This document shows, piece after piece, positions 1-64,000 of a DNA stretch of 64,000 nucleotides. The position numbers and the translations under genes are program-made. Each line of letters starts with the position of its first letter. The first letter of the stretch is position 1. Source of the DNA: Rhodobiaceae bacterium UBA4490 (lineage in GTDB: Bacteria; Pseudomonadota; Alphaproteobacteria; Parvibaculales; Parvibaculaceae); contig DGNO01000003.1 in assembly GCA_002389665.1 (NCBI GenBank), positions 62,001-126,000 of the forward strand. The letters run 5' to 3'. The notes beneath the pieces were generated by a model. The model did no database searches and was not told where the DNA came from. It saw only the letters and a program-made list of their open reading frames with translations.

Positions 1-633
1 GGGCGGAAGAAGAAGACGGTCTCGGATGTGCTCTGGACTACGGAAGAGCATGAGGCATTCTTCGAAGAAGCATTGAAACAGGGGCGCAAAGGCGTCTTTA
101 TCGTGTGCGCCTGGATGCGCTGGCAGGCGCACCGGCAGATCGATGGCGCCCTGCTCCACCGCTCATGGTTCGAGGGCGATCCGCTTTCAGCCGAGTGGAT
201 TAGGTTCGACATTTCCAAGACCGTCACCGATGCCCGTATCCCGAGCAGCGCTGAATTCCGCCAGTGCCTCCGGCTGGCCTTCGCGGACGGCATCATCCCG
301 TTCGGCCACATGGCTGTGAACGAGGACACAGGTCTGCCTTATATCTCGAAGACGGGCCGCGTCAGCCGCGCTTTCAATAAGCATGTGCGTCAGATCCTGG
401 AGCCGCTGGGCCTTGGCCATAAGAAGGTTTCCCACCTCCGGCACACGGCGATTATTGAGATGGCCCGCGCCGGCCTATCTGTGCATCAGATTCGCTCGCG
501 CACGCGTCACAGCATCAAGACCGTGGTCGACATTCTGGAGCACTATCTGCCGCCGGATGAGGCACTCTCACTGGAGGCCACATTGCAGCTCGCGGATTGG
601 CGGAAAGAACAGAGCGAGAAGGGAGGAGTTTGA
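1..633 (+). CDS. Tyrosine recombinase (phage/island-type integrase), 5'-truncated by window edge
   Basis: This is the catalytic C-terminal part of a site-specific tyrosine recombinase. The frame is open to base 1, so the N-terminal DNA-binding part is outside the window; a GTG at 28 is probably not the real start. Visible elements are an arginine box (RWQAHRQID), a lysine in DISKT, the SHLRHT box, the TRHS box and the nucleophile tyrosine in HYLPP (codon at 544). In the usual HxLRHT box the first histidine is replaced here by serine, which may lower activity. The gene ends 63 bases from the 3' end of tRNA-His, the classic position of an integrase beside its attachment site. The element it mobilises should lie to the left of the window. 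Confidence 0.85.
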   Translation, partial: GRKKKTVSDVLWTTEEHEAFFEEALKQGRKGVFIVCAWMRWQAHRQIDGALLHRSWFEGDPLSAEWIRFDISKTVTDARIPSSAEFRQCLRLAFADGIIPFGHMAVNEDTGLPYISKTGRVSRAFNKHVRQILEPLGLGHKKVSHLRHTAIIEMARAGLSVHQIRSRTRHSIKTVVDILEHYLPPDEALSLEATLQLADWRKEQSEKGGV

Positions 634-661
634 CAAAGCCTCGGCAGCCAGTTTGACAAAG
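627..661. repeat. 12-bp direct repeat between integrase and tRNA-His
   Basis: The 12-mer AGTTTGACAAAG occurs at 627-638 and again at 650-661, 23 bp apart from start to start. The first copy overlaps the integrase stop codon. Directly repeated short sequences next to an attachment site are typical of integrase arm-type or excisionase binding sites; that role is inferred. Confidence 0.5.
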
Positions 662-695
662 GCTGTGGATAAGAGGGCTAAGTCATTGAAAGTAA

Positions 696-772
696 TGGTA
701 CAGCCGCCCCGGCTCGAACGGGGGACCTCCTGATCCACAATCAGGCGCTCTAACCTACTGAGCTACGGCTGC
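696..772 (-). tRNA. tRNA-His (anticodon GTG)
   Basis: Read on the minus strand this folds as a full cloverleaf: acceptor 766-772 with 700-706, D arm, anticodon arm CCTGA-TTGTGGA-TCAGG, T arm with TTCGAGC, and an encoded CCA at 696-698. The anticodon is GTG. The discriminator is A73, the first pair is G1-U72, and the base before G1 is T, so there is no encoded G-1. This matches the atypical tRNA-His known from a group of alphaproteobacteria. Its 3' end faces the integrase gene and probably contains the attachment site. Confidence 0.95.
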
Positions 773-934
773 ACACCATAGGAAAACCGGCGAAATCCGC
801 CAAAACGGCAGAGGGGCAAGGCCCCTTGCGCCGGTCGGGCGGACCATAATTCGCCTCCCCGGCCAAAGCAAGGGGCTGATTGCGGTTTCCCCCGCCAAAT
901 ATCGCGCTTTATCGCTATGGCCGGGACGTCCCGG

Positions 935-2344
935 TCAGCCTGCAGGCTGGACCATGGAAGCCACGAAATCCGGCCAGACGGCAGAGGCGAAAACCAGCAG
1001 GATTGCAAGCGGGCAAAGGATGCGGATGGCAAAGAGCCAGAGGCGGAACCAGAGCGCGCCTGCGCGGGTGACGCCCAGCGCCGCCATTACCTCCTCACGC
1101 GAGAGCGCCCAGCCGGCAAAAAGCGCCATCAGAATGCCGACCGTCGGCTGCACCCAGCTCGTGACCGTGAAATCGAATATATCGAAAACGGTCTTGCCAT
1201 CCAGAAGACCAAGGCTCGCCAGCGGATAGAATTCCGACCAATCGTTGAAGGAGAGGACCGAGGCAAGTCCGAGCAACCAGCAGGCCCCGCCCACAACGAG
1301 CGTCGCCGTGCGCCGACCGCCGGAGAACTTCTCCTCCGCCCAGGAGACCGCCGGCTCCAGGAGAGAAATGGCCGAGGTGATGGCGGCAACCGAGAGAAGA
1401 ACGAAGAAGGCCGTGCCCACCAGGACGCCATTGTCCATCTGCCCGAAAGCAATTGGCACCGTCACAAAGACGAGGCCGGGTCCGGCGCCTGGCGCGAGCG
1501 CATAAGTAAAGACCAGCGGAAAGATCGCAAGCCCCGCCAAGAGCGCAACACCCGTATCGGCGAGCGCAATAATGAAGGCGGAGCGGGGGATGGAAATCGA
1601 CTGATCGAGATAGGCCCCATAAGTCATCATCGCGCCGAGGGCGACGGAAACGGAGAAGAACCCCTGCCCCACGGCGGTGAGGAACGTCATGGCCGTAACT
1701 TTGGAAAAATCGGCCTTAAAGAGAAAGCCGAGCGCCTGATCGAAGCCGGGCGTCTGAGCGGCGTAGACCACCATGCCGAGCAACAGGAGAAAGAGTAGCG
1801 GCATGAGCGTCGTCACCGCCCGCTCGATGCCTTTATGGAGGCCGCCAATGACGATGACGATATTGATGCCCATGAAAAGCGTATGCCAGAAAAAGAGCGG
1901 CAGGGGGGAGGCGGTGAAATCGGCAAAGAGCGCGCCCGAGCCTTCCCCGTCCACACCGGCAAAAGCATTGGAGACGGCGAGCGTCGTGTATTTCAGCGCC
2001 CAGCCGCCGATCACCGAATAATAAGAAAGAACGACAAAAGCGCCGATCGTACCGCCCCAGCCGATGACGGCCCAGAGCCGCGCTTTCTTGTGTGCGCGGG
2101 CAAGGCGGACCATGGAGCCGATGGGGCTTTGCCCGCCCATGCGCCCGATCAGGATTTCGGCGATCAGAATGGGCAGCGCGATTCCGAGCGTCGTCATCAT
2201 ATAGATAATGACGAAGGCCGCGCCGCCATTCTCGCCCGCAATGAAGGGAAAGCGCCAGATATTGCCAAGGCCCACGGCGCTGCCGATGGCCGCCATCAAA
2301 AACGCAAAGCGCGAAGACCAATGTTCATGCGCAAAGGTTGTCAT
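935..2344 (-). CDS. Sodium-dependent neurotransmitter/amino-acid transporter (SNF/NSS family)
   Basis: A 469-residue inner-membrane secondary transporter of the neurotransmitter:sodium symporter (LeuT-like) family, expected to take up an amino acid or related compound with Na+. The family signature GSAVGLGNIWRFP lies at about residues 21-33 in the first helix, followed by further hydrophobic segments consistent with 11-12 transmembrane helices (for example IYMMTTLGIALPILIAEIL and the VIGWGGTIGAFVVLSYY stretch). The start ATG at 2344 is directly followed by the short cytoplasmic tail expected for the family. It is transcribed toward tRNA-His and stands alone, back to back with the hydrolase at 2534. 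The substrate cannot be told from the sequence. Confidence 0.92.
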   Translation of the reverse strand: MTTFAHEHWSSRFAFLMAAIGSAVGLGNIWRFPFIAGENGGAAFVIIYMMTTLGIALPILIAEILIGRMGGQSPIGSMVRLARAHKKARLWAVIGWGGTIGAFVVLSYYSVIGGWALKYTTLAVSNAFAGVDGEGSGALFADFTASPLPLFFWHTLFMGINIVIVIGGLHKGIERAVTTLMPLLFLLLLGMVVYAAQTPGFDQALGFLFKADFSKVTAMTFLTAVGQGFFSVSVALGAMMTYGAYLDQSISIPRSAFIIALADTGVALLAGLAIFPLVFTYALAPGAGPGLVFVTVPIAFGQMDNGVLVGTAFFVLLSVAAITSAISLLEPAVSWAEEKFSGGRRTATLVVGGACWLLGLASVLSFNDWSEFYPLASLGLLDGKTVFDIFDFTVTSWVQPTVGILMALFAGWALSREEVMAALGVTRAGALWFRLWLFAIRILCPLAILLVFASAVWPDFVASMVQPAG

Positions 2345-2533
2345 AAATCCCCCACTCTAAAATCGTTCTGTCATTGGCCCCTTTGCGCGGAGCCTCCCCA
2401 TCCCTAAAGTGGGGACCAATCTAGCGGAAAGAAAAACCTCTGTCAGGCCGCTACCTGCGTTGACCCGGCAGGACCAGCCCGCCATATAAAACCGGCTGAG
2501 ACCCGTGGATGCCAAAAGAGGAGAGATGCCCCC

Positions 2534-3463
2534 ATGACCGCGCCAATCGAAACGGCTTTCATCGATGCCAACGGGCTGCGCTTCGAGGTGGATATGTGCG
2601 GGACGGGGGAGAAATTCGCGCTGCTGCTGCACGGCTTTCCGGAAAGCAAACATTCCTGGCGCTTTCAATTGCCGCTTCTGGCCGAGCTCGGCTACACGGT
2701 CTGGGCGCCCAATCTGCGCGGCTATGGCCATTCGAGCCGCCCAGGCAAAGTTGCCGATTACCGGCTCGATCAGCTCCTTGACGATGTAAGCGGGCTGATC
2801 GATGCCGCCGCCGCACGCGGGCACAAGGGCCCCGTCACACTCATGGCGCATGACTGGGGCGGCGTGATCGGCTGGACTTACGCGCTCACCGCGCCGCGGC
2901 CGATCGAACGCTTCGTCGTGATGAACCTACCCCACCCGCATCTCTTCTTGAAGAACGGACGCACGCTCGCGCAGCTCAAACGCTCCTGGTATGTCTTCTT
3001 CTTTCAGATCCCCGGCGTGCCGGAAATGTTGTTCAAGGCGCGCGGCGGCGATGCCATCGGCAAGGCTTTTTACAATATGGCCGTCGACAAAAGCCGCTTC
3101 CCTGAGGAAGTACTGGCGCATTACCGGGAAAACGCCCTCCTGCCCGGCGCGATGCGCGCCATGATCAATTATTACCGCGCCAATTTCCGCCACAACCCCT
3201 ATCAGCATGTCTGGGCGGAGCCGCCGAAGCTCGACATTCCCACCCTGATGATCTGGGGCGAGGAAGACAGCGCACTCGGCAAGGAACTGACTTACGGCAC
3301 CGAAGAACTTGTCAGCGATCTCACAATCCGCTACTTGCCGGAAGTCTCGCACTGGGTGCAGCAGGAAGCACCCGAGACCGTCAACGCCATGATCAAAGCC
3401 TGGCTCGAAGGAAAACCCGTGCCGCAAGCCGGCACGCGCGGCAAACTTCTCACGGCTGCATAA
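2534..3463 (+). CDS. Alpha/beta hydrolase, epoxide-hydrolase-like
   Basis: A 309-residue cytoplasmic alpha/beta-hydrolase. Visible are the oxyanion box LLHGFPES (residues 31-38), the strand-turn PNLRGYGHSSRP, the nucleophile elbow HDWGG with Asp107, a cap tyrosine in NYYRA, the acid region GEEDSALG and the catalytic histidine in VSHWVQ. An aspartate nucleophile with a cap tyrosine fits soluble epoxide hydrolases; haloacetate dehalogenases share the fold, so the substrate is open. The ATG lies after AGGAGAGATGCCCCC. The small gene at 3493 follows by 29 bases and may be co-transcribed. Confidence 0.85.
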   Translation: MTAPIETAFIDANGLRFEVDMCGTGEKFALLLHGFPESKHSWRFQLPLLAELGYTVWAPNLRGYGHSSRPGKVADYRLDQLLDDVSGLIDAAAARGHKGPVTLMAHDWGGVIGWTYALTAPRPIERFVVMNLPHPHLFLKNGRTLAQLKRSWYVFFFQIPGVPEMLFKARGGDAIGKAFYNMAVDKSRFPEEVLAHYRENALLPGAMRAMINYYRANFRHNPYQHVWAEPPKLDIPTLMIWGEEDSALGKELTYGTEELVSDLTIRYLPEVSHWVQQEAPETVNAMIKAWLEGKPVPQAGTRGKLLTAA

Positions 3464-3492
3464 GCCGGGGGCCGGCCCCAAGGACAAGCGCT

Positions 3493-3729
3493 ATGAGCAA
3501 GAATAACGGCATCAACCGCGAAACCGCGATGGAAGGCGAGATACAGATCGGTCCAACCTCGCTCGGCATGGTGCGCCTTTATGTGCGCGGCGAGAACTTC
3601 GATCTGCCGATGGATTTCACCCCCGAAGAAGCGCGCGAGATTGCCGAGGAAATCGTTTCTGCTGCGGAAGAAGCGCAAGGCATGGCGGGTAAAGGCAAGA
3701 ACAAGGGCGGCAAAGCCCCGCGCCGTTAA
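3493..3729 (+). CDS. Small conserved alphaproteobacterial protein (DUF6324-like)
   Basis: A 78-residue soluble protein with an N-terminal half of short beta-type segments (GEIQIGPTSLGMVRLYV), a helix rich in glutamate (PEEAREIAEEIVSAAEE) and a basic, glycine-rich tail ending PRR. From memory the pattern resembles DUF6324 proteins of alphaproteobacteria, but I cannot confirm it. No function is known to me. It follows the hydrolase by 29 bases. The start is the ATG at 3493 with a weak GGACAAG ribosome site. Confidence 0.7.
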   Translation: MSKNNGINRETAMEGEIQIGPTSLGMVRLYVRGENFDLPMDFTPEEAREIAEEIVSAAEEAQGMAGKGKNKGGKAPRR

Positions 3730-3955
3730 CCATCTTCGCTCTCATTTGTTTGAAAACACGCTCATTGCTGGCCGTTTGGCGTGTAGCGCGATAAACTTAG
3801 AGTAATCCCTCTTCTGCCAGGGCCCCTTGCGCATTATGTGCAGGCATAACTCCCATACGCGCCCAAAGAAGAGGCGTCCGTATGCGGACAGCACCGGGCT
3901 GGAAGAGGGTTTTCGCGCATATGAGCCGGCCTTACGGGCCTGATGGGAAAGAGGC

Positions 3956-6226
3956 GTGGACGTGGAATATGGTGGCAACGGGGCACTGAATGCCGACGAC
4001 GCTGTGCCCGGCCTTGATGTCTTGCAAGAGGCAAACCATCCCGTTTGGCTGTGGGACCTGCACCGCCAGCGCATTTCCTGGGGCAATGGCGCGGCACTCA
4101 CTTTCTGGCAGGAAGAAACGCTGCTCGATCTGATCGAGCATGAGTTCGATCCGGCCGATCCCATGGCCGCGCTCTTCTCCGATATTCAGCAATCGGGCCC
4201 GAATGAGACCGGGCTTTATCCCGTCACGCTCGACCTTTTGGATGGGCGCCGCCCCGTGACCTTGCGCTGCCGCCTTTTGATGCTGGATGACGGACAGCCC
4301 GGCATTCTTGCCGAGCTGGCAGAAGAAGCGAGCGCCGAGACAGGCCGCTTCACGCGCTTCGGGCAGATGGTGGAACAAGCTCCGCTTGCCCTCTCGCTTT
4401 TCGATCTTGACGGCCAGCTTCTTTATCAGAACCCGAAAGCCGAGCGGCTGCTCGGGCGCAGCACCGCCCATAGCTCGCTTGCCACCCTTCTCGGCGACAG
4501 CGATCTTGCCGAAACCCTGCTCGGTAAATCTGCCCGCTCCGGCACGGCGAGCCGGCTCGTCGAGGTAAAGGCAAGCGAGACGAAAGGCGCTGCGCCTTTT
4601 CTCTGCCGCCTCACTTTGCGCAAAGTCGAAGACCCGGAAACTGGAGCAAGCGCCGTGGTCGCCCTTTGGCGCGATGCGGCGATGCGCAATGCCGCGCTTG
4701 AAACCGCGGCAGGCGAGAAAGCGGAGCTGCAGGCGCTGCTCGATGCGGTCTCCGATTTTCAATGGCGCATGGCCTACCGCGACGGGGCGATGCGCTTTAC
4801 CGCCATGTCGGAAGGGTTCGAGGCGCTGACCGGGGTGAAAGCCGAAACGCTTGAAGGGCTCTCTTTCGAGGAACTAGCGCTGCGCGAGAATGTGGAGCTT
4901 TCCCCGGCCCTGCGCCAGGCGCTGTCCGGCGGCAGCCCGTGGCGGGACATCGAGCTTGCCTGGACCAAGGGGGACTGCACAGAAAACAAAGACGCGCTCT
5001 ATCTTTCTTTTTCCGCCGTACCCCTGCGTACACGCGAGGGGCGGCAAACGGGCTGGGCCGGGATCGGCAAGCGCGCTGCCCCGCCGCAGAAGAAATCCCC
5101 GCCCGCTCTCAGCGAAGATATTGCGCTTTTCGAAACATTGAAGTTCGGCGTGTTGCTGCTCGATGCCAAAGGTACGGTGACGGGCGCGAACGCCTATGCG
5201 CGGCAGATCTTCAATATCCCGCTGCACGGCATGCCCGTCTGCGAAAGCTTCAGCGCGCAGGATAAAACCGCCATCGAGGGCGAGCTTGCCGCGCTGCACG
5301 CCGAAACAAAGCTTGCGCCTGAAAAAGACGATACGGGCCTTTCAGTTCTGCTGCCTGCCGCGCGCACGCGCACCGGCACGGATCAGCCATTGCGGCTCTT
5401 CCTCTTCGACCGGGCAGCGGAAGGCGCACCGCGCCCGCTTGCGGTTTTTTTTAAAACCTCGAGCGAAGAGCTTAGCCGGGCGGAGACCATGCGCTCCTCC
5501 CTCGCCCAAGCACAAACCGCGCTGAAGCGTAAATCAGATGTCACCGCGAATATCGCGCATGAGCTGCGCACACCGCTCAACGCCATTCTCGGCTTTTCCG
5601 AGATCATGCGCGATGAACGCTTCGGGCCGGTGGATAATGAAAAATACAAAGGCTATATCGCCAATATTCACAAGAGCGGACAATATCTGCTCAGCCTGAT
5701 CAACGACTTCCTCGATCTGTCGAAAGTCGAGGCAGGCGGCTTCACGCCGAACTTCGAGCAGGTGGAATTGCTGCCGCTTCTGGAAGACTGCCTGGAGCTT
5801 ATCCGGCCTGCCGCGAATGAGCAGAATGTCATTGTGCGCTCCGATGCGCAGGAAGACCTGCCCCCCGTCGTTGCCGACCGCCGCTCGCTGCGCCAGGTAA
5901 TTTTGAACCTGCTGTCCAACGCGGTGAAATTTACACCCGAAGGCGGTCAGGTGAGTCTGAGCGCGGAAACGGACGAGGCCGGCAATCTTCTCATCACCGT
6001 CAAGGATACGGGCGTCGGCATGGACGAGGCGGACTTACGCCGGGCGATGGAGCCTTACGGACAAGGCCGCCTTGGCGCGTCGCGCAGCGGCGGCACCGGG
6101 CTCGGCCTGCCGCTTTCCCGCGCGCTTTGCGAGGCGAACCATGCAAGCTTCGCGATCTCATCCATCCCCGGCGAGGGAACGGAAATCATCATCACTTTCC
6201 CCAGCACCCAGGTGCTTTTAGGTTAA
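3956..6226 (+). CDS. PAS-domain sensor histidine kinase (DivJ/PleC-like catalytic core)
   Basis: A 756-residue hybrid-free histidine kinase. No transmembrane segment is visible, so it should be cytoplasmic. The N-terminal 500 residues contain several PAS-like repeats (about 15-60, 130-190, 250-340, 390-440). The dimerisation and phosphoacceptor box NIAHELRTPLNAILGF has His535; the ATPase domain shows the N box NLLSNAVKF (Asn655), G1 DTGVGMDE and G2 GGTGLGLPL. The sequence after the H box (IMRDERFGPVDNEKYKGYI) is like the Caulobacter PleC/DivJ group that phosphorylates DivK and PleD; that link is by resemblance only. The start is GTG at 3956 after GGGAAAGAGGC. No response regulator is adjacent. 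It overlaps the convergent gene by 4 bases. Confidence 0.9.
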   Translation: MDVEYGGNGALNADDAVPGLDVLQEANHPVWLWDLHRQRISWGNGAALTFWQEETLLDLIEHEFDPADPMAALFSDIQQSGPNETGLYPVTLDLLDGRRPVTLRCRLLMLDDGQPGILAELAEEASAETGRFTRFGQMVEQAPLALSLFDLDGQLLYQNPKAERLLGRSTAHSSLATLLGDSDLAETLLGKSARSGTASRLVEVKASETKGAAPFLCRLTLRKVEDPETGASAVVALWRDAAMRNAALETAAGEKAELQALLDAVSDFQWRMAYRDGAMRFTAMSEGFEALTGVKAETLEGLSFEELALRENVELSPALRQALSGGSPWRDIELAWTKGDCTENKDALYLSFSAVPLRTREGRQTGWAGIGKRAAPPQKKSPPALSEDIALFETLKFGVLLLDAKGTVTGANAYARQIFNIPLHGMPVCESFSAQDKTAIEGELAALHAETKLAPEKDDTGLSVLLPAARTRTGTDQPLRLFLFDRAAEGAPRPLAVFFKTSSEELSRAETMRSSLAQAQTALKRKSDVTANIAHELRTPLNAILGFSEIMRDERFGPVDNEKYKGYIANIHKSGQYLLSLINDFLDLSKVEAGGFTPNFEQVELLPLLEDCLELIRPAANEQNVIVRSDAQEDLPPVVADRRSLRQVILNLLSNAVKFTPEGGQVSLSAETDEAGNLLITVKDTGVGMDEADLRRAMEPYGQGRLGASRSGGTGLGLPLSRALCEANHASFAISSIPGEGTEIIITFPSTQVLLG

Positions 6227-8166
6227 GCCTGAAGCTCGGCGATATTTTCGAACAATTTCAGCGCTTCGGGATTGGCCAGCGCTTCCTTGTTCTTGATGGC
6301 GCGGCCATGCACCACATCGCGCACGGCAAGCTCGGTGATCTTGCCCGATTTCGTGCGCGGAATATCTGCAACGGCAATCACCTTGGCCGGCACATGGCGC
6401 GGCGAAGCGCCGGTGCGGATCTTCGTCTTGATGCGCTTGATGAGGTCATCCGTCAGTTCTTCGCCGGTGCGCAGCACGACGAACAGCACGACGCGCACAT
6501 CGCCGTCCTTGTCCTGGCCGATGGCGACGCTTTCCATCACTTCTTCAAGCTGCTCGACCTGCGCGTAGATTTCCGCCGTGCCGATGCGCACCCCGCCCGG
6601 ATTGAGCGTGGCATCGGAGCGGCCATGAATGATCATGCCGCCTTCCGGCGTCGGCTCGGCAAAGTCGCCGTGGCACCAGACATTATCGAAACGCTCGAAA
6701 TAGGCCGCGCGGTATTTCTTGCCGTCCTCATCGTTCCAGAAACCGATGGGCATGGAAGGGAAAGGTTTGGTGCAGACAAGCTCGCCTTTGCCGCTTGAAA
6801 GAGGCCTGCCCTCTTCATCCCAAACCTCCACCGCCATGCCGAGGCCTTTCGCCTGGATCTGGCCGCGATAGACGGGGCCGATGGGATTACCGAGCACGAA
6901 GCAGGAGACGATATCCGTGCCGCCGGAAATCGAGCACAGCGCCACGTCTTTCTTCACCGCGTCATAAACATAATCGAACCCTTCCGGCACGAGCGGCGAG
7001 CCGGTGGAAAGGATCATACGCATGGCGCCGAGCTCATGAGTGTCCGCGGGGTGGAAATGATCGTTCTTCAAAGCATCGATAAACTTTGCCGACGCGCCGA
7101 AGACATTGACGCGGAGCTCATCAGCATAATCGAAAAGCACATTGCCGGAAGGATAAAAAGGCGAGCCGTCATAAAGCGCGAGCGTTGCCCCGGCGGCAAG
7201 GCCCGAGACGAGCCAGTTCCACATCATCCAGCCGCAAGTGGTGAAGTAGAAAAGCGTCTCTCCCGGCTTGATGTCGCAGTGCAGCCGGTGCTCTTTCAAA
7301 TGCTGGAGAAGCGTGCCGCCTGCCGAATGGACGATGCATTTGGGCGCGCCCGTCGTGCCGCTCGAAAACATGATGTAAAGGGGATGCGCGAAAGGCAGCG
7401 GCTCGAAGGCGATCTTACCCGCTTCATAAGGCGCCGCCGCCTCTTCCCAGGAGATTTGATTTTTCACCGCGCTTACATCCGCGCCGATAAGCGGCACGGT
7501 GATGCATTTTTCAAGCGTCGGCAGCGCCGCCACGATCTCGGCCAGCTTGTCGCCGCAAGGCAGTTCCTTGCCATTATAACGGTAGCCGTCACAGGCAATG
7601 AGAAGCTTGGGCTCGATCTGGCCGAACCTGTCGAGTACGCCTTTCACGCCAAAATCGGGCGAGCAAGAAGACCAGATGGCGCCGATGCTGGCAGCGGCAA
7701 GCATCGCAATTACCGTCTCGGGCATGTTCGGCATGAAAGCTGCCACCCGGTCGCCGGGGGCAAGGCCGAAGGCGCGGAAGGCCTGGGCCATTTTAGAAAC
7801 TTCATCGTGAAGTTCCCGCCAGCTCCAGCTGCGCCCGCGCGCCCCTTCCTGATTGAAATGAAGCGCCGGGCTTTCATCTTTTAGGCGCAGGAGGTTTTCG
7901 GTGAAATTGAGCCGGGCCTCGGGGAAGAATTTCGCGCCCGGCATCTTGCCGCCATCCACAAGAACCTTGCCGCCCTTCTCGCCGATAATTCCGCATTCGT
8001 CCCAAACAAGCTCCCAAAAGGCTTCGGGCTCGGCCACGGACCAGGCATGAAACGCCTCATAACCCTCTTGCGGGGCGCCGAAGCGGGCATGGGCCTTCTT
8101 CATGAAAGCGGTCAGATTGGCATCGGCGACAGCCTTTGCCGAGGGGCGCCAGAGCGGCTCGGTCAT
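6223..8166 (-). CDS. Acetoacetyl-CoA synthetase (acetoacetate--CoA ligase)
   Basis: A 647-residue member of the acyl-adenylate-forming family. It should activate acetoacetate to acetoacetyl-CoA with ATP, linking ketone bodies or polyhydroxybutyrate turnover to central metabolism. The opening MTEPLWRPS, the acetyl-CoA synthetase N-terminal segment, the P-loop FSSGTTGAPKCIVHSAGG, the SGGTDIVSCF region and the C-terminal lysine motif RTKSGKITE are all present, and length fits the family. The start ATG is preceded by GGAGGATCCGAT. It lies 72 bases downstream of the ABC exporter on the same strand, and its last bases overlap the histidine kinase end. Confidence 0.93.
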   Translation of the reverse strand: MTEPLWRPSAKAVADANLTAFMKKAHARFGAPQEGYEAFHAWSVAEPEAFWELVWDECGIIGEKGGKVLVDGGKMPGAKFFPEARLNFTENLLRLKDESPALHFNQEGARGRSWSWRELHDEVSKMAQAFRAFGLAPGDRVAAFMPNMPETVIAMLAAASIGAIWSSCSPDFGVKGVLDRFGQIEPKLLIACDGYRYNGKELPCGDKLAEIVAALPTLEKCITVPLIGADVSAVKNQISWEEAAAPYEAGKIAFEPLPFAHPLYIMFSSGTTGAPKCIVHSAGGTLLQHLKEHRLHCDIKPGETLFYFTTCGWMMWNWLVSGLAAGATLALYDGSPFYPSGNVLFDYADELRVNVFGASAKFIDALKNDHFHPADTHELGAMRMILSTGSPLVPEGFDYVYDAVKKDVALCSISGGTDIVSCFVLGNPIGPVYRGQIQAKGLGMAVEVWDEEGRPLSSGKGELVCTKPFPSMPIGFWNDEDGKKYRAAYFERFDNVWCHGDFAEPTPEGGMIIHGRSDATLNPGGVRIGTAEIYAQVEQLEEVMESVAIGQDKDGDVRVVLFVVLRTGEELTDDLIKRIKTKIRTGASPRHVPAKVIAVADIPRTKSGKITELAVRDVVHGRAIKNKEALANPEALKLFENIAELQA

Positions 8167-8238
8167 ATCGGATCCTCCATGGGCCCCCTTTTAAGGCGGG
8201 CGGGCCCTTTGAACAAGAACCCGCCCGGCCCTCTTTCT

Positions 8239-10044
8239 TTAGCCGCCGACCCCGGAAAGGCCGGCCACCTGCTCGGCATGGAGCCTGTGGAAGAGCGAAC
8301 CGCGCGCCGCGGCAAGCTCTTTATAGGTTCCCTGCTCCACCACCGCCCCGTCCCGGAAGACCAGAATGCGGTCCACCGCGCGCACGGTTGAAAGGCGGTG
8401 TGCAATAATGATGGTCGTGCGCCCGGCCATCAGTTCCTCGATTGCGGCCTGAACCTCGCTTTCGGTGATCGAATCAAGGCTCGAGGTTGCTTCATCGAGC
8501 ACCAGGATCGGGGCATCGGCCAGAAACGCCCGCGCAATCGCCACGCGCTGGCGCTCGCCGCCCGACAGCTTGATCCCCCGCTCGCCCACCAGAGTCTCAT
8601 AGCCTTGCGGGAACTTGGCGATGAACTCATGGGCGCGGGCGCGCTTTGCCGCCTCCATAATTTCCCGGCGGGAAGCACCGGGCCGCCCATAGGCGATATT
8701 CTCCGCCAATGAGCGGTGAAAGAGGATCGGCTCTTGCGGCACGAGCGCCACGGCGCGGCGCACAGAGGTTTGCGCCATCAGAGCGATATTCTGACGGTCG
8801 ATCAGAATGCGCCCTTCGCCGATATCGTGGAGGCGCTGCAAAAGCTTGACGAAGGTGCTCTTGCCGCTCCCCGACGGGCCGACCAGCGCCACTTTTTCCC
8901 CGGCCGCGATCTTCAGCGCAAAGCGCCGGTAAAGCGGCACGGCCTGATTGCGGTAGGAAAAAGTGACATCCTCGAACGCGATCTCGCCCTTGCCGGGCTG
9001 CAGATTGAGGGCGCCTTTGGGATCGCTGACGCCGATGGGCAGGCGGGAAAAGGCCACCACATCGTCAAGCTCGTTGATCGCCTTTTGCAGGTGCTGCAAG
9101 TGCTGGCCGACATCGCGCAGATAGCCCGATATCAGCAAATAACTCGTCAGCACGAAAGTAACGCCGCCGACGCTCGCCTTGCCCTCGATCCAGAACCAGA
9201 TCACCAGCGCAAAGAGCGCGAACTTCATGACATTGAGGATGAGCACCTGAATGATGTTCAAGTTCTCCATTCGCAGCCACGCCCGCAGCGCCCGCTCTTT
9301 CCAGCTTAAAAGCACGTTGGAAAGCCGGGCATCTTCGCGCGCCTCCGCGCCGAACGCTTTCACCGCGCTGTTGCAGGTCACGGCATCGGCAAGGGCTGCG
9401 CCGATGGCCGAATCCGCTTCATTATGGGCCCGGTTGACGGGCGCCACATAATGTTTGGCAAGCAGCGCGGTCACGGCGATGTAAAGCGCGGAGATCACCG
9501 TCACGGTGAGCCCGATCAGCGGCCATTGCCAAGTGAGCAGCGCCGTCACGCCGATCAGCACCGCCACGGTGGGAAAGAGCCCCACATAAACGGTATCGGC
9601 GAAAAGATCATAGGCCCACATGCCGCGCGTGATCTTGCGCACGGTCGCCCCGGCGAAATTATCACTGTGCCAATCCGCGCTATAGCGCTGCACGCGGGCA
9701 AAGGCTTCGCCGACAATCGCGTACATGCAATGCGTGGCAAAGCGCAGCCAAATCCGGAACGCGGCAAAGCGCGCCAGATTGTAGCCAAGGCCTTGTGCCA
9801 CCAGAAACAGCACGGCGAGGAAGGCCGCTTCGATCGCCGCTTCATCGGGCTTGTCGCCTGCTCCTGCCACCGTGTCGATCAGGTAAGCGGAGACGACGGG
9901 AAAGAGCACGTCGAGCCCAGCTACCGCCAGCATCGTGACAATCAACCCGGCCAGCATCAGCGGATGGCGCCGCCAATGCGACCAGACGAACCCCGCCACA
10001 TCCCAGGCCGAAACGGAAACGGGGGGCGTATTTTGCGTATTCAT
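8239..10044 (-). CDS. ABC transporter, fused permease-ATPase exporter (MsbA-like)
   Basis: A 601-residue half-transporter with an N-terminal membrane domain of about six helices (residues 25-310) and a C-terminal nucleotide-binding domain. The ATPase motifs are complete: Walker A VGPSGSGKST, signature LSGGERQRVAIARA, Walker B ILVLDEATSSLDS and switch histidine IIAHRLST. Such proteins act as homodimers exporting lipids, drugs or other hydrophobic molecules. The start ATG follows GGAATAGAAA. It is the first gene of a likely two-gene unit with acetoacetyl-CoA synthetase, though the 72-base gap holds GC-rich inverted repeats and the link may be only positional. Confidence 0.92.
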   Translation of the reverse strand: MNTQNTPPVSVSAWDVAGFVWSHWRRHPLMLAGLIVTMLAVAGLDVLFPVVSAYLIDTVAGAGDKPDEAAIEAAFLAVLFLVAQGLGYNLARFAAFRIWLRFATHCMYAIVGEAFARVQRYSADWHSDNFAGATVRKITRGMWAYDLFADTVYVGLFPTVAVLIGVTALLTWQWPLIGLTVTVISALYIAVTALLAKHYVAPVNRAHNEADSAIGAALADAVTCNSAVKAFGAEAREDARLSNVLLSWKERALRAWLRMENLNIIQVLILNVMKFALFALVIWFWIEGKASVGGVTFVLTSYLLISGYLRDVGQHLQHLQKAINELDDVVAFSRLPIGVSDPKGALNLQPGKGEIAFEDVTFSYRNQAVPLYRRFALKIAAGEKVALVGPSGSGKSTFVKLLQRLHDIGEGRILIDRQNIALMAQTSVRRAVALVPQEPILFHRSLAENIAYGRPGASRREIMEAAKRARAHEFIAKFPQGYETLVGERGIKLSGGERQRVAIARAFLADAPILVLDEATSSLDSITESEVQAAIEELMAGRTTIIIAHRLSTVRAVDRILVFRDGAVVEQGTYKELAAARGSLFHRLHAEQVAGLSGVGG

Positions 10045-10522
10045 TTTCTATTCCAGGGCCGGGGAGATGATCCGCGGCACATCTCGCCGCATAAAGCGGC
10101 GTTTGAACCTTCCGGGCTCACCGATCGGCGGAAAAGTTGAGGCCCCGCACGCAAAGCGCAGGAAACAGAGACAGTTCAGCCGTTAAATCGGAACACTTGA
10201 AAAATCGGGGAAGCTTGAGAAGCCCGGTGTGAAAGCGTCATTGACGTCATCCGGGCTATGCATGGGACTTAGAACGTCACCAAATGCCCGGAGACATATG
10301 AGAAGGGGTCACGTGACCTGCCATTTCTGTCTCCTGTCGTGGTTGGTCGGCAGCCGGTACGGGCCGAATGCGTGTAAGCATAGCAAAGCCGCGCACTCGG
10401 CCAAGAGCCAATTTCCTTTTCTACTGAAATAAGCGGTGCGCGTTGCAATCATGTGACGGCTATCACGATTTCGCCATATACTTGCGCGACCAATAGCAAA
10501 ACGCACTTTAGGGAGGCTGAGC
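10045..10522. other. 478-bp divergent intergenic region with several palindromes
   Basis: No convincing gene is present. The region separates the ABC exporter from the AsmA gene and should hold both promoters. It contains AGCCCGG/CCGGGCT arms at 10222-10228 and 10253-10259 enclosing the palindrome TGACGTCA (10243-10250), a perfect 12-bp palindrome GGTCACGTGACC at 10307-10318, and a CRP-like site at 10452-10467. A 67-codon frame at 10229-10432 has no ribosome site and an unlikely composition. Confidence 0.6.
10452..10467 (+). promoter_or_regulatory. CRP-like binding site upstream of AsmA gene
   Basis: TGTGA-CGGCTA-TCACG matches the TGTGA-N6-TCACA half-site pattern of CRP-type regulators in all but the last base. 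It lies 56 bases before the AsmA start codon. Binding by a CRP/FNR family protein is inferred. Confidence 0.45.
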
Positions 10523-12595
10523 ATGGCCCGGATTGCTCTTATCGTTTTCGGCATCATCGTTCTTTTGGTCGGCGGGCTGGTGGCCGCGGCCTCTTTCATT
10601 CCCGCCGAAACCTATAAGGCGGAGATCGAAAAAGCCGTCGAGCAGCAAACCGGGCGGCAATTGCGCATCGAAGGCGATGTGGGCATCACCTTCCTGCCCG
10701 CGATTGGTGTAGAAGCGGAATCGGTACGCTTTGCCAATGCCGAGTGGGGCAGCAAGCCGGACATGGTGTCGATGGACGCCATGCAGGTTTCTCTGAAAAT
10801 CCTCCCGCTTCTTTCCGGCAATGTGGAGCTCGACCGTTTCGTCCTCGTACGCCCCGAAATTCACCTGGAAGTGAACAGGCAGGGTACGCCGAACTGGCAG
10901 TTCAAGCCCGCGCAGGAAGCGGCCGAAGCGCCCGCCTCGCCTTCTACCGGCACTGGCAGCGAAGAGACGCAAGCAGGCAGTGGCGCCGCGCTCAACGATA
11001 TCCGCCTCGGTGAAATTGCCGTCGAAAACGGCATTGCCAGCTATAAGGATGCGCGCAGCGGCGCTTCCTATGAAATTACAGAAATCAACACGGTGCTCAA
11101 CTTGCCGAGCCTCGACCGGCAAATGGTGTTTGATGGCTCTGCAGTATGGAATGGCGATACGATCGAGCTCGATCTGACGGCGGACCGTCCGCGCGCACTG
11201 ATCGCAGGTGGTGAAACGCCCTTCACGCTCTCCCTTGCCACTCCGAAAATCACCTCCGGCTTTGAAGGCACGGTGACGCAGGCTGATACGCCCAAGCTCG
11301 CCGGCACGATGAATGTCGATATCCCCTCGGTGCGCGCGCTTGCCGCCTGGGCAGGCTCGCCGCTTCCTGCAGGCGACGGGTTCGGCCCCTTCACCATCAA
11401 AGGCAATGTCAGCGCAACGCCGGAAGTGTTCGACTTCTCCAATGCCGCTCTCAGCTTCGACGAGATGGAAGGCAAAGGCGCGCTCAACGTCAATCTGAAA
11501 GGCCAGCGCCCGAAACTGACCGGCAAGCTCGATCTCGAGACCATCAACACCAATGTCTATATGGCCGGCGGTTCTTCGGCGTCTTCGTCAGGTGGACAGG
11601 CACCGGCTTCCGGCACATCGGGCGGCAATGCAGGCGGCAGCACAGCCTCTTCTTCGGCTTCCGGCTGGAGCGATGAGCCCATCGATATGAGCGGGCTGAA
11701 AGCCGTCGATGCGGATCTGGCTCTGTCGGCGCAGAAAATTCTCGTCCAGAACATCACGATCGGGGAAAGCGTGCTCGGCGTGAAGCTGTCGGGCGGGACC
11801 CTGACGGCGGACCTGAGCAAGCTTGCCCTTTATGAAGGGGCAGGCGAGGCCATGGTGACGCTGAACGGCGCACAGGCAACGCCGTCGCTCACCGCCACGT
11901 TCGATATTTCCAATATTGCCGCTTATCCCCTGCTGCGCGATGCCGCCGGTTTCGAGCGGCTGGAAGGCACCGGCGCCATGAATGTCTTTATCGACACGCG
12001 CGGCAAGAGCCAGAAGCAAATGATCTCCGCGATGAGCGGCAAAGGCTCGGTGAAATTCGCCAATGGCGCGATCAAAGGCATCAATGTCGCCCAGCTCTTG
12101 CGCAACGTGCTTTCCGGCGCGCTCAGCGGCTGGAACGCGGGCGGCACGCAGGATACGGATTTCTCCGAGCTTGGCGGCACGTTCACGATCCAGAACGGCA
12201 TTCTCTCCAACCAGGATTTTCAGCTCCTCAGCCCGCTTGCCAGGGTAAACGGCGCCGGCACGGTGAACCTGCCGCAGCAAACCCTTTCCTACCGGGTGGA
12301 GCCGAAACTTGCCGCCACGCTGGAAGGCCAGGGCGGGGATGAAAGCGCCAAGGGCATCGAGGTGCCGATCATCATCGAAGGGCCCTGGGCCAATCCGAAA
12401 TTCCGGCCGGACCTCAAAGCCATTCTGTCCGACCCGGAAGGCGCGGTGAACACGATCAAGGACCTGAAAGACGGCGGCGGCAAAAAGCTCCTGGAAGGGC
12501 TGATCGGCAAACCGGCTGACGGCGGTGACAGCGGCGGCACCTCCGAGAAGAAGCCGAATGTCGAAGATGCGATCAAAGGCCTGTTCGGCCGCTGA
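10523..12595 (+). CDS. AsmA family protein
   Basis: A 690-residue envelope protein with one N-terminal membrane anchor (ALIVFGIIVLLVGGLVAAAS) and a large periplasmic body. Residues about 30-125 carry the AsmA N-terminal pattern (GRQLRIEGDVGITFLPAIGVEAESV, here given in outline), and the C-terminal half shows the AsmA repeat region around GTGAMNVFIDTRGKS and GAIKGINVAQLLR. A serine/glycine-rich linker lies at about residues 350-378, and the tail is acidic and lysine-rich. AsmA proteins belong to the bridge-like lipid-transfer group influencing outer-membrane lipid composition. The start ATG follows GGGAGGCTGAGC, a strong ribosome site. It converges with the cupin gene. Confidence 0.88.
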   Translation: MARIALIVFGIIVLLVGGLVAAASFIPAETYKAEIEKAVEQQTGRQLRIEGDVGITFLPAIGVEAESVRFANAEWGSKPDMVSMDAMQVSLKILPLLSGNVELDRFVLVRPEIHLEVNRQGTPNWQFKPAQEAAEAPASPSTGTGSEETQAGSGAALNDIRLGEIAVENGIASYKDARSGASYEITEINTVLNLPSLDRQMVFDGSAVWNGDTIELDLTADRPRALIAGGETPFTLSLATPKITSGFEGTVTQADTPKLAGTMNVDIPSVRALAAWAGSPLPAGDGFGPFTIKGNVSATPEVFDFSNAALSFDEMEGKGALNVNLKGQRPKLTGKLDLETINTNVYMAGGSSASSSGGQAPASGTSGGNAGGSTASSSASGWSDEPIDMSGLKAVDADLALSAQKILVQNITIGESVLGVKLSGGTLTADLSKLALYEGAGEAMVTLNGAQATPSLTATFDISNIAAYPLLRDAAGFERLEGTGAMNVFIDTRGKSQKQMISAMSGKGSVKFANGAIKGINVAQLLRNVLSGALSGWNAGGTQDTDFSELGGTFTIQNGILSNQDFQLLSPLARVNGAGTVNLPQQTLSYRVEPKLAATLEGQGGDESAKGIEVPIIIEGPWANPKFRPDLKAILSDPEGAVNTIKDLKDGGGKKLLEGLIGKPADGGDSGGTSEKKPNVEDAIKGLFGR

Positions 12596-12616
12596 TCCGG
12601 CAAGCTTAAGGGCGCG

Positions 12617-13108
12617 TCACACCTTTTTAAGGTGGGGCGCGTCCACATAGCTTTTCACCCCGTCCACCCGGTACATCACACGGCCAAGGCGGGGATAAGT
12701 GCACACATCGACAGGCGCGCGGGTGCCGCCCATCAGGTAAACCGCGTCTTCCTCAAAAATATTCTTCATGGAATGGGCCGGGCCGTTCTTCGGGAAGAGC
12801 AGCACATCTCCCGGCCCCGCCTCGCACTCTTCCTCGCCGATACGCGCTAGAAGCCGGCCTGAGAGGATCATCACGAATTCCTCGTCCTGGCCGTGGAAGT
12901 GATGTTCCGTCGTCTCACGGCCGGGCTCGATACGCACGATATGAAGCCCCATGTCTTCGAGCCCCGCCAGATCGCCCAATGTGCGGGTCATGCGCACGGC
13001 GCCCTCATTGAACTGGTGGACATGGGCACGCTCCTCCATCGCCTCGATGCGAGCCTTGGAAAAGAAGCAGCGCTCCAGACCGCTTTTCGCCTGACTTTCC
13101 TGCGCCAT
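12617..13108 (-). CDS. Cupin-domain protein
   Basis: A 163-residue single-cupin protein. The metal-binding motif 1 is visible as TEHHFHGQDEEFV (two His and one Glu) and motif 2 as GPAHSM, so the usual three-His one-Glu metal site is probably intact. Some small enzymes and sugar or signal-binding proteins share this fold, and the substrate cannot be told. I chose the ATG at 13108 because GGAGAAACGG lies just before it; the longer frame to 13180 adds residues without a ribosome site. Gene stands alone, convergent with the AsmA gene. Confidence 0.85.
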   Translation of the reverse strand: MAQESQAKSGLERCFFSKARIEAMEERAHVHQFNEGAVRMTRTLGDLAGLEDMGLHIVRIEPGRETTEHHFHGQDEEFVMILSGRLLARIGEEECEAGPGDVLLFPKNGPAHSMKNIFEEDAVYLMGGTRAPVDVCTYPRLGRVMYRVDGVKSYVDAPHLKKV

Positions 13109-13291
13109 GTCCGTTTCTCCTGTTGTTCGCGGGATACCGGTAAAACCTAGCTTTCCGCCTCTCTTACAGATTTGAGGCATAAGGCGCTAGAACCAGCCTT
13201 CCAGATGAGCTTTCAAGGCGGGGCTAGCCTCACCCCTGCCCCGGCGGATAGACTGGCTTGGTGGGGAATCAGGCTGGCGGTTCACGGGGCC

Positions 13292-13543
13292 ATGTTGCAG
13301 AGCACGCTTTCAACGGCGATCAAATTCGCGCTTGCGTCGGTAGCGATCGGGGCAGTGCTTTCCGTGTTCGACATTTCGGCTATCGAAGTCGTGAAGGAAA
13401 TGGGCCTGACACCGGAAGCCATCCGCGGGCTGATTTCCCGGGCTTTCGAATGGGCGCTGCCGCATTTCATTCTCGGCGCCATGGTGATTATTCCCATCTG
13501 GCTGATCATTTATCTGCTGCGCCCGCCGGGGCTCGGCAAATAA
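13292..13543 (+). CDS. Small two-helix membrane protein (DUF6460-like)
   Basis: An 83-residue protein with two hydrophobic segments, AIKFALASVAIGAVLSVF near the N-terminus and FILGAMVIIPIWLIIYLL near the C-terminus, separated by an amphipathic stretch. The pattern resembles the alphaproteobacterial DUF6460 family as I remember it; function unknown. The start is uncertain: the frame extends back to 13172, but the first hydrophobic segment begins just after the ATG at 13292 and the upstream residues look non-coding. Confidence 0.65.
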   Translation: MLQSTLSTAIKFALASVAIGAVLSVFDISAIEVVKEMGLTPEAIRGLISRAFEWALPHFILGAMVIIPIWLIIYLLRPPGLGK

Positions 13544-13632
13544 GGCACCTCATAAAACGCAGCGCGAATCTGTAGTTTAGGCGCTTTGGACGTTGCGCCA
13601 GCCGCCTTACCCATTACATTAACCATATTCGT

Positions 13633-13675
13633 CCGCCTGCGAACAGGCGGCAGGGACCGGCAGGGGCGCCGGTCC
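13633..13675 (+). promoter_or_regulatory. Two stacked perfect hairpins in the 5' leader of the secreted protein
   Basis: CCGCCTG-CGAA-CAGGCGG (13633-13650) is followed after three bases by GGACCGGC-AGGGGC-GCCGGTCC (13654-13675). The ribosome site GGGAGG starts about 10 bases later. No T-run follows, so these are more likely leader structures for stability or control than a terminator. Confidence 0.5.
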
Positions 13676-13698
13676 TTCAATTTTGGGAGGATATTCAG

Positions 13699-14049
13699 AT
13701 GAAAAAAGTTTTGCTCGCGGCAGCGTTTCTCGCCGGTTCGTCCGTTGCAGCGCTGGCCGATGTCGGCGCGGGGCTGGTCGGTAACACCGTCACGCTGACG
13801 GGGCCGGAAGGCGCGGTAACGCAGGTTTATTATCCCGACGCCAGCACCACGGAAGTGAAACTGCCGGACGGCTCCACCGCCACCGGCACCTGGCGCGTCG
13901 ACGGCAACAAGATCTGCACCGTGACGGGCGAGAACCCGGAAACCTGCACCGCTGCGATCGAGGAAGCACCGACGGTCGGCTCTTCCGGCACGATCGAAGG
14001 CGAGCAGGGCAATGTCGAATGGCAGGTCTCCGAAGGCAAAGCCTTCTAA
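13699..14049 (+). CDS. Small exported protein of unknown function
   Basis: A 116-residue protein with a clear signal peptide (MKKVLLAAAFLAGSSVAALA, cleavage expected near residue 20) and a mature part rich in T, G and short beta segments. Mature residues include two cysteines (ICTVTGENPETC) that could form a disulfide in the periplasm. I do not recognise the family. The ribosome site GGGAGGATATTCAG is strong, the leader has two perfect hairpins, and a good terminator follows at 14075, so it is an independent single-gene unit that may be well expressed. Confidence 0.8.
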   Translation: MKKVLLAAAFLAGSSVAALADVGAGLVGNTVTLTGPEGAVTQVYYPDASTTEVKLPDGSTATGTWRVDGNKICTVTGENPETCTAAIEEAPTVGSSGTIEGEQGNVEWQVSEGKAF

Positions 14050-14074
14050 GCCATGCTTTTAGCACAGCGGATCA

Positions 14075-14101
14075 GGGCAGGCCGAGCGGCCTGCCCTTTT
14101 T
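14075..14101 (+). terminator. Intrinsic terminator after the small exported protein
   Basis: A nine-base-pair stem GGGCAGGCC / GGCCTGCCC with loop GAGC is followed directly by TTTTT. Confidence 0.85.
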
Positions 14102-14206
14102 CGTGCCCCGCCCTTTTTCCCATTCGCCGCGGCCTTTGTGCTGGGCGGGCTCTCGGCTAAACTCCGGCCATCGAAATCACTCAAAAGACCCGAGAAAGGA
14201 ACCCTT

Positions 14207-15001
14207 ATGGGACGTCTTGAAGGAAAACGCGCCATCATCACCGGCGCAGGCAGCGGTATCGGCCGGGCAAGCGCGGTGCTTTTTGCCCGCGAAGGCGCAA
14301 AAATCGTTGCCGTGGACCGCATGGAAGAAGCGGTGGACGAAACCGCCGCCATGGTGCGCGAGGCCGGCGGCGAGATTTCTTCCGTCGCCGCCGATGCCGG
14401 GGACGAGGACGCGGTGAAAGGCATTGTCGAGCACTGCGTATCGAAATTCGGCGGCGTCGATGCCGTCTATGCCAATGCGGGCGTTTCCGGCGGCCTGGTA
14501 CCCATCGAAGAGCAGACGCCGGAATATTGGCAGGAAATCCTGCGCATCAATCTCATCGGCCCCTTCCTCGCCATCAAGCACGTCACTCCGTTGATGATCA
14601 AACAGGGCTATGGCTCCGTGGTCTGCACCGCCTCGGTGGCGGGCCTTAGAGCCAATGCGGGCGGCCTGCCTTACTCGGCCTCCAAAGCCGGGGTCATCAG
14701 CCTCGTGCAAACCACGGCGAACGCGCTTTACGGCACGAATGTGCGCGTCAATGCGATCTGCCCCGGCCTGATCGAAACCGGCATGACGAAACCGATCTTC
14801 GACGGCGCGAGAGCGCGCGGCAAGGAAGACAAGATCGGCCAACTCAACCCACTGGCCCGCTACGGTCATCCCGAAGAGATTGCCAATATGGCGCTCTTCC
14901 TGGCCAGCGACGAGGCTTCCTATGTGAACGGCCAGGCCATTCCGGTTTGCGGCGGGCTTTCGAGCACGCATCCTTTCGCGGCCAGCCGGCCCGGCACCTA
15001 A
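14207..15001 (+). CDS. Short-chain dehydrogenase/reductase
   Basis: A 264-residue classical SDR using NAD(P)H. The cofactor glycine motif TGAGSGIG (about residues 12-19), NAG at NAGVSG, catalytic serine in TASVAG and the YSASK active-site pair are all present. An aspartate after the second strand (VAVDRME) suggests NAD+ preference. The substrate is not predictable. I chose the ATG at 14207 because AGAAAGGAACCC precedes it. The stop is one base before the GTG of mnmC, implying translational coupling, although the two functions are unrelated. Confidence 0.9.
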   Translation: MGRLEGKRAIITGAGSGIGRASAVLFAREGAKIVAVDRMEEAVDETAAMVREAGGEISSVAADAGDEDAVKGIVEHCVSKFGGVDAVYANAGVSGGLVPIEEQTPEYWQEILRINLIGPFLAIKHVTPLMIKQGYGSVVCTASVAGLRANAGGLPYSASKAGVISLVQTTANALYGTNVRVNAICPGLIETGMTKPIFDGARARGKEDKIGQLNPLARYGHPEEIANMALFLASDEASYVNGQAIPVCGGLSSTHPFAASRPGT

Positions 15002-15002
15002 G

Positions 15003-16988
15003 GTGAGCGGAACGCCGGAAGACCCGCACCGGCTGCCGCAAGCAGCTTTGAGATGGCGGGAAGATGGGACGCCGGAATCTTCGGATTTCGGCGATCTCTA
15101 TTTCTCGGCCGAGGATGGGCTCGCCGAAACATCCCATGTCTTTCTCAAAGGCAATGACCTGCCCGCCGCCTGGGAGAAGCGCGCGGAAGAGACTTCCGGC
15201 ACGCCCCTCTTCACCATTTGCGAGACAGGTTTCGGCACGGGGCTCAATTTCCTTGCAACCTTGGAGCTTTGGGCAGCGCACCGCCCGCCCGGCGCCAGAC
15301 TGCATTTCATCTCGCTTGAAGGCTATCCGCTTTCAGCAAGCGATCTTGAAAAAGCGCATGCGGCCTGGCCGCGCCTTAAGCCTTTCAGTGACGAACTCCT
15401 CAAACACTACCCCCCGCTCGTGCCGGGCTTTCACCGCTGCGAACTCGCCGACGGTGTCACGCTGACGCTTCTCTTCGGCGAAGCGGCAAAGATGCTGGGA
15501 TCGCTCGAGCTTTCGGGGAGCAAGGTGGATGCGTGGTTTCTGGACGGGTTCGCTCCCTCCCGGAACGAAACCATGTGGTCACCCGCCGTCTTTCATGAGA
15601 TGGGCCGGCTTTCCGGCCCCGGCACCACGCTTGCGACTTTCACCGTGGCGGGGGCGGTGCGGCGCGGGCTTGCCGAAGCGGGCTTCGAGGTCAGCAAGAC
15701 GCCGGGCTTCGGGCGCAAGCGCGACATGCTGCAAGGCCTTTATAAAGGCGCACCATCCGCCTCCTCCCTGCCGCTCTGGTATCGCCCGCCTGCCCCGCCT
15801 TGCCCGAAACACGCGCTTATCATCGGCGGCGGGATTGCAGGCGCCGCCGCCGCCCATGCGCTGACACGGCGCGGCGTACAAGTCACGCTCATTGAAAAAG
15901 GCTCAGGTCTCGGCAGCGGCGCTTCGGGCAATCCTGCCGCGCTCTTCATGCCGCGCCTCGCGCTGGGCAGCGCGCCGACCGGACTTTTCCACCGCGCCGC
16001 TTATCTTTATGCCTGCGCTTTTTATGAGGCGCTGCAAAGAGCAAGCGGCAAAACATTCTTCGAGCCTTGCGGCGTTCTGCATCTTGGCCGAAGCGAGGGG
16101 GAGGAAGAGCGCCTGCGCGCGCTTGCGGAGCGGCAGGTACTGCCCCCTTCCCATATGCGCTTTCTTGAAAGGGAAGACGCCTCCGCAATTGCCGGCATTA
16201 AACTGCCAACACCCGCGCTTTACTTCCCAGGTGCCGGTACGCTCAGCCCCAAAGCGCTGCTCGGCGCACTTAGCGCCGAAGCGGACTGCCGGTTCGAAAC
16301 CGAAACCGCGCATCTTGAACCCAAAGAAAGCGGCGGCTGGACCGCAAGAAATACGGAAGGCGATATCCTCGCCGAGGCGGATATCGTGATCGTGGCGGCA
16401 GGCGCCAGTATCATGCAACTCTTCCCTGAAGCGGGGTTGCCCATCACCCCCGTTGCGGGCCAAGTCACGGAGTTTATTCCCCGCGAGGGAAGCGCGCCGC
16501 TCAAAACCGCTCTTGCCGCCGGTTCCTATCTTCTGCCTGCGCGGGAGGGAAAGCAGCTCACCGGCGCGAGTTTCGATAAGCAGGACCTTTCGCTTGCACC
16601 GCTGCCGGCGGACCGGGAGAAAAACATTACTTCCCTTGAAGACTGGCTGGGCGCGGCCGCACGGCCCGCGGAGGTTCTTTCCGAGCGGCGCTCCTTACGC
16701 GCGACCACACCGGACCGGATGCCTTTTGCAGGGCCCATGCCGGAGCGCGCCCTCTATGAGCGCGCTTATGAAAGGCTGCGTTACGGCGACCGCTTTGCCA
16801 CCTATCCGCCCGCGCCTTCCCCGCCCGGCGTTTATACATTGGGCGGGCTCGGCTCGCGCGGCTTCCTCACCGCCCCGCTCCTTGCCGAGCATCTTGCCGC
16901 GCAGATATGCGGCGATGCCTCGCCGCTTCCATGCGCGCTGATTGAGGCCACAGCACCGGCAAGATTTATCATTCGCTCACTCAAGTAA
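15003..16988 (+). CDS. mnmC: tRNA mnm5s2U biosynthesis bifunctional enzyme MnmC
   Basis: A 661-residue fusion of two tRNA-modifying enzymes acting on the wobble uridine at position 34. The N-terminal MnmD part (about 1-240) is an SAM-dependent methyltransferase with TGFGTGLNFLATLELW and DAWFLDGFAPSRNETMW. The C-terminal MnmC1 part is an FAD oxidoreductase with ALIIGGGIAGAAAAHAL (about 266-282) and GSGASGNPAALFMPR; it removes the carboxymethyl group from cmnm5s2U. Length fits the family. The start is GTG, one base after the SDR stop. No terminator is visible behind it. Confidence 0.93.
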   Translation: MSGTPEDPHRLPQAALRWREDGTPESSDFGDLYFSAEDGLAETSHVFLKGNDLPAAWEKRAEETSGTPLFTICETGFGTGLNFLATLELWAAHRPPGARLHFISLEGYPLSASDLEKAHAAWPRLKPFSDELLKHYPPLVPGFHRCELADGVTLTLLFGEAAKMLGSLELSGSKVDAWFLDGFAPSRNETMWSPAVFHEMGRLSGPGTTLATFTVAGAVRRGLAEAGFEVSKTPGFGRKRDMLQGLYKGAPSASSLPLWYRPPAPPCPKHALIIGGGIAGAAAAHALTRRGVQVTLIEKGSGLGSGASGNPAALFMPRLALGSAPTGLFHRAAYLYACAFYEALQRASGKTFFEPCGVLHLGRSEGEEERLRALAERQVLPPSHMRFLEREDASAIAGIKLPTPALYFPGAGTLSPKALLGALSAEADCRFETETAHLEPKESGGWTARNTEGDILAEADIVIVAAGASIMQLFPEAGLPITPVAGQVTEFIPREGSAPLKTALAAGSYLLPAREGKQLTGASFDKQDLSLAPLPADREKNITSLEDWLGAAARPAEVLSERRSLRATTPDRMPFAGPMPERALYERAYERLRYGDRFATYPPAPSPPGVYTLGGLGSRGFLTAPLLAEHLAAQICGDASPLPCALIEATAPARFIIRSLK

Positions 16989-17131
16989 TCCGCACAGAAA
17001 CATTTTATCTCGCTCGGGATATACATATGTTTACATGGCATACGTAGGCATTCTCGGAAGTAAATAACGAATACAACCAAATGCAATTTTAAATATTCAA
17101 CTCTCCCTCACGAGTCTTCGGCATATAAAAA

Positions 17132-17145
17132 CTGATCTACATCAA
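17132..17145 (+). promoter_or_regulatory. FNR/FixK-like box upstream of globin receptor
   Basis: CTGAT-CTAC-ATCAA differs from the TTGAT-N4-ATCAA consensus of FNR/FixK/Anr regulators by one base. It lies in an AT-rich 250-bp leader, 95 bases before the start codon of the oxygen-sensor-like receptor. Function as an oxygen-responsive operator is inferred. Confidence 0.5.
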
Positions 17146-17240
17146 GTAAAATCCCCGTTCTTGGTTATCATAAATTAACCAGCTCTCCTTTAGCCTCACC
17201 GCTCGAAGCCGCCGCGGGCGCACTTGCAAAGGGGATAGTT

Positions 17241-18860
17241 ATGAACAGGAATCAGGACATTGAAGGCCGTTTGTCGTTTCTCGGCATCGATACTGAAAAA
17301 CGGGCTCTTCTGAAAGAGGTTCTGAAAATCGTCGACCCGCATCTCGATGCCATTCTCGATGATTTCTACAAATGGATCATGGCGCGCGAGGAAACCGCCG
17401 CCGTTATCGGCTCTCCCAGCCGCATTCCCGCGCTCAAAAACGCGCAGGCGGAACATTGGCGCGGCCTTCTTTCCGGTGAATTCGGCGAGGCCTATATGAA
17501 ACGCGCGCAGGCCATCGGCGGCGCCCATCACCGCGTCGGCCTCGAGCCGCGCTGGTATATCGCAGGCTATTCCTTCGCCCTGTCGCGGCTGATTGCCAAG
17601 CTCAATGCCGCTTACCGCAAAAAGCCCGATCTGCTCGACAAAGCCGTCGATGCCATGACCAGCGCCATCATGCTCGACATGGAACTTGCCATTTCCATCT
17701 ATCTGGAACGCGGCGAGATGCAGAAAAAGGAAGAACTCTTCCAGCTCGCCGACCAGCTTGAAAAAACCATTCAGGTGTCGGTCGACCATGTGGAAGAGAA
17801 CACAGCCCGCACGGCAAAAGTCGCAAAAGATATTCACCATTCCATGGACAGTTTGAACGAGCAGGCGAAAAACGTTGTCGGCTCGTCCGATGAAACCTCC
17901 GAGAACATTTCCCGCGTTGCCGCGGCAACCGAAGAGCTGGCCGTTGCCGAGCGTGAAATCCAGAACCAGGTAAACCGCTGCGCCGATGTGGCGCGCGGCG
18001 CGGTGACGGAAGTTTCCAGCACCTCCGAGCGCATGGAAGGCCTTGAAGCGGCAAGCCATGAAATCGGCAAGGTGGCAACGCTCATCTCAGACATTGCAAG
18101 CCAGACGAACCTTCTGGCCCTCAACGCCACGATCGAGGCGGCGCGCGCCGGGGAAGCCGGCAAAGGCTTTGCCGTGGTTGCAGCGGAGGTCAAAGCCCTG
18201 GCCACGCAAACGACCAAAGCGACGGAAGAGATCACCAATTACGTGAATGCCATTCAGCGCGCTTCCGGTGAAGTATCGACTTCGGTCACGGGCGTTCAGA
18301 CCACGATCCAGGAGGTGGAAGAGATTGCCGCCGCCATCCGCGTTTCGGCGGAAGAACAGTCCCGTGCGAATGAGGAAATCGGCGCCAATGTGCACCAAAG
18401 CGCCCAGAGCACGCGGAATGTGTCCGGCGCGATGCGCACGGTCTCGACGGAAATCGGCGCGGTGAACGGGCGCACGAACGAGCTTTCCGATATTTCGGCG
18501 AAACTCAACAACGAGTTGCAGGATCTGCGCAAGACGGTCGGCAACCTCATCGGCCAGCTGCGCTCTCACGATGTCTTCGACCGCCGCACAGCCTACCGCA
18601 CGAGCTGCCAGATCAGCGCACAGATCGAAACGGGTGAAGGCAAACGCCAGATCGAAATTTGCGACCTTTCGGAAAACGGCTGTGCCCTGCGCGGCCAGAT
18701 CAAGACGGAAAAGGGAGCCGAGGTTGCCCTGCATCTGAGCGGCAGTGCCCCGGTCAAAGCGGTCGTCGTGGAACAGTCGAACGGCAAGACGCATCTCGCC
18801 TTCTCCCGCCCCATCAAGGATGTGCCCGCGCTTGCCGCCGTGCTGAAAAACGCCGCTTGA
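17241..18860 (+). CDS. Soluble globin-coupled chemoreceptor with C-terminal PilZ domain (copy 1)
   Basis: A 539-residue cytoplasmic chemoreceptor in three parts. Residues 1-165 are a globin-coupled sensor (protoglobin) domain, with a likely proximal haem ligand His96 in [10 protein letters not shown] and a distal Tyr43 in DFYKW. Residues about 170-440 are an MCP signalling hairpin with the conserved tip [20 protein letters not shown]. Residues about 446-539 are a PilZ domain with both c-di-GMP motifs, RTAYR (RxxxR) and DLSENG (DxSxxG). No transmembrane helix is present. It should sense O2 or redox state and signal to CheA, with c-di-GMP as a second input. The ribosome site is GGGGATAGTT. A paralogue follows directly. 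Confidence 0.9.
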
Positions 18861-18908
18861 GCGTGACCGGTAATCTTTCGGATTTTCCGGAGGCTTATCC
18901 CCAATATG

Positions 18909-18941
18909 GAACCGGGGCGGGCGCTTTTGACGCCCCGGTTC
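18909..18941 (+). repeat. 11-bp perfect inverted repeat between the two globin receptors
   Basis: GAACCGGGGCG (18909-18919) and CGCCCCGGTTC (18931-18941) form an 11-bp stem with an 11-base loop. No T-run follows (TCAGAACTCG), so it may be a weak terminator or an mRNA-stability element between the tandem genes. Confidence 0.55.
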
Positions 18942-19034
18942 TCAGAACTCGTTAACTATTGGCATGATAATTCATCCTATGAATTTTCAATACCGGCGGC
19001 CCTCGGTCTCCGGGCTCTGCTAAATGGGGAAAAT

Positions 19035-20669
19035 ATGACCGGCGGCGCACAAGAACTGGCCATTCGTCTCGACTTTCTAGGAATCGACAGCGAAAAACGG
19101 CAATTCATCGTCAAGTCATTCGACGCGATCAAGCCCGAACTGCCCGGCATCATTGCACGGTTCTATGAGCGCGTGATGGGCAATCCGGAAACGGCGGCCA
19201 TCATCGGCGGCCCCGGTAATGTCGGCCGGTTGCAGAAAGCCCAGGTCAGTCATTGGACATCGCTCTTCTCGGCGAAATTCGATGCCGATTACGCCCAGCG
19301 CGCCGTCGCCATCGGCGCGGCGCATTTGCGCGTCGGTTTGGAACCGCGTCTTTATATCGCCGGCTACAGCTTCATTCAGGGTGAGATTTGCGAAGTGCTG
19401 GTGCGCGCTCTGCGCAAAAAGCCGGACATGCTTGCCAAATGCCTTTCGGCTGCCCAGGCCGCCATCATGCTCGACATGGAACTTGCGATCAGCGCCTATT
19501 TGACGCAAGGCGAGGAGAAGCGCCACCGGGAACTCGGCGAACTTGCCGACCAACTGGAAGCCACCATCCAGTCCAGCGTCGATCATGTGCTTGAAAATAT
19601 GAACCGCACGAGCGAGGCGGCGCAGTACATTCACGATCACATTGCCAAGGTCAATCAGCGGGCAAGCTCCGTTTCCGATTCCACCCAGGAAACGGCGGAG
19701 AACATTTCCCGTGTCGCCGCAGCCACCGAAGAGCTAACGGTGACGGAACAGGAAATTCAATCCCAGGTCGGCCGCTGCGCGGAAGTTGCCCGCAGCGCCG
19801 TTGCCGAAGTCGCCAATGCCTCCGAGCGCATGACCGGCCTTTCCGAGGCGAGCGATCAGATTTCGAAGGCTGCAACGCTTATCTCCGATATTGCCAGCCA
19901 GACGAACCTTCTCGCCCTCAACGCCACGATTGAAGCGGCCCGTGCCGGCGAAGCCGGTAAAGGCTTTGCCGTCGTTGCAGCGGAAGTCAAAGCGCTTGCC
20001 ACGCAGACAACAAAAGCGACGGAAGAAATCAGCGGTTTCGTTGCCGCGATCCAGCGTTCTTCCGGGGATGTGTCCACTGCCGTCGACGGTATTCAGCAGA
20101 CGATCCGCACGGTGGAAGAAATCACCGACGCGATCCGCATTTCTTCCGAAGAGCAGGCCCGCGCCAACAGCGAAATCGGCGTCAATGTCCATCGCAGCGC
20201 GGAAGGCACCCGGCTTGTCTCGGGCTCGATGCGGGAAGTTGCAAAGGAAGTTTCTGACGTCAATGGACGCACGGACGAGCTCTCACAGATTTCCGGTGTG
20301 CTTACGAATGAAATTCAGGAACTGCGCCGCACTGTGCGCACACTGGTCGGCAAACTGCGCACCCATGAGGAATTCGACCGGCGGACCGCCTACCGCGTGG
20401 AGTGCCGTCTTCCCGCCGATGCCCGCCTGGCCACCGGCCAGACGCAGCCCGTCACGATCACGAACTTGTCGAGTGACGGCTGTGCGGTCAGCGGCACGGA
20501 CTTTGCCCGGACCGGCGCACTTCTGACGCTCGAATTCGGCGCCTCCCACAGCCTTTCCTGCGTGGTACTGAACGTGGCAGACGGGCGCACACATCTGAAG
20601 TTCAAGGGCAAAGCGCTCGACATTCCGGCGCTGCGCTCGGCGCTCGGCGGAAAATCCGCCGCCGCCTGA
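19035..20669 (+). CDS. Soluble globin-coupled chemoreceptor with C-terminal PilZ domain (copy 2)
   Basis: A 544-residue paralogue of the preceding gene with the same order: globin sensor (likely proximal His97 in [10 protein letters not shown], distal Tyr44 in RFYER), MCP hairpin with the same tip sequence, and PilZ domain with RTAYR and NLSSDG. The start is the ATG at 19035, placed after GGGGAAAAT and at the same distance from the globin domain as copy 1; the frame to 18906 adds residues with no counterpart. Gene duplication is evident, but the globin and PilZ parts have diverged more than the MCP tip, which suggests different ligand or c-di-GMP responses. A strong terminator follows. Confidence 0.9.
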
Positions 20670-20690
20670 TAGACACACCTCGTTACGAGA

Positions 20691-20725
20691 AAACCCGGCT
20701 GCACCTCCGTGCGGCCGGGTTTTTC
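20691..20725 (+). terminator. Intrinsic terminator after copy 2
   Basis: AACCCGGC (20692-20699) pairs with GCCGGGTT (20714-20721), with an inner GCAC/GTGC stem, followed by TTTT. The A-run before the stem lets it also work for the convergent MCP gene. Confidence 0.85.
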
Positions 20726-20743
20726 ACTTCAATCTCTTGAAAT

Positions 20744-22228
20744 TCAGCGGGCCAGAACTTCCGCCGCCTGACGCGTGCTTGCCACGGCACCGCCCACCTG
20801 CTCAATCGCCGCCGAGATACCCGTCATACTTGACGTGATCTCTTCAACTGACCGGGCAGCCTCCTGCATCCCTTCGGAAATATTACCCGTCACGACGCTT
20901 TGCTCTTCCACTGCTGCTGAAGTCGAGGTGACATGATCGCGCACGACTTCCATACCATCGCGGATAGATTGCAGCGCTTCGACCACTTCGCTGGAGACGG
21001 ACTGAATACCCGCAATCTCCTTCGAGATATGATCGGTAGCCTTGGCAGCCTGGCTGGCCAGGTTTTTCACCTCGCTCGCCACGACGGCAAAACCTTTGCC
21101 GGCTTCCCCGGCGCGCGCCGCCTCGATGGTGGCATTAAGCGCCAGCAGGTTGATCTGACCTGCGATTTCCTGAATGAGTTCGACAATACCGCTCATGGCA
21201 GAGGCAGCATCGGCAAGGCGTGAAGTCGAGCCATGAGCCGCGTCTACCTTACCTTGCACTTCATCGCCCGCCGCCTTGGAGCGCGACATGCTTTGAGCAA
21301 TCTCGCCAATAGAAGCCACCAGCTCTTCAACCGCGGCGGCCACCGTCTGTACATTGGCGCTGGTGCGTTCGGCATTCGTGCCGGCACTGCCCGCTTCGCC
21401 TTCTGCCCGGTCTACGGCGCCGTCGATCTCGGCAAAATTCGTGTCGATCATGGTTTTCAGGTCGGTAAGCAGGGAAATCTGCGAGGTAATGTCCGTCGCA
21501 TATTTCACCACCTTGAAAGGCCGGCCCGCCGCATCGAAAATCGGATTGTACGACGCTTCGATCCAGACCTCTTTGCCGCCTTTGCCATAGCGCTTGAACT
21601 GACCGGCTTCATATTCACCCGAACGCAACTTCTGCCAGAAGCGCTTATAGGCTTCGCCGCCGCGGTCCTCCGGGCTCACAAACATGGAATGGTGTTTGCC
21701 CTGTACCTCGCCGAGCGAATAACCGAGGGTCGACAGAAAATTCGCGTTCGCCGTCAGGATCTTGCCATCCAGGTCGAACTCAATGACGGCCTGGGACTTG
21801 CCGATAGCATTCACCTGGCCGCGCAGATCGCTGAATTCCGCCTTCGAAGCCGTTATATCGGTCGCATATTTCACGACCTTATAGGCCTTCCCGTCCCGGC
21901 CGATCAGCGGATTATAAGAGGCCTCGATCCAGACTTCTTTGCCGCCTTTGCCGAAGCGGCGGTACTGGGCCGATTGGTAATGCCCGGCTTTGAGCTGTGC
22001 CCAGAAATCTTTGTAGGCGGCACTGGTGCGATCTTCCGGTGCGACAAACATCGAATGATGCTTTCCCTGAACCTCTTCGAGCCGGTAGCCCATCGTGTTC
22101 AAGAAATTCTCGTTTGCCGTCAGAATATTTCCATCCGTGTCGAATTCGATCACGGCTTGCGATTTGTCCAACGCAGCCAGGCGGGCTTCCATTTCACCGT
22201 CTTTAGACGATCTAATAATGCTCAACAT
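20744..22228 (-). CDS. Cytoplasmic chemoreceptor with two tandem PAS domains
   Basis: A 494-residue methyl-accepting chemotaxis protein without transmembrane helices. Two PAS domains (about 18-135 and 140-258) are near-copies of each other; both contain [29 protein letters not shown] and [12 protein letters not shown], with a repeat period of 122 residues. The MCP hairpin follows, with the conserved tip [20 protein letters not shown]. The protein type resembles Aer-like energy or redox receptors, where PAS binds FAD or haem; the cofactor here is unknown. It converges with the globin receptors and diverges from the EAL gene. Confidence 0.9.
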
Positions 22229-22519
22229 GTCCGTTACTCACACAACCGATCCATGCCGTTGCCGCTCCCCCCGGAACGATCTTCGGCGATTTGCTAAAGC
22301 CTACGCGCCTGTCCCCGCGTCGGATCACTATGGCGGTTACAAAAGGAAAATTGATTAAAATTTGGAGCATCCCTCCGACTTTCTTAAAGCAGGTAAATTT
22401 CTGGTAAACAGCACCGCACAAACTCGTGGGAAAAGCATGCCTTTCTTGCCGCTCTTTACGGAGTCTTTTTCTTTCCTCGCGCATGATGCCCTTCTCAAAG
22501 AAGTAAACGGAGAGACTGT

Positions 22520-23305
22520 GTGAGTAATCTTTCCCAAGGATGTCAGGGCTGCCGGGACGGCAAACCGCTTCCCTTCGACTTTACCGTTGCCTTTCACCCC
22601 ATCATCGATGCAGGCGCTCACGAGGTGTGGGGCTATGAGGCACTGGTGCGCGGGCTGCAAGGCCAGGGCGCGGGGCATATTCTCTCGCAAGTCGATGACA
22701 CCACCCGATACAAGTTCGATCAGGCCGCCCGCGTGAAGGCGATTGAGCTGGCCGGGCAGATTTTCCCGAAAGACGGCACGCGTCTTTCCATCAATTTCAT
22801 GCCGAATGCGGTATACGAGCCGGCCGCCTGCATCCGCGCCTCGCTGGCCGCCGCCGCCCGAGTACGCTTTGCGCCTGAGCGCATTATGTTCGAGTTTACC
22901 GAAGACGAGCGTATGGAAGATACGGCCCATATCGAGCGGATCATCGCGGAGTACAAAAGGATCGGCTTTTTGACCGCCATCGACGATTTCGGGTCGGGCT
23001 ATGCCGGGCTCAATCTCTTGGCGAATTTCCAGCCCGATATGCTCAAAATCGATATGGACATCATCCGGAATATCGACACAAGCCCCGCGCGCCAAGCAAT
23101 TGTCGCCGCGATCGGCCACATGGCCCGCACACTGGACATCACCATCATCGCCGAAGGGATCGAAAGCCGGGCCGAGTTCGAGATGCTGCGCGCGGCAGGG
23201 ATCGACCTTTTCCAGGGGTTTTATTTTGCCAAGCCGGGCATCGAAATCCTGCCTAAGGTCCCTTTCCTAGCCGGGCCGCCCCTTGAAAAGGCGGCGCAAG
23301 CCTGA
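22520..23305 (+). CDS. Stand-alone EAL-domain c-di-GMP phosphodiesterase
   Basis: A 261-residue cytoplasmic protein made almost entirely of one EAL domain, with no GGDEF partner or sensor domain. The catalytic set looks complete: YEALVRG (EAL), the asparagine in INFMP, glutamate in FEFTEDE, DDFGSGYAG, lysine in MLKID, AEGIE and QGFYFAKP. It should hydrolyse c-di-GMP to pGpG. The N-terminus carries a CxxC pair (Cys8, Cys11) that might be a redox or metal switch. The start is GTG at 22520 after CGGAGAGACT. It lies between receptors that bind c-di-GMP and is divergent from the PAS-MCP, a setting that suggests local c-di-GMP control. Confidence 0.9.
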   Translation: MSNLSQGCQGCRDGKPLPFDFTVAFHPIIDAGAHEVWGYEALVRGLQGQGAGHILSQVDDTTRYKFDQAARVKAIELAGQIFPKDGTRLSINFMPNAVYEPAACIRASLAAAARVRFAPERIMFEFTEDERMEDTAHIERIIAEYKRIGFLTAIDDFGSGYAGLNLLANFQPDMLKIDMDIIRNIDTSPARQAIVAAIGHMARTLDITIIAEGIESRAEFEMLRAAGIDLFQGFYFAKPGIEILPKVPFLAGPPLEKAAQA

Positions 23306-23503
23306 GCCGGACAGATTTCTTAGGCAGTACGCCAATATAAGGGCATACTGCCATTGTAATGACACAATAGACGCTTATCTCTCTACCAACGCGCAGACAT
23401 TGATGCGGCTTTAAGCCAAGCAAATCTGTCTGAGGGCGCTCGCGGTCGGATGTACGCCGCAGCGCCCCTTCGCGTTCCCCCCTCTTCTTCTTGCGGCCTC
23501 TTC

Positions 23504-23517
23504 GTTCCTTAAGGAAC
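23504..23517. promoter_or_regulatory. 14-bp perfect palindrome upstream of the DUF4167-like gene
   Basis: GTTCCTTAAGGAAC is fully self-complementary and lies 54 bases before the start at 23572. It could be an operator for a dimeric regulator; this is inference. Confidence 0.35.
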
Positions 23518-23571
23518 CGGTCCGCCTTATTCATGCAGAAACGGATAGTGCCTTCACGCAAGGCCTCAACA

Positions 23572-23790
23572 ATGACCATAGAAACAACAAGAAACGGCAA
23601 TAGCCGCCGCCCTCGCGCACTCACCTCCAACGCCGCGCCGCAAGGCACGATGGCGAGCTGGAAAAAGCGCTTCGACTACTACACCGCCCTCGCCAAAGAA
23701 CACGGCATCTCGAACGACCATGTTGCCCAGGAAAACAGCTACCAGCACGCCGAACATTATTTCCGCCTGATGAACGCGCAGCCTCACTAA
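23572..23790 (+). CDS. Short DUF4167-like protein
   Basis: A 72-residue protein. The C-terminal segment QENSYQHAEHYFRLMNAQ matches the hallmark of DUF4167, a conserved alphaproteobacterial family in which it is preceded by a basic RGR-rich region and followed by long charged tails. Here only the core and a short basic N-terminus (NGNSRRPRAL) remain, so it is a miniature form. DUF4167 proteins are often described as putative RNA-binding, without proof. The ATG at 23572 is my choice; the frame continues upstream to 23491 through residues that look non-coding. A terminator follows at 23817. Confidence 0.7.
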   Translation: MTIETTRNGNSRRPRALTSNAAPQGTMASWKKRFDYYTALAKEHGISNDHVAQENSYQHAEHYFRLMNAQPH

Positions 23791-23816
23791 GGCTCCCAAA
23801 ATGGCGGAATGCACAA

Positions 23817-23843
23817 AAAGGGCGGTGCCATGCACCGCCCTTT
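23817..23843. terminator. Bidirectional terminator between DUF4167-like gene and MCP
   Basis: AAAGGGCGGTGC-CAT-GCACCGCCCTTT forms a perfect 12-base-pair stem with A-run and T-run flanks, placed between two convergent genes. Confidence 0.85.
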
Positions 23844-23884
23844 CGTGACTCATCCGTTTGGCCTACCGGGCATCTTACAAAGCC

Positions 23885-25627
23885 CTACGCGGCCTGAATG
23901 TCCGCAATAAAGCTATCGACCTCTTTGCGCAGCACTTCCGATTGCTTGGAAAGCTCGTCCGACGCCGTAAGCAGCTGCGCGGAGGCGGCGCCCGTATGCT
24001 GTGCGGCTTCATTCACACCGGACACATTGGAAGCGATTTCGCCCGTTGCATGGGAAACTTCCTGGCAATTCCGGGCAATCTCGCTCGTCGCCCCTCCCTG
24101 CTGCTCGACAGAAGCCGAAATGGCGGCAGAAATTTCGCTCAAGCGGCTCACGGTTTCGCTGATCCCTTCGATGGCCGTGACGGAACTGTCCGTTTCCTGC
24201 TGAATGGCCGCGATCTGGCCGGCAATATCCTCCGTCGCCTTGGCCGTTTGATTGGCCAGCTCTTTGACTTCCGCCGCCACAACGGCAAAGCCTTTTCCGG
24301 CTTCCCCGGCACGCGCGGCTTCAATTGTGGCATTGAGCGCAAGGAGGTTGGTCTGAGACGCAATGTCGTTGATCAGCGTCATGACCTCATCGATTTTGGC
24401 GGCAGCCGCAGAGAGCTTGCGCATCTGGGCGCTCGTGCTCTGCGATTGGCTGGCGGCTTGGCTGGTAATTGTGTTCGATTCCGCAATCTGCCGGGCGATT
24501 TCGCGGATCGAGGAATCAAGTTCTTCGGCAGCCGTTGCAACCGTCTGCACGTTGGAGCTTGCCTCTTCCGTTGCCGCCGCCACCGCACCGCTTTGCTGCG
24601 TTGCCTGCTCCGCCGTTGCGGTAAGCGACGTAGCGGAATTGCGCAATTCCGTAGAGCCGCCGGCGACCGCCTGCACGATCTCGTTGATACGCGTCGAAAA
24701 GGACGTCACGAGATTTTGCATTCTTTCTGCCCGGCGCTCACGCTGAGCGATGTTCTCTTTTTCCTGCTGCTCGAGACGCGCCTGTTCAATGGCATTGCTT
24801 TTGAAGATTGCTAGAGCGCCTGCCATTTCCCTCACTTCATCCTCGAAAGGCGTATCGGGAATATCGATCTCAAGATCGCCCTCCGCAAGCTTGCCCATCG
24901 CACCCGTGAGCTCCTGAACGGGACGGCTAATGCCCTTCGAAATCCACATCGAAAAGGCCAGCCCGCCGCCCAAGGCTACAACGAAGAGCCCGGCCATGAA
25001 GACCGTCAGCGTTTCGAACAAGGATTCGGAGGCATAGAAGTCGCTCAGCGCGACGCTCAATTGCAGCTCGATGAGTTCGGCGATCTTTTCCGTTAAGGGG
25101 TCGATATTCGTATAAAGACCTGCTCCGACAAAACGAACCAGCCCAGGCATGTCATTGCTCGACAGGAGGCGCTTCAGATCGGCTTTGACCTTGTCCGCTG
25201 CGCCCATAAGCGCCTCGGCTTCGGCAACCAGCCGCGCTTCTTTCTCGGTGAGCTTGGTGGCGGTATAAGCCGACCATTCTTCCGCGATCGTCTCTTCGGC
25301 CTGGGCGATATTGTCCAGCGCCTGCGCAAAGGTGATGTCACCCGCCCGCGCCTTATGCGCCGTATCGACGACCTGAACCGCATAAGTATCGGAGAGAATT
25401 TTCAGCTGGCGCAGCGGCACCACCCGGTCGTTATAGATGCTGGCCATGGACGTGCGCATTTGTGACATGCCGGTATAGCCGGCAAAACCCACGGCCATCA
25501 TGGCCGAAAGCAGGACAACTGCTATCAGCATCAATCTTGCGGAAATCTTGGTTTTCTTGAAAACGCCGAAGGCTTTGACCGTGCCCGCCGGCGCGGCGAA
25601 ACCGGCATGCGCCTGATCTTTTTTCAT
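23885..25627 (-). CDS. Transmembrane methyl-accepting chemotaxis protein with HAMP domain
   Basis: A 580-residue chemoreceptor. A first membrane helix lies at about residues 30-50 ([19 protein letters not shown]) and a second at about 205-225 ([18 protein letters not shown]). Between them is a helical periplasmic sensor of about 150 residues resembling a four-helix bundle. HAMP follows ([20 protein letters not shown]), then the MCP hairpin with the tip [18 protein letters not shown]. The ligand is unknown. The ribosome site GGGGATGACAGTCG precedes the ATG. It is the only membrane-bound receptor of the four MCPs in this region. Confidence 0.93.
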
Positions 25628-25860
25628 CGACTGTCATCCCCAACAATCAGAACGTGGAAGAGAAACCACCATTGGGAACAACTTATCGATGCAACCTCCT
25701 TCCAACTGATTAACAGAAGATCTCTTTGAAATGACAGTTTTTATACATAATGAATATATACGTAACTGAAATGTACTTCCCGCCCTCCGCCATATGCGTC
25801 AGGTGCGCTGAAGCCGCATGCGGAACACGCGCTTAAAAAATCAAATCACGGGAAAAGAAG

Positions 25861-25936
25861 TGGTGCCCAGGGGCGGAATCGAACCACCGACACTGCGATT
25901 TTCAGTCGCATGCTCTACCAACTGAGCTACCTGGGC
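25861..25936 (-). tRNA. tRNA-Phe (anticodon GAA)
   Basis: On the minus strand the sequence folds as a complete cloverleaf starting GCCCAGGTAGCTCAGTTGG, with anticodon loop CTGAAAATC (anticodon GAA), T arm GGTTCGATTCC and encoded CCA at 25861-25863. It lies between the HAMP-MCP and yacG. Confidence 0.97.
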
Positions 25937-26061
25937 ATCTGGCCTGAGTTTAGGCCGGTCCGGGGAGCCCCGGACGCGAGTGGGCGGTTTATAGGAAATC
26001 GGGCCGGGCCTGTCCAGTAGAACCTCACGCGCAAAGCCCGGAATCTGCCCTTTTCCCGGCC

Positions 26062-26292
26062 CTAGTCTTCCTCGCCGCCGGAGGGGCGCTGGGCCGCCTC
26101 GCGGAAAGCCGCTTCGGCCTCGAATTCGTCCGGCGGCTCGACGGCAGGGATCGCATAGGTGCCTTTCAGCCAGCGGCCGAGATCCACATCCGCGCAATGT
26201 TTCGAGCAAAAGGGCCGGTACTTCACCACCATGGGCTCGCCGCAAATCGGGCAGGGCCGGGCTTTTTTGTCGTTGTCATTCGCCGCGCTCAT
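26062..26292 (-). CDS. yacG: Zinc-binding DNA gyrase inhibitor YacG
   Basis: A 76-residue protein with the four zinc-ligand cysteines of YacG, CPIC (Cys14, Cys17) and CSKHC (Cys29, Cys33), followed by the family motif DLGRWLKGTYAIP and an acidic tail. In E. coli YacG binds GyrB and inhibits gyrase. The start overlaps the end of rng by 4 bases (ATGA), so it is translated with rng. This is the last gene of the conserved minus-strand cluster running from murA. Confidence 0.93.
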   Translation of the reverse strand: MSAANDNDKKARPCPICGEPMVVKYRPFCSKHCADVDLGRWLKGTYAIPAVEPPDEFEAEAAFREAAQRPSGGEED

Positions 26293-27809
26293 GTCACCAC
26301 TCCAATCTCCACCCGCTCGCGGTCGAAGCGGGGCTCGCGGATCAGCTCGACCTTGGCGGGGAATTTCGCCTGCAGGCGCTGCATCAGATGGCCTTCCTCA
26401 CGCTCCAGCCAGTCGGCGACTTCCGGAGCGACATAGACTTCCAGCGGGCGGCCGGGCGCCGCCGCCCCTTCGCGCACCAGCCGGCGCAGCACTTCATTGC
26501 CCATGGTCGCCGCCGTTTTGATGCGCGGGCGGCCTTTGCGGCAGGTCGATTCGGTCAGCAATTTGTCCAGCGGCTCGCGGGTGCGCTTGCGCGTCATTTC
26601 CACCAGGCCGAATTCGGACATGCCGGAAATTTGCGTCGGCACGCGGTCCCGCTCGAAACCCGCATTCAGCGCGTCGATCACCTTGGCGATGTTTTCCTCA
26701 CGGCTCATGTGAATGAAATCGATGACGATGAGCCCGCCCGTGCCGCGCAGGCGCAGCTGGTGGATGATCGCCTCCACCGCTTCAAGGTTGATGCAGGCAC
26801 TCGTCTCCTCAAGGCCGGTCGCCGCCGTGTATTTGCCGGAATTGACGTCGATAGCGGTCAAGGCTTCCGTCGTCTCGATGGTGATCCAGCCGCCCGAAGG
26901 CAGTTCGACGCGCGGCTCCAGCGCCTTTTCGATTTCCTCTTCGATGCCGTAAAGCTCGAAAAGCGAGCCCGGCCCGTTGAAAAGTTCGATCCGGTTCAGC
27001 ATTTCCGGCATGGCGCGCTCGCAATAGCGCCGCGCCTCGCCATAAGCTTCCGCATCGTCGATGAGAACGCGCCCCGTCTCAAGGCTCGCATAATCGCGCA
27101 AGGTCCGGCTGACAGGATCGAGATCGTGAAAGACGACGGCGGGCGGCGCGGATTTCTTTTCCGCCGCGCGCACATCCGCCCAGTCCTTCGCAATGCGTTT
27201 GGCGTCTTCGATGATTTCCGCTTCCGTTGCCGCAAGCGCGGCGGTACGCACGATGAAGCCCGCAGGCTCCCCCGTCACGCCGCAGGCCTGCAGCTTATGG
27301 GCAATGCCTTCCACAAGGCCGGTCAGGCGCGCGCGCTGTTCTTCATCTTCGATACGCCGGGAAAGCGCGATGCCGGACTGGTTCGGCACCAGCACGAGAA
27401 GCCGCCCGGGAATGGTGACATTGGCCGAGAGCCGCGCGCCCTTCTCCCCGATCGGGTCTTTGACGACCTGTACGAGAATGGACTGGCCTTCATGGACGCA
27501 GGTGTTGATGGGCGGCAGATTCTCCGCGTCATAGGAGGGCAGATAGCAAAGGCAGCGGGCCTCGCGCACGCCCAGAAAACCTGCCCGGTCGAGGCCGATA
27601 TCGACGAAAGCCGCCTGCATGCCGGGCAAAACGCGCTGCACACGCCCGAGAAAAATATTCCCAAGCAGGGAGTGACCGGCCCGGCCGGTCTTCGCCTTCA
27701 CGTCCTCTTCGTTCGTGCGCTCCAGCACGAAATCGACGGGACGGCCGTTTTCCACCACGGCGACGCGCGTTTCGCCGAGGCCTACATTGATCAACACTTC
27801 CTCGGACAT
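26289..27809 (-). CDS. rng: Ribonuclease G/E family endoribonuclease
   Basis: A 506-residue single-strand-specific endoribonuclease that matures 5' ends of 16S rRNA and degrades mRNA. The S1-like N-terminus (GNIFLGRVQRVLPGMQAAFVDIG in outline) and the catalytic DNase-I-like domain with IDVNSGKYT and GGLIVIDFIHM are visible. Length fits RNase G rather than RNase E, since the long C-terminal scaffold is absent. The ATG at 27809 (MSEEVLINVG) follows ATCGGGGAATGT. The frame extends upstream to 28184 inside maf, but those residues are not family-like. It is coupled to yacG and lies 107 bases after maf. Confidence 0.92.
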   Translation of the reverse strand: MSEEVLINVGLGETRVAVVENGRPVDFVLERTNEEDVKAKTGRAGHSLLGNIFLGRVQRVLPGMQAAFVDIGLDRAGFLGVREARCLCYLPSYDAENLPPINTCVHEGQSILVQVVKDPIGEKGARLSANVTIPGRLLVLVPNQSGIALSRRIEDEEQRARLTGLVEGIAHKLQACGVTGEPAGFIVRTAALAATEAEIIEDAKRIAKDWADVRAAEKKSAPPAVVFHDLDPVSRTLRDYASLETGRVLIDDAEAYGEARRYCERAMPEMLNRIELFNGPGSLFELYGIEEEIEKALEPRVELPSGGWITIETTEALTAIDVNSGKYTAATGLEETSACINLEAVEAIIHQLRLRGTGGLIVIDFIHMSREENIAKVIDALNAGFERDRVPTQISGMSEFGLVEMTRKRTREPLDKLLTESTCRKGRPRIKTAATMGNEVLRRLVREGAAAPGRPLEVYVAPEVADWLEREEGHLMQRLQAKFPAKVELIREPRFDRERVEIGVVT

Positions 27810-27916
27810 ACATTCCCCGATGGCAATCCCAATGGGCGCTTGCCGCTCCCCTTCCGTTTCCACAATCCTAGAGCTTTCGGTCCCCCTTGGAAACCGAGCC
27901 GGGCTCCGGCTTTCTT

Positions 27917-28582
27917 TTAGCTTAAAGAATCTGTGAAAAGAGGAAAGCCAAGGCCGCTTAAAAGTTTCACTGTTTCCGCAAGGGGAAGGCCGACAACGGA
28001 AGAATAAGAACCGGAAATAGAGGGGATGAAGGCCCCGGCAAGGCCCTGAATTGCATAGCCGCCTGCTTTGCCCTGCCATTCGCCGCTTTTCAGGTAGGCC
28101 CGCATTTCCAGGTCCGAGAGGCGTTTGAAGGTGACGCGGGTCATCACCACGCGCGCGGCCTGGCTCGCCCCTCTCACTACGCAAATGCCGGTATAAACCC
28201 TGTGGCTCGTACCGGAGAGAAGTTCCAGGCAGGCGCGCGCTTCCGCTTCCGTTTCCGCCTTGGGCAGAATGCGCCGCCCGCGCGCCACCACCGTGTCGGC
28301 GGCCAGAAGATATGCCGTCTCATCGCCAAAGCGGGCAGCGGCAGCCGCCGCCTTTTCCCGCGCCATGCGCGCGGCATAGGCGCGGGGCAGCTCGCCTTTT
28401 AGCGGGCTCTCGTCGATATCCGCGCCTTCTTGGGCATCCGGCACAATGCCGGCCTGCGCCAAAAGCGCCAGACGGCGCGGCGAGGCGCTGGCCAGGATCA
28501 GCCGCGCGGGCGCAGCTTGTCCGGGCTCACGGTTTCCGGATTTCGGGCTATCGGGCTCTTTAGAAAATGAAGCGGCCATCAT
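27917..28582 (-). CDS. maf: Maf family nucleotide pyrophosphatase
   Basis: A 221-residue house-cleaning nucleoside triphosphate pyrophosphatase. The opening motif [18 protein letters not shown] is the Maf signature; AADTVV, RVYTG and the [26 protein letters not shown] region complete the active site. Such enzymes hydrolyse dTTP, UTP or modified pyrimidine nucleotides. The N-terminus carries about 25 extra residues before the fold; an internal start is possible but I see none with a better ribosome site. It follows infA by 52 bases in the conserved order infA - maf. Confidence 0.92.
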
Positions 28583-28634
28583 ATCGCCCGCCTGTCAAAG
28601 GGCATGCCCATCAGGGCGTCAGCCGGTTCGGCGC

Positions 28635-28853
28635 TTATTTGAAGCGATAGGTGATCCGCCCTTTGGTCAGATCATACGGGGTCATTTCGACCTGGACCTT
28701 GTCGCCCGCCAGCACGCGAATGCGGTTCTTGCGCATTTTGCCGGCCGTATGGGCAATAATCTCGTGCCCGTTCTCGAGCTTCACCCGGAACGTTGCATTG
28801 GGCAGCAGTTCGGCAACCACGCCCGAAAACTCGATCAGTTCTTCCTTCGCCAT
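28635..28853 (-). CDS. infA: Translation initiation factor IF-1
   Basis: A 72-residue OB-fold protein, the exact length of bacterial IF-1. It binds the ribosomal A site during initiation. [29 protein letters not shown] and [11 protein letters not shown] are standard family blocks. The start is the ATG at 28853 after AAGGTTGAGA; the frame goes two codons further upstream but the family starts with MAKEE. Confidence 0.97.
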
Positions 28854-28962
28854 TCTCAACCTTCAGTAATTTGCGCTGGAGAATGCGCAGATCGCCGCCG
28901 GAAATCAAGCGTTCCGGCGGGTCTTTTTGACGCAAAAACAGGGTTTTAGGCGAAATCGGGCC

Positions 28963-29691
28963 TTAATCAACCAGGAAATAGTCGATACTGGAGACGACGC
29001 GCACCCTTTTGGCGATTTGACTCGATTCAGAAATGCCCGGCGCCTGGTCCCGGGCGAGGATCTGAAAGACCCCCTGATTGGCCCTTTTGATGCCGCCGAG
29101 CTTGCTGTCCGAATCCTCGGCAAAGCTCTGTGCCGCCTCGCGGGCCCGCGCCGTTGCCTCATCCAGCATTTCCGGCTTCAGCTCGGCCAGCGATTTGAAA
29201 AGATAGATAGGCTGCGAGGGACCCATATCGGAAGAAAGAATGACGCCCGCCTCCACCAGCTCGGAAGCCGAGCGGGCGGCTTCGGCCACTTTTTCCACTT
29301 CCTCGGAGCGCAGCATCAAAAGCTGGGAAATGATGAAGCGGTTATCGATGGGCCCGGAGCGGTAAGGCTGGGCCGCGACATCGGTCACCTGCAGGCTCTG
29401 CAGCTCGATGCTCGCATCCTCAAAGCCGTATTTGCCAAGAAACGCACGGATCGCCTCCGCATCGGCGCGGATTTTCCCCTGCACCTCCGTCAGATCGTTG
29501 CCGGTTGCCACAAAGCGGATCGGCCAGAAGGCGAGATCCGCCGTCACGTTGCGCTCGGACAGGCCTTTCACGGAGACAACCCGGTTGCCCATATGCGCGT
29601 CGTAATAGCCGGTGCCGATGAAATAGCCGCCGGCGGCAACGCCAAGCCCGACAAGGGCGCCTGCAATGATGGAAAGTGGTGAGCCAGCCAT
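28963..29691 (-). CDS. SIMPL-domain (DUF541) protein, membrane-anchored
   Basis: A 242-residue protein with an N-terminal hydrophobic anchor (IIAGALVGLGVAAGGYFIG) and a SIMPL/DUF541 domain starting at VVSVKGLSERNVTADLAFW. The family is exported and is tied loosely to oxidative-stress phenotypes; its molecular role is unknown. LIV-type sub-motifs such as DEATARAREAAQSFAED and VRVVSSIDYFLV are present. The gene sits between the LMW phosphatase and infA, where related genomes usually have these two next to each other. The start is followed by only weak ribosome signals. Confidence 0.88.
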   Translation of the reverse strand: MAGSPLSIIAGALVGLGVAAGGYFIGTGYYDAHMGNRVVSVKGLSERNVTADLAFWPIRFVATGNDLTEVQGKIRADAEAIRAFLGKYGFEDASIELQSLQVTDVAAQPYRSGPIDNRFIISQLLMLRSEEVEKVAEAARSASELVEAGVILSSDMGPSQPIYLFKSLAELKPEMLDEATARAREAAQSFAEDSDSKLGGIKRANQGVFQILARDQAPGISESSQIAKRVRVVSSIDYFLVD

Positions 29692-29774
29692 GAACGTCTC
29701 CAGTAAATCCCCAAACCTGGGAGAGTTTAGCCGGGAAAATGCGGCGGGACTAAGACAGCGACAAAGACGGTGCC

Positions 29775-30224
29775 CTATTCCTCTTCCTCGCCGAAACGCG
29801 CCTTGATCTGCGCGGCCAGATCATCGCGCACTTTGCGGTAAGCCTCAATCACCTGATCGCGCGCGCCTTGCACGGCGGTCGGGTCATAGGTCGGCCAATA
29901 TTCCACCTCCAGCGCTTCGGTGCGGGTCAGCTCCACCGCCTTGTGCTGAGCCTCAGGCGTCAGCGAGATGACGATGTCGAAGGAGGTATCCTGCAATTCA
30001 TCGAAGCTTTTGGGCTCGTGATCCTCGATGGGCAGGCCGATCTCGGCCATCACCGCCATGGCGAAGGGATCGGGATACCCGGCGCGCACGCCCACCGAAT
30101 CCACGAAAATCCGGTCGCCGAAATAATGCTTCATCAGCGCTTCGGCCATGGGCGAGCGGACCGCATTGAGATTGCATGCGAATAGCACCGCGGTCGGGCG
30201 GGTTTTGGCAGGCGTTTCCACCAT
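29775..30224 (-). CDS. Low-molecular-weight protein tyrosine phosphatase / ArsC-like
   Basis: A 149-residue protein with the phosphatase loop C-N-L-N-A-V-R (Cys17 to Arg23, CX5R) followed by SPMAEAL, and a general-acid aspartate in TYDPTA. It could be a tyrosine phosphatase or a thioredoxin-type arsenate reductase; the context next to UPF0262 and hisD is conserved in Hyphomicrobiales and gives no clue to arsenic. A six-base gap separates it from the UPF0262 gene, so both are in one operon. Confidence 0.9.
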   Translation of the reverse strand: MVETPAKTRPTAVLFACNLNAVRSPMAEALMKHYFGDRIFVDSVGVRAGYPDPFAMAVMAEIGLPIEDHEPKSFDELQDTSFDIVISLTPEAQHKAVELTRTEALEVEYWPTYDPTAVQGARDQVIEAYRKVRDDLAAQIKARFGEEEE

Positions 30225-30230
30225 CCCGGC

Positions 30231-30752
30231 CTATCCTTTGATGTGTAGCACGCAGATCAGCGTGAAAAGACGCCGGGCCGTGTCGAAATCCACCGCGACC
30301 TTGCCCTCAAGGCGGTCCTTCAAGAGCTGCGAGCCTTCATTGTGAAGGCCGCGGCGGCCCATATCGATCGCCTCGATCTGTGCGGGCGCGGCCGTCTTGA
30401 TCGCGTCGTAATAGCTCTCGCAGATCAGAAAATAATCTTTGATGATTTTGCGGAAAGGCGTGAGCGAGAGCATGAGGCGGCCATGCGCGCTGTCATCTTC
30501 CAGACGGATGTCGAAGACGAGGCGGTTTTCCTCGATCGCCAGATGCAGCTTGTAGGGCCCGCCCTCGCTGCCTTCCGGGCGGAACATGTTTTCTTCCAGA
30601 AGATCGTAGATGGCGACCTTGCGCTCATGCTCCACATCGGGGCTGCGGCGCACCACCGTGCGTTCATCCAGCACAAGATCGACGATGCGGTAACGCGCGC
30701 GTTCCGCCTCGCTCATCGTCAGGTCATCACCCTCTGCCGACTCTCCCGTCAT
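30231..30752 (-). CDS. UPF0262 family protein
   Basis: A 173-residue soluble protein. The stretch [11 protein letters not shown] and [20 protein letters not shown] is the UPF0262 hallmark; function is unknown. The ATG at 30716 ([10 protein letters not shown]), preceded by AGAGGGTGATG, is an equally good start and would shorten it to 161 residues, close to the family norm. It sits directly between hisD and the phosphatase gene, the usual location for this family. Confidence 0.88.
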
Positions 30753-30821
30753 GCGGTCACTCTAAGGCCGATCCGCGCCGATGGCGAGGGGCTGATGCGC
30801 CCCCGCGCGGCGCGTGGACAA

Positions 30822-32117
30822 TTATTTATTGAGCCGGATGGAAACCGACCGGCCATGGGCCTCTAGCCCCTCCGCCTCGGCAAGCGCCACGGCAGCCGGG
30901 CCGATGCGCCCGAGGGACTGCGCGTCGCAGCGCACATAAGAGGTGCGCTTCATGAAATCGAGCACCGAGAGGCCGGAAGAAAACCGCGCCGAGCGCGCCG
31001 TCGGCAGGACGTGGTTCGTCCCGGCGACATAATCGCCCACCGCTTCAGGCGTATAGCGCCCGAGGAAGACGGCGCCCGCATTGCGGATGCGCGCGGCCAG
31101 CGCATCGGGATCGGCCACGGCAAGCTCAAGGTGCTCCGGGGCGAGCCGGTCCACCAGCGCCGCTGCATCTTCCAGCTTGTCCACGGTGATGATGGTGCCG
31201 AATTCCTCCCAGCTTGCGCGGGCGATCTTTTCGCGCGAGAGCAGCTTCAATTGTCCCTCGACTGCTTCTTCCACTGCCTTGGCGAAAGCTGCGTCATCGG
31301 TGATCAGGATGCTTTGCGAGGAGGCATCGTGCTCGGCTTGGCTGAGAAGGTCCGCAGCAATCCAGCCCGGATCGTTCTGAGCGTCCGCAACGACAAGAAT
31401 TTCCGAAGGTCCGGCAATCATATCGATGCCGACCTGGCCGAAGACCTGGCGCTTGGCGGCGGCAACAAAAGCATTGCCCGGCCCGACGATCTTATCGACA
31501 GGCGCTATGCTCTCGGTCCCATAGGCAAGCGCCGCCACGGCCTGCGCCCCGCCGATACGGTAAACTTCGCTGATCCCGGCAATGCGAGCGGCCGCAAGCA
31601 CCAGCGGATTAACCACGCCGTCCGGCGTCGGCACCACCATGACGATGCGCTCGACCCCGGCAACCTTGGCTGGCACCGCATTCATCAGCACCGAGCTTGG
31701 GTAAGCTGCTGTGCCCCCCGGCACATAAAGGCCCGCCGCTTCCACCGCCGTCCAGCGATGGCCGAGCTCTACACCCGCCTCATCGGTAAAGCGGTCTTCG
31801 GCAGCGGGAAGCTGGCGGGCATGGAAAGCGCGGATGCGCTCGGCGGCAAGCTTCAATGCCTCCACCGTGGCGCTGTCGCATTTGGCTTCGGCGGCAGCCA
31901 AATCTTTCTCGGAAATCCGCAGGCCCGCCGCATCGAGCTCCAGCCGGTCGAACTTGGCCGTCAGCTCCACCAGTGCCGCATCGCCGCGCGTGCGCACATC
32001 TTCAATGATGGCGGCAACGGTCTTGTTCACATCTTCAGAGACTTCGCGCTTGGCATGAAGCACGGTTTGAAACTTCGTTTCAAAGTCCGGAGCGCTGGCT
32101 GCAAGGCGGAAAGTCAT
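30822..32117 (-). CDS. hisD: Histidinol dehydrogenase
   Basis: A 431-residue NAD-dependent zinc enzyme that oxidises L-histidinol to histidine, the last two steps of histidine synthesis. Visible family blocks are IGGAQAVAALAYGTE, GPGNAFVAAAKRQVFG, AGPSEILVVAD, AEHDASSQ, and PEHLEL near the zinc and catalytic residues; HVLPTARSARFSSGLSV ends the enzyme. Length is normal. It lies in the conserved run murA - DUF2948 - hisD - UPF0262. Confidence 0.96.
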   Translation of the reverse strand: MTFRLAASAPDFETKFQTVLHAKREVSEDVNKTVAAIIEDVRTRGDAALVELTAKFDRLELDAAGLRISEKDLAAAEAKCDSATVEALKLAAERIRAFHARQLPAAEDRFTDEAGVELGHRWTAVEAAGLYVPGGTAAYPSSVLMNAVPAKVAGVERIVMVVPTPDGVVNPLVLAAARIAGISEVYRIGGAQAVAALAYGTESIAPVDKIVGPGNAFVAAAKRQVFGQVGIDMIAGPSEILVVADAQNDPGWIAADLLSQAEHDASSQSILITDDAAFAKAVEEAVEGQLKLLSREKIARASWEEFGTIITVDKLEDAAALVDRLAPEHLELAVADPDALAARIRNAGAVFLGRYTPEAVGDYVAGTNHVLPTARSARFSSGLSVLDFMKRTSYVRCDAQSLGRIGPAAVALAEAEGLEAHGRSVSIRLNK

Positions 32118-32193
32118 GGAAGCGGTCTTTCAAGTTTCTCTGGCAGGCAAGAATAAGGAGACAATCGAACAAATAGGGCGGCAGACACGCGGA

Positions 32194-32640
32194 TCACGCG
32201 TCATCTTCATGGGAGGGCAGGTTCGGGGTTTCCCAGACCTCGCCCATATCCCGAAGCTGGGCTTCCAGCGCCTCGACTTCAAGGCGGATTTCACCGTCGC
32301 CGGAAAAGGTGAGCACCACCGTGCCCGAAGGCGCCTCGCCTTCCTCGAAGGAGATCGAGAGAAGGTTGAGCGCCCCGTCCGGATTGTCCTGACGGATTTT
32401 GCGCGATTTCACCGAGAGCACATTGGAAAAATGAAGGCCGGTGCGCGCCCGCTCGAAGGTCTTGCGGCGCTTCTTGCCCGCCTGCGCTTCTTCCCAGCGG
32501 AAGCGGTTGAAAACGGCGGCAAAAATGCGCGAGCCGGGCAGATAGGAGAGATCACCCACAAGCCCTACTGCGTCCTGCAGATAGGCGGCGATCACTTCCA
32601 GATCTTCCTTGTCCTCGGCTATCAGCTTGAGCGCCTGCAT
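32194..32640 (-). CDS. DUF2948 family protein
   Basis: A 148-residue protein beginning MQALKLIAEDKEDLEVIAAYLQDA, the DUF2948 opening. Blocks FNRFRWE, RKTFERARTGLHFSNV and LSISFEEGE also fit. Function unknown. It sits between murA and hisD, the constant place of this family in Hyphomicrobiales. The ribosome site is GAGGAAGAGCC, and 45 bases separate it from murA. Confidence 0.9.
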   Translation of the reverse strand: MQALKLIAEDKEDLEVIAAYLQDAVGLVGDLSYLPGSRIFAAVFNRFRWEEAQAGKKRRKTFERARTGLHFSNVLSVKSRKIRQDNPDGALNLLSISFEEGEAPSGTVVLTFSGDGEIRLEVEALEAQLRDMGEVWETPNLPSHEDDA

Positions 32641-32685
32641 GGCTCTTCCTCGTTCCAGTCCTTCGGGGCTTGATCCTTGGGGCGT

Positions 32686-33975
<1,290 letters not shown>

Positions 33976-34162
33976 TTAGTCCCCAATCGGGCGGGAAGGC
34001 CCCTTTGTGTCCTTATAGGAAGCCCGCGAGCCCCCCGCAAGGCGGCCCTCCCGGCATGCTTAAAACCCGCCGCCGGAAAGGGGCCGGGCTTCAGCTGCAA
34101 AAAAGCGGAAAATTCAGGCAAGTCTATGGCGGCCTAGTCTTAAGGGATCAGTCTGGAAGGGT

Positions 34163-34318
34163 TTAGTCTGGGGCGCCCTTTTCGGCCTTGCCGGACACAG
34201 GCTCTTCCGCCGCCTCCTGCTTGCGCCCGCGCGCCTGCGCCTTGCGGCGGCGCAGATTGGCCCGCAAGGCTTCTTCCAGGCGGCGCTGCTTTTCATCCTG
34301 CTGGGCTTTACTCGCCAT
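34163..34318 (-). CDS. 51-residue conserved basic small protein upstream of murA
   Basis: A short reading frame with start ATG at 34318 after GCGGAAGCGAT and stop at 34163. The protein begins MASKAQQDEKQRRLEEALR, continues with ANLRRRKAQARGRKQEAA and ends in an acidic tail GKAEKGAPD. The pattern of a charged helix followed by LRRRKAQARGR is one I remember for small hypothetical proteins beside murA in rhizobia; I cannot verify this. It may bind RNA. It lies 187 bases before murA on the same strand. Confidence 0.7.
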   Translation of the reverse strand: MASKAQQDEKQRRLEEALRANLRRRKAQARGRKQEAAEEPVSGKAEKGAPD

Positions 34319-34473
34319 ATCGCTTCCGCAATCGGGGTCTTACCAAGACTTTTCACCTCTGATTTGCCGCCAGATTAAGCCTCGGTCAAGAGGTGCGATC
34401 CATACTTGCGCTCAGGGCGGCCCTGTGGCAGTTTCCGCCCCGCTGAACGCCCTGCCTTGCAGCGGTTTCCGGC

Positions 34474-34548
<75 letters not shown>

Positions 34549-34686
34549 TCTTTTCCATTCAGCATCCCACAAATCGGCCTACAGATCGGCGCGATTTCTG
34601 CCTCCGGCGGGCTGGGCAGGCCTGATCCGGTTTGGCGGCGGATCGCCCGCTTTCTACCCGCGCGCATGGCGCGCCAGGAGCCTTCC

Positions 34687-36177
34687 TTGACCGACGATTT
34701 TGCCTCCCGCCTGAAAGCCGAATGGTTCGGCAATATCCGCAATGACGTTCTGGCCGGCCTCGTGGTGGCGCTCGCCCTCATTCCCGAGGCCATCGCCTTT
34801 TCCATCATTGCCGGGGTGGACCCTAAAGTGGGGCTCTATGCCTCCTTTTCCATTGCCGTGCTCGTGGCGATCACGGGCGGGCGGCCCGGAATGATTTCGG
34901 CGGCAACGGCGGCCACCGCCGTTTTGATGGTGACGCTCGTCAAGGATCACGGGTTGCAATATCTCCTCGCCGCCACGGTGCTGGCGGGCGTGCTGCAAAT
35001 CGGCGCGGGGCTTGCCCGGCTCGGTTATGTCATGCGCTTCGTGTCGAAATCCGTGATGACGGGCTTTGTGAACGCGCTCGCCATTCTGATTTTCATGGCG
35101 CAGCTGCCCGAGCTCACCAATGTGCCCTGGCTGACTTATGTGATGGTGGCGGGGGGCCTTGCGATCATCTATCTCCTGCCGCGCCTGACGAAAGCCGTGC
35201 CCTCCCCGCTTGTCTGCATTCTCGTGCTCACCGCTATCTCGCTTTATTTCGGGCTCGACCTGCGCACCGTCGGGGATATGGGCGAGCTGCCCTCCTCCCT
35301 TCCCGTCTTCATGCTGCCGGATGTGCCGCTCAATCTTGAGACCTTCATGATCATCCTGCCCTATTCGGCAGGTGTTGCAGTGGTCGGCCTTCTGGAATCG
35401 CTGATGACGGCGAGCATCGTCGATGATTTGACCGATACGCGTTCGGACAAGAACCGGGAATGTATCGGCCAGGGTGTTGCGAACCTTGCGACCGGGTTCA
35501 TCGGCGGCATGGCGGGCTGCGCGATGATCGGCCAATCGGTGATCAACGTGAAATCGGGCGGGCGCGGACGGCTTTCCTGTTTCTGCGCCGGGGTGTTTTT
35601 GCTCTTCCTCATCGTCGTGCTCGGCGACTGGGTGGCGATCATTCCCATGGCCGCTCTTGTCGCCGTCATGATCATGGTTTCCATCGGGACATTTTCCTGG
35701 GCCTCGCTTGCCAATCTGAAAAGCCATCCGCGTTCATCGAGCGCGGTGATGCTCGCCACGGTCTTCTTCGTCATTGCCACACATAATCTCGCCATCGGCG
35801 TGCTTGTCGGCGTGCTTTTGTCGGGAATTTTCTTTGCCTGGAAAATCTCTCAGATCTTCCGCGTCACCTCCACACTTTCCGACGACGGTACACACCGCAC
35901 GTACACCGTCGAAGGGCAGGTCTTTTTCGCCTCGGCGGATGATTTTCTGGCCAGCTTCGATTTCAAGGAAGTGCTTGATAAAGTCACGATCGATCTCAGC
36001 CGCGCGCATATCTGGGATATTTCCAGCGTGGCGGCCATCGATATGGCCGTGTTGAAGTTCCGCCGCGAAGGGGCGAAAGTCGATCTCATCGGCATGAACG
36101 AGGCAAGCGAGACGATCGTCGACAAGCTTGCCCTGCATGACAAGCCCGGCGCGCTTGAGCGCCTGATGGGCCATTAG
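34687..36177 (+). CDS. SulP family anion transporter with STAS domain
   Basis: A 496-residue inner-membrane anion transporter of the SulP/SLC26 family. [24 protein letters not shown] is the family signature in the first helices, and about ten further hydrophobic segments follow. A C-terminal STAS domain spans about 400-490. Sulfate, bicarbonate or another anion is possible. I place the start at the TTG at 34687, because AGGAG ends six bases before it; the alternative ATG at 34666 overlaps that ribosome site. The next gene, a universal stress protein, starts 8 bases after the stop. Confidence 0.88.
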
Positions 36178-36185
36178 GGGGAAAA

Positions 36186-37040
36186 ATGAAAAAACTCATG
36201 GCCCTGATCGACGGATCGGTCTATTCGCGCAGCGTGTGCGACCACGCCGCCTGGGTGTCCCGGCGCACGGGCGCGGAGGTGGAGCTCTTTCATGTGCTCG
36301 GCCGGCGCGATGTCGCGGGCGCTCCGGCGGATTTCAGCGGCAATCTCGACGCCGATGCGCGCGACACGCTGCTTGCAGAACTTGCCGAGCTCGATGAACA
36401 AAAATCCCGCTTTGCCCAGCGCCGCGGCCGGCTCATCCTCGAAGATGCGCGCAAGCGCCTGGAGGAAGACGGCGTGCGTGAGGCTGCCAGCAAACTGCGC
36501 CACGGCGATGTGGTGGAGACGGTGCAGGAATTCGAGGGACAGGCCGATCTCATTGTCATCGGCAAGCGCGGCGAGGCGGCCGATTTCGCCACGCTGCATC
36601 TCGGCTCGAACCTGGAACGTGTGGTGCGGGCAAGCCAGAAACCGGTACTGGTTGCCGCCCGCGCTTTTCAGCCCATCGGCCGAGTTCTCGTCGCATTCGA
36701 CGGCGGCCCGAGCGCGCTGAAAGCGGTGAACTACATGGCCGAAAGCGATCTCTTCAAAGGCCTGCATTGCACGCTTTTGACCGTGGGCAGCGAGACGGAC
36801 GATCATCGCCGCCAGCTTGAAGATGCCGCCCATCAATTGCGCGCGGCAGGTATTGAAACAGACCATGCCATCGTTCCCGGCCAGGCGGACAGCGTGATTG
36901 CGGACAAGGTGGCAAGCGACAAGATCGACCTTGTCGTCATGGGCGCTTACGGGCACTCACGTATCCGCAATCTCATTATCGGCAGCACGACGACGGAAAT
37001 GATCCGCTCTTGCAAAGTGCCGATCCTGCTTTTCCGCTAA
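36186..37040 (+). CDS. Universal stress protein with two UspA domains
   Basis: A 284-residue cytoplasmic protein made of two tandem UspA domains. The second retains the ATP-binding pattern GAYGHSRIRNLIIGSTT near the C-terminus; the first has IGKRGEAADF, LGSNLERV in the corresponding place. The ribosome site GGGGGAAAA is strong. An 8-base gap to the SulP gene makes them an operon; SulP-USP pairs are frequent, and a control of the transporter by the stress protein is conceivable but unproved. A terminator follows. Confidence 0.9.
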   Translation: MKKLMALIDGSVYSRSVCDHAAWVSRRTGAEVELFHVLGRRDVAGAPADFSGNLDADARDTLLAELAELDEQKSRFAQRRGRLILEDARKRLEEDGVREAASKLRHGDVVETVQEFEGQADLIVIGKRGEAADFATLHLGSNLERVVRASQKPVLVAARAFQPIGRVLVAFDGGPSALKAVNYMAESDLFKGLHCTLLTVGSETDDHRRQLEDAAHQLRAAGIETDHAIVPGQADSVIADKVASDKIDLVVMGAYGHSRIRNLIIGSTTTEMIRSCKVPILLFR

Positions 37041-37053
37041 GGTAGCAGACATG

Positions 37054-37083
37054 AAAAAGGCGCCGGGGTCCGGCGCCTTTTTT
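37054..37083. terminator. Intrinsic bidirectional terminator after the USP gene
   Basis: AAAAAGGCGCCGG-GGT-CCGGCGCCTTTTT forms a long stem with flanking A and T runs; it serves the USP gene and the convergent dehalogenase gene. Confidence 0.9.
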
Positions 37084-37102
37084 GCTACGAGACAGAAAAC
37101 GA

Positions 37103-38008
37103 TCAAGCGGTGCGCTTGATGAAGCCGTCGATCAGCTCCACCAGCTCGGCGGGCTTGTCCTCCTGCAGGAAATGGCCGCCGCCTTCGATCGTGACATGAG
37201 GCTGGCCCTTGGCGCCCGGCACACGTTCCTGGAAAATCTTCTCCCCGCCCTTCGTCACCGGGTCCTGATCGGAAAAGGCCGTCAGGAAGGGTTTTTCGAA
37301 GGCTTCGAGCACTTTCCAGGCAGCCTTGTTTTCCTCGACCGAGGGATGTTCGGGCGTGATGGGGACAAGCGCCGGGAAGCGCCGCGCGCCCGCCTTGAAA
37401 CTTTCATCCGGGAACGGCGCGTCATAGGCCTTCTTGTCGGCCTCGGAAAAGTCGCGCACGCTGCCGCCATTCACAATATCCGCGACGGGCAGAACCGGCG
37501 TGCTCTGGCTGAAATCCAGCCACTGCTTGAAGGCCTCGCTCCAGCCCGTACCGATGGGAAGGCCGGTATTGGCAACAACCACGCGGGCAAAACGCTCGGG
37601 GAACGCCGCCACGAGACGCAGGCCGATAAGCCCGCCCCAGTCCTGACAGAAAAGCGTGATGTTTTTCAGATCGAGCCCGGTCAGCCAATCGCTCATCCAG
37701 GCGACATGGCGCTCGAACGTATAATCTTCCTGCTCGGCGGGCTTGTCCGACTTGCCGAAGCCGATGAGATCGGGCGCGAGCACCCGGTGCCCTTTTCCCG
37801 CCAGCCCCGTCACCATATGCCGGTAAAGGAACGACCAGGACGGCTCCCCATGCATCAGAAGCACGGGGGCGGCATCCTTCGGGCCTTCCTCGACATAATG
37901 AAGACGCAGCGGCGTGCCGTCCGCGTCTTTGAAGTCATGATAATGCGGCGCGAAGGAATAATCCTTGAGCCCTTTGAAACATGTATCCGGCGTTCTGAGA
38001 ACTTTCAC
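37103..38008 (-). CDS. Haloalkane dehalogenase-like alpha/beta hydrolase (HLD-I type)
   Basis: A 301-residue alpha/beta hydrolase closely resembling haloalkane dehalogenases of the DhlA type, which hydrolyse carbon-halogen bonds. The diagnostic box [11 protein letters not shown] follows the first strand; the nucleophile elbow CQDWGG gives Asp123 with halide-binding Trp124; Trp163 is a possible second halide-binding residue; the acid would be Asp249 in SDQDPV and the base His279 in GGGHFLQED. The start ATG at 38008 opens [17 protein letters not shown], as in this family. It lies downstream of the HPF gene. Activity on halogenated substrates is inferred from motifs. Confidence 0.87.
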
Positions 38009-38125
38009 CGGCTCCTCCCTGTTTTCGCTTTTGTGCGTTTCTTTTCAGCTTGCGCCGGCCGCCTTGGGGGGCGGACCGGCCTTGTGCAAAAGTCTAACGT
38101 GAAAAGAAGGGAGAATGGATCACGA

Positions 38126-38491
38126 TTATGCCAAAGGCGTCGAAGGTTCGTGGTTTTTCACCTTGCCTTGCATCTTATCCACCGCGCCTTTCATCTGGCG
38201 CTTGGCGGCGAGGAAAGCATGATGCACGGCCACTTGCGGATCATCATGGGCTTTTTCCGGCGAATGAGCGCCGTCGATAATGACCTGTTTGCCGCCGGGA
38301 AGATTGATTTGCAGCCTGGCGGTAAAGGGGCCGGGCTTGTGCTTCTGGCCCGGAGGGGTCGCCACCACGACGCGGCAACTCGTAAAACGCCCAAAGATTT
38401 TTTCCAGCGCTTCAACCTCTTCATGAATGCGTTCACGTAGCGCTTCGGACGCGTCCAGATGATCGAACACAACTTCGACGGTTGCCTGCAT
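38126..38491 (-). CDS. Short HPF/RaiA-type ribosome-associated factor
   Basis: A 121-residue protein resembling the S30AE (HPF/YfiA) family that binds the 30S subunit and blocks translation under stress. Features are the helix ASEALRERIHEEVEALEKIFGR, the strand SCRVVVATPPGQKHK and GPFTARLQINLPGGKQVIIDG. It is short and lacks the C-terminal dimerisation domain of long HPF. The ribosome site GGAAGGAGATCGCC is strong. Its role next to the dehalogenase is unclear, and a different S30AE-like function is possible. Confidence 0.8.
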   Translation of the reverse strand: MQATVEVVFDHLDASEALRERIHEEVEALEKIFGRFTSCRVVVATPPGQKHKPGPFTARLQINLPGGKQVIIDGAHSPEKAHDDPQVAVHHAFLAAKRQMKGAVDKMQGKVKNHEPSTPLA

Positions 38492-38672
38492 GGCGATCTC
38501 CTTCCTGGCCTTGGTAAGAGCCCCTCTTTAGGAGCTAAGGATAGCTTAGCCGAAATCAATGGGCTTGCGATTGATCTTTGTCATATGAACGCCCGCCCCC
38601 TCGTGAAAGGTCCGGAGTGAACCGGAAGAGGAATGGGCACGTAAACCTGACATCATGTTCAGGAGCCCCCAG

Positions 38673-39386
38673 ATGCGCCGCTTTTCCGCAAGCCCCGGTG
38701 TTTGGAAGTTAGTATTAACTTTTCTGACCGCTATCCTGCTGCAAGTCCCTCCTGCGCAGGCGGCAAAAGAACCCGGCACGCTTGCCCCGGCCTATGATTT
38801 TGCCATCGAGATGGACGGCCGCGATGTCGGGCGTCACACGATTGCTTTTGAAGAAATCGGCGACGAGTTGCACGTCCATATCAACATCGATATCGAAGTG
38901 TCTTTCGGGCCCATTACCTTTTTCAGATATGCCCATGAAAACCATGAGATCTGGAAAAACGGCCGGCTCATCTCGCTCGAAACGAAAACCGATGATGACG
39001 GCACGCTTTACGAAGTAAGCGCCAAGGCGAACGAAGAAGGCCTCGCCGTTACAAGCACCTCAGGCTCTTTCGTTGCGCCCGCCGGCATTTTGCCCACCAG
39101 CTATTGGCGCCCCGACACGGTTGAGCAGACGCAGCTCCTCGACACCCAGCGCGGCCGCCTCATCGAGGTGGCAAGCGTAAAGGCGGGGGAAGAGATGCTG
39201 CAATTGCCGCAAGGGGCAAAACGCACAGAGCGCTACAGAATGACCGGCGATCTCAAGCTCGACCTTTGGTACGGCGAGGAAGGCATGCTGCTTAACATTG
39301 CCTTCAAAGCGAAAGGCCGCACCATCGCCTATGCGGTCAATGCGCTCGACTACCCTGAAATGCAGAAGGTGGCCCGTTATGAATAG
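38673..39386 (+). CDS. Exported DUF6134-like protein
   Basis: A 237-residue protein with a signal peptide (KLVLTFLTAILLQVPPAQA, cleavage expected around residue 30) and a mature beta-rich body: YDFAIEMDGRDVGRHTIAFEE, ISLETKTDDDGTLYEV, ILPTSYWRPD and MTGDLKLDLWY are typical of DUF6134. Function unknown; lipid or quinone binding has been proposed for similar calycin-like proteins. I chose the ATG at 38673, since AGGAG at 38661-38665 precedes it by 7 bases. The stop overlaps the next start by 8 bases, so the SDR is translationally coupled. Confidence 0.83.
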   Translation: MRRFSASPGVWKLVLTFLTAILLQVPPAQAAKEPGTLAPAYDFAIEMDGRDVGRHTIAFEEIGDELHVHINIDIEVSFGPITFFRYAHENHEIWKNGRLISLETKTDDDGTLYEVSAKANEEGLAVTSTSGSFVAPAGILPTSYWRPDTVEQTQLLDTQRGRLIEVASVKAGEEMLQLPQGAKRTERYRMTGDLKLDLWYGEEGMLLNIAFKAKGRTIAYAVNALDYPEMQKVARYE

Positions 39387-40221
39387 CGAAATGCAAAGAC
39401 AAATCGCCTGGATTACCGGCGCAAGCTCGGGCCTTGGCCGGGAGCTCGCCCTGCTTATGGCACAGGAAGGCTGGAATGTTGCGATCAGCGCGCGGCGCAC
39501 CGAAGAGCTGGCGGCGGTTGCCGCCGAAGCGCGCGGTTATCTTGGACGGATCTTGCCCGTGCCGCTCGACACGACCGACGCGGCAAGCGTGAAAGCCGGT
39601 GTGGAGCGCATCGAAAAGGAATTCGGCCCCATCGATCTTGCCGTCTTCAATGCCGGCACCCATCACCCGATGCTGGCCGAAGAGATCACGGCGGAAGCGG
39701 CGGGCGCGCTTATCGATGTCAATCTGAAAGGCACCGCCAATTGCCTTGCTGCCGTGCTGCCCTTCTTCCTAGAACGTAAAGCCGGGCATCTTGCCTTTGT
39801 CGCCTCCATGTCGAGCTACCGGGGCCTTCCCACCGCCGCCCTTTACGGGGCAACGAAAGCCGGCATCGTCAACATGGCCGAAGCCCTGCAGCCGGATCTG
39901 AAGCGCTCCGGCATCAAGGTGCAGGTGGTCAATCCCGGCTTCGTCAAAACCCCGCTGACGGAAAAGAACGAGTTTCCCATGCCCTTCCTGATGGAAGCGG
40001 ATGAGGCGGCTCGGGCTTTTTATAAAGGTCTGCAAAGCGAGAAATTCGAGATCATGTTCCCGAAGACCTTCGGGCGGATCATGAAAGTGCTGCGCCTTCT
40101 GCCCGCCTCGCTCGCCCTGAAGCTGACGGCGCGCGCCATCCCGAAAGAAAAACCCGGTGCGGGCAAAAGCGCTGCCACCACTAAAAACAAAAGCGCTCAG
40201 GAAACGCGCTTGACCGCCTGA
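39379..40221 (+). CDS. Short-chain dehydrogenase/reductase
   Basis: A 280-residue classical SDR. The cofactor motif TGASSGLG, the NAG motif, catalytic serine in SMSSYRG and YGATK are present; NPGFVKTPLT is the usual loop. It carries a basic C-terminal extension of about 20 residues (PKEKPGAGKSAATTKNKSAQ). The start ATG overlaps the DUF6134 stop. It is convergent with the photolyase and overlaps it by 25 bases. An SDR near photolyase occurs in light- or singlet-oxygen-response clusters, which is only a suggestion here. Confidence 0.88.
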   Translation: MNSEMQRQIAWITGASSGLGRELALLMAQEGWNVAISARRTEELAAVAAEARGYLGRILPVPLDTTDAASVKAGVERIEKEFGPIDLAVFNAGTHHPMLAEEITAEAAGALIDVNLKGTANCLAAVLPFFLERKAGHLAFVASMSSYRGLPTAALYGATKAGIVNMAEALQPDLKRSGIKVQVVNPGFVKTPLTEKNEFPMPFLMEADEAARAFYKGLQSEKFEIMFPKTFGRIMKVLRLLPASLALKLTARAIPKEKPGAGKSAATTKNKSAQETRLTA

Positions 40222-41657
40222 TAGGCTTCAAGCGCCCTGTCCCGCGCTTCGAAATGATCGACGATGGGCGCAGGATACTCGCGCCCGATCTTGATGCCCG
40301 CCTTTTCAAGCATCGCTTCCGGCGCTTCCCAGGGCCGGTGAATGTGCTTGTCATCGAGCCCGGCAAGTTCCGGCACCCATTTGCGGATATAAGCGCCCTT
40401 GGGGTCGAACTTTTCGCTCTGAAGGACCGGATTGAAGATACGGAAATAGGGTGAGGCATCGGCGCCCGAACCTGCCACCCACTGCCAGCTTGCATAATTA
40501 TTGGCAAGGTCAGCATCGACCAGCGTGTCCCAGAACCAGTCCGCCCCTTCCTTCCAATGCACAAGCAGATCCTTGATGAGAAAGGAAGCGGCGATCATGC
40601 GCACACGGTTATGCATCCAGCCCGTGTGCCAAAGCTCGCGCATACCCGCATCGACGATGGGATAGCCGGTCTTGCCCGCGCACCAGGCTTTGAAGCCTTT
40701 CTCATCCTTTGCCCAGGGAAAGGCATCGAAAGCGCTCTTCCAGTTTTCGCTCTCAAGCGAGGGCCAGTGATAGAGGAGATTGTGGGAGAAATCCCGCCAG
40801 GCGAGTTCGCGCAAAAACGCCGTGCCCGATTTTGTTTGCATAGCATCGGAGGCAAAAGCTGATTCCGTCGCCGCCCAGACCTGCCGGGGACCGATTTCCC
40901 CCCAATGCAGATGCGGTGAAAGACGGGAGGTGGCAGGCTCCGCCGGCAGGTCGCGTTTGGCGGGATAACCGGACAAGTCCTCATCCAGAAAGGCGGCAAG
41001 CCGCGCGCGGGCGCCCTCCTCCCCCGGCTGCCAAGCCTCTTTCAGACCGCCCGCCCAATCGGGCTTTTTCGGGAGCAGTTCAAAGCTTTCAAGCGCCTCC
41101 CCCGCCACTTCGGGGCCGGGCATCAGTTCTTCGGGCGCAGGCAGGGGCGCGGGAACGGTTTTTTGTTGCAGCGCTTTCCAGAAAGGCGTGAAGACCTTGA
41201 AAGGCTCGCCCATCTTCGTCGCAATCTCCCAAGGCTCGCAAAGCAGCGCGGCATTGAAGCTTTTCACTTCAAGGCCCTTTTCTTTCATTGCGTCTTTGAT
41301 TTTTTTATCCCGCGCAATGGCAGCGGGCTCATAGCAGCGGTTCCAGTAAAGCGCGCGGGCGCCGGTTTCCGCGGCAAGCTCTTCGAGAATGGGAGCTGCT
41401 GCCCCGCGTTTTAAGAGAAGCGGGATACCGCGTTTTTCAAGCGCCGCCCCGAGCGCGGTAAGAGAATGATGCAGCCACCAGCGCGAAGCCCCGCCCAGCG
41501 GCATCACCTCTTCGTCCAGAATGAAAACGCAAAGAAGCGGCGTGCCGCCGTGAGCCGCCGCCCGCAGCGCCGGATTGTCTTTCAGGCGCAGGTCCTGCCG
41601 GAACCACATAATGGCTGGGGAGGCAGGTTGGGCAGCGGCGTCGGGGGACTTAACCAT
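40197..41657 (-). CDS. phr: Deoxyribodipyrimidine photolyase (class I cryptochrome/photolyase)
   Basis: A 486-residue FAD enzyme that repairs pyrimidine dimers with blue light. The N-terminal antenna domain starts at MWFRQDLRLKDNPAL. The FAD-binding helical domain has the class I signature DAGMRELWHTGWMHNRVRMI and WFWDTLVDADLANNYASWQW. The tryptophan electron chain appears to be present. It runs downstream of the TauD-like gene on the same strand after 89 bases. A start at MWFRQ, 16 codons in, is possible as there is no strong ribosome site at 41657. Confidence 0.93.
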   Translation of the reverse strand: MVKSPDAAAQPASPAIMWFRQDLRLKDNPALRAAAHGGTPLLCVFILDEEVMPLGGASRWWLHHSLTALGAALEKRGIPLLLKRGAAAPILEELAAETGARALYWNRCYEPAAIARDKKIKDAMKEKGLEVKSFNAALLCEPWEIATKMGEPFKVFTPFWKALQQKTVPAPLPAPEELMPGPEVAGEALESFELLPKKPDWAGGLKEAWQPGEEGARARLAAFLDEDLSGYPAKRDLPAEPATSRLSPHLHWGEIGPRQVWAATESAFASDAMQTKSGTAFLRELAWRDFSHNLLYHWPSLESENWKSAFDAFPWAKDEKGFKAWCAGKTGYPIVDAGMRELWHTGWMHNRVRMIAASFLIKDLLVHWKEGADWFWDTLVDADLANNYASWQWVAGSGADASPYFRIFNPVLQSEKFDPKGAYIRKWVPELAGLDDKHIHRPWEAPEAMLEKAGIKIGREYPAPIVDHFEARDRALEAYQAVKRVS

Positions 41658-41746
41658 CGTGTCGGCTCGCAGTTGAAATCACTGCAAGCTTCTACGAGTG
41701 GGGCGCCCGCGCGGTTTACCCGTGCGGGCGTCCAAAACTTTTGTTC

Positions 41747-42589
41747 TTAATAAGGCACATCGCCATTGATGGTGATGCGGTGCATGCGCCGGTATTGCGG
41801 GTAATAATCAGCGACCGCGTAATGCTGGGTTGCCCGGTTGTCCCAGATCGCGACGGAGCCCTTTTCCCATTTAAAGCGCACTTGAAACTCCGGCGTTTTG
41901 ACCTTCTCGGCGAGGAATTTCAGGAGCGCCGCGCTTTCATCGAGCGGCAGCCCTTCGATATGGGTTGTGAACGTGGCGTTGACGAAGAGCGCTTTTTTGC
42001 CGGTCTCCGGGTGCGTGCGGATCACCGGGTGGGATTGCGGGGGATAGAGCTTCAATACCTCCATCATCTTTTCCGCATCCTGCGAGGTTTCGTAATTGCC
42101 GGAATTCGCGAAAACCGCGATGGAGTGCACCGCGCGCAGGCCTTCCAGCATTTTCTGCATGGAGGGGGAGAGCGCCTCGTAAAGCGCGGTCATGCTCGCC
42201 CACATCGTATCGCCGCCGGAAGCTGGAATTTCCGCGCCGTAAAGCACCGAGCCAAGCGGCGGCTTGTCGCGCCAGGTCACATCCGTGTGCCAGATATTCG
42301 TTTCCGGCGGCCGGTTCTCGTCATTTTCCAGCACGGCGATTTGCGGATGGCTTTCGATTTTCGGGAAGATCGGATGCGGCGGCTCCAACTCACCGAAAAT
42401 GCCCGCAAGGCGCATATGGCTGTCCGGATCGAGCTCCTGGCCGCGGAAAAAGATCACCTGACGATCGAGCAGCGCCTGCTTGATCCCGGCGACGGTGCGC
42501 TCACCCAGCGGTTTTGACAGATCCAGCCCGTGAATTTCCGCCCCGATAACGGGGTTCATGGGCACGATTTCGAATGGGGCGTTTTGCAT
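41747..42589 (-). CDS. TauD/TfdA family 2-oxoglutarate-dependent dioxygenase
   Basis: A 280-residue non-haem Fe(II) dioxygenase. The metal ligands appear in WHTDVTW (His and Asp) and in the distal His of NRATQHYA, and a 2-oxoglutarate-binding Arg in YRRMHRITI. Family members oxidise taurine, sulfonates, phenoxy acids or alkyl sulfates, so the substrate is open. The ATG at 42589 follows GGGAGGACATC. The gene is divergent from a LysR regulator, its probable controller. Confidence 0.9.
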   Translation of the reverse strand: MQNAPFEIVPMNPVIGAEIHGLDLSKPLGERTVAGIKQALLDRQVIFFRGQELDPDSHMRLAGIFGELEPPHPIFPKIESHPQIAVLENDENRPPETNIWHTDVTWRDKPPLGSVLYGAEIPASGGDTMWASMTALYEALSPSMQKMLEGLRAVHSIAVFANSGNYETSQDAEKMMEVLKLYPPQSHPVIRTHPETGKKALFVNATFTTHIEGLPLDESAALLKFLAEKVKTPEFQVRFKWEKGSVAIWDNRATQHYAVADYYPQYRRMHRITINGDVPY

Positions 42590-42678
42590 GATGTCCTCCC
42601 GGCTCTCCAACCGGGTTCATGCTGCCTTGCCCGCTTTTATCATTCCAATTGAAGTTTCGTATAAGTATTATTGATTTC

Positions 42679-43599
42679 ATGAATTTAAGGTCCGTCGATC
42701 TCAATCTCCTGACGATTTTCGACGCCATCATGGCCGAGCGCCATATGACGCGGGCGGCACACCGCCTCGGCATGACGCAGCCGGCCATTTCCAACGCGCT
42801 CTCCCGCCTGCGGGCGCTGACGGGCGACCCGCTTTTCGTGCGCACGGCCCAGGGCATGGCGCCGACGCCGCGGGCAAAGAGCCTTGCCCCGCAGATCCAT
42901 CAGGCGCTGGAGACGATCCGCATGAGCCTGGAGGAGCGCCGCCACTTCGACCCGGCCACCGCGAGCCGCACCTTTACCCTTGCCGTCGGCGATTATGTGG
43001 AAGCGATGCTGATGCCCGCCCTCGTCAAACGGCTGCGCGAGCTTGGGCCCGGCACCCATCTCGTCCTGCAGCCGCAGGCCGGCGCCACGCTCGAAAAGGA
43101 GCTGAAGGAAGGCACGGTCGATCTCGTCTGGGACAGCATGCCCATCGACCGGCCGGGCTTTGAGAGCGAGGAGATTTTTGCCGACGGAATTACCTGCGCG
43201 ATGGCGGCAACGCACCCCCATGCGGAAGACGAGCTGACGACGGAGCTATATACCGCGCTCGATCATGTGCGCCTGACGCCCACGCATACTTATGTGCATA
43301 TGTTCGACGAATTCGCCCGCCGCCAGGGCATTAAACGCAATTTCGCGGTCGAAGTGCCGCGGCTCATATCCATGCTCTTCATGGTGGCGGAGACGGACCT
43401 TATCGCCACGGTGCCCGCGCGTGCGGCCGAGCGCTTTGCGCCGCTGCTCGATCTTGTTTTAAAGCCGGTGCCGATGGACCTGCCGCAATCTTATTTCTAC
43501 CAAAGCTGGCACAGTTCGCAGGATGCAGATCCCGGCCATCTTTGGCTGCGCGCCGCGCTGAAGGAAATCAGCAGGGCTGCCCTTCACGCTTCGCCGTAG
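42679..43599 (+). CDS. LysR family transcriptional regulator
   Basis: A 306-residue regulator with an N-terminal winged helix-turn-helix (LNLLTIFDAIMAERHMTRAAHRLGMTQPAISNALSRL in outline, residues 5-42) and a C-terminal effector domain. It resembles NodD/SyrM-type members starting MNLRSVDLNLL. It is divergent from the dioxygenase with 89 bases between the starts; the AT-rich part of that gap probably holds its binding site. No ribosome site precedes the ATG. It overlaps the convergent LOG gene by 16 bases. Confidence 0.93.
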   Translation: MNLRSVDLNLLTIFDAIMAERHMTRAAHRLGMTQPAISNALSRLRALTGDPLFVRTAQGMAPTPRAKSLAPQIHQALETIRMSLEERRHFDPATASRTFTLAVGDYVEAMLMPALVKRLRELGPGTHLVLQPQAGATLEKELKEGTVDLVWDSMPIDRPGFESEEIFADGITCAMAATHPHAEDELTTELYTALDHVRLTPTHTYVHMFDEFARRQGIKRNFAVEVPRLISMLFMVAETDLIATVPARAAERFAPLLDLVLKPVPMDLPQSYFYQSWHSSQDADPGHLWLRAALKEISRAALHASP

Positions 43600-44408
43600 A
43601 AGGTACGGATCTGCAACCAGGCTTCTTCCGCGCTTTCCACATAGGAAACGAGATTACGCTCGGCCTCGGTGATCATGCCTTCCTCGACCATGACATCGAA
43701 ATTGAGCACCCGGTCCCAATAATCCCGGCCGAACAGGATGACCGGCATATGCGGCATCTTCTGCGTCTGGATCAATGTGAGCGCATCGAAAAGCTCGTCC
43801 AGCGTGCCGAAGCCGCCCGGGAAGATAACAAGCGCCTTGGCCCGCATCAGAAAATGCATCTTGCGCAGCGCGAAGTAATGGAAACGGAAGGAAAGGTCCG
43901 GCGGCACGTAAGGATTGGGCACCTGCTCGCGCGGCAGGACGATGTTGAAACCGATGGAATCGGCATCCGCCTCATGCGCGCCCCTGTTCGCCGCCTCCAT
44001 AATGCCGGGCCCGCCGCCCGTCGCCATCACATAGTCGCTGATCGCCCCTTCCTGGGAGGCTTCCGACACCATATGCGCAAAGCGCCGTGCTTCTTCATAA
44101 TAACGGCTATTGGCAGCCCGGCGCCTGGCGCGGGCCGCTTCCGCTTCATCGCCGCGTTCCTCGCATTCGCGGCAATGAGCCTCGGCGTCCTCGGGCGCAG
44201 GAATACGCGCGGAACCGAATACTACGATGGTCGAGCGGATGCCGTGCTCTTCCAACAGGAGCTCCGGCTTCAGCAGCTCAAGCTGCAGGCGTACGGGGCG
44301 CAGCTCCTCGCGCATCATGAAATCGGGATCGAGAAATCCGAGCCGGTAGGCCGCCGAGCGGGTTTGCGGCGTGTCGGGCGGCGGTCCGGGGATATCTTCG
44401 CGGCTCAC
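43584..44408 (-). CDS. LOG family protein (cytokinin-riboside monophosphate phosphoribohydrolase-like)
   Basis: A 274-residue LOG-family nucleotide hydrolase. The motifs GGGPGIMEAANRGA and PGGFGTLDELFDALTLIQ are complete, so it should cleave nucleoside 5'-monophosphates to base and ribose 5-phosphate. An extra segment of about 110 residues precedes the LOG fold, with cysteines in ECEERGDEAEAA. I set the start at GTG 44408 because AAAGAGGTATTGCC lies in front; the frame to 44480 adds 24 residues without a ribosome site. Confidence 0.87.
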   Translation of the reverse strand: MSREDIPGPPPDTPQTRSAAYRLGFLDPDFMMREELRPVRLQLELLKPELLLEEHGIRSTIVVFGSARIPAPEDAEAHCRECEERGDEAEAARARRRAANSRYYEEARRFAHMVSEASQEGAISDYVMATGGGPGIMEAANRGAHEADADSIGFNIVLPREQVPNPYVPPDLSFRFHYFALRKMHFLMRAKALVIFPGGFGTLDELFDALTLIQTQKMPHMPVILFGRDYWDRVLNFDVMVEEGMITEAERNLVSYVESAEEAWLQIRTFYGEA

Positions 44409-44536
44409 GGCAATACCTCTTTCTTCACAGATCACATCAGGGACAGAATCATCCTCGCAGATTTCCTCTCTTTGCCCCAATGATGCTAGACTCGCAGGAA
44501 TTGGAGGCCGGAGGAAGCCTCAAAGGGAGGGGACAT

Positions 44537-44824
44537 ATGAATGCGGGGGACAAGGCAGCCGGAGATAAGGCTGCCCAGCACAATGCCGATTACTGGCCGC
44601 GCACACGCCGGCTCATGCTCATCACCATTGCCATTTGGGCCGTGCTCGGCTTCGGCATCCATTTCTTCGTCACAGCGTTCAACGACATCGTCATTCTGGG
44701 CTTCCCGCTCGGCTTTTATCTTGCCGCGCAAGGTGCGCTGATCGGCTTCGTCATTCTGATCTTCTGGTTCTCGCGCAAGCAGGAAGAGCTTGATAGCCGC
44801 TACGGCATGGCGGAGGACGAATAA
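44537..44824 (+). CDS. DUF4212 small subunit of sodium/solute symporter
   Basis: A 95-residue membrane protein with two hydrophobic helices (LMLITIAIWAVLGFGIHFFV and LGFYLAAQGALIGFVILIFWF), ending in acidic residues. DUF4212 proteins are encoded with VC_2705-type symporters. The ribosome site GGGAGGGGACAT is strong. Its stop overlaps the start of the symporter in TAATG, a sign of translational coupling. Confidence 0.9.
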   Translation: MNAGDKAAGDKAAQHNADYWPRTRRLMLITIAIWAVLGFGIHFFVTAFNDIVILGFPLGFYLAAQGALIGFVILIFWFSRKQEELDSRYGMAEDE

Positions 44825-46650
44825 TGGCCGAGGAAGACACTTCCCGCGACTTCACCAGCAATATCGGCCGCATCTATCTCGTCTATACGGGCGGGTTCGC
44901 CGCTTTCGTGCTGTTTCTCGCCGCGCTCGAGCAGTTCGGCGTATCAAACCAAGTGATCGGCTATCTCTTCGTCTTCTTTACTCTCGCCATCTATGCCGGG
45001 ATCGGCATTCTCTCGCGCACCATGCAGGTGGGCGAATATTATGTGGCCGGACGGCGCGTGCCTGCGGTCTATAACGGCATGGCCACGGCCTCGGACTGGA
45101 TGAGCGGGGCCTCTTTCGTCGGCATGGCGGGCACACTTTATGTGCTGGGCTATGACGGGCTTGCCTTCGTCATCGGCTGGACGGGGGGCTATGTGCTCGT
45201 CGCCGTGCTCGTTGCCCCTTACCTGCGCAAATTCGGCGCCTATACGATCCCTGATTTTCTGGGCGCGCGGTATGGCGGGCATATGGCGCGCACGATCGGC
45301 ATTCTCATTCTTTTCTGCTGCTCTTTTACTTATGTGACCGCGCAGATTTATGCGACCGGCATCATTGCCTCGCGTTTTTTGGGTATGAGTTTCGAGCTTG
45401 CGGTCTTTGTCGGCCTGCTCGGCATTCTCGTCTGCTCCATGCTGGGGGGCATGCGGGCCGTGACCTGGACGCAGGTTGCCCAATATATCGTGCTCATCGT
45501 TGCCTATCTCGTGCCGGTCATTTTGCTCGCGCAAATGACGACGGGCGTGCCGGTGCCGCAGGTCATGTATGGGGAAATCCTGCAGGAGATCACGGCGCTC
45601 GAAACCAGCCTTGTCGAAAAGGGCCTTGCGAAAGCCTCCGAAATCACACCGCATCTTCAGCCTTATTCGAGCTATGACACGCTGAACTTCTTCGCGCTGG
45701 TGCTCTGCCTGATGGTGGGCACCGCCTCGCTGCCGCATATTCTGATGCGCTATTTCACCACGCCCAGCGTCAAGGACGCGCGCCGCTCGGTGGGTTGGAG
45801 CTTGCTTTTCATCTTTTTTCTTTATTTCACGGCGCCTGCCTATGCCGCCTTTGCGAAGCTCGAGATTTATCAGAACGTCATCGGCGCCCCGCTCGAAGAA
45901 CTGCCCGGCTGGATTTACACCTATGGCCAGATCGGGCTTGTTAAAATCTGCGGCATCGAGGCAACGACACTGGAAGCGGTGCGCGCCGCCTGCCTTGCCA
46001 AGGGCGATACGACGGGCATTCTGTCCTTCTCGGATTTTTCCATCAACCGGGACGTGATCGTCATTGCAACGCCGGAGATTGCGGGCCTGCCTTATGTGGT
46101 GGCCGGGCTTGTCGCAGCGGGCGGGCTAGCCGCCGCACTTTCCACAGCGGACGGGCTGCTGCTCGCCATCGCCAATGCGCTCAGCCACGACATTTACTAC
46201 CGCATGGTGGACCCGAAAGCCTCCACCAAGCGCCGGCTCATCATCGCCCGTGTCATGCTCGTGGGCGTCGCCGGCCTTGCGGCCTGGGTTGCTTCCACAA
46301 AACCCTCCGACATTTTGTCCATGGTGGCCTGGGCCTTCTCGCTTGCCGCAGCCGGGTTCTTTCCCGCCCTGGTGCTCGGCATCTGGTGGAAACGCGCCTC
46401 GGCGGCGGGCGCCATTGCGGGCATGGTGAGCGGTTTCGGCCTCACGCTCTTTTATCTCATCGCCACGCAATATGGCGGCATGACGCCGTGGCTTGGCATT
46501 CAGAACATCTCAGCGGGCATTTTCGGCATGCCGCTCGGCTTTGCCGTGACCTGGGCCGTCAGCCTGATGACCGCGCCGCCCTCGCCCAAAACCGAAGCGA
46601 TGATCGAGGCGATCCGTGTGCCGAAAGGCGGCACCTATATGGATAAGTAG
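44824..46650 (+). CDS. Sodium:solute symporter (VC_2705 / ActP-like)
   Basis: A 608-residue inner-membrane symporter of the SSS family with about 13 hydrophobic segments. GEYYVAGRRVPAVYNGMATASDWMSGASFVG in outline is the family hallmark, together with GGLAAALSTADGLLLAIANALSHD. Related proteins take up acetate or other short monocarboxylates with Na+. It is translationally coupled to the DUF4212 gene and followed by the YggT-like gene after 4 bases. Acetate use would fit the neighbouring acyl-CoA enzymes; this is inference. Confidence 0.92.
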   Translation: MAEEDTSRDFTSNIGRIYLVYTGGFAAFVLFLAALEQFGVSNQVIGYLFVFFTLAIYAGIGILSRTMQVGEYYVAGRRVPAVYNGMATASDWMSGASFVGMAGTLYVLGYDGLAFVIGWTGGYVLVAVLVAPYLRKFGAYTIPDFLGARYGGHMARTIGILILFCCSFTYVTAQIYATGIIASRFLGMSFELAVFVGLLGILVCSMLGGMRAVTWTQVAQYIVLIVAYLVPVILLAQMTTGVPVPQVMYGEILQEITALETSLVEKGLAKASEITPHLQPYSSYDTLNFFALVLCLMVGTASLPHILMRYFTTPSVKDARRSVGWSLLFIFFLYFTAPAYAAFAKLEIYQNVIGAPLEELPGWIYTYGQIGLVKICGIEATTLEAVRAACLAKGDTTGILSFSDFSINRDVIVIATPEIAGLPYVVAGLVAAGGLAAALSTADGLLLAIANALSHDIYYRMVDPKASTKRRLIIARVMLVGVAGLAAWVASTKPSDILSMVAWAFSLAAAGFFPALVLGIWWKRASAAGAIAGMVSGFGLTLFYLIATQYGGMTPWLGIQNISAGIFGMPLGFAVTWAVSLMTAPPSPKTEAMIEAIRVPKGGTYMDK

Positions 46651-46654
46651 TCCC

Positions 46655-46969
46655 ATGTTCGGCGGCTATGCAGCTTATCATCTGGGTAATTACGCCCTTG
46701 CCGTCCTCATGTATATGATGCTGGCGCGGCTGCTCCTTTCCTTCTTCTTTGCCGAGGAAAGCCGGCAGGTGATCTGGGTTGCTACGCGCCAGCTCACCCA
46801 GCCTTTCATCGCAGCGGTTCGCGTCATCACGCCGGGCTTCGTCATCCCCAAAGCCTTGCCGTTCATCGCCATTTTCTGGCTGGCGCTGGCACGGCTTCTC
46901 TTCTGGATATTGATGGCGGATGCCGGTCTTGCGCCGAGCCTCTCCGACGTTGCGCCTGCGCCTGGTTGA
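46655..46969 (+). CDS. YggT-like small membrane protein
   Basis: A 104-residue protein with two membrane helices, ALAVLMYMMLARLLLSFFF and FIAIFWLALARLLFWILMA, and between them VTRQLTQPFIAAVRVITPG-like residues (read in the protein as ATRQLTQPFIAAVRVITPG), a pattern of the YggT family. Function unknown; YggT is linked to osmotic or cell-division phenotypes elsewhere. The ATG at 46655 follows the symporter stop by 4 bases and is thus in the same operon. Confidence 0.75.
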   Translation: MFGGYAAYHLGNYALAVLMYMMLARLLLSFFFAEESRQVIWVATRQLTQPFIAAVRVITPGFVIPKALPFIAIFWLALARLLFWILMADAGLAPSLSDVAPAPG

Positions 46970-47011
46970 CATCGCCCCGCCTGCGGTCAACTATCCGGAT
47001 AAGGAGAAAAG

Positions 47012-47107
47012 ATGCTTCACGCCGTCACCATGATGATTGCTCTTATGTCGAGCTGCACTTTCTGCCCATCGGTGCCGGTGATGCGCGTGCGCGCGCCGTC
47101 CCCCTGA
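47012..47107 (+). CDS. 31-codon leader peptide candidate upstream of drug exporter
   Basis: A short reading frame, ATG 47012 to TGA 47105-47107, with the strong ribosome site AAGGAGAAAAG at 6-base spacing. The peptide starts MLHAVTMMIALMSS, has two cysteines in CTFC and ends VMRVRAPSP. Five of 31 residues are methionine. It has no database match that I can recall. One base after the stop begins GCAAAGCC (47109-47116), which can pair with 47148-47155 inside the following terminator. The arrangement suggests a regulatory leader peptide rather than a functional protein; it could also be a small membrane-associated peptide. Confidence 0.6.
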   Translation: MLHAVTMMIALMSSCTFCPSVPVMRVRAPSP

Positions 47108-47142
47108 CGCAAAGCCTCTCCTCGTTTTCCGTTCGTTTCGAG

Positions 47143-47166
47143 AGCCCGGCTTTGCCGGGTTTTTTT
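47143..47166 (+). terminator. Intrinsic terminator / attenuator before the Bcr/CflA gene
   Basis: The stem CCCGGC-TTT-GCCGGG (47145-47150 with 47154-47159), extended by A43/G44 pairs, is followed by T at 47160-47166. It lies 40 bases before the exporter start. The segment GGCTTTGC (47148-47155) is perfectly complementary to GCAAAGCC at 47109-47116, giving a mutually exclusive alternative fold. Confidence 0.85.
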
Positions 47167-47205
47167 GTGTCTTGCGCTCTTTTCCTTCCGCTCAGAGAAA
47201 ACCTT

Positions 47206-48381
47206 ATGTCCTCACGCAGCGCCATTATCCTCGTTCTCGTTGCCGCCAACATGCTGGGCCTTGCGGCGACCGATCTTTATCTGCCCTCCCTGCCGTATCT
47301 GCCGGGCTTGCTCGGCACGACGGTGGAAGGGGCGCAGCTCACGCTCGTCTTCTTTTCCGCAGGCTTTGCCGTCTCGCAGATATTCATCGGCGCGATGGGC
47401 GATCTTTATAACCGGCGCTGGATTCTCCTGGGCTCGCTTGCCGTTTTCGTCCCCGCCTCCGCGTTTTGCGCCATGGCCGGAGACATTGCCGCGCTCAATG
47501 CCGCGCGGTTTTTGCAAGGGCTCAGTGCCAGTGCGAGCGCAGCGCTCACCGCGCCGATGATCCGGCAATATTTCGAGGAGCACCGCGCCGTTCATGCCAT
47601 GTCCGTTATCGGCGGCATCGATGCGGTCATCCCCGCCTTCGCGCCCATCCTTGGCGGCTGGGTTTTCACGCAATTCGGCTGGGAGATGAATTTCTGGATC
47701 GTTGCTTTTGCCGGCGGTCTGGTGCTCGTTGCCGGGTTGAAAGCGCTGCCCGACGATACGCCCGAAAGTCACGAAACCTCTTTATGGAGCGTGATGCGCG
47801 GCTACGGCTTTCTTTTCCGCCACCGCATCTTCCTTGCCTATTCCATCAGCCACGGGCTGGTGCTGGGCGGGCTTTTGGCCGTGGTTTTTTCCGCGCCGCA
47901 GCTCCTCAGCGCGCATATGGGCGGCGGCACGGCGGAGTTCGTCTATTGTCAGATGATCTGGGTCGGGCTTTTTCTCGCTGCCGCGCAAGGCACCGGTTAT
48001 TTAAGCGCGCGGATGGGCGCGGACCGGCTGATCCTGCTCGGGAGCGGCTTTCAGGCCGCCGGCGCGTTGACGGCGCTTACCTATGCGTTCCTTGCAAGCC
48101 AGCCGCACTGGCTGGGCTTCGCGCTCTCCTGCGCGCCTTACATGATGGGGATGGGTCTGCGCGGCGGAGCCTGCTTTGCTCAAGCGCTTGCCGCGGTGCC
48201 GGCCCATGGGGCGCGGGCTTCCTCGCTCATTCTCTTTTTCTCGATGGGGTTCATCGCGCTCGGCACCGGCCTTGCCGCGCCCTTTCTCGAAGGGGGTATC
48301 GGCGTTGCGGGCGTAGCGCTCGGCGCGGGCGTTCTCCTCAGCCTAGCAGCACTCTTGCCGCTGCGGGCGCGGGCGGCTTAA
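47206..48381 (+). CDS. Bcr/CflA family MFS multidrug exporter
   Basis: A 391-residue major-facilitator transporter with 12 predicted helices. The opening MSSRSAIILVLVAANMLGLAATDLYLPSLP (shown in part) and the motif A-like GDLYNRRWILLGSL are typical of the Bcr/CflA drug-resistance group. Members export bicyclomycin, chloramphenicol and in E. coli cysteine. The ATG at 47206 follows CAGAGAAAACC. It sits directly behind the leader-peptide candidate and its terminator. It overlaps the convergent antiporter gene by 4 bases. Confidence 0.92.
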   Translation: MSSRSAIILVLVAANMLGLAATDLYLPSLPYLPGLLGTTVEGAQLTLVFFSAGFAVSQIFIGAMGDLYNRRWILLGSLAVFVPASAFCAMAGDIAALNAARFLQGLSASASAALTAPMIRQYFEEHRAVHAMSVIGGIDAVIPAFAPILGGWVFTQFGWEMNFWIVAFAGGLVLVAGLKALPDDTPESHETSLWSVMRGYGFLFRHRIFLAYSISHGLVLGGLLAVVFSAPQLLSAHMGGGTAEFVYCQMIWVGLFLAAAQGTGYLSARMGADRLILLGSGFQAAGALTALTYAFLASQPHWLGFALSCAPYMMGMGLRGGACFAQALAAVPAHGARASSLILFFSMGFIALGTGLAAPFLEGGIGVAGVALGAGVLLSLAALLPLRARAA

Positions 48382-49718
48382 GGGTCTTTGCGGTCCTCGC
48401 CAGCCTCACGGGGCGCTTCGGGTTCCGCTTCGTCCTGCACCTCCTGCCCATTTCGGCGCAGGCGGCGGTTCACCTGTTCGGCCCCCGCTCTCAAACGCGC
48501 ATAGGTGCCGGGATAAAGACTTTCGAGCGTGGCCGCAAACCCTTCGAATTGCTGCTGCCCCAGATCATGGAAGCGGCGCACCGTGGTCAGCCAGATCGGG
48601 CTGAGGATCAGCGAAAGCGCGATGACGGACAGGGCAAGCTGATAACTGCCAAGATCGATGGCGCCCGCGCTGAGCCCCGCCGCGGCGAGCACGAAGGAGA
48701 ACTCGCCGATCTGCGCCATGACGACGCCCGCCACGAAAGCCTGCCGCCAGGGCTCGCCCAGCAGATAAAGGAAGGCGACATTCGCCGCCGTCTTGAAGGT
48801 CAGGATGAAAAGCACCAGCACGAGCACGGTGCCGAGATTGTCCATGAAGAAGGACAGATCGATCAGGAGCCCGATGGAGAGGAAGAAGATCATCAGGAGG
48901 ATCGCCTGGATCGGGTGCGTGTAGTGAATGGCTTCCGAGCGGTCGGCGGAAGCGCCCATGATGAGCCCGGCAAGAAACGCGCCGTAAGAGGCAGAAAGGC
49001 CGAGCAGGGCCGCGCCGCTTGCAAAGACGAAACAAAAGGCGATGGCGGCAAGCGGGGCGACATCGGCATGTTTTTGTAAGTAGGCGCTCCAGGGGAAAGT
49101 GATGCGCTCCCGGCGCGAGAGGAGCACGGCGATCCCCGCCATAATGGCAATGCCCGCCACGATCTTTAAAACGATTGCCCAGGCCGGTGCGCCTTCCGCC
49201 GCCCCGCCCATGGACTGAATGACGAGCAGCATCGGAATGATGAGAAGGTCCTGCGCGATAAGCACACCGATCGTGGTGCGCCCCACATGGGTGCGCAATT
49301 CGCCCGTCGCCTCCAGGATTTTAATACCCACGGCGGTACTGGAAAGCGAAAGCACGAAACCGATCAGCACGATACGGCTCGTATCCCAGCCAAGCAGCGA
49401 GCCGATCCCATAAGCAAGCAACATGGCGGCTGCCGATTGCAGCACCGCGCAGGTGAGCGCGACTTTGTATATCTGCTTGAAGGTCTTAAGGCTGAGCTCC
49501 ATGCCGATTGTAAAGAGGAGCAGCAGCACGCCCATTTCGGCAAAAAGATGGATACCTGCCGAATTGCCGATCATGCCGAAACCGGACGGCCCGAGCACGA
49601 CGCCCGCCAGAATGTAGCCGACAATGGCCGGCTGGCGCAGGCGCATCATGGCAAAGCCGCAGGCAAGCGCAATCAGCGTCAAAAAGGTGATGGAGTTGAG
49701 ATCGATGCCATGTTCCAT
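48378..49718 (-). CDS. CPA2 family cation:proton antiporter (KefB/YbaL-like)
   Basis: A 446-residue membrane antiporter with the Na+/H+ exchanger domain (IVGYILAGVVLGPSGFGMIG, LLLFTIGMELS, FVLSLSSTAVGIKIL) and about 12 helices. It lacks the C-terminal TrkA-N/RCK domain found in KefB and KefC and ends in a short charged tail (QVNRRLRRNGQEVQDEAEPEAPREAGE, in outline). It should exchange K+ or Na+ for H+. The ATG at 49718 has no clear ribosome site. Confidence 0.9.
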   Translation of the reverse strand: MEHGIDLNSITFLTLIALACGFAMMRLRQPAIVGYILAGVVLGPSGFGMIGNSAGIHLFAEMGVLLLLFTIGMELSLKTFKQIYKVALTCAVLQSAAAMLLAYGIGSLLGWDTSRIVLIGFVLSLSSTAVGIKILEATGELRTHVGRTTIGVLIAQDLLIIPMLLVIQSMGGAAEGAPAWAIVLKIVAGIAIMAGIAVLLSRRERITFPWSAYLQKHADVAPLAAIAFCFVFASGAALLGLSASYGAFLAGLIMGASADRSEAIHYTHPIQAILLMIFFLSIGLLIDLSFFMDNLGTVLVLVLFILTFKTAANVAFLYLLGEPWRQAFVAGVVMAQIGEFSFVLAAAGLSAGAIDLGSYQLALSVIALSLILSPIWLTTVRRFHDLGQQQFEGFAATLESLYPGTYARLRAGAEQVNRRLRRNGQEVQDEAEPEAPREAGEDRKDP

Positions 49719-49790
49719 GACGCGCAGTCTAACCGCGCCGCATGCCGGTTTCCAGCGGGGGCATGAGCGCGGGAGAGGAAAGTTGCGTTT

Positions 49791-50557
<767 letters not shown>

Positions 50558-50564
<7 letters not shown>

Positions 50565-51553
50565 GCCGCCTCCCGCCGCGCTTTGAGCACGAGATAAAGA
50601 AAGAACGGCGCGCCCAGAAGCGCGGTGATGACGCCGAGCTTCAGCTCAAGCCCCGTCGGCGGCAGGCGCACGACAATATCGGCGGCAAGGGTGAGCACCG
50701 CGCCGGCAAGCGCGCTCGGCAATAAAAGCCGCGCGGGGCTGTGGCCGACAAGCGGGCGCACGAGATGCGGCACGACAAGGCCGATAAAGCCGACAACGCC
50801 CGTCACCGCCACGGCGGCGCCGACGGCAAGGGCCGTGCCCAGAATGACCCGCGCTTTCACCGAAGCCGGATTGAAACCGAGGCTCGTGGCCGTGTCTTCT
50901 CCCAGCGCATAAGCATCGAGGGCGCGGGCGGTGCTTGCGATGATAAGCGCGCCGATCCCCATGAAAGGGGCGGCAAAAAGCACATGTTCCATGGAGCGGT
51001 CGGCAAGCGAGCCCAGCATCCAGAAGACGATTTCAAGTGCGGCATAGGGGCTGGGCGCGAGCGAGAGCGCGAGAGAGGTCAAGGCCCCGGCAAAAGCGGA
51101 AATGGCAACGCCTGCCAGAATGAGTGTTGTCAGGCTCGGGTTGCGCCCGGCCAGCGCATAAAGAATGCCGAGCGCCAGGGCCGCGCCTGCAATGCCGCCA
51201 AGCGGCAGGCCGAGTATTCCCCCGCCAAGCGAGAAATAAAAGACGCTGACCGCACCGAGCGCCGCCCCGCTTGAGGCGCCGATGAGCCCCGGTTCCGCCA
51301 GCGGGTTTTGCAAGAGCCCCTGCAGGGCCGCGCCGCAAAGCCCGAGGCTTGCCCCGACGAACAGCCCGAGCAGCGCGCGCGGCAGGCGGATGTCATAAAG
51401 AATGACGGCGAAGGTTTCCGGATCGAGCGCATAAGCCTCGCGGAACGCCTCGGTCAAAAACGTCCCGCCCCGGCCCATGGCAATGGAGGCGGCAAAGGCG
51501 GCGGCGACAAGCAGCGCCAAAGCGAGATTGAGTTTGAGGTTGGAGCGGATCAT
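50558..51553 (-). CDS. btuC: Vitamin B12 ABC transporter permease
   Basis: A 331-residue inner-membrane permease of the BtuC/FecCD family with about ten helices. The conserved stretches RLPRALLGLFVGASLGLCGAALQGLLQNPLAEPGLIG (in outline) and GFIGLVVPHLVRPLVG are present. It starts over the substrate-binding gene stop (ATGA overlap with 51550) and is followed by btuD. The B12 role follows from the riboswitch. Confidence 0.92.
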
Positions 51554-52422
51554 TGCCGCGCCTCCCTCTCAAGCTGCGCGCGCGGCAGCGCGGCAAGCCG
51601 CTCCACGACACCGGCTATGAAAGGCGTGCCGCAGCTCCACATATCGGAAGGTATGGCGATGCGCGCGCCTTCATGCGTCTTGTCGAAATGGCGCATGGCC
51701 GCATGATCGAGCAGCGCACGGACAAGGGAGCGCTGCTGCAAGGCATCGGCGGAAACGATGATGTAATCGGGATCGGCGAGCAGCACTTCTTCGAGCGGCA
51801 TATAAGCGCCGAGATCGTCCTTGGCGCCGGAAAGATTGGCGAGCCCCACATGCTCCAGCAATTCTTTCGTCAGCCCGCCATCGCCCGCCGCAAAGCCGCG
51901 CGGGCGGTAAACGATGACACGGGCGCGCGGCGTGCTTTCTCTCCAATGCGTCCCGGCCAGCACCGCATCGAAATGGCGGATCGCCTCTTCACCCTCTTCA
52001 ACCCGCCCGAGGGCCTTTGCGATACGGCGCAAATTGGCGCGTATATCGGCGAAGGATTGCGGGTCGCTCACTTTGACCGTCTCAATGCCCAGCTTTTCAA
52101 AAAGGCCGAGCTTCAAGGGCGAGGTAAATTCATGGGCAAGCACCAGGTCGGGGTGCATGGCGATCAGCTCTTCCACCTCGCCCGCATTGGCATGGAGGGG
52201 TTTTGCTTTATCGGCGACCGGAGAAAGCGAGGGATCTTGCGCGAGAAAAGAAATCGAGCGCACCGTGCCGGGCTCTGCCAGCATCAACAGATAAATGTCC
52301 GAGCAAAGATTGAGCGAGACGATCTTCTGCGGCGCGGACGTCTCCCCTGCCCGCGTTCCAAGCGACGCAAAAGCAAGGAACAATGCTGCCGCAATCAATC
52401 CTGACGTGAAAATCCGTGCCAT
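51550..52422 (-). CDS. btuF: Vitamin B12 substrate-binding protein
   Basis: A 290-residue periplasmic binding protein with a signal peptide (FTSGLIAAALFLAFASLGTRA) and the two-lobe PeripBP type III fold: VSLNLCSDIYLLML, LVLAHEF, LGVERVRVSDP-like ETVKVSDP, and DYIIVSADAL. The ribosome site GAGGCGGAT precedes ATG at 52422. It is the first gene of btuFCD, directly under the cobalamin riboswitch. A cysteine (NLCSD) is retained, as often seen in this group. Confidence 0.9.
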   Translation of the reverse strand: MARIFTSGLIAAALFLAFASLGTRAGETSAPQKIVSLNLCSDIYLLMLAEPGTVRSISFLAQDPSLSPVADKAKPLHANAGEVEELIAMHPDLVLAHEFTSPLKLGLFEKLGIETVKVSDPQSFADIRANLRRIAKALGRVEEGEEAIRHFDAVLAGTHWRESTPRARVIVYRPRGFAAGDGGLTKELLEHVGLANLSGAKDDLGAYMPLEEVLLADPDYIIVSADALQQRSLVRALLDHAAMRHFDKTHEGARIAIPSDMWSCGTPFIAGVVERLAALPRAQLEREARQ

Positions 52423-52497
52423 ATCCGCCTCGACGATGAAACCGGCGTCGCCACAGCGGAACCCCGCATCCCCAAGCTCACCCGGCCCGGAGCGGAC

Positions 52498-52656
52498 GAC
52501 ATGACGGCAGGTTTCCTGGCTTACGGGTCTACGCCCTTGCGCCTGCCTTCCCGGCCTCTGGCCAGTGGCAATGCGGCGCGGGCTCGCCGTTCACAGTTGC
52601 GGGGACAGCTCCGGCATTCCCGGATTCCCTTTTACCCCCTTGCGGGGCACCGTCGC
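52498..52656 (-). promoter_or_regulatory. Cobalamin riboswitch controlling btuFCD
   Basis: On the minus strand the conserved blocks appear in order: GGTGCCCCGCAAGGGGGTAAAA, GGGAATCCGGG, GGAGCTGTCCCCGCAACTGTG, CCACTGG, GGGAAGG and the B12 box GCCAGGAAACCTGCCGTCA at 52502-52520. Nothing like a T-run terminator follows, so control is probably at translation; a weak pairing of 52444-52447 with the ribosome site region 52426-52429 is possible. Confidence 0.92.
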
Positions 52657-52797
52657 GGCGCAGTCTAGTGCGCGGGCGGGCAAGATGCAAAAGAAGCCTT
52701 TGCCCTCATTTCGTGAGGAAACTTGACGCGAGGGAACGCTTTCCCGCGCCCCGCCCCGAGGCTAGGCTTCCTTAAGAAACCCGATGGGAGGCGGAAG

Positions 52798-53271
52798 ATG
52801 AGCGACGTGAAAACCGAATTTCTTTTCGAGATGGAAGCTGAATTGGTGGAACCGGCCAATTTCATCGGCGCCATGCCGGAAGGCACACGGCTCATCGCCA
52901 ATGTGAAGGGCGGCAGCTTCGAGGGTCCGGCGTTGAAAGGGACGATTGCGCCCTCCGGCGCCGACTGGGCGCTTATCCGCGCCGACGGCTCGCTCAAGAT
53001 CGATGTGCGCGCGGTGCTCATCGCCGAAGATGGCACGCAGATCTATGCTTACTATGGCGGGCGCATCGTCATGCCGCAGGAACATATGGGCGCGCTGGGC
53101 GACCGGGCAAAAGCGGCGGCACTCGATCCCGCGCTTTATTACTTCCGTACCAACCCGCTTTTCGAAGTGGCGATGGACAGCCCCCATGCCTGGCTAAACG
53201 GGGTGGTGGCGGTCGGCATGGGCCGGCTGACGGAAAAAGGCGTCGCCTACCGCGTCTATAAAGTTCTTTGA
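52798..53271 (+). CDS. DUF3237 family protein
   Basis: A 157-residue soluble beta-barrel protein of the DUF3237 family. Blocks such as FEGPALKGTIAPSGADWALIRADGSLKIDVRAVL (in outline), YAYYGGRI and ALYYFRTNPLFEVA are characteristic. Function unknown. The ATG at 52798 follows GGGAGGCGGAAG. It is followed after 9 bases by a MazG-like gene, so the two probably form an operon. Confidence 0.88.
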   Translation: MSDVKTEFLFEMEAELVEPANFIGAMPEGTRLIANVKGGSFEGPALKGTIAPSGADWALIRADGSLKIDVRAVLIAEDGTQIYAYYGGRIVMPQEHMGALGDRAKAAALDPALYYFRTNPLFEVAMDSPHAWLNGVVAVGMGRLTEKGVAYRVYKVL

Positions 53272-53280
53272 GGATGCCCC

Positions 53281-53580
53281 ATGGCTAATGAAACGCAGCA
53301 AACGATCGCAGTCTGGGCGGAGGAAACATTCGGGCCCGTGGCAGAGCCCGCCCGCCTTGCCGAGCGGGCCATGCTGGAAATGGAAGAGCTGCGTGAGGCA
53401 TTGAGCTGCGGCGGCAAAGAGGAAGCGGCGCATGAAATGGCCGACATCCTGATCCTACTTTACCGGGCGGCGGAAGAAACCGGCATCGATCTCCACCAAG
53501 CTGTGAACGAGAAAATGGCGATCAACCGGGCGCGCAAATGGCGCGCAGCCAGAGACGGAACGGGCAGCCATATCGTTTAA
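53281..53580 (+). CDS. MazG-like nucleotide pyrophosphohydrolase
   Basis: A 99-residue small all-alpha NTP pyrophosphatase. The metal-binding pattern is visible as EMEELREAL and then HEMADILILLYR (ExxE ... ExxD). It may clean up non-canonical nucleoside triphosphates or dNTPs. The ATG at 53281 is 9 bases after the DUF3237 gene. Single-domain, so much smaller than MazG itself. Confidence 0.8.
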   Translation: MANETQQTIAVWAEETFGPVAEPARLAERAMLEMEELREALSCGGKEEAAHEMADILILLYRAAEETGIDLHQAVNEKMAINRARKWRAARDGTGSHIV

Positions 53581-53680
53581 CGCTCACGGGCGATCACGCC
53601 GCCTCACGGAGCCTTTAATTGCCAATATCCCTTCTCCCGGTAGGCTTTTCGCGATTGCCACGAAAGCCCGGGAGAGCTTC

Positions 53681-54097
53681 ATGACGCCGCAAGAACGCAC
53701 CCTCGTTCAAGAGTCCTTTGCCGCCGTGCGGCCGATTTCCGATCAGGCGGCCGCCATGTTTTACGACCGGCTCTTCACCATCGCACCGGAAGTCAAACCG
53801 CTCTTCAAAGGGGATATGAGCGAGCAAGGCAAGAAACTGATGCAAATGCTCGCCGTCGCCGTGAACGGGCTGACCAATCTCGAGGCGATCCTGCCGGCCG
53901 TTCAGGAGCTTGGGCGCAAACATGTGGATTACGGCGTCACCACCGCCCATTACCAGCCGGTCGGCGAAGCGCTGCTCTGGACGCTGGAACAAGGCCTCGG
54001 CGATGCTTTCACCGCAGAAACGAAAGCGGCCTGGGAGAAAACCTATACCCTTCTCGCCGGCGCCATGATCGAGGCGGCGGAAGGCGCGAAGGCATAA
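53681..54097 (+). CDS. Single-domain globin
   Basis: A 138-residue globin of the Vitreoscilla haemoglobin/flavohaemoglobin type without a reductase domain. MFYDRLFTIAPEVKPLFKGDM is the B-C-D region with a distal tyrosine; the proximal histidine is in GRKHVDYGV. It should bind O2 or detoxify NO with an external reductase. It stands alone between the MazG-like gene and the convergent nrdB. Confidence 0.9.
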   Translation: MTPQERTLVQESFAAVRPISDQAAAMFYDRLFTIAPEVKPLFKGDMSEQGKKLMQMLAVAVNGLTNLEAILPAVQELGRKHVDYGVTTAHYQPVGEALLWTLEQGLGDAFTAETKAAWEKTYTLLAGAMIEAAEGAKA

Positions 54098-54128
54098 GGC
54101 CGCCGCGCCCCGCGCTTCTTTCAGCTGA

Positions 54129-55088
54129 TCAATCGAACGCTTCGTCCCAGGTGCCTTTGGTGGAGGCCTTGGAATATTCCGTTGCGCGGTTTTCGAAGAA
54201 GTTCGTGTGCTCGATGCCGTTCAGCATCTCATCCATCCAGGGCAGCGGGTTCTTTTCCACCCGGTAGATGGGCAGAAGCCCGAGCTGGGAAAGGCGCGTG
54301 TTAGCGATCCAGCGGATATAGGATTTCACCTGCTCGGCCGAGAGCCCTTCCACATCGCCTGCCTCGAAAGCAAGATCGATGAAGGCGTCTTCGTGGTGGA
54401 TGATCGTTTCGCAGGATTTGTAAATCTCGCGCTGCAGATCTTCCGTCCAGATTTCCGGCTTCTCGTCGATAAAGGTGCGGAAAAGCTTGATGACGGAATT
54501 GGTGTGCAGCGTTTCATCGCGCGCCGACCAGGTCACGATCTGCCCCATCCCCTTCATCTTGTTGAAGCGGGGGAAGTTCATCAGGATCGCGAAGGACGCA
54601 AATAACTGCACGCCTTCGGTAAAGGCGCCGAAGACGGCCAGCGTCTTGGCGATGTCCTCATCCGTGCTCACGCCCCATTCCTGCATATAGTCGTATTTGT
54701 CCTTCATCTGCTTGTATTTCATGAAGGCTTCATACTCGACTTCCGGCATGCCGATCGTGTCGAGCAAATGGGAATAGGCGGAAATATGCACCGTCTCGAT
54801 ATTGGAGAAGGCGGCGAGCATCATCTGCACTTCGGTCGGTTTGAAGACCTGCGAATAATGCTTCATGTAGCAATTGTTCACTTCCACATCCGCCTGCACG
54901 AAGAAGCGGAAAATCTGTGTGAGCAGATTGCGCTCAGCATCGGTCAGCGATTTTGCCCAGTCCTTCACATCGTCGGCCAGCGGCACCTCTTCCGGCAGCC
55001 AGTGAATGCGCTGCTGCGTCAGCCAGGCGTCATAAGCCCAGGGATAACGGAAGGGTTTGTAGGTGGCGCGTTCTTCGAGAAGAGACAT
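54129..55088 (-). CDS. nrdB: Ribonucleotide reductase class I beta subunit
   Basis: A 319-residue di-iron radical subunit. The cofactor site shows in QADVEVNN, ETVHISAYSHLL (metal-binding Glu and His and the candidate radical tyrosine) and TWSARDETLHTNSVIKLF. The start is the ATG at 55088 (MSLLEERATYKPF), preceded by GGAGCGATCCC; the frame goes further upstream but those residues lie over the nrdA intergenic region. It is 79 bases after nrdA. Class Ia-type aerobic dNTP synthesis is inferred. Confidence 0.94.
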   Translation of the reverse strand: MSLLEERATYKPFRYPWAYDAWLTQQRIHWLPEEVPLADDVKDWAKSLTDAERNLLTQIFRFFVQADVEVNNCYMKHYSQVFKPTEVQMMLAAFSNIETVHISAYSHLLDTIGMPEVEYEAFMKYKQMKDKYDYMQEWGVSTDEDIAKTLAVFGAFTEGVQLFASFAILMNFPRFNKMKGMGQIVTWSARDETLHTNSVIKLFRTFIDEKPEIWTEDLQREIYKSCETIIHHEDAFIDLAFEAGDVEGLSAEQVKSYIRWIANTRLSQLGLLPIYRVEKNPLPWMDEMLNGIEHTNFFENRATEYSKASTKGTWDEAFD

Positions 55089-55167
55089 GGGATCGCTCCG
55101 GTTTAGGCTTCGGCACCAGATAAAGGGACTTGTGGCCCGGGTTTGACGCCGGGCCACGAAACGCAAC

Positions 55168-57252
55168 TTACTGACAGGACAGGCACTCGTCGTAATCCTG
55201 CTCGGCCGGATTGACGACTTGCGGCTGGGCGGGCGCGGCATTGCCGGCACCGTTCATCGCCAGGCGCGATTCCACCGCCACTTCCTCCAGCGTCTTGAGC
55301 GGCAATTCGGCGGCCTTGGAGGGCGGGGCCATCAATTCGGCCATCGCGCCGCCGCCTTGCGCTTTTTCGGCGCGCTGAATGGAAAGCGAGCGGCAGTAGT
55401 AAAGCGACTTCACGCCTTTCTTCCAGGCCCGGTAATGGAGCTGGTGCAGCTCGCGCTTATGCACATCGGCCGCCAGGAAGATGTTGACCGATTGCGCCTG
55501 GTCGATCATCGGCGCGCGGTCGGCGGCATGATCCACCACCCAGCGCTGATCAAGCTCGAAGGCAGTCTTGAAGACGTCTTTTTCCTCATCGGAGAGGAAA
55601 TCGAGATGCTGCACCGAGCCGCCATTCACCACGATGGAGGACCAGGTGTCTTCATCGTCACGGCCTTTTTCTTCCAGCAGCTTTTTCAGATGCCGGTTCT
55701 TCACGTTGAAGGAGCCGGACAGCGTTTTATGCGTGTAAGAATTGGCCGCGATAGGCTCGATACCCGCGCTGGTGCCGCCGCAAATGATCGAGATCGAGGC
55801 GGTGGGCGCCACAGCCGTCTTGTTGGAGAAGCGCTCCATGAGCCCGTAATCGGCCGCATCAAGGCACGGCCCGCGCTCTTCGGCAAGCTTGCGGGAGGCC
55901 GCGTTCACGCCTTCCTGGATCTGCGTGAAGATGCGCGTGTTCCAGACCTTCGCCATCACGCCCTCGAAGGGGATCATGTTGGCCTGCAGGAAGGAGTGGA
56001 AGCCCATCACACCGAGCCCGACGGAACGCTCGCGCATGGCCGAGTAAACGGCATTCGCCATTTCCGGTGGCGCGCGGTCGATAAAGTCCTGAATGACATT
56101 ATCGAGGAAGCGCATCACATCTTCGATGAAGGTCGGATGCTCCTGCCAGTCGAAATATTTTTCCATATTGAGCGAGGAGAGGCAGCAAACGGCGGTGCGC
56201 TGATTGCCCAGATGATCCTCGCCCGTGGGCAGGGTGATTTCGGCGCACAGGTTCGAGGTCTTCACTTCAAGGCCCGCCAGCTTGTGCTGCTCGGGACGGG
56301 CGTTGTTCACCGTGTCCTTGAAGATCATGTAAGGCTCGCCCGTCTCGATGCGCGAGGTGAGCATGCGGATCCAGAGCGAGCGGGCCGAAACGGTTTTCTG
56401 CACGCTCTTGTCTTTCGGAGACAGAAGCGCCCATTCCGCGTCCTCTTCCACCGCGCGCATGAAGGCGTCGGAAATCAGCACCCCGTGGTGCAGATTGAGC
56501 GCCTTGCGGTTGGGGTCGCCCCCGGTCGGACGGCGCAGTTCGATGAATTCCTCGATCTCGGGATGATCCACCGGCAGATAGCAGGCCGCCGAGCCGCGGC
56601 GCAGCGAGCCCTGGCTGATCGCCAGCGTCAGCGAATCCATCACGCGGATGAAGGGAATGATGCCTGAGGTCTTGCCATTGCCGCCGACCTTCTCGCCGAT
56701 CGAGCGCAGGTTGCCCCAGTAAGAGCCGATGCCGCCGCCCTTGGCCGCGAGCCAGACATTCTCGTTCCAAAGGCCGACAATGCCTTCCAGCGTGTCGGTC
56801 GCCTCGTTCAGGAAGCAGGAGATGGGCAGGCCGCGCTTCGTGCCGCCATTGGAAAGCACCGGCGTTGCCGGCATGAACCAGAGCTTGGAAATGTAATCGT
56901 AAAGGCGCTGAGCGTGCGCATCATCGTCCGAATAGCAGGAAGCGACGCGCGCAAACAGATCCTGAAAGCTTTCGCCGGGCATCAGATAGCGGTCGCGCAG
57001 CGTGGCCTTGCCGAACTCGGTCAGCAGCGCATCGCGCGAACGGTCGAGCTTGACCGAGCGCCCTGCTGCCACCTGCACGCGCTGATCGGCATGGGCGAAG
57101 GGAATTTCCGGCTCATCGCCCCCCGGTTCGCCCTGCATCTGGGCCTGCACTTGGCGCTGGCCCCGCGCCGGTGCGTGGTTGCCCGAAATAATGCCCGAAA
57201 CCATGGCCTCAACGTCACTCATATCTGCCGCTTTCGACGAATCATTGAACAT
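55168..57252 (-). CDS. nrdA: Ribonucleotide reductase class I alpha subunit
   Basis: A 694-residue catalytic subunit that reduces NDPs to dNDPs. Essential cysteines are in PISCFLNEATD, SNLCAEITLP and CCLSSLN, and the C-terminal swinging pair ends DYDECLSCQ. NRHLKKLLEEKG and IEPIAANSYTHKTLSGSFNVK are typical. The N-terminus (about residues 1-60) is low-complexity and shows no recognisable ATP-cone. The start ATG at 57252 follows GAGGGATCC. Transcribed with nrdB. Near-consensus sigma-70 promoter upstream at 57423-57450. Confidence 0.94.
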   Translation of the reverse strand: MFNDSSKAADMSDVEAMVSGIISGNHAPARGQRQVQAQMQGEPGGDEPEIPFAHADQRVQVAAGRSVKLDRSRDALLTEFGKATLRDRYLMPGESFQDLFARVASCYSDDDAHAQRLYDYISKLWFMPATPVLSNGGTKRGLPISCFLNEATDTLEGIVGLWNENVWLAAKGGGIGSYWGNLRSIGEKVGGNGKTSGIIPFIRVMDSLTLAISQGSLRRGSAACYLPVDHPEIEEFIELRRPTGGDPNRKALNLHHGVLISDAFMRAVEEDAEWALLSPKDKSVQKTVSARSLWIRMLTSRIETGEPYMIFKDTVNNARPEQHKLAGLEVKTSNLCAEITLPTGEDHLGNQRTAVCCLSSLNMEKYFDWQEHPTFIEDVMRFLDNVIQDFIDRAPPEMANAVYSAMRERSVGLGVMGFHSFLQANMIPFEGVMAKVWNTRIFTQIQEGVNAASRKLAEERGPCLDAADYGLMERFSNKTAVAPTASISIICGGTSAGIEPIAANSYTHKTLSGSFNVKNRHLKKLLEEKGRDDEDTWSSIVVNGGSVQHLDFLSDEEKDVFKTAFELDQRWVVDHAADRAPMIDQAQSVNIFLAADVHKRELHQLHYRAWKKGVKSLYYCRSLSIQRAEKAQGGGAMAELMAPPSKAAELPLKTLEEVAVESRLAMNGAGNAAPAQPQVVNPAEQDYDECLSCQ

Positions 57253-57657
57253 TTTGGATCCCTCTACCCCGCTTCCGCCGCCGCTCGAAACGGACAAAAG
57301 TCCCTCGTTGGGTCCCCGTGCGGTTGAGACCCGTCCCCCGGCCACGCAAATGGCCAGTCTTCCTCAATTTTTGGAAGCGCCGCCGTCCCCCAAGTGTCCC
57401 CAGCGGTGCAGCGCGTCTAGATATAGTATCTGCCGTTAATCCTGCGTCAACCTATTGCGATCCCGAGGGTGATTTTTTTTGGTTAACAAGGTCTTAATGC
57501 AAGGTGAAGCTCTCATGAAAAATGCTTTGGGTCCAGCCGCTTAAAGCGAATTTTGTTTGTTTCGCAACGCTTGCCTTTCGTGTCATCAAGGACACATTCA
57601 AGACGCTGATGCTTAAGCGTAAGACTCACCTGCCGATTTTCCTGAAACGAGGCTGCC
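57253..57657. other. 405-bp divergent region between nrdA and proline iminopeptidase
   Basis: No gene is seen. It holds the nrdA promoter at 57423-57450 and two short inverted repeats on the pip side, GCGAA/TTCGC at 57546-57565 and GTGTC/GACAC at 57580-57595, of unknown meaning. Confidence 0.6.
57423..57450 (-). promoter_or_regulatory. Sigma-70 promoter of nrdA
   Basis: On the minus strand TTGACG (57445-57450) and TACTAT (57423-57428) are separated by 16 bases, near the consensus. The start codon is about 170 bases downstream. A partial NrdR-like palindrome around the -10 (ACTATATCTAG) is too weak to call. Confidence 0.6.
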
Positions 57658-58611
57658 ATGACCGACCGGCGCACGCTCTATCCCGAGATCGAGCCCTATT
57701 CTTCCGGCCTTCTGAACGTATCGGACCTGCACACGATCTATTACGAAGAATGCGGCAACCCGAAGGGCAAGCCCGTGCTCATCGTCCATGGCGGGCCGGG
57801 CGGGGGCTGCAATCCCACCATGCGCCGCACTCACGACCCGGAGGCCTACCGCATCATCCTGGTTGATCAGCGCGGCTGCGGGCGCTCCACGCCCCATGCC
57901 GAGCTTGAGGGCAACACGACCTGGGACCTGGTGGCAGATTTCGAAAAGCTGCGCGAGAAGCTGGGCATCGAGCGCTGGCAGCTTTGCGGCGGCTCCTGGG
58001 GCTCGACGCTTTCGCTCGCCTATGCCGAAACGCACCCGGAGCGCGTGAGCGAGATCATCCTGCGCGGCATCTTCATGCTGCGCCGCTGGGAGCTCGAATG
58101 GTTCTACCAGCAAGGCACCGACGCGCTCTTCCCCGATGCCTGGGAGGCTTATCTCGCTCCGATCCCGGAAACGGAGCGCGGCGACCTGATGGCCGCCTAT
58201 TACAAGCGCCTGACGGGCAACAACGAGGCGGAGAAACTCGCTTGCGCCAGGGCCTGGAGCACCTGGGAGGGCACGACCCTCTCTCTTCTGCCCGATGCCG
58301 AGCGTCAGGCCCGTTTCGGCGACGATCATTTCGCCATCGCCTTTGCCCGGATCGAGTGCCACTACTTCATGAACAAGGGCTTCTTCGAGCGCGACGACCA
58401 ACTGCTTGCCAATGCCGGCCGCCTGAAAGGCATTCCCGGCATTATGGTGCATGGGCGCTATGATGTCGTCACACCGCTCAAAAATGCCTGGGACCTGAAA
58501 AAAGCCTGGCCGGAAGCCGAGCTGGAAATCATCGCGGATGCCGGCCACACGGCAACCGAACCCGGCGTCGTCGATGCGCTGGTGCGGGCGAGCGACAAGT
58601 TCCGGCCTTGA
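57658..58611 (+). CDS. pip: Proline iminopeptidase
   Basis: A 317-residue alpha/beta-hydrolase peptidase of family S33 that removes N-terminal proline from peptides. Diagnostic features are YPEIEPYSSGLLNVSDLHTIYYE, HGGPGGGCN, DQRGCGRSTPH and the nucleophile elbow GGSWGSTL; the acid and base are in GRYDVVTP and DAGHTATE. Length is typical. Next gene starts after 7 bases, so an operon with the phosphatase is likely. Confidence 0.94.
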   Translation: MTDRRTLYPEIEPYSSGLLNVSDLHTIYYEECGNPKGKPVLIVHGGPGGGCNPTMRRTHDPEAYRIILVDQRGCGRSTPHAELEGNTTWDLVADFEKLREKLGIERWQLCGGSWGSTLSLAYAETHPERVSEIILRGIFMLRRWELEWFYQQGTDALFPDAWEAYLAPIPETERGDLMAAYYKRLTGNNEAEKLACARAWSTWEGTTLSLLPDAERQARFGDDHFAIAFARIECHYFMNKGFFERDDQLLANAGRLKGIPGIMVHGRYDVVTPLKNAWDLKKAWPEAELEIIADAGHTATEPGVVDALVRASDKFRP

Positions 58612-58618
58612 GTTTCCC

Positions 58619-59212
58619 ATGACCTCCGTCTTTCCTCACACGCTCTATATCGTGCGGCACGGCCAGACCGACTGGAACGCCGAGCGGCGCTTTCAGGGCC
58701 AGCGCGATACGCCGCTCAACGATCTGGGACGGCGCCAAGCGCGGCGGAACGGTGAGGCACTCGCGGAGGCACGCGCGGATCTTTCCACCCTCCGCTTCAT
58801 CGCAAGCCCCCTTGCCCGGGCGCGGGAGACGATGGAAGTCCTGCGCGTCGCGCTCGGCTTTAACCCGGAGGCCTATGAGATCGACCCGCTTTTGATGGAG
58901 CTTTCCTATGGCAGCTGGGAGGGCATGACGCTCCATGACATCTCTACCAACCACAAACCGGAGTGGGATGCGCGCGAGGCCGACAAATGGCACACGGCCC
59001 CGCCGGAAGGTGAATCCTACGCGCAAGGGGAAGCGCGCGCCCGGCAGTTTCTCAGCACGCTGCAAGGCGGCACACTGATCGTTGCCCATGGCGGCATGCA
59101 GCGCGCCTTCCGCGCCGTGCTCGAAGACCTGCCGCGCGACGAAGCCGCCGTGCTCGATATTCCCCAGGACCGGATTTACCGCTGGGATGGCACGGGCGCG
59201 GGCTGGCTATAA
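58619..59212 (+). CDS. Histidine phosphatase superfamily protein (phosphoglycerate mutase-like)
   Basis: A 197-residue phosphatase of the dPGM/PhoE branch. The phosphoacceptor motif is LYIVRHGQTDWNAERRFQGQ, with the second His in IVAHGGMQ, and acid glutamate in ELSYGSWEGM. The substrate could be a sugar phosphate, nucleotide or cobalamin-pathway intermediate (CobC-like). The ATG at 58619 is 7 bases after pip, with little ribosome site. Confidence 0.9.
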   Translation: MTSVFPHTLYIVRHGQTDWNAERRFQGQRDTPLNDLGRRQARRNGEALAEARADLSTLRFIASPLARARETMEVLRVALGFNPEAYEIDPLLMELSYGSWEGMTLHDISTNHKPEWDAREADKWHTAPPEGESYAQGEARARQFLSTLQGGTLIVAHGGMQRAFRAVLEDLPRDEAAVLDIPQDRIYRWDGTGAGWL

Positions 59213-59282
59213 GCCACAGCAAACTAAGACAGTTCAATCCAGCACAATCCATCCGTATGCGTCCTTTTCATTGACTCGCCCG

Positions 59283-59317
59283 CCCCAAAAAGAGAAACAT
59301 GGGTTTCATTCTTGGGG
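59283..59317 (+). promoter_or_regulatory. Leader hairpin overlapping the ribosome site
   Basis: CCCCAA (59283-59288) can pair with TTGGGG (59312-59317), and GAAAC (59294-59298) with GTTTC (59303-59307). The 3' arm overlaps the ribosome site GGGGAGG of the gene at 59328, so folding could mask translation initiation. Confidence 0.4.
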
Positions 59318-59327
59318 AGGCGCGAAG

Positions 59328-59786
59328 ATGTGGGAACCGCTGGAATTTTTCGGCCGCAACAAATGCACGATCTGGAAAACCATCGTGGCCGTCGGATTGA
59401 GCGCGCTGCTGGTCGGCATTTTCGCGGCAGGCGGCGGCGCATTGCTGCCCGGCCTTTTTGCCAAATTTGCAGGCGCGGCCAAAGCGACCGCTCTCATGAT
59501 CTTCCTGGCCCGCGTCGTCATGATTGCGGTCGGCACCGGTATCGCCATGAGCCGCCTCGGCGACTGGATCATCTGCGAGCTTTTCGGGGTGAAAGACTGC
59601 TGCCAGAAAGGCTCGGTGCCCTTCTGGCGCCTTTTCGGCGAAATATACGAGGCGCTTCCCGAGGACAGCTATATTTCACCGGAAGACTGCGCAAAGCTGC
59701 GCGCCGAAATCGACCGGGCCGATATAGAAGAAACGCGCAAGGCCGCCCTGCGCCGCTTCGTGGCGCAATATTGCGAAGACGAATAA
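59328..59786 (+). CDS. Membrane protein of unknown function
   Basis: A 152-residue protein with two hydrophobic segments (KTIVAVGLSALLVGIFAAGGGALL and ATALMIFLARVVMIAVGTGIAM) and a C-terminal cytoplasmic-looking domain rich in E and R with cysteine pairs (KDCCQK and YCEDE). I do not recognise the family. The start at 59328 follows GGGGAGGCGCGAAG, the best ribosome site in the region; the longer frame starting at 59082 crosses the preceding gene. A terminator follows. Confidence 0.78.
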   Translation: MWEPLEFFGRNKCTIWKTIVAVGLSALLVGIFAAGGGALLPGLFAKFAGAAKATALMIFLARVVMIAVGTGIAMSRLGDWIICELFGVKDCCQKGSVPFWRLFGEIYEALPEDSYISPEDCAKLRAEIDRADIEETRKAALRRFVAQYCEDE

Positions 59787-59812
59787 AAACGGCGCCTCAA
59801 GGGCGCCGTTTC
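59786..59812. terminator. Bidirectional terminator
   Basis: AAACGGCGCC-TCAAG-GGCGCCGTTT forms a ten-base-pair stem between two convergent genes with A and T flanks. Confidence 0.8.
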
Positions 59813-59837
59813 ACATCTACTCTCAAGCGAACGTTGA

Positions 59838-61370
59838 TTACTTCACCACTACTTCATAGATAGACGTGGTGCCCGAAACTTCGTTGCCGACCGCAAGGAG
59901 CGGCTTGCCGTTCGGGGAGATATCCGCACCGATAAAGGCAAGGCCTTCGGGGCCGAGATCGCCGGCGGTGCCCGCTTTCGGATCGCCCGCGAAGTCGCGG
60001 TTGTTGGCGTAGCCGGCAAAGCGCGCGGCGGCGGGCTCCGTCACATCATAGACCATGATGCCGCCTACCCGCTCAAGGCCGATAAAGGCATAGGTCTTGC
60101 CGCCAATCGTGCCGACCGTCACGCCTTCCGGTTCCGGGCCCTTGTCGTCCGAGCGATCGTCACCGCTGCCATTCTCATCATTCGTCGCATTGAAATTCAC
60201 GCCGAGACGGTCGGCAGTGATCTTTTCGAAATCAGAGCGGCTGTCGAACACCTGTTTGCCCGCTTCGTCCCAGATGGAAAAGGAGCGCGACCCGAACGCC
60301 ATGAGTTTTTCGATCTTCCCATCGCCATCCGCGTCGGAGGAGAGCGGCGAAATCTTAAGCCGGCCGAGATTGGTCTTGGCCTGCAGTTCGTCCGCATTCG
60401 GGAAAGCGGCAGGGTCGAGCGTCACGTCCTTGATGCGCGCCTCATCTTCAAAGCCCTCATACTCACGGGCATCGCCTTCATTGGCGGTCACGAGATAGGT
60501 TTTGCCGCCTGCCTCATAAGCGGCGATGGCATCGGGCATATACATGCCCCAGACCGGCCAGGTCCCGAGCCGCGCCCCGCCATCCTTATTGGAAGGGTCG
60601 AAGGCGATTTTCGAATGATCTTGATAGCCGAGGCCGAAAACCTTCGTCACTTGTGCCGAGGCGATATCGACAACGGCAATGGCATTGTTTTCCTGCAAAG
60701 TGACATAGGCGGTGCGGCTGTCCGGGGAGACGGCGATATATTCCGGCTCCATATCTTCGGCAAAGCTTGCCGAAGGATGGCCCATGCGCATCCCTTCCGG
60801 CAATTTGTCGCGCGAGAAAGCGCCGAAGCCTGCCGTGCGCACGCTCTTGTCCGCAACTTTGATGATGGAGACCGAGCCTTCCGGGTCAATCTTATAATCA
60901 TCGCTCGGCTCACCTTCATTGGCGGTGAGCACATAAGCGCCGTCCGGCGTAAAGGTCACCATGTCCGGGCCCGCGCCCACTTCCACGGCGCCAACTTCTT
61001 CGCCCCCGGACGTGAAGAAAACCACCTTGCCCGGTTTCTGGTCCGGGTCGGCGGCAACGGCGACGGCAATCAGCCCGCCATGGACGGCAACGGAATTGGC
61101 CTTCTTGCCATGGGCCTTGGCATCGAGCGTGCCCGCCTTGATCGGATTTGCCGGGTCGGCCAGATCCAGAATATCCACCAGTTTGGCATCGGCATTGACC
61201 ACGTAGAGCCGTTTGCTCTGCGGCTCATAGGCGACGATTTCCGCCGCGCTCTCATCGAAAATGCCGGTTTTGTAGGTGCCGAGCAGCTCGAGTTCGACGG
61301 CATCGGCTGCAAAAGCCGGCGCCGGAAGGCAAAGAGCCGCCGTAATAGCAAGCGCGCGCGCAGTGCTCAT
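59838..61370 (-). CDS. Choice-of-anchor I domain protein (exported beta-propeller-like)
   Basis: A 510-residue exported protein with a signal peptide (AITAALCLPAPAFAADA) and repeated beta-propeller-like segments: YEPQSKRLYVVNADAKLVDILDLADP, VTFTPDGAYVLTANEGEPSDDY, VSPDSRTAYVTLQENNAIAVVDI. The arrangement with TANEGDAREYEGFEDEARI is typical of the choice-of-anchor I family, often secreted and sometimes linked to phosphate starvation. Ligand unknown. The ATG at 61370 is preceded by GGGAAGTTGCGAC; the frame to 61535 adds residues without signal character. Confidence 0.87.
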   Translation of the reverse strand: MSTARALAITAALCLPAPAFAADAVELELLGTYKTGIFDESAAEIVAYEPQSKRLYVVNADAKLVDILDLADPANPIKAGTLDAKAHGKKANSVAVHGGLIAVAVAADPDQKPGKVVFFTSGGEEVGAVEVGAGPDMVTFTPDGAYVLTANEGEPSDDYKIDPEGSVSIIKVADKSVRTAGFGAFSRDKLPEGMRMGHPSASFAEDMEPEYIAVSPDSRTAYVTLQENNAIAVVDIASAQVTKVFGLGYQDHSKIAFDPSNKDGGARLGTWPVWGMYMPDAIAAYEAGGKTYLVTANEGDAREYEGFEDEARIKDVTLDPAAFPNADELQAKTNLGRLKISPLSSDADGDGKIEKLMAFGSRSFSIWDEAGKQVFDSRSDFEKITADRLGVNFNATNDENGSGDDRSDDKGPEPEGVTVGTIGGKTYAFIGLERVGGIMVYDVTEPAAARFAGYANNRDFAGDPKAGTAGDLGPEGLAFIGADISPNGKPLLAVGNEVSGTTSIYEVVVK

Positions 61371-61587
61371 GTCGCAACTTCCCTGAAAATGCCTGAAAAC
61401 GAAGGCCCCCATGACCCTCTTCCATGGCGTCTGATGAAAGCTGGAATGCCACGCCCGCGCGACGGTTTTGTGACGGATTTCGGGGCCGGAACGGGGCCCC
61501 GGCGCGCCGCGGCTGCCTGTTGCATTAACAGCCACTTAACCCGGTCATGCGATATTGAATATCCCGGGAAACCATGCCGGGACGAGG

Positions 61588-62793
61588 ATGAGTATGGCGG
61601 CCAGGCCGCTTTGTCAGGGATATAGCGCGCTTATGGCCCCTATGCCTTCACCAGCCAAACATGCAGTGCCGCGGCCGAGCCTTGCCGAGTTGCGCGCCGA
61701 AGCAGCTGAAATGATCATGCTGCTGATGGGCGCGGATGAAGTCGCCCCCAAAGACCGGCAGACGGCGCATGATTTGCTCGATCAGCTTTCCCGCGACAAG
61801 GAAGCGCAAGTGCGCGCCGCCCTCGCCCATGCCATTTCGTCTTATTCGCTGCTGCCTCGCCCGACCGCCCAGCGCCTTGCCGAGGATATCAGCGAGGTTG
61901 CCATTCCGGTCATTACCGATTCGCCGGTTCTGCATGACGAATTTCTGGAAGCCATGGTGCGCCAGATGCAGGGGGACGACCCGCGCCAGCACGCCATTGC
62001 CTCGCGCCCGTCCGTTTCCAGCCGCGTGTCCCATGCGCTGGTCGAAAAAGAAGATGCGGAACTTGCCGCCACGCTTCTGAAAAACGAAGGTGCGGAAATT
62101 TCCGAGCACACGATGGAAGCCGTGATCACCTATCACGAGCGCCACGGCGATGTGCTCAAACTCGTCGCCCACCGCAAGGACCTGACACCGAAGACGGTCA
62201 AGCGCTGCCACCTGATCATTCTCGACAATCTCGTGGAAGCGGAAGTTTCGCAGGAAATGCAGCGCGTGCTCATGGAAACCTATGAGCTGCCCGCCGACCT
62301 TGCCGAAGACATCGTCTTGAATGCGCGCGAGCAGATGATCGCCAACCGCCTGCCCGCCGATGAAGACAACGCCCATGAGGCCGAGCTTCTGGCGCTGGCC
62401 GAGCTTCTGCACAATCAGGGCGAACTGACACCGACGCTGCTTTTCCGCTGCGCCTGCACCGGTGATCTCGATTTCCTTTCCGCCGCTTTTCAGGTGATGT
62501 GCGAGGAAGAAGCCGAAGCCGTGGTCTTTGCTTTTTATGCGCAGGGTGAGGAGAGTTTCCGCACGCTCTATCAGAAGGCGTGCCTTTCGCCCTATTTCCG
62601 CTATGCGATTACGGCGGCGGTCAAGGTTGTGACGACCCGCAAGAAAAAGGGCCTGCCGATGCATCCCGAGGCCTTCGTGCCGGAGATCATCGAGAAGATC
62701 ATCCGCTTTTACCGCAATATCGGCCCCGGCACGGTGGAAAACGTGATCGGCCAGCTGAAGCGCGAAGCCCAGCGGGCCGATCAGCGCGGCTAA
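61588..62793 (+). CDS. DUF2336 domain protein
   Basis: A 401-residue alpha-helical protein. The long region (about residues 40-380) of HEAT-like helical repeats, e.g. LLDQLSRDKEAQVRAALAHAISS and AIPVITDSPVLHDEFLEAMVRQ, matches DUF2336, common in alphaproteobacteria. No enzymatic function is known; a scaffolding role is plausible. The start is the ATG at 61588 after GGGACGAGG. Earlier residues of the frame (from 61555) are less likely. It is convergent with the SDR at 62797. Confidence 0.85.
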   Translation: MSMAARPLCQGYSALMAPMPSPAKHAVPRPSLAELRAEAAEMIMLLMGADEVAPKDRQTAHDLLDQLSRDKEAQVRAALAHAISSYSLLPRPTAQRLAEDISEVAIPVITDSPVLHDEFLEAMVRQMQGDDPRQHAIASRPSVSSRVSHALVEKEDAELAATLLKNEGAEISEHTMEAVITYHERHGDVLKLVAHRKDLTPKTVKRCHLIILDNLVEAEVSQEMQRVLMETYELPADLAEDIVLNAREQMIANRLPADEDNAHEAELLALAELLHNQGELTPTLLFRCACTGDLDFLSAAFQVMCEEEAEAVVFAFYAQGEESFRTLYQKACLSPYFRYAITAAVKVVTTRKKKGLPMHPEAFVPEIIEKIIRFYRNIGPGTVENVIGQLKREAQRADQRG

Positions 62794-62796
62794 GTC

Positions 62797-63567
62797 TTAG
62801 AAATTCACCCGCGACGTATAAGCCCCATCCACGACCATGTTGATACCGCTGGTAAAGCTCGAGGCCGGGCTTGCCAGAAAGACCGCGGCATTGGCGATGT
62901 CCTGCGGGCTCGCCATCCGGCCCATCGGGTTTTTCTCCATCGCTTCTCTAAACGTGTCGGGCATGTGCTGCTCGATCATGTCCCAGACCCCGCCTTTGAA
63001 ATAAACGGTGCCGGGGGAGACGACATTCGTGCGCACATGTTTTTCGGCCCCCGCTTTCGCAAAGCCCTTGGCCATGTGAATAAGCGCGGCTTTCATGGCG
63101 CCGTATGCATTGGGGGAGGAAGTTTCCGCCGCCGAGACGGAGGAGATGATGACGAAAGCGGCATCGCCGTTCGCGGCTGCGGATTTTTCCAAATGAGGTC
63201 TAGCCGCTTCCATGGAACGCTGCGCGCCCATGACATCGACATTGAAGCCGGCCTGCCAGTTTTCCTCGCTATTGCCGGCGCTCAGCGCGCTTGCATTGGA
63301 CACCAGAATATCGATACCGCCCAACTCCCCGGCTGCTTTCTCGATAAAGGCTTTGAGCGCCGCGCCATCGGCAATATCGACGCTCGCCCCGCTTGCCTTC
63401 ACGCCCTTGGCGGCAAGCTCGCTTACTGCCGCATCGATCTGATCCTGATTGCGCGCGCAGATCGCCACATTGCAGCCCTCATCCGCCAGCGTGTCGGCGA
63501 TCGCCCGCCCGATGCCGCGTGTGCCGCCCAGCACCACCGCCCGCTTGCCTTTAAGTCCCAAATCCAT
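62797..63567 (-). CDS. Short-chain dehydrogenase/reductase
   Basis: A 256-residue SDR with cofactor motif GGTRGIG, NAS at SNASALS (a variant of NAG), catalytic serine in ISSVSA and YGAMK. GINMVVDGAYTSRVNF ends the protein, as in 3-oxoacyl-ACP reductase-like members. I placed the start at 63567 (MDLGLKGKRAVV) because ACGGGAGGACGGC precedes it. It is divergent from the acyl-CoA dehydrogenase gene. Confidence 0.9.
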   Translation of the reverse strand: MDLGLKGKRAVVLGGTRGIGRAIADTLADEGCNVAICARNQDQIDAAVSELAAKGVKASGASVDIADGAALKAFIEKAAGELGGIDILVSNASALSAGNSEENWQAGFNVDVMGAQRSMEAARPHLEKSAAANGDAAFVIISSVSAAETSSPNAYGAMKAALIHMAKGFAKAGAEKHVRTNVVSPGTVYFKGGVWDMIEQHMPDTFREAMEKNPMGRMASPQDIANAAVFLASPASSFTSGINMVVDGAYTSRVNF

Positions 63568-63704
63568 GCCGTCCTCCCGTTTTTCAGTAATGGTTGGGCC
63601 CGAGCCTATAGAAAGGACGCAGCGTCTGAAAGGCTTCGCGCAGGGCCAATTGACGGGCATTTTTTCGGCGCTAGGTTGGAGGGCAAAGAGCGAGGAGTTT
63701 TCCC

Positions 63705-64000
63705 ATGGAATTGGCAATGGCGGCGGAAGATGCCGCATTCCGCGACGAGGTTCGCGCGTTTCTCGACACCCATCTGACGGACGAGCTGCGCGAGGCGGGC
63801 CGGCTGACGACGAGCGTCTTCACGGACCGCGACTACAACCTCAAATGGCACAAGATTCTTTATGAAAAGGGTTGGGTCGCGCCCAACTGGCCGGAGGAAT
63901 ATGGCGGCACGGGCTGGAGCGAGATGCAGAAATATATCTGGTCGTCCGAATGCGCCCGCGCCCAGACACCGAACCTCTCGCCCATGGGCCTTCGCATGTG
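63705..64000 (+). CDS. Acyl-CoA dehydrogenase, N-terminal part (runs off the window)
   Basis: The visible 98 residues are the N-terminal alpha-helical part of an acyl-CoA dehydrogenase (MELAMAAEDAAFRDEVRAFL, WHKILYEKGWVAPNWPEEYGG, SECARAQTPNLSPMGLRM). Such flavoenzymes oxidise acyl-CoA thioesters; the long ACAD types start this way. The ribosome site GCGAGGAGTTTTCC precedes ATG 63705. The 3' part lies outside the window. It is divergent from the SDR by 137 bases. Confidence 0.9.
   Translation, partial: MELAMAAEDAAFRDEVRAFLDTHLTDELREAGRLTTSVFTDRDYNLKWHKILYEKGWVAPNWPEEYGGTGWSEMQKYIWSSECARAQTPNLSPMGLRM

Follow-up and report, generated by a model that had tools for sequence, protein, structure and literature searches.

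What lies between a putative drug exporter gene and its upstream neighbour in the window (the whole stretch of 64,000 nucleotides that was analysed), and could it decide whether the exporter is transcribed? The first-pass annotation had read this interval as a ribosome-mediated attenuator; its positions for the short ORF and for both pairing arms were correct to the base, direct reading confirmed the perfect complementarity of the arms, and translation reproduced its count of five Met and two Cys. All features of the leader lie on the + strand. The leader ORF (47012-47107; 31 codons plus TGA) runs from the ATG at 47012 to the TGA at 47105-47107, is preceded by a Shine-Dalgarno sequence, AAGGAG, at 47001-47006, and encodes the peptide MLHAVTMMIALMSSCTFCPSVPVMRVRAPSP, for which no Pfam match was found. 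One base past the stop, the 5' arm of the antiterminator (segment 2; GCAAAGCC, 47109-47116) is the exact reverse complement of the 3' arm (segment 3; GGCTTTGC, 47148-47155), and the latter is common to the antiterminator and to an intrinsic terminator (segments 3:4; 47140-47166), for which the terminator scan gave a stem at 47140-47164 and a T-run to 47166. The promoter-like site upstream (46966-46994) combines a -35 box, TTGACA, at 46966-46971 with a spacer of 17 bases and a weak predicted -10 box, AACTAT (3/6), at 46989-46994. Its predicted transcription start near 47001 is close to the Shine-Dalgarno sequence, and the exact 5' end of the leader transcript is therefore uncertain. A stricter promoter scan returned no promoter upstream of the window's leader ORF. 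At gathering score, Rfam matched no known leader or riboswitch in 46900-47210 and gave four matches elsewhere in the window. A cobalamin riboswitch (RF00174, 113.3 bits) was present at 52489-52669 on the - strand.

The gene behind the leader (47206-48381, + strand; 391 aa) is, by its profile matches, an MFS protein (DHA1) with Bcr/CflA as the nearest group. It matched Pfam MFS_1 (PF07690) with 118.5 bits against a cut-off of 33.4, and its best NCBIfam model, TIGR00710 (Bcr/CflA), scored 165.8 bits, below the cut-off of 200.9; NCBIfam cmlA_floR also matched below its cut-off. The first-pass name "Bcr/CflA exporter" thus stood as to the best model and the MFS family, and fell short of the threshold of the Bcr/CflA model itself. 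That the gene exports drugs is suggested by its family. The upstream neighbour (46655-46969, + strand; 104 aa) had a weak YGGT match (PF02325, 21.9 bits, cut-off 27) and lies outside the switch; its stop codon is contained in the -35 box TTGACA.

Orthologs of the exporter were collected with profile searches in 40 genomes of the order (every one from a single family), 385 genomes of the class and four of family f121, three sets that overlap. At a cut-off of E < 1e-140, 13 orthologous exporters were found: that of the window, seven in genus g3 of the same family (G003-G009), one in G011 of genus g4 and four in f121 (G159, G262, G347 and G420). The count leaves out five second exporters in tandem (E 1e-107 to 1e-105) and the exporter of G204 (5.5e-76), whose upstream stretch carried no visible leader. 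When the window exporter was the sole query against the named-genome contigs, no relative was found; a query built from an alignment of eight of nine orthologs (without L027) returned seven loci, namely six orthologs and a weak Bryobacter match. The tandem second exporters (L069-L073) belong to five g3 genomes, are 43-44% identical to the exporter of the window and lie directly behind the first; the leader of these genomes may control both.

Ten of the 13 orthologs shared one plan, in which a TTGAC-type promoter, an ORF of 26-31 codons, a short purine-rich arm at its stop codon and a terminator, CCGGYTTTGCCGG, beginning 28-38 bases past the leader stop were followed by the exporter. The carriers were the window, G004, G005, G347, G420 and a clade of five g3 genomes (G003, G006, G007, G008 and G009) whose near-identical leaders make up one of the six leader types. 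These leaders span two families and three genomic neighbourhoods, and their peptides have diverged: the other five types read MCGFQNMYLESAVGACKPVVRSCAPPK, MCGRMNNKCEMIGMPMPVPVPLVPSA, MCGQIINLRTPVIDMSMPSARVCVTPSP, MTCVSFMSDCVTRVFLAPACTRAAMTD and MTGIILRADYLLRVLVVPACTRAAPLH, with an alternative in-frame ATG possible four or five codons farther upstream in the last two. In G011, G159 and G262, no leader was seen when the 450-500 bases upstream of the exporter were read by eye. The gene upstream of the leader is YggT-like in the window, another in g3 and a third in f121, the latter two told apart by eye rather than by family search. Because the upstream genes differ among leader carriers, the leader travels with the exporter and not with the neighbourhood, and the recurrence at the same place before 10/13 orthologous exporters rules out chance. 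The conserved short ORF and pairing expected by the first-pass annotation were thus found in these ten, with a near-constant register between stop codon and arm and a varying ORF length. In G039 (L078), a genome of the window's genus, the leader has gone along with almost the whole exporter, and the flanking YggT-like and Kef-like genes are 97% and 96% identical to those of the window. By eye, an apparent C-terminal remnant of the G039 exporter follows TTGACATCG, beside the -35 region. The upstream gene of the five-genome clade and of G005, a different one, likewise ends in the -35 box (TTGACT), whereas that of G004 does not.

A promoter-like site lay directly upstream of the ORF in all ten leaders, with TTGAC followed by A, T or G, and a spacer of 17 bases in nine and 18 in one. 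In the 75 bases past the terminator, the best promoter-like site scored below the upstream one in 10/10. A clear Shine-Dalgarno sequence was visible by eye in three of the six types (window, G005 and G004). A hairpin and T-run stood between leader ORF and exporter in every leader, and the hairpin core was nearly invariant in an alignment of all ten; the bases from arm to terminator were mostly unconserved outside the five-genome clade, and the first in-frame ATG of the exporter lay 18-52 bases past the T-run in the nine leaders measured. Within the five-genome clade, the ORF had eight synonymous and four to five nonsynonymous base changes, the latter confined to three codons. With 75% nonsynonymous changes expected, 4/12 corresponds to a p of 0.003, a synonymous bias that points to purifying selection on the leader peptide of the clade.

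The mutually exclusive antiterminator was strong in five of the six leader types and weak and bulged in the sixth. Its arm was GCAAAGCC in the window, G347 and G420, GCAAGACC in G004, GCAGAACC in G005 and GCAAACC in the five-genome clade; the terminator arm GGCTTTGC accompanied GCAAAGCC, and GGTTTTGC accompanied the others. Three types have G-C at pair 6 and the other two strong types A-U, changed on both sides (by eye), and one G-U pair each occurred in G004 and G005 and one bulged base in the five-genome clade. The arm started exactly one base past the stop in 5/6 types; in the sixth it shares one base with the stop. In the five strong types, 0.15-0.69% of other sites at the same locus equalled the pairing energy, whereas the bulged pairing of the five-genome clade (-6.6 kcal/mol) was equalled at 14-19%. 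Of 6578 pieces of 15 bases, taken every 3 bases along the + strand over 20 kb of the window, 41 matched or exceeded the post-stop piece in pairing with the terminator arm. The energies of antiterminator and terminator hairpins differed by no more than 2.5 kcal/mol in the five types (-16.1 and -14.2, respectively, in the window), and the antiterminator of the five-genome clade (-5.3 to -6.7) was far weaker than its terminator (-15.2). The pairing and the hairpin energies bear out the earlier proposal that terminator and antiterminator exclude each other, strongly in those five types.

Shuffling of the post-stop piece, run with the terminator arm one base short, gave p values of 0.04-0.08 for the five strong types and 0.13-0.26 for the five-genome clade, and in the MAFFT alignment 88.9% of cells were paired compared with 25-51% when slid. 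Covariation, scored by pair counts on a MAFFT alignment of ten leaders that misplaces the G005 row, was no better than in shuffles, 200 of 500 of which reached it; a realignment limited to five of the ten left G005 misplaced and was set aside. Linker shuffling did not support an inner antiterminator helix shared by the leaders, reaching significance in 1/10. The consensus scan of 46600-47300 found one terminator and shuffles gave 1.1, showing that the window terminator by itself is unremarkable; the fold of 46990-47206 had a z of -1.83. A terminator by itself places no demand for the arm. A further helix between the start region and the post-stop stretch (1:2) was kept out of the claim, since its results outside the five-genome clade were mixed. 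In that clade TGTGGTTT pairs with AAACCACA, equalled at 2-7% of other sites; for the remaining five types a shorter stretch was equalled at 10-79%, with shuffle p values of 0.024 in the window, 0.011 in G004, 0.009 in G347, 0.18 in G420 and 0.56 in G005.

The effect of ribosome position was modelled by masking 15 bases either side of the first base of the P-site codon, with equilibrium folding rather than kinetics and an RNA that ended just past the 5' arm of the terminator. In this model, the mask on codon 1 left antiterminator pairing at 0.72-1.0 in 10/10 leaders, and the last codon in the P site reduced it to 0 in 10/10. The stop codon is thus placed, as modelled, for a ribosome to cover the antiterminator arm. 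Free RNA gave values from 0.00 to 1.00 across leaders; the window (0.84) and G005 (1.00) paired strongly in this state, indicating that an untranslated leader would also read through there. Modelled pairing was low at most middle and later codons in G006, G007, G009 and G420, so that mainly early stalls would switch the exporter on in these genomes. It was possible over much of the ORF in G003, G004, G005, G347 and the window, and intermediate in G008. The low mask values of the clade accompany the start-region helix of TGTGGTTT with AAACCACA.

The best explanation, probable on strong comparative evidence, is that the leader is a ribosome-mediated transcription attenuator. A promoter just upstream would produce a leader RNA carrying the short ORF. 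If the ORF is finished normally, the ribosome at the stop would cover 47109-47116, the terminator would form and the polymerase would halt before the exporter. If the ribosome is held earlier, the arm would be free to pair with the emerging 5' arm of the terminator, and transcription would enter the exporter. A translation inhibitor that the exporter may remove could cause such an early hold. The leaders themselves show their layout, how far it is conserved and that the two pairings exclude each other; from this we infer that the leader is translated, that ribosome position matters and that control runs in the direction given. The attenuation reading of the first-pass annotation gains support from the 10/13 orthologs and from the near-constant stop-arm register despite varying ORF and peptide. 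As to the signal, the simplest guess, by analogy with bmrCD and mef(E), is antibiotics that slow translation generally.

A more specific signal is possible, if doubtful: the nascent peptide could bind a ligand (of macrolide type at MRVR, or metal or thiol-reactive through Cys) and thereby arrest the ribosome. This would be a special case of attenuation, with ErmDL, MefAL and CruR for comparison. The window peptide ends in VMRVRAPSP, in which MRVR resembles the MRLR of ErmDL and MefAL; ErmDL (MTHSMRLRFPTLNQ) and MefAL (MTASMRLR) carry the +x+ macrolide-arrest motif (PMC10314930). Cys made up 13 of 166 residues in the six leader types compared with about 1% in two window proteins (p 2e-8), and an Arg stood 5-7 residues from the peptide end in 5/6 types (by eye). 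However, the +x+ motif (RVR) and CXXC were seen by eye in the window peptide and in none of the other five types, RAPP or RGPP, the mark of arrest peptides such as CruR and ApdP, appeared in no leader type (RAPS in the window and CAPP in the five-genome clade, by eye), and the start Met and one Pro were the only invariant residues in an alignment of seven of the ten peptides. Pro accounted for 19 of 166 residues in the six types and about 4% in the two window proteins. The Cys excess occurs in leader peptides that are otherwise diverged (window, L025, L030, L031, L076 and L079). With low probability, the leaders form an undescribed family of attenuators that sense drugs or stress in Gram-negative Alphaproteobacteria, in which Cys-rich peptides with R-V-x-x-P-like ends might sense a compound on the ribosome and induce its exporter.

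The Cys enrichment, together with a Cys at codon 2 or 3 in four of six types, would also suit cysteine-tRNA attenuation, in which a shortage of cysteine slows decoding of the Cys codons, keeps the ribosome early in the ORF and switches on the exporter. This is improbable: the window's Cys codons 15 and 18 gave pairing of 0.81 and 0.59, not above the value for free RNA, and at the single Cys of the G420 leader (codon 20) pairing was 0. The exporter is not known to be tied to a lack of cysteine.

There is similarly little chance that a stand-alone small-protein gene, or a terminator-derived sRNA, happens to precede the exporter with incidental complementarity. An ORF with its own promoter-like site and terminator, and a peptide under purifying selection in one clade, would fit such a gene, and the alphaproteobacterial attenuator peptide peTrpL, which acts in trans (PMC7298713), was counted in its favour. 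However, the arm holds its register with the stop codon, and all ten leader copies precede this exporter. The pattern GCARRRCC..CCGGYTTTGCCGG was found in 5/40 family genomes, three times in an exporter leader and twice at a site that lacks a T-run; CGCAAAGCC..CCGGCTTTGCCGG and a looser T-run form were each found in 2/385 class genomes, both exporter leaders. No leader away from this exporter was detected in these 40 family and 385 class genomes with the patterns, which target this arm rather than attenuators generally and leave out the form of the five-genome clade. A peptide query in the 40 family genomes recovered its own copy (9e-16), with all further matches at 0.017 or worse; the known g3 leaders were missed as well, showing that this search says little about further copies. 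Translation attenuation of the exporter, with the leader controlling access to the start site and not termination, is very improbable. In its favour, the lowest-energy fold of the window pairs the Shine-Dalgarno region of the leader with bases upstream of the exporter start, and cmlA, from the same broad group of MFS exporters, is described as being regulated so by a leader of 9 aa (PMC8876359); against it stand the canonical intrinsic terminator that separates leader from exporter in 10/10 and the z of the window fold, only -1.83.

If transcription attenuation holds, an attenuator kept before an MFS exporter across two environmental families of Alphaproteobacteria would mean that the strategy is more widespread. 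The leader would also give an inducer screen for the exporter, and its six diverged types would be material for finding which features matter. Known leader-peptide attenuators of drug efflux are mostly from Gram-positive bacteria or from resistance cassettes on mobile elements. In trp-type attenuators, the ribosome at the leader stop covers the antiterminator arm and permits the terminator to form. The window system differs from these in lacking a run of codons for one amino acid and in having an exporter as output; the start-region/post-stop helix of one clade may play the part of the trp-type 1:2 hairpin.

Ribosome-mediated attenuation of efflux genes is already known: a review lists it for mef/mel, bmrCD and a Listeria ABC transporter gene and, acting by translation, for cmlA (PMC5418344). 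We found no description of this leader in the open-licence literature on CflA leader peptides, these genera and alphaproteobacterial efflux, and within that literature it is apparently undescribed. CruR and the RAPP arrest uORFs resemble the present leaders in Cys, in a C-terminal end rich in R, A and P and in regulation of a downstream gene (PMC9426467; PMC12992588). However, CruR is a 145-residue DUF2946 protein that uses Rho (PMC9426467; PMC12992588), and the leaders here are without RAPP. In the cmlA system, too, a short leader peptide precedes an MFS exporter, one from the broad group of the window's exporter, but control is exerted at the start site of that exporter instead of at a terminator (PMC8876359). 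In Bacillus subtilis, bmrB-bmrCD has a translated leader ORF and alternative stem-loops, and reads through once ribosome-targeting antibiotics slow the leader, a behaviour that is a proposal here; its terminator lies inside the leader ORF, its output is an ABC transporter and its promoter is under AbrB (PMC4191407). The mef(E)/mel and msrD systems of streptococci are alike in leader peptide, intrinsic terminator, anti-attenuator and MFS efflux output (PMC4335068; PMC10314930), and their leader peptide shares the MR-x-R motif with that of the window. They differ in belonging to Gram-positive mobile elements, in an 8-codon leader within a 327-base region and in a response to macrolides that has been shown, whereas the leaders described here are found in alphaproteobacterial genomes, have 26-31 codons and place the stop codon next to the antiterminator arm.
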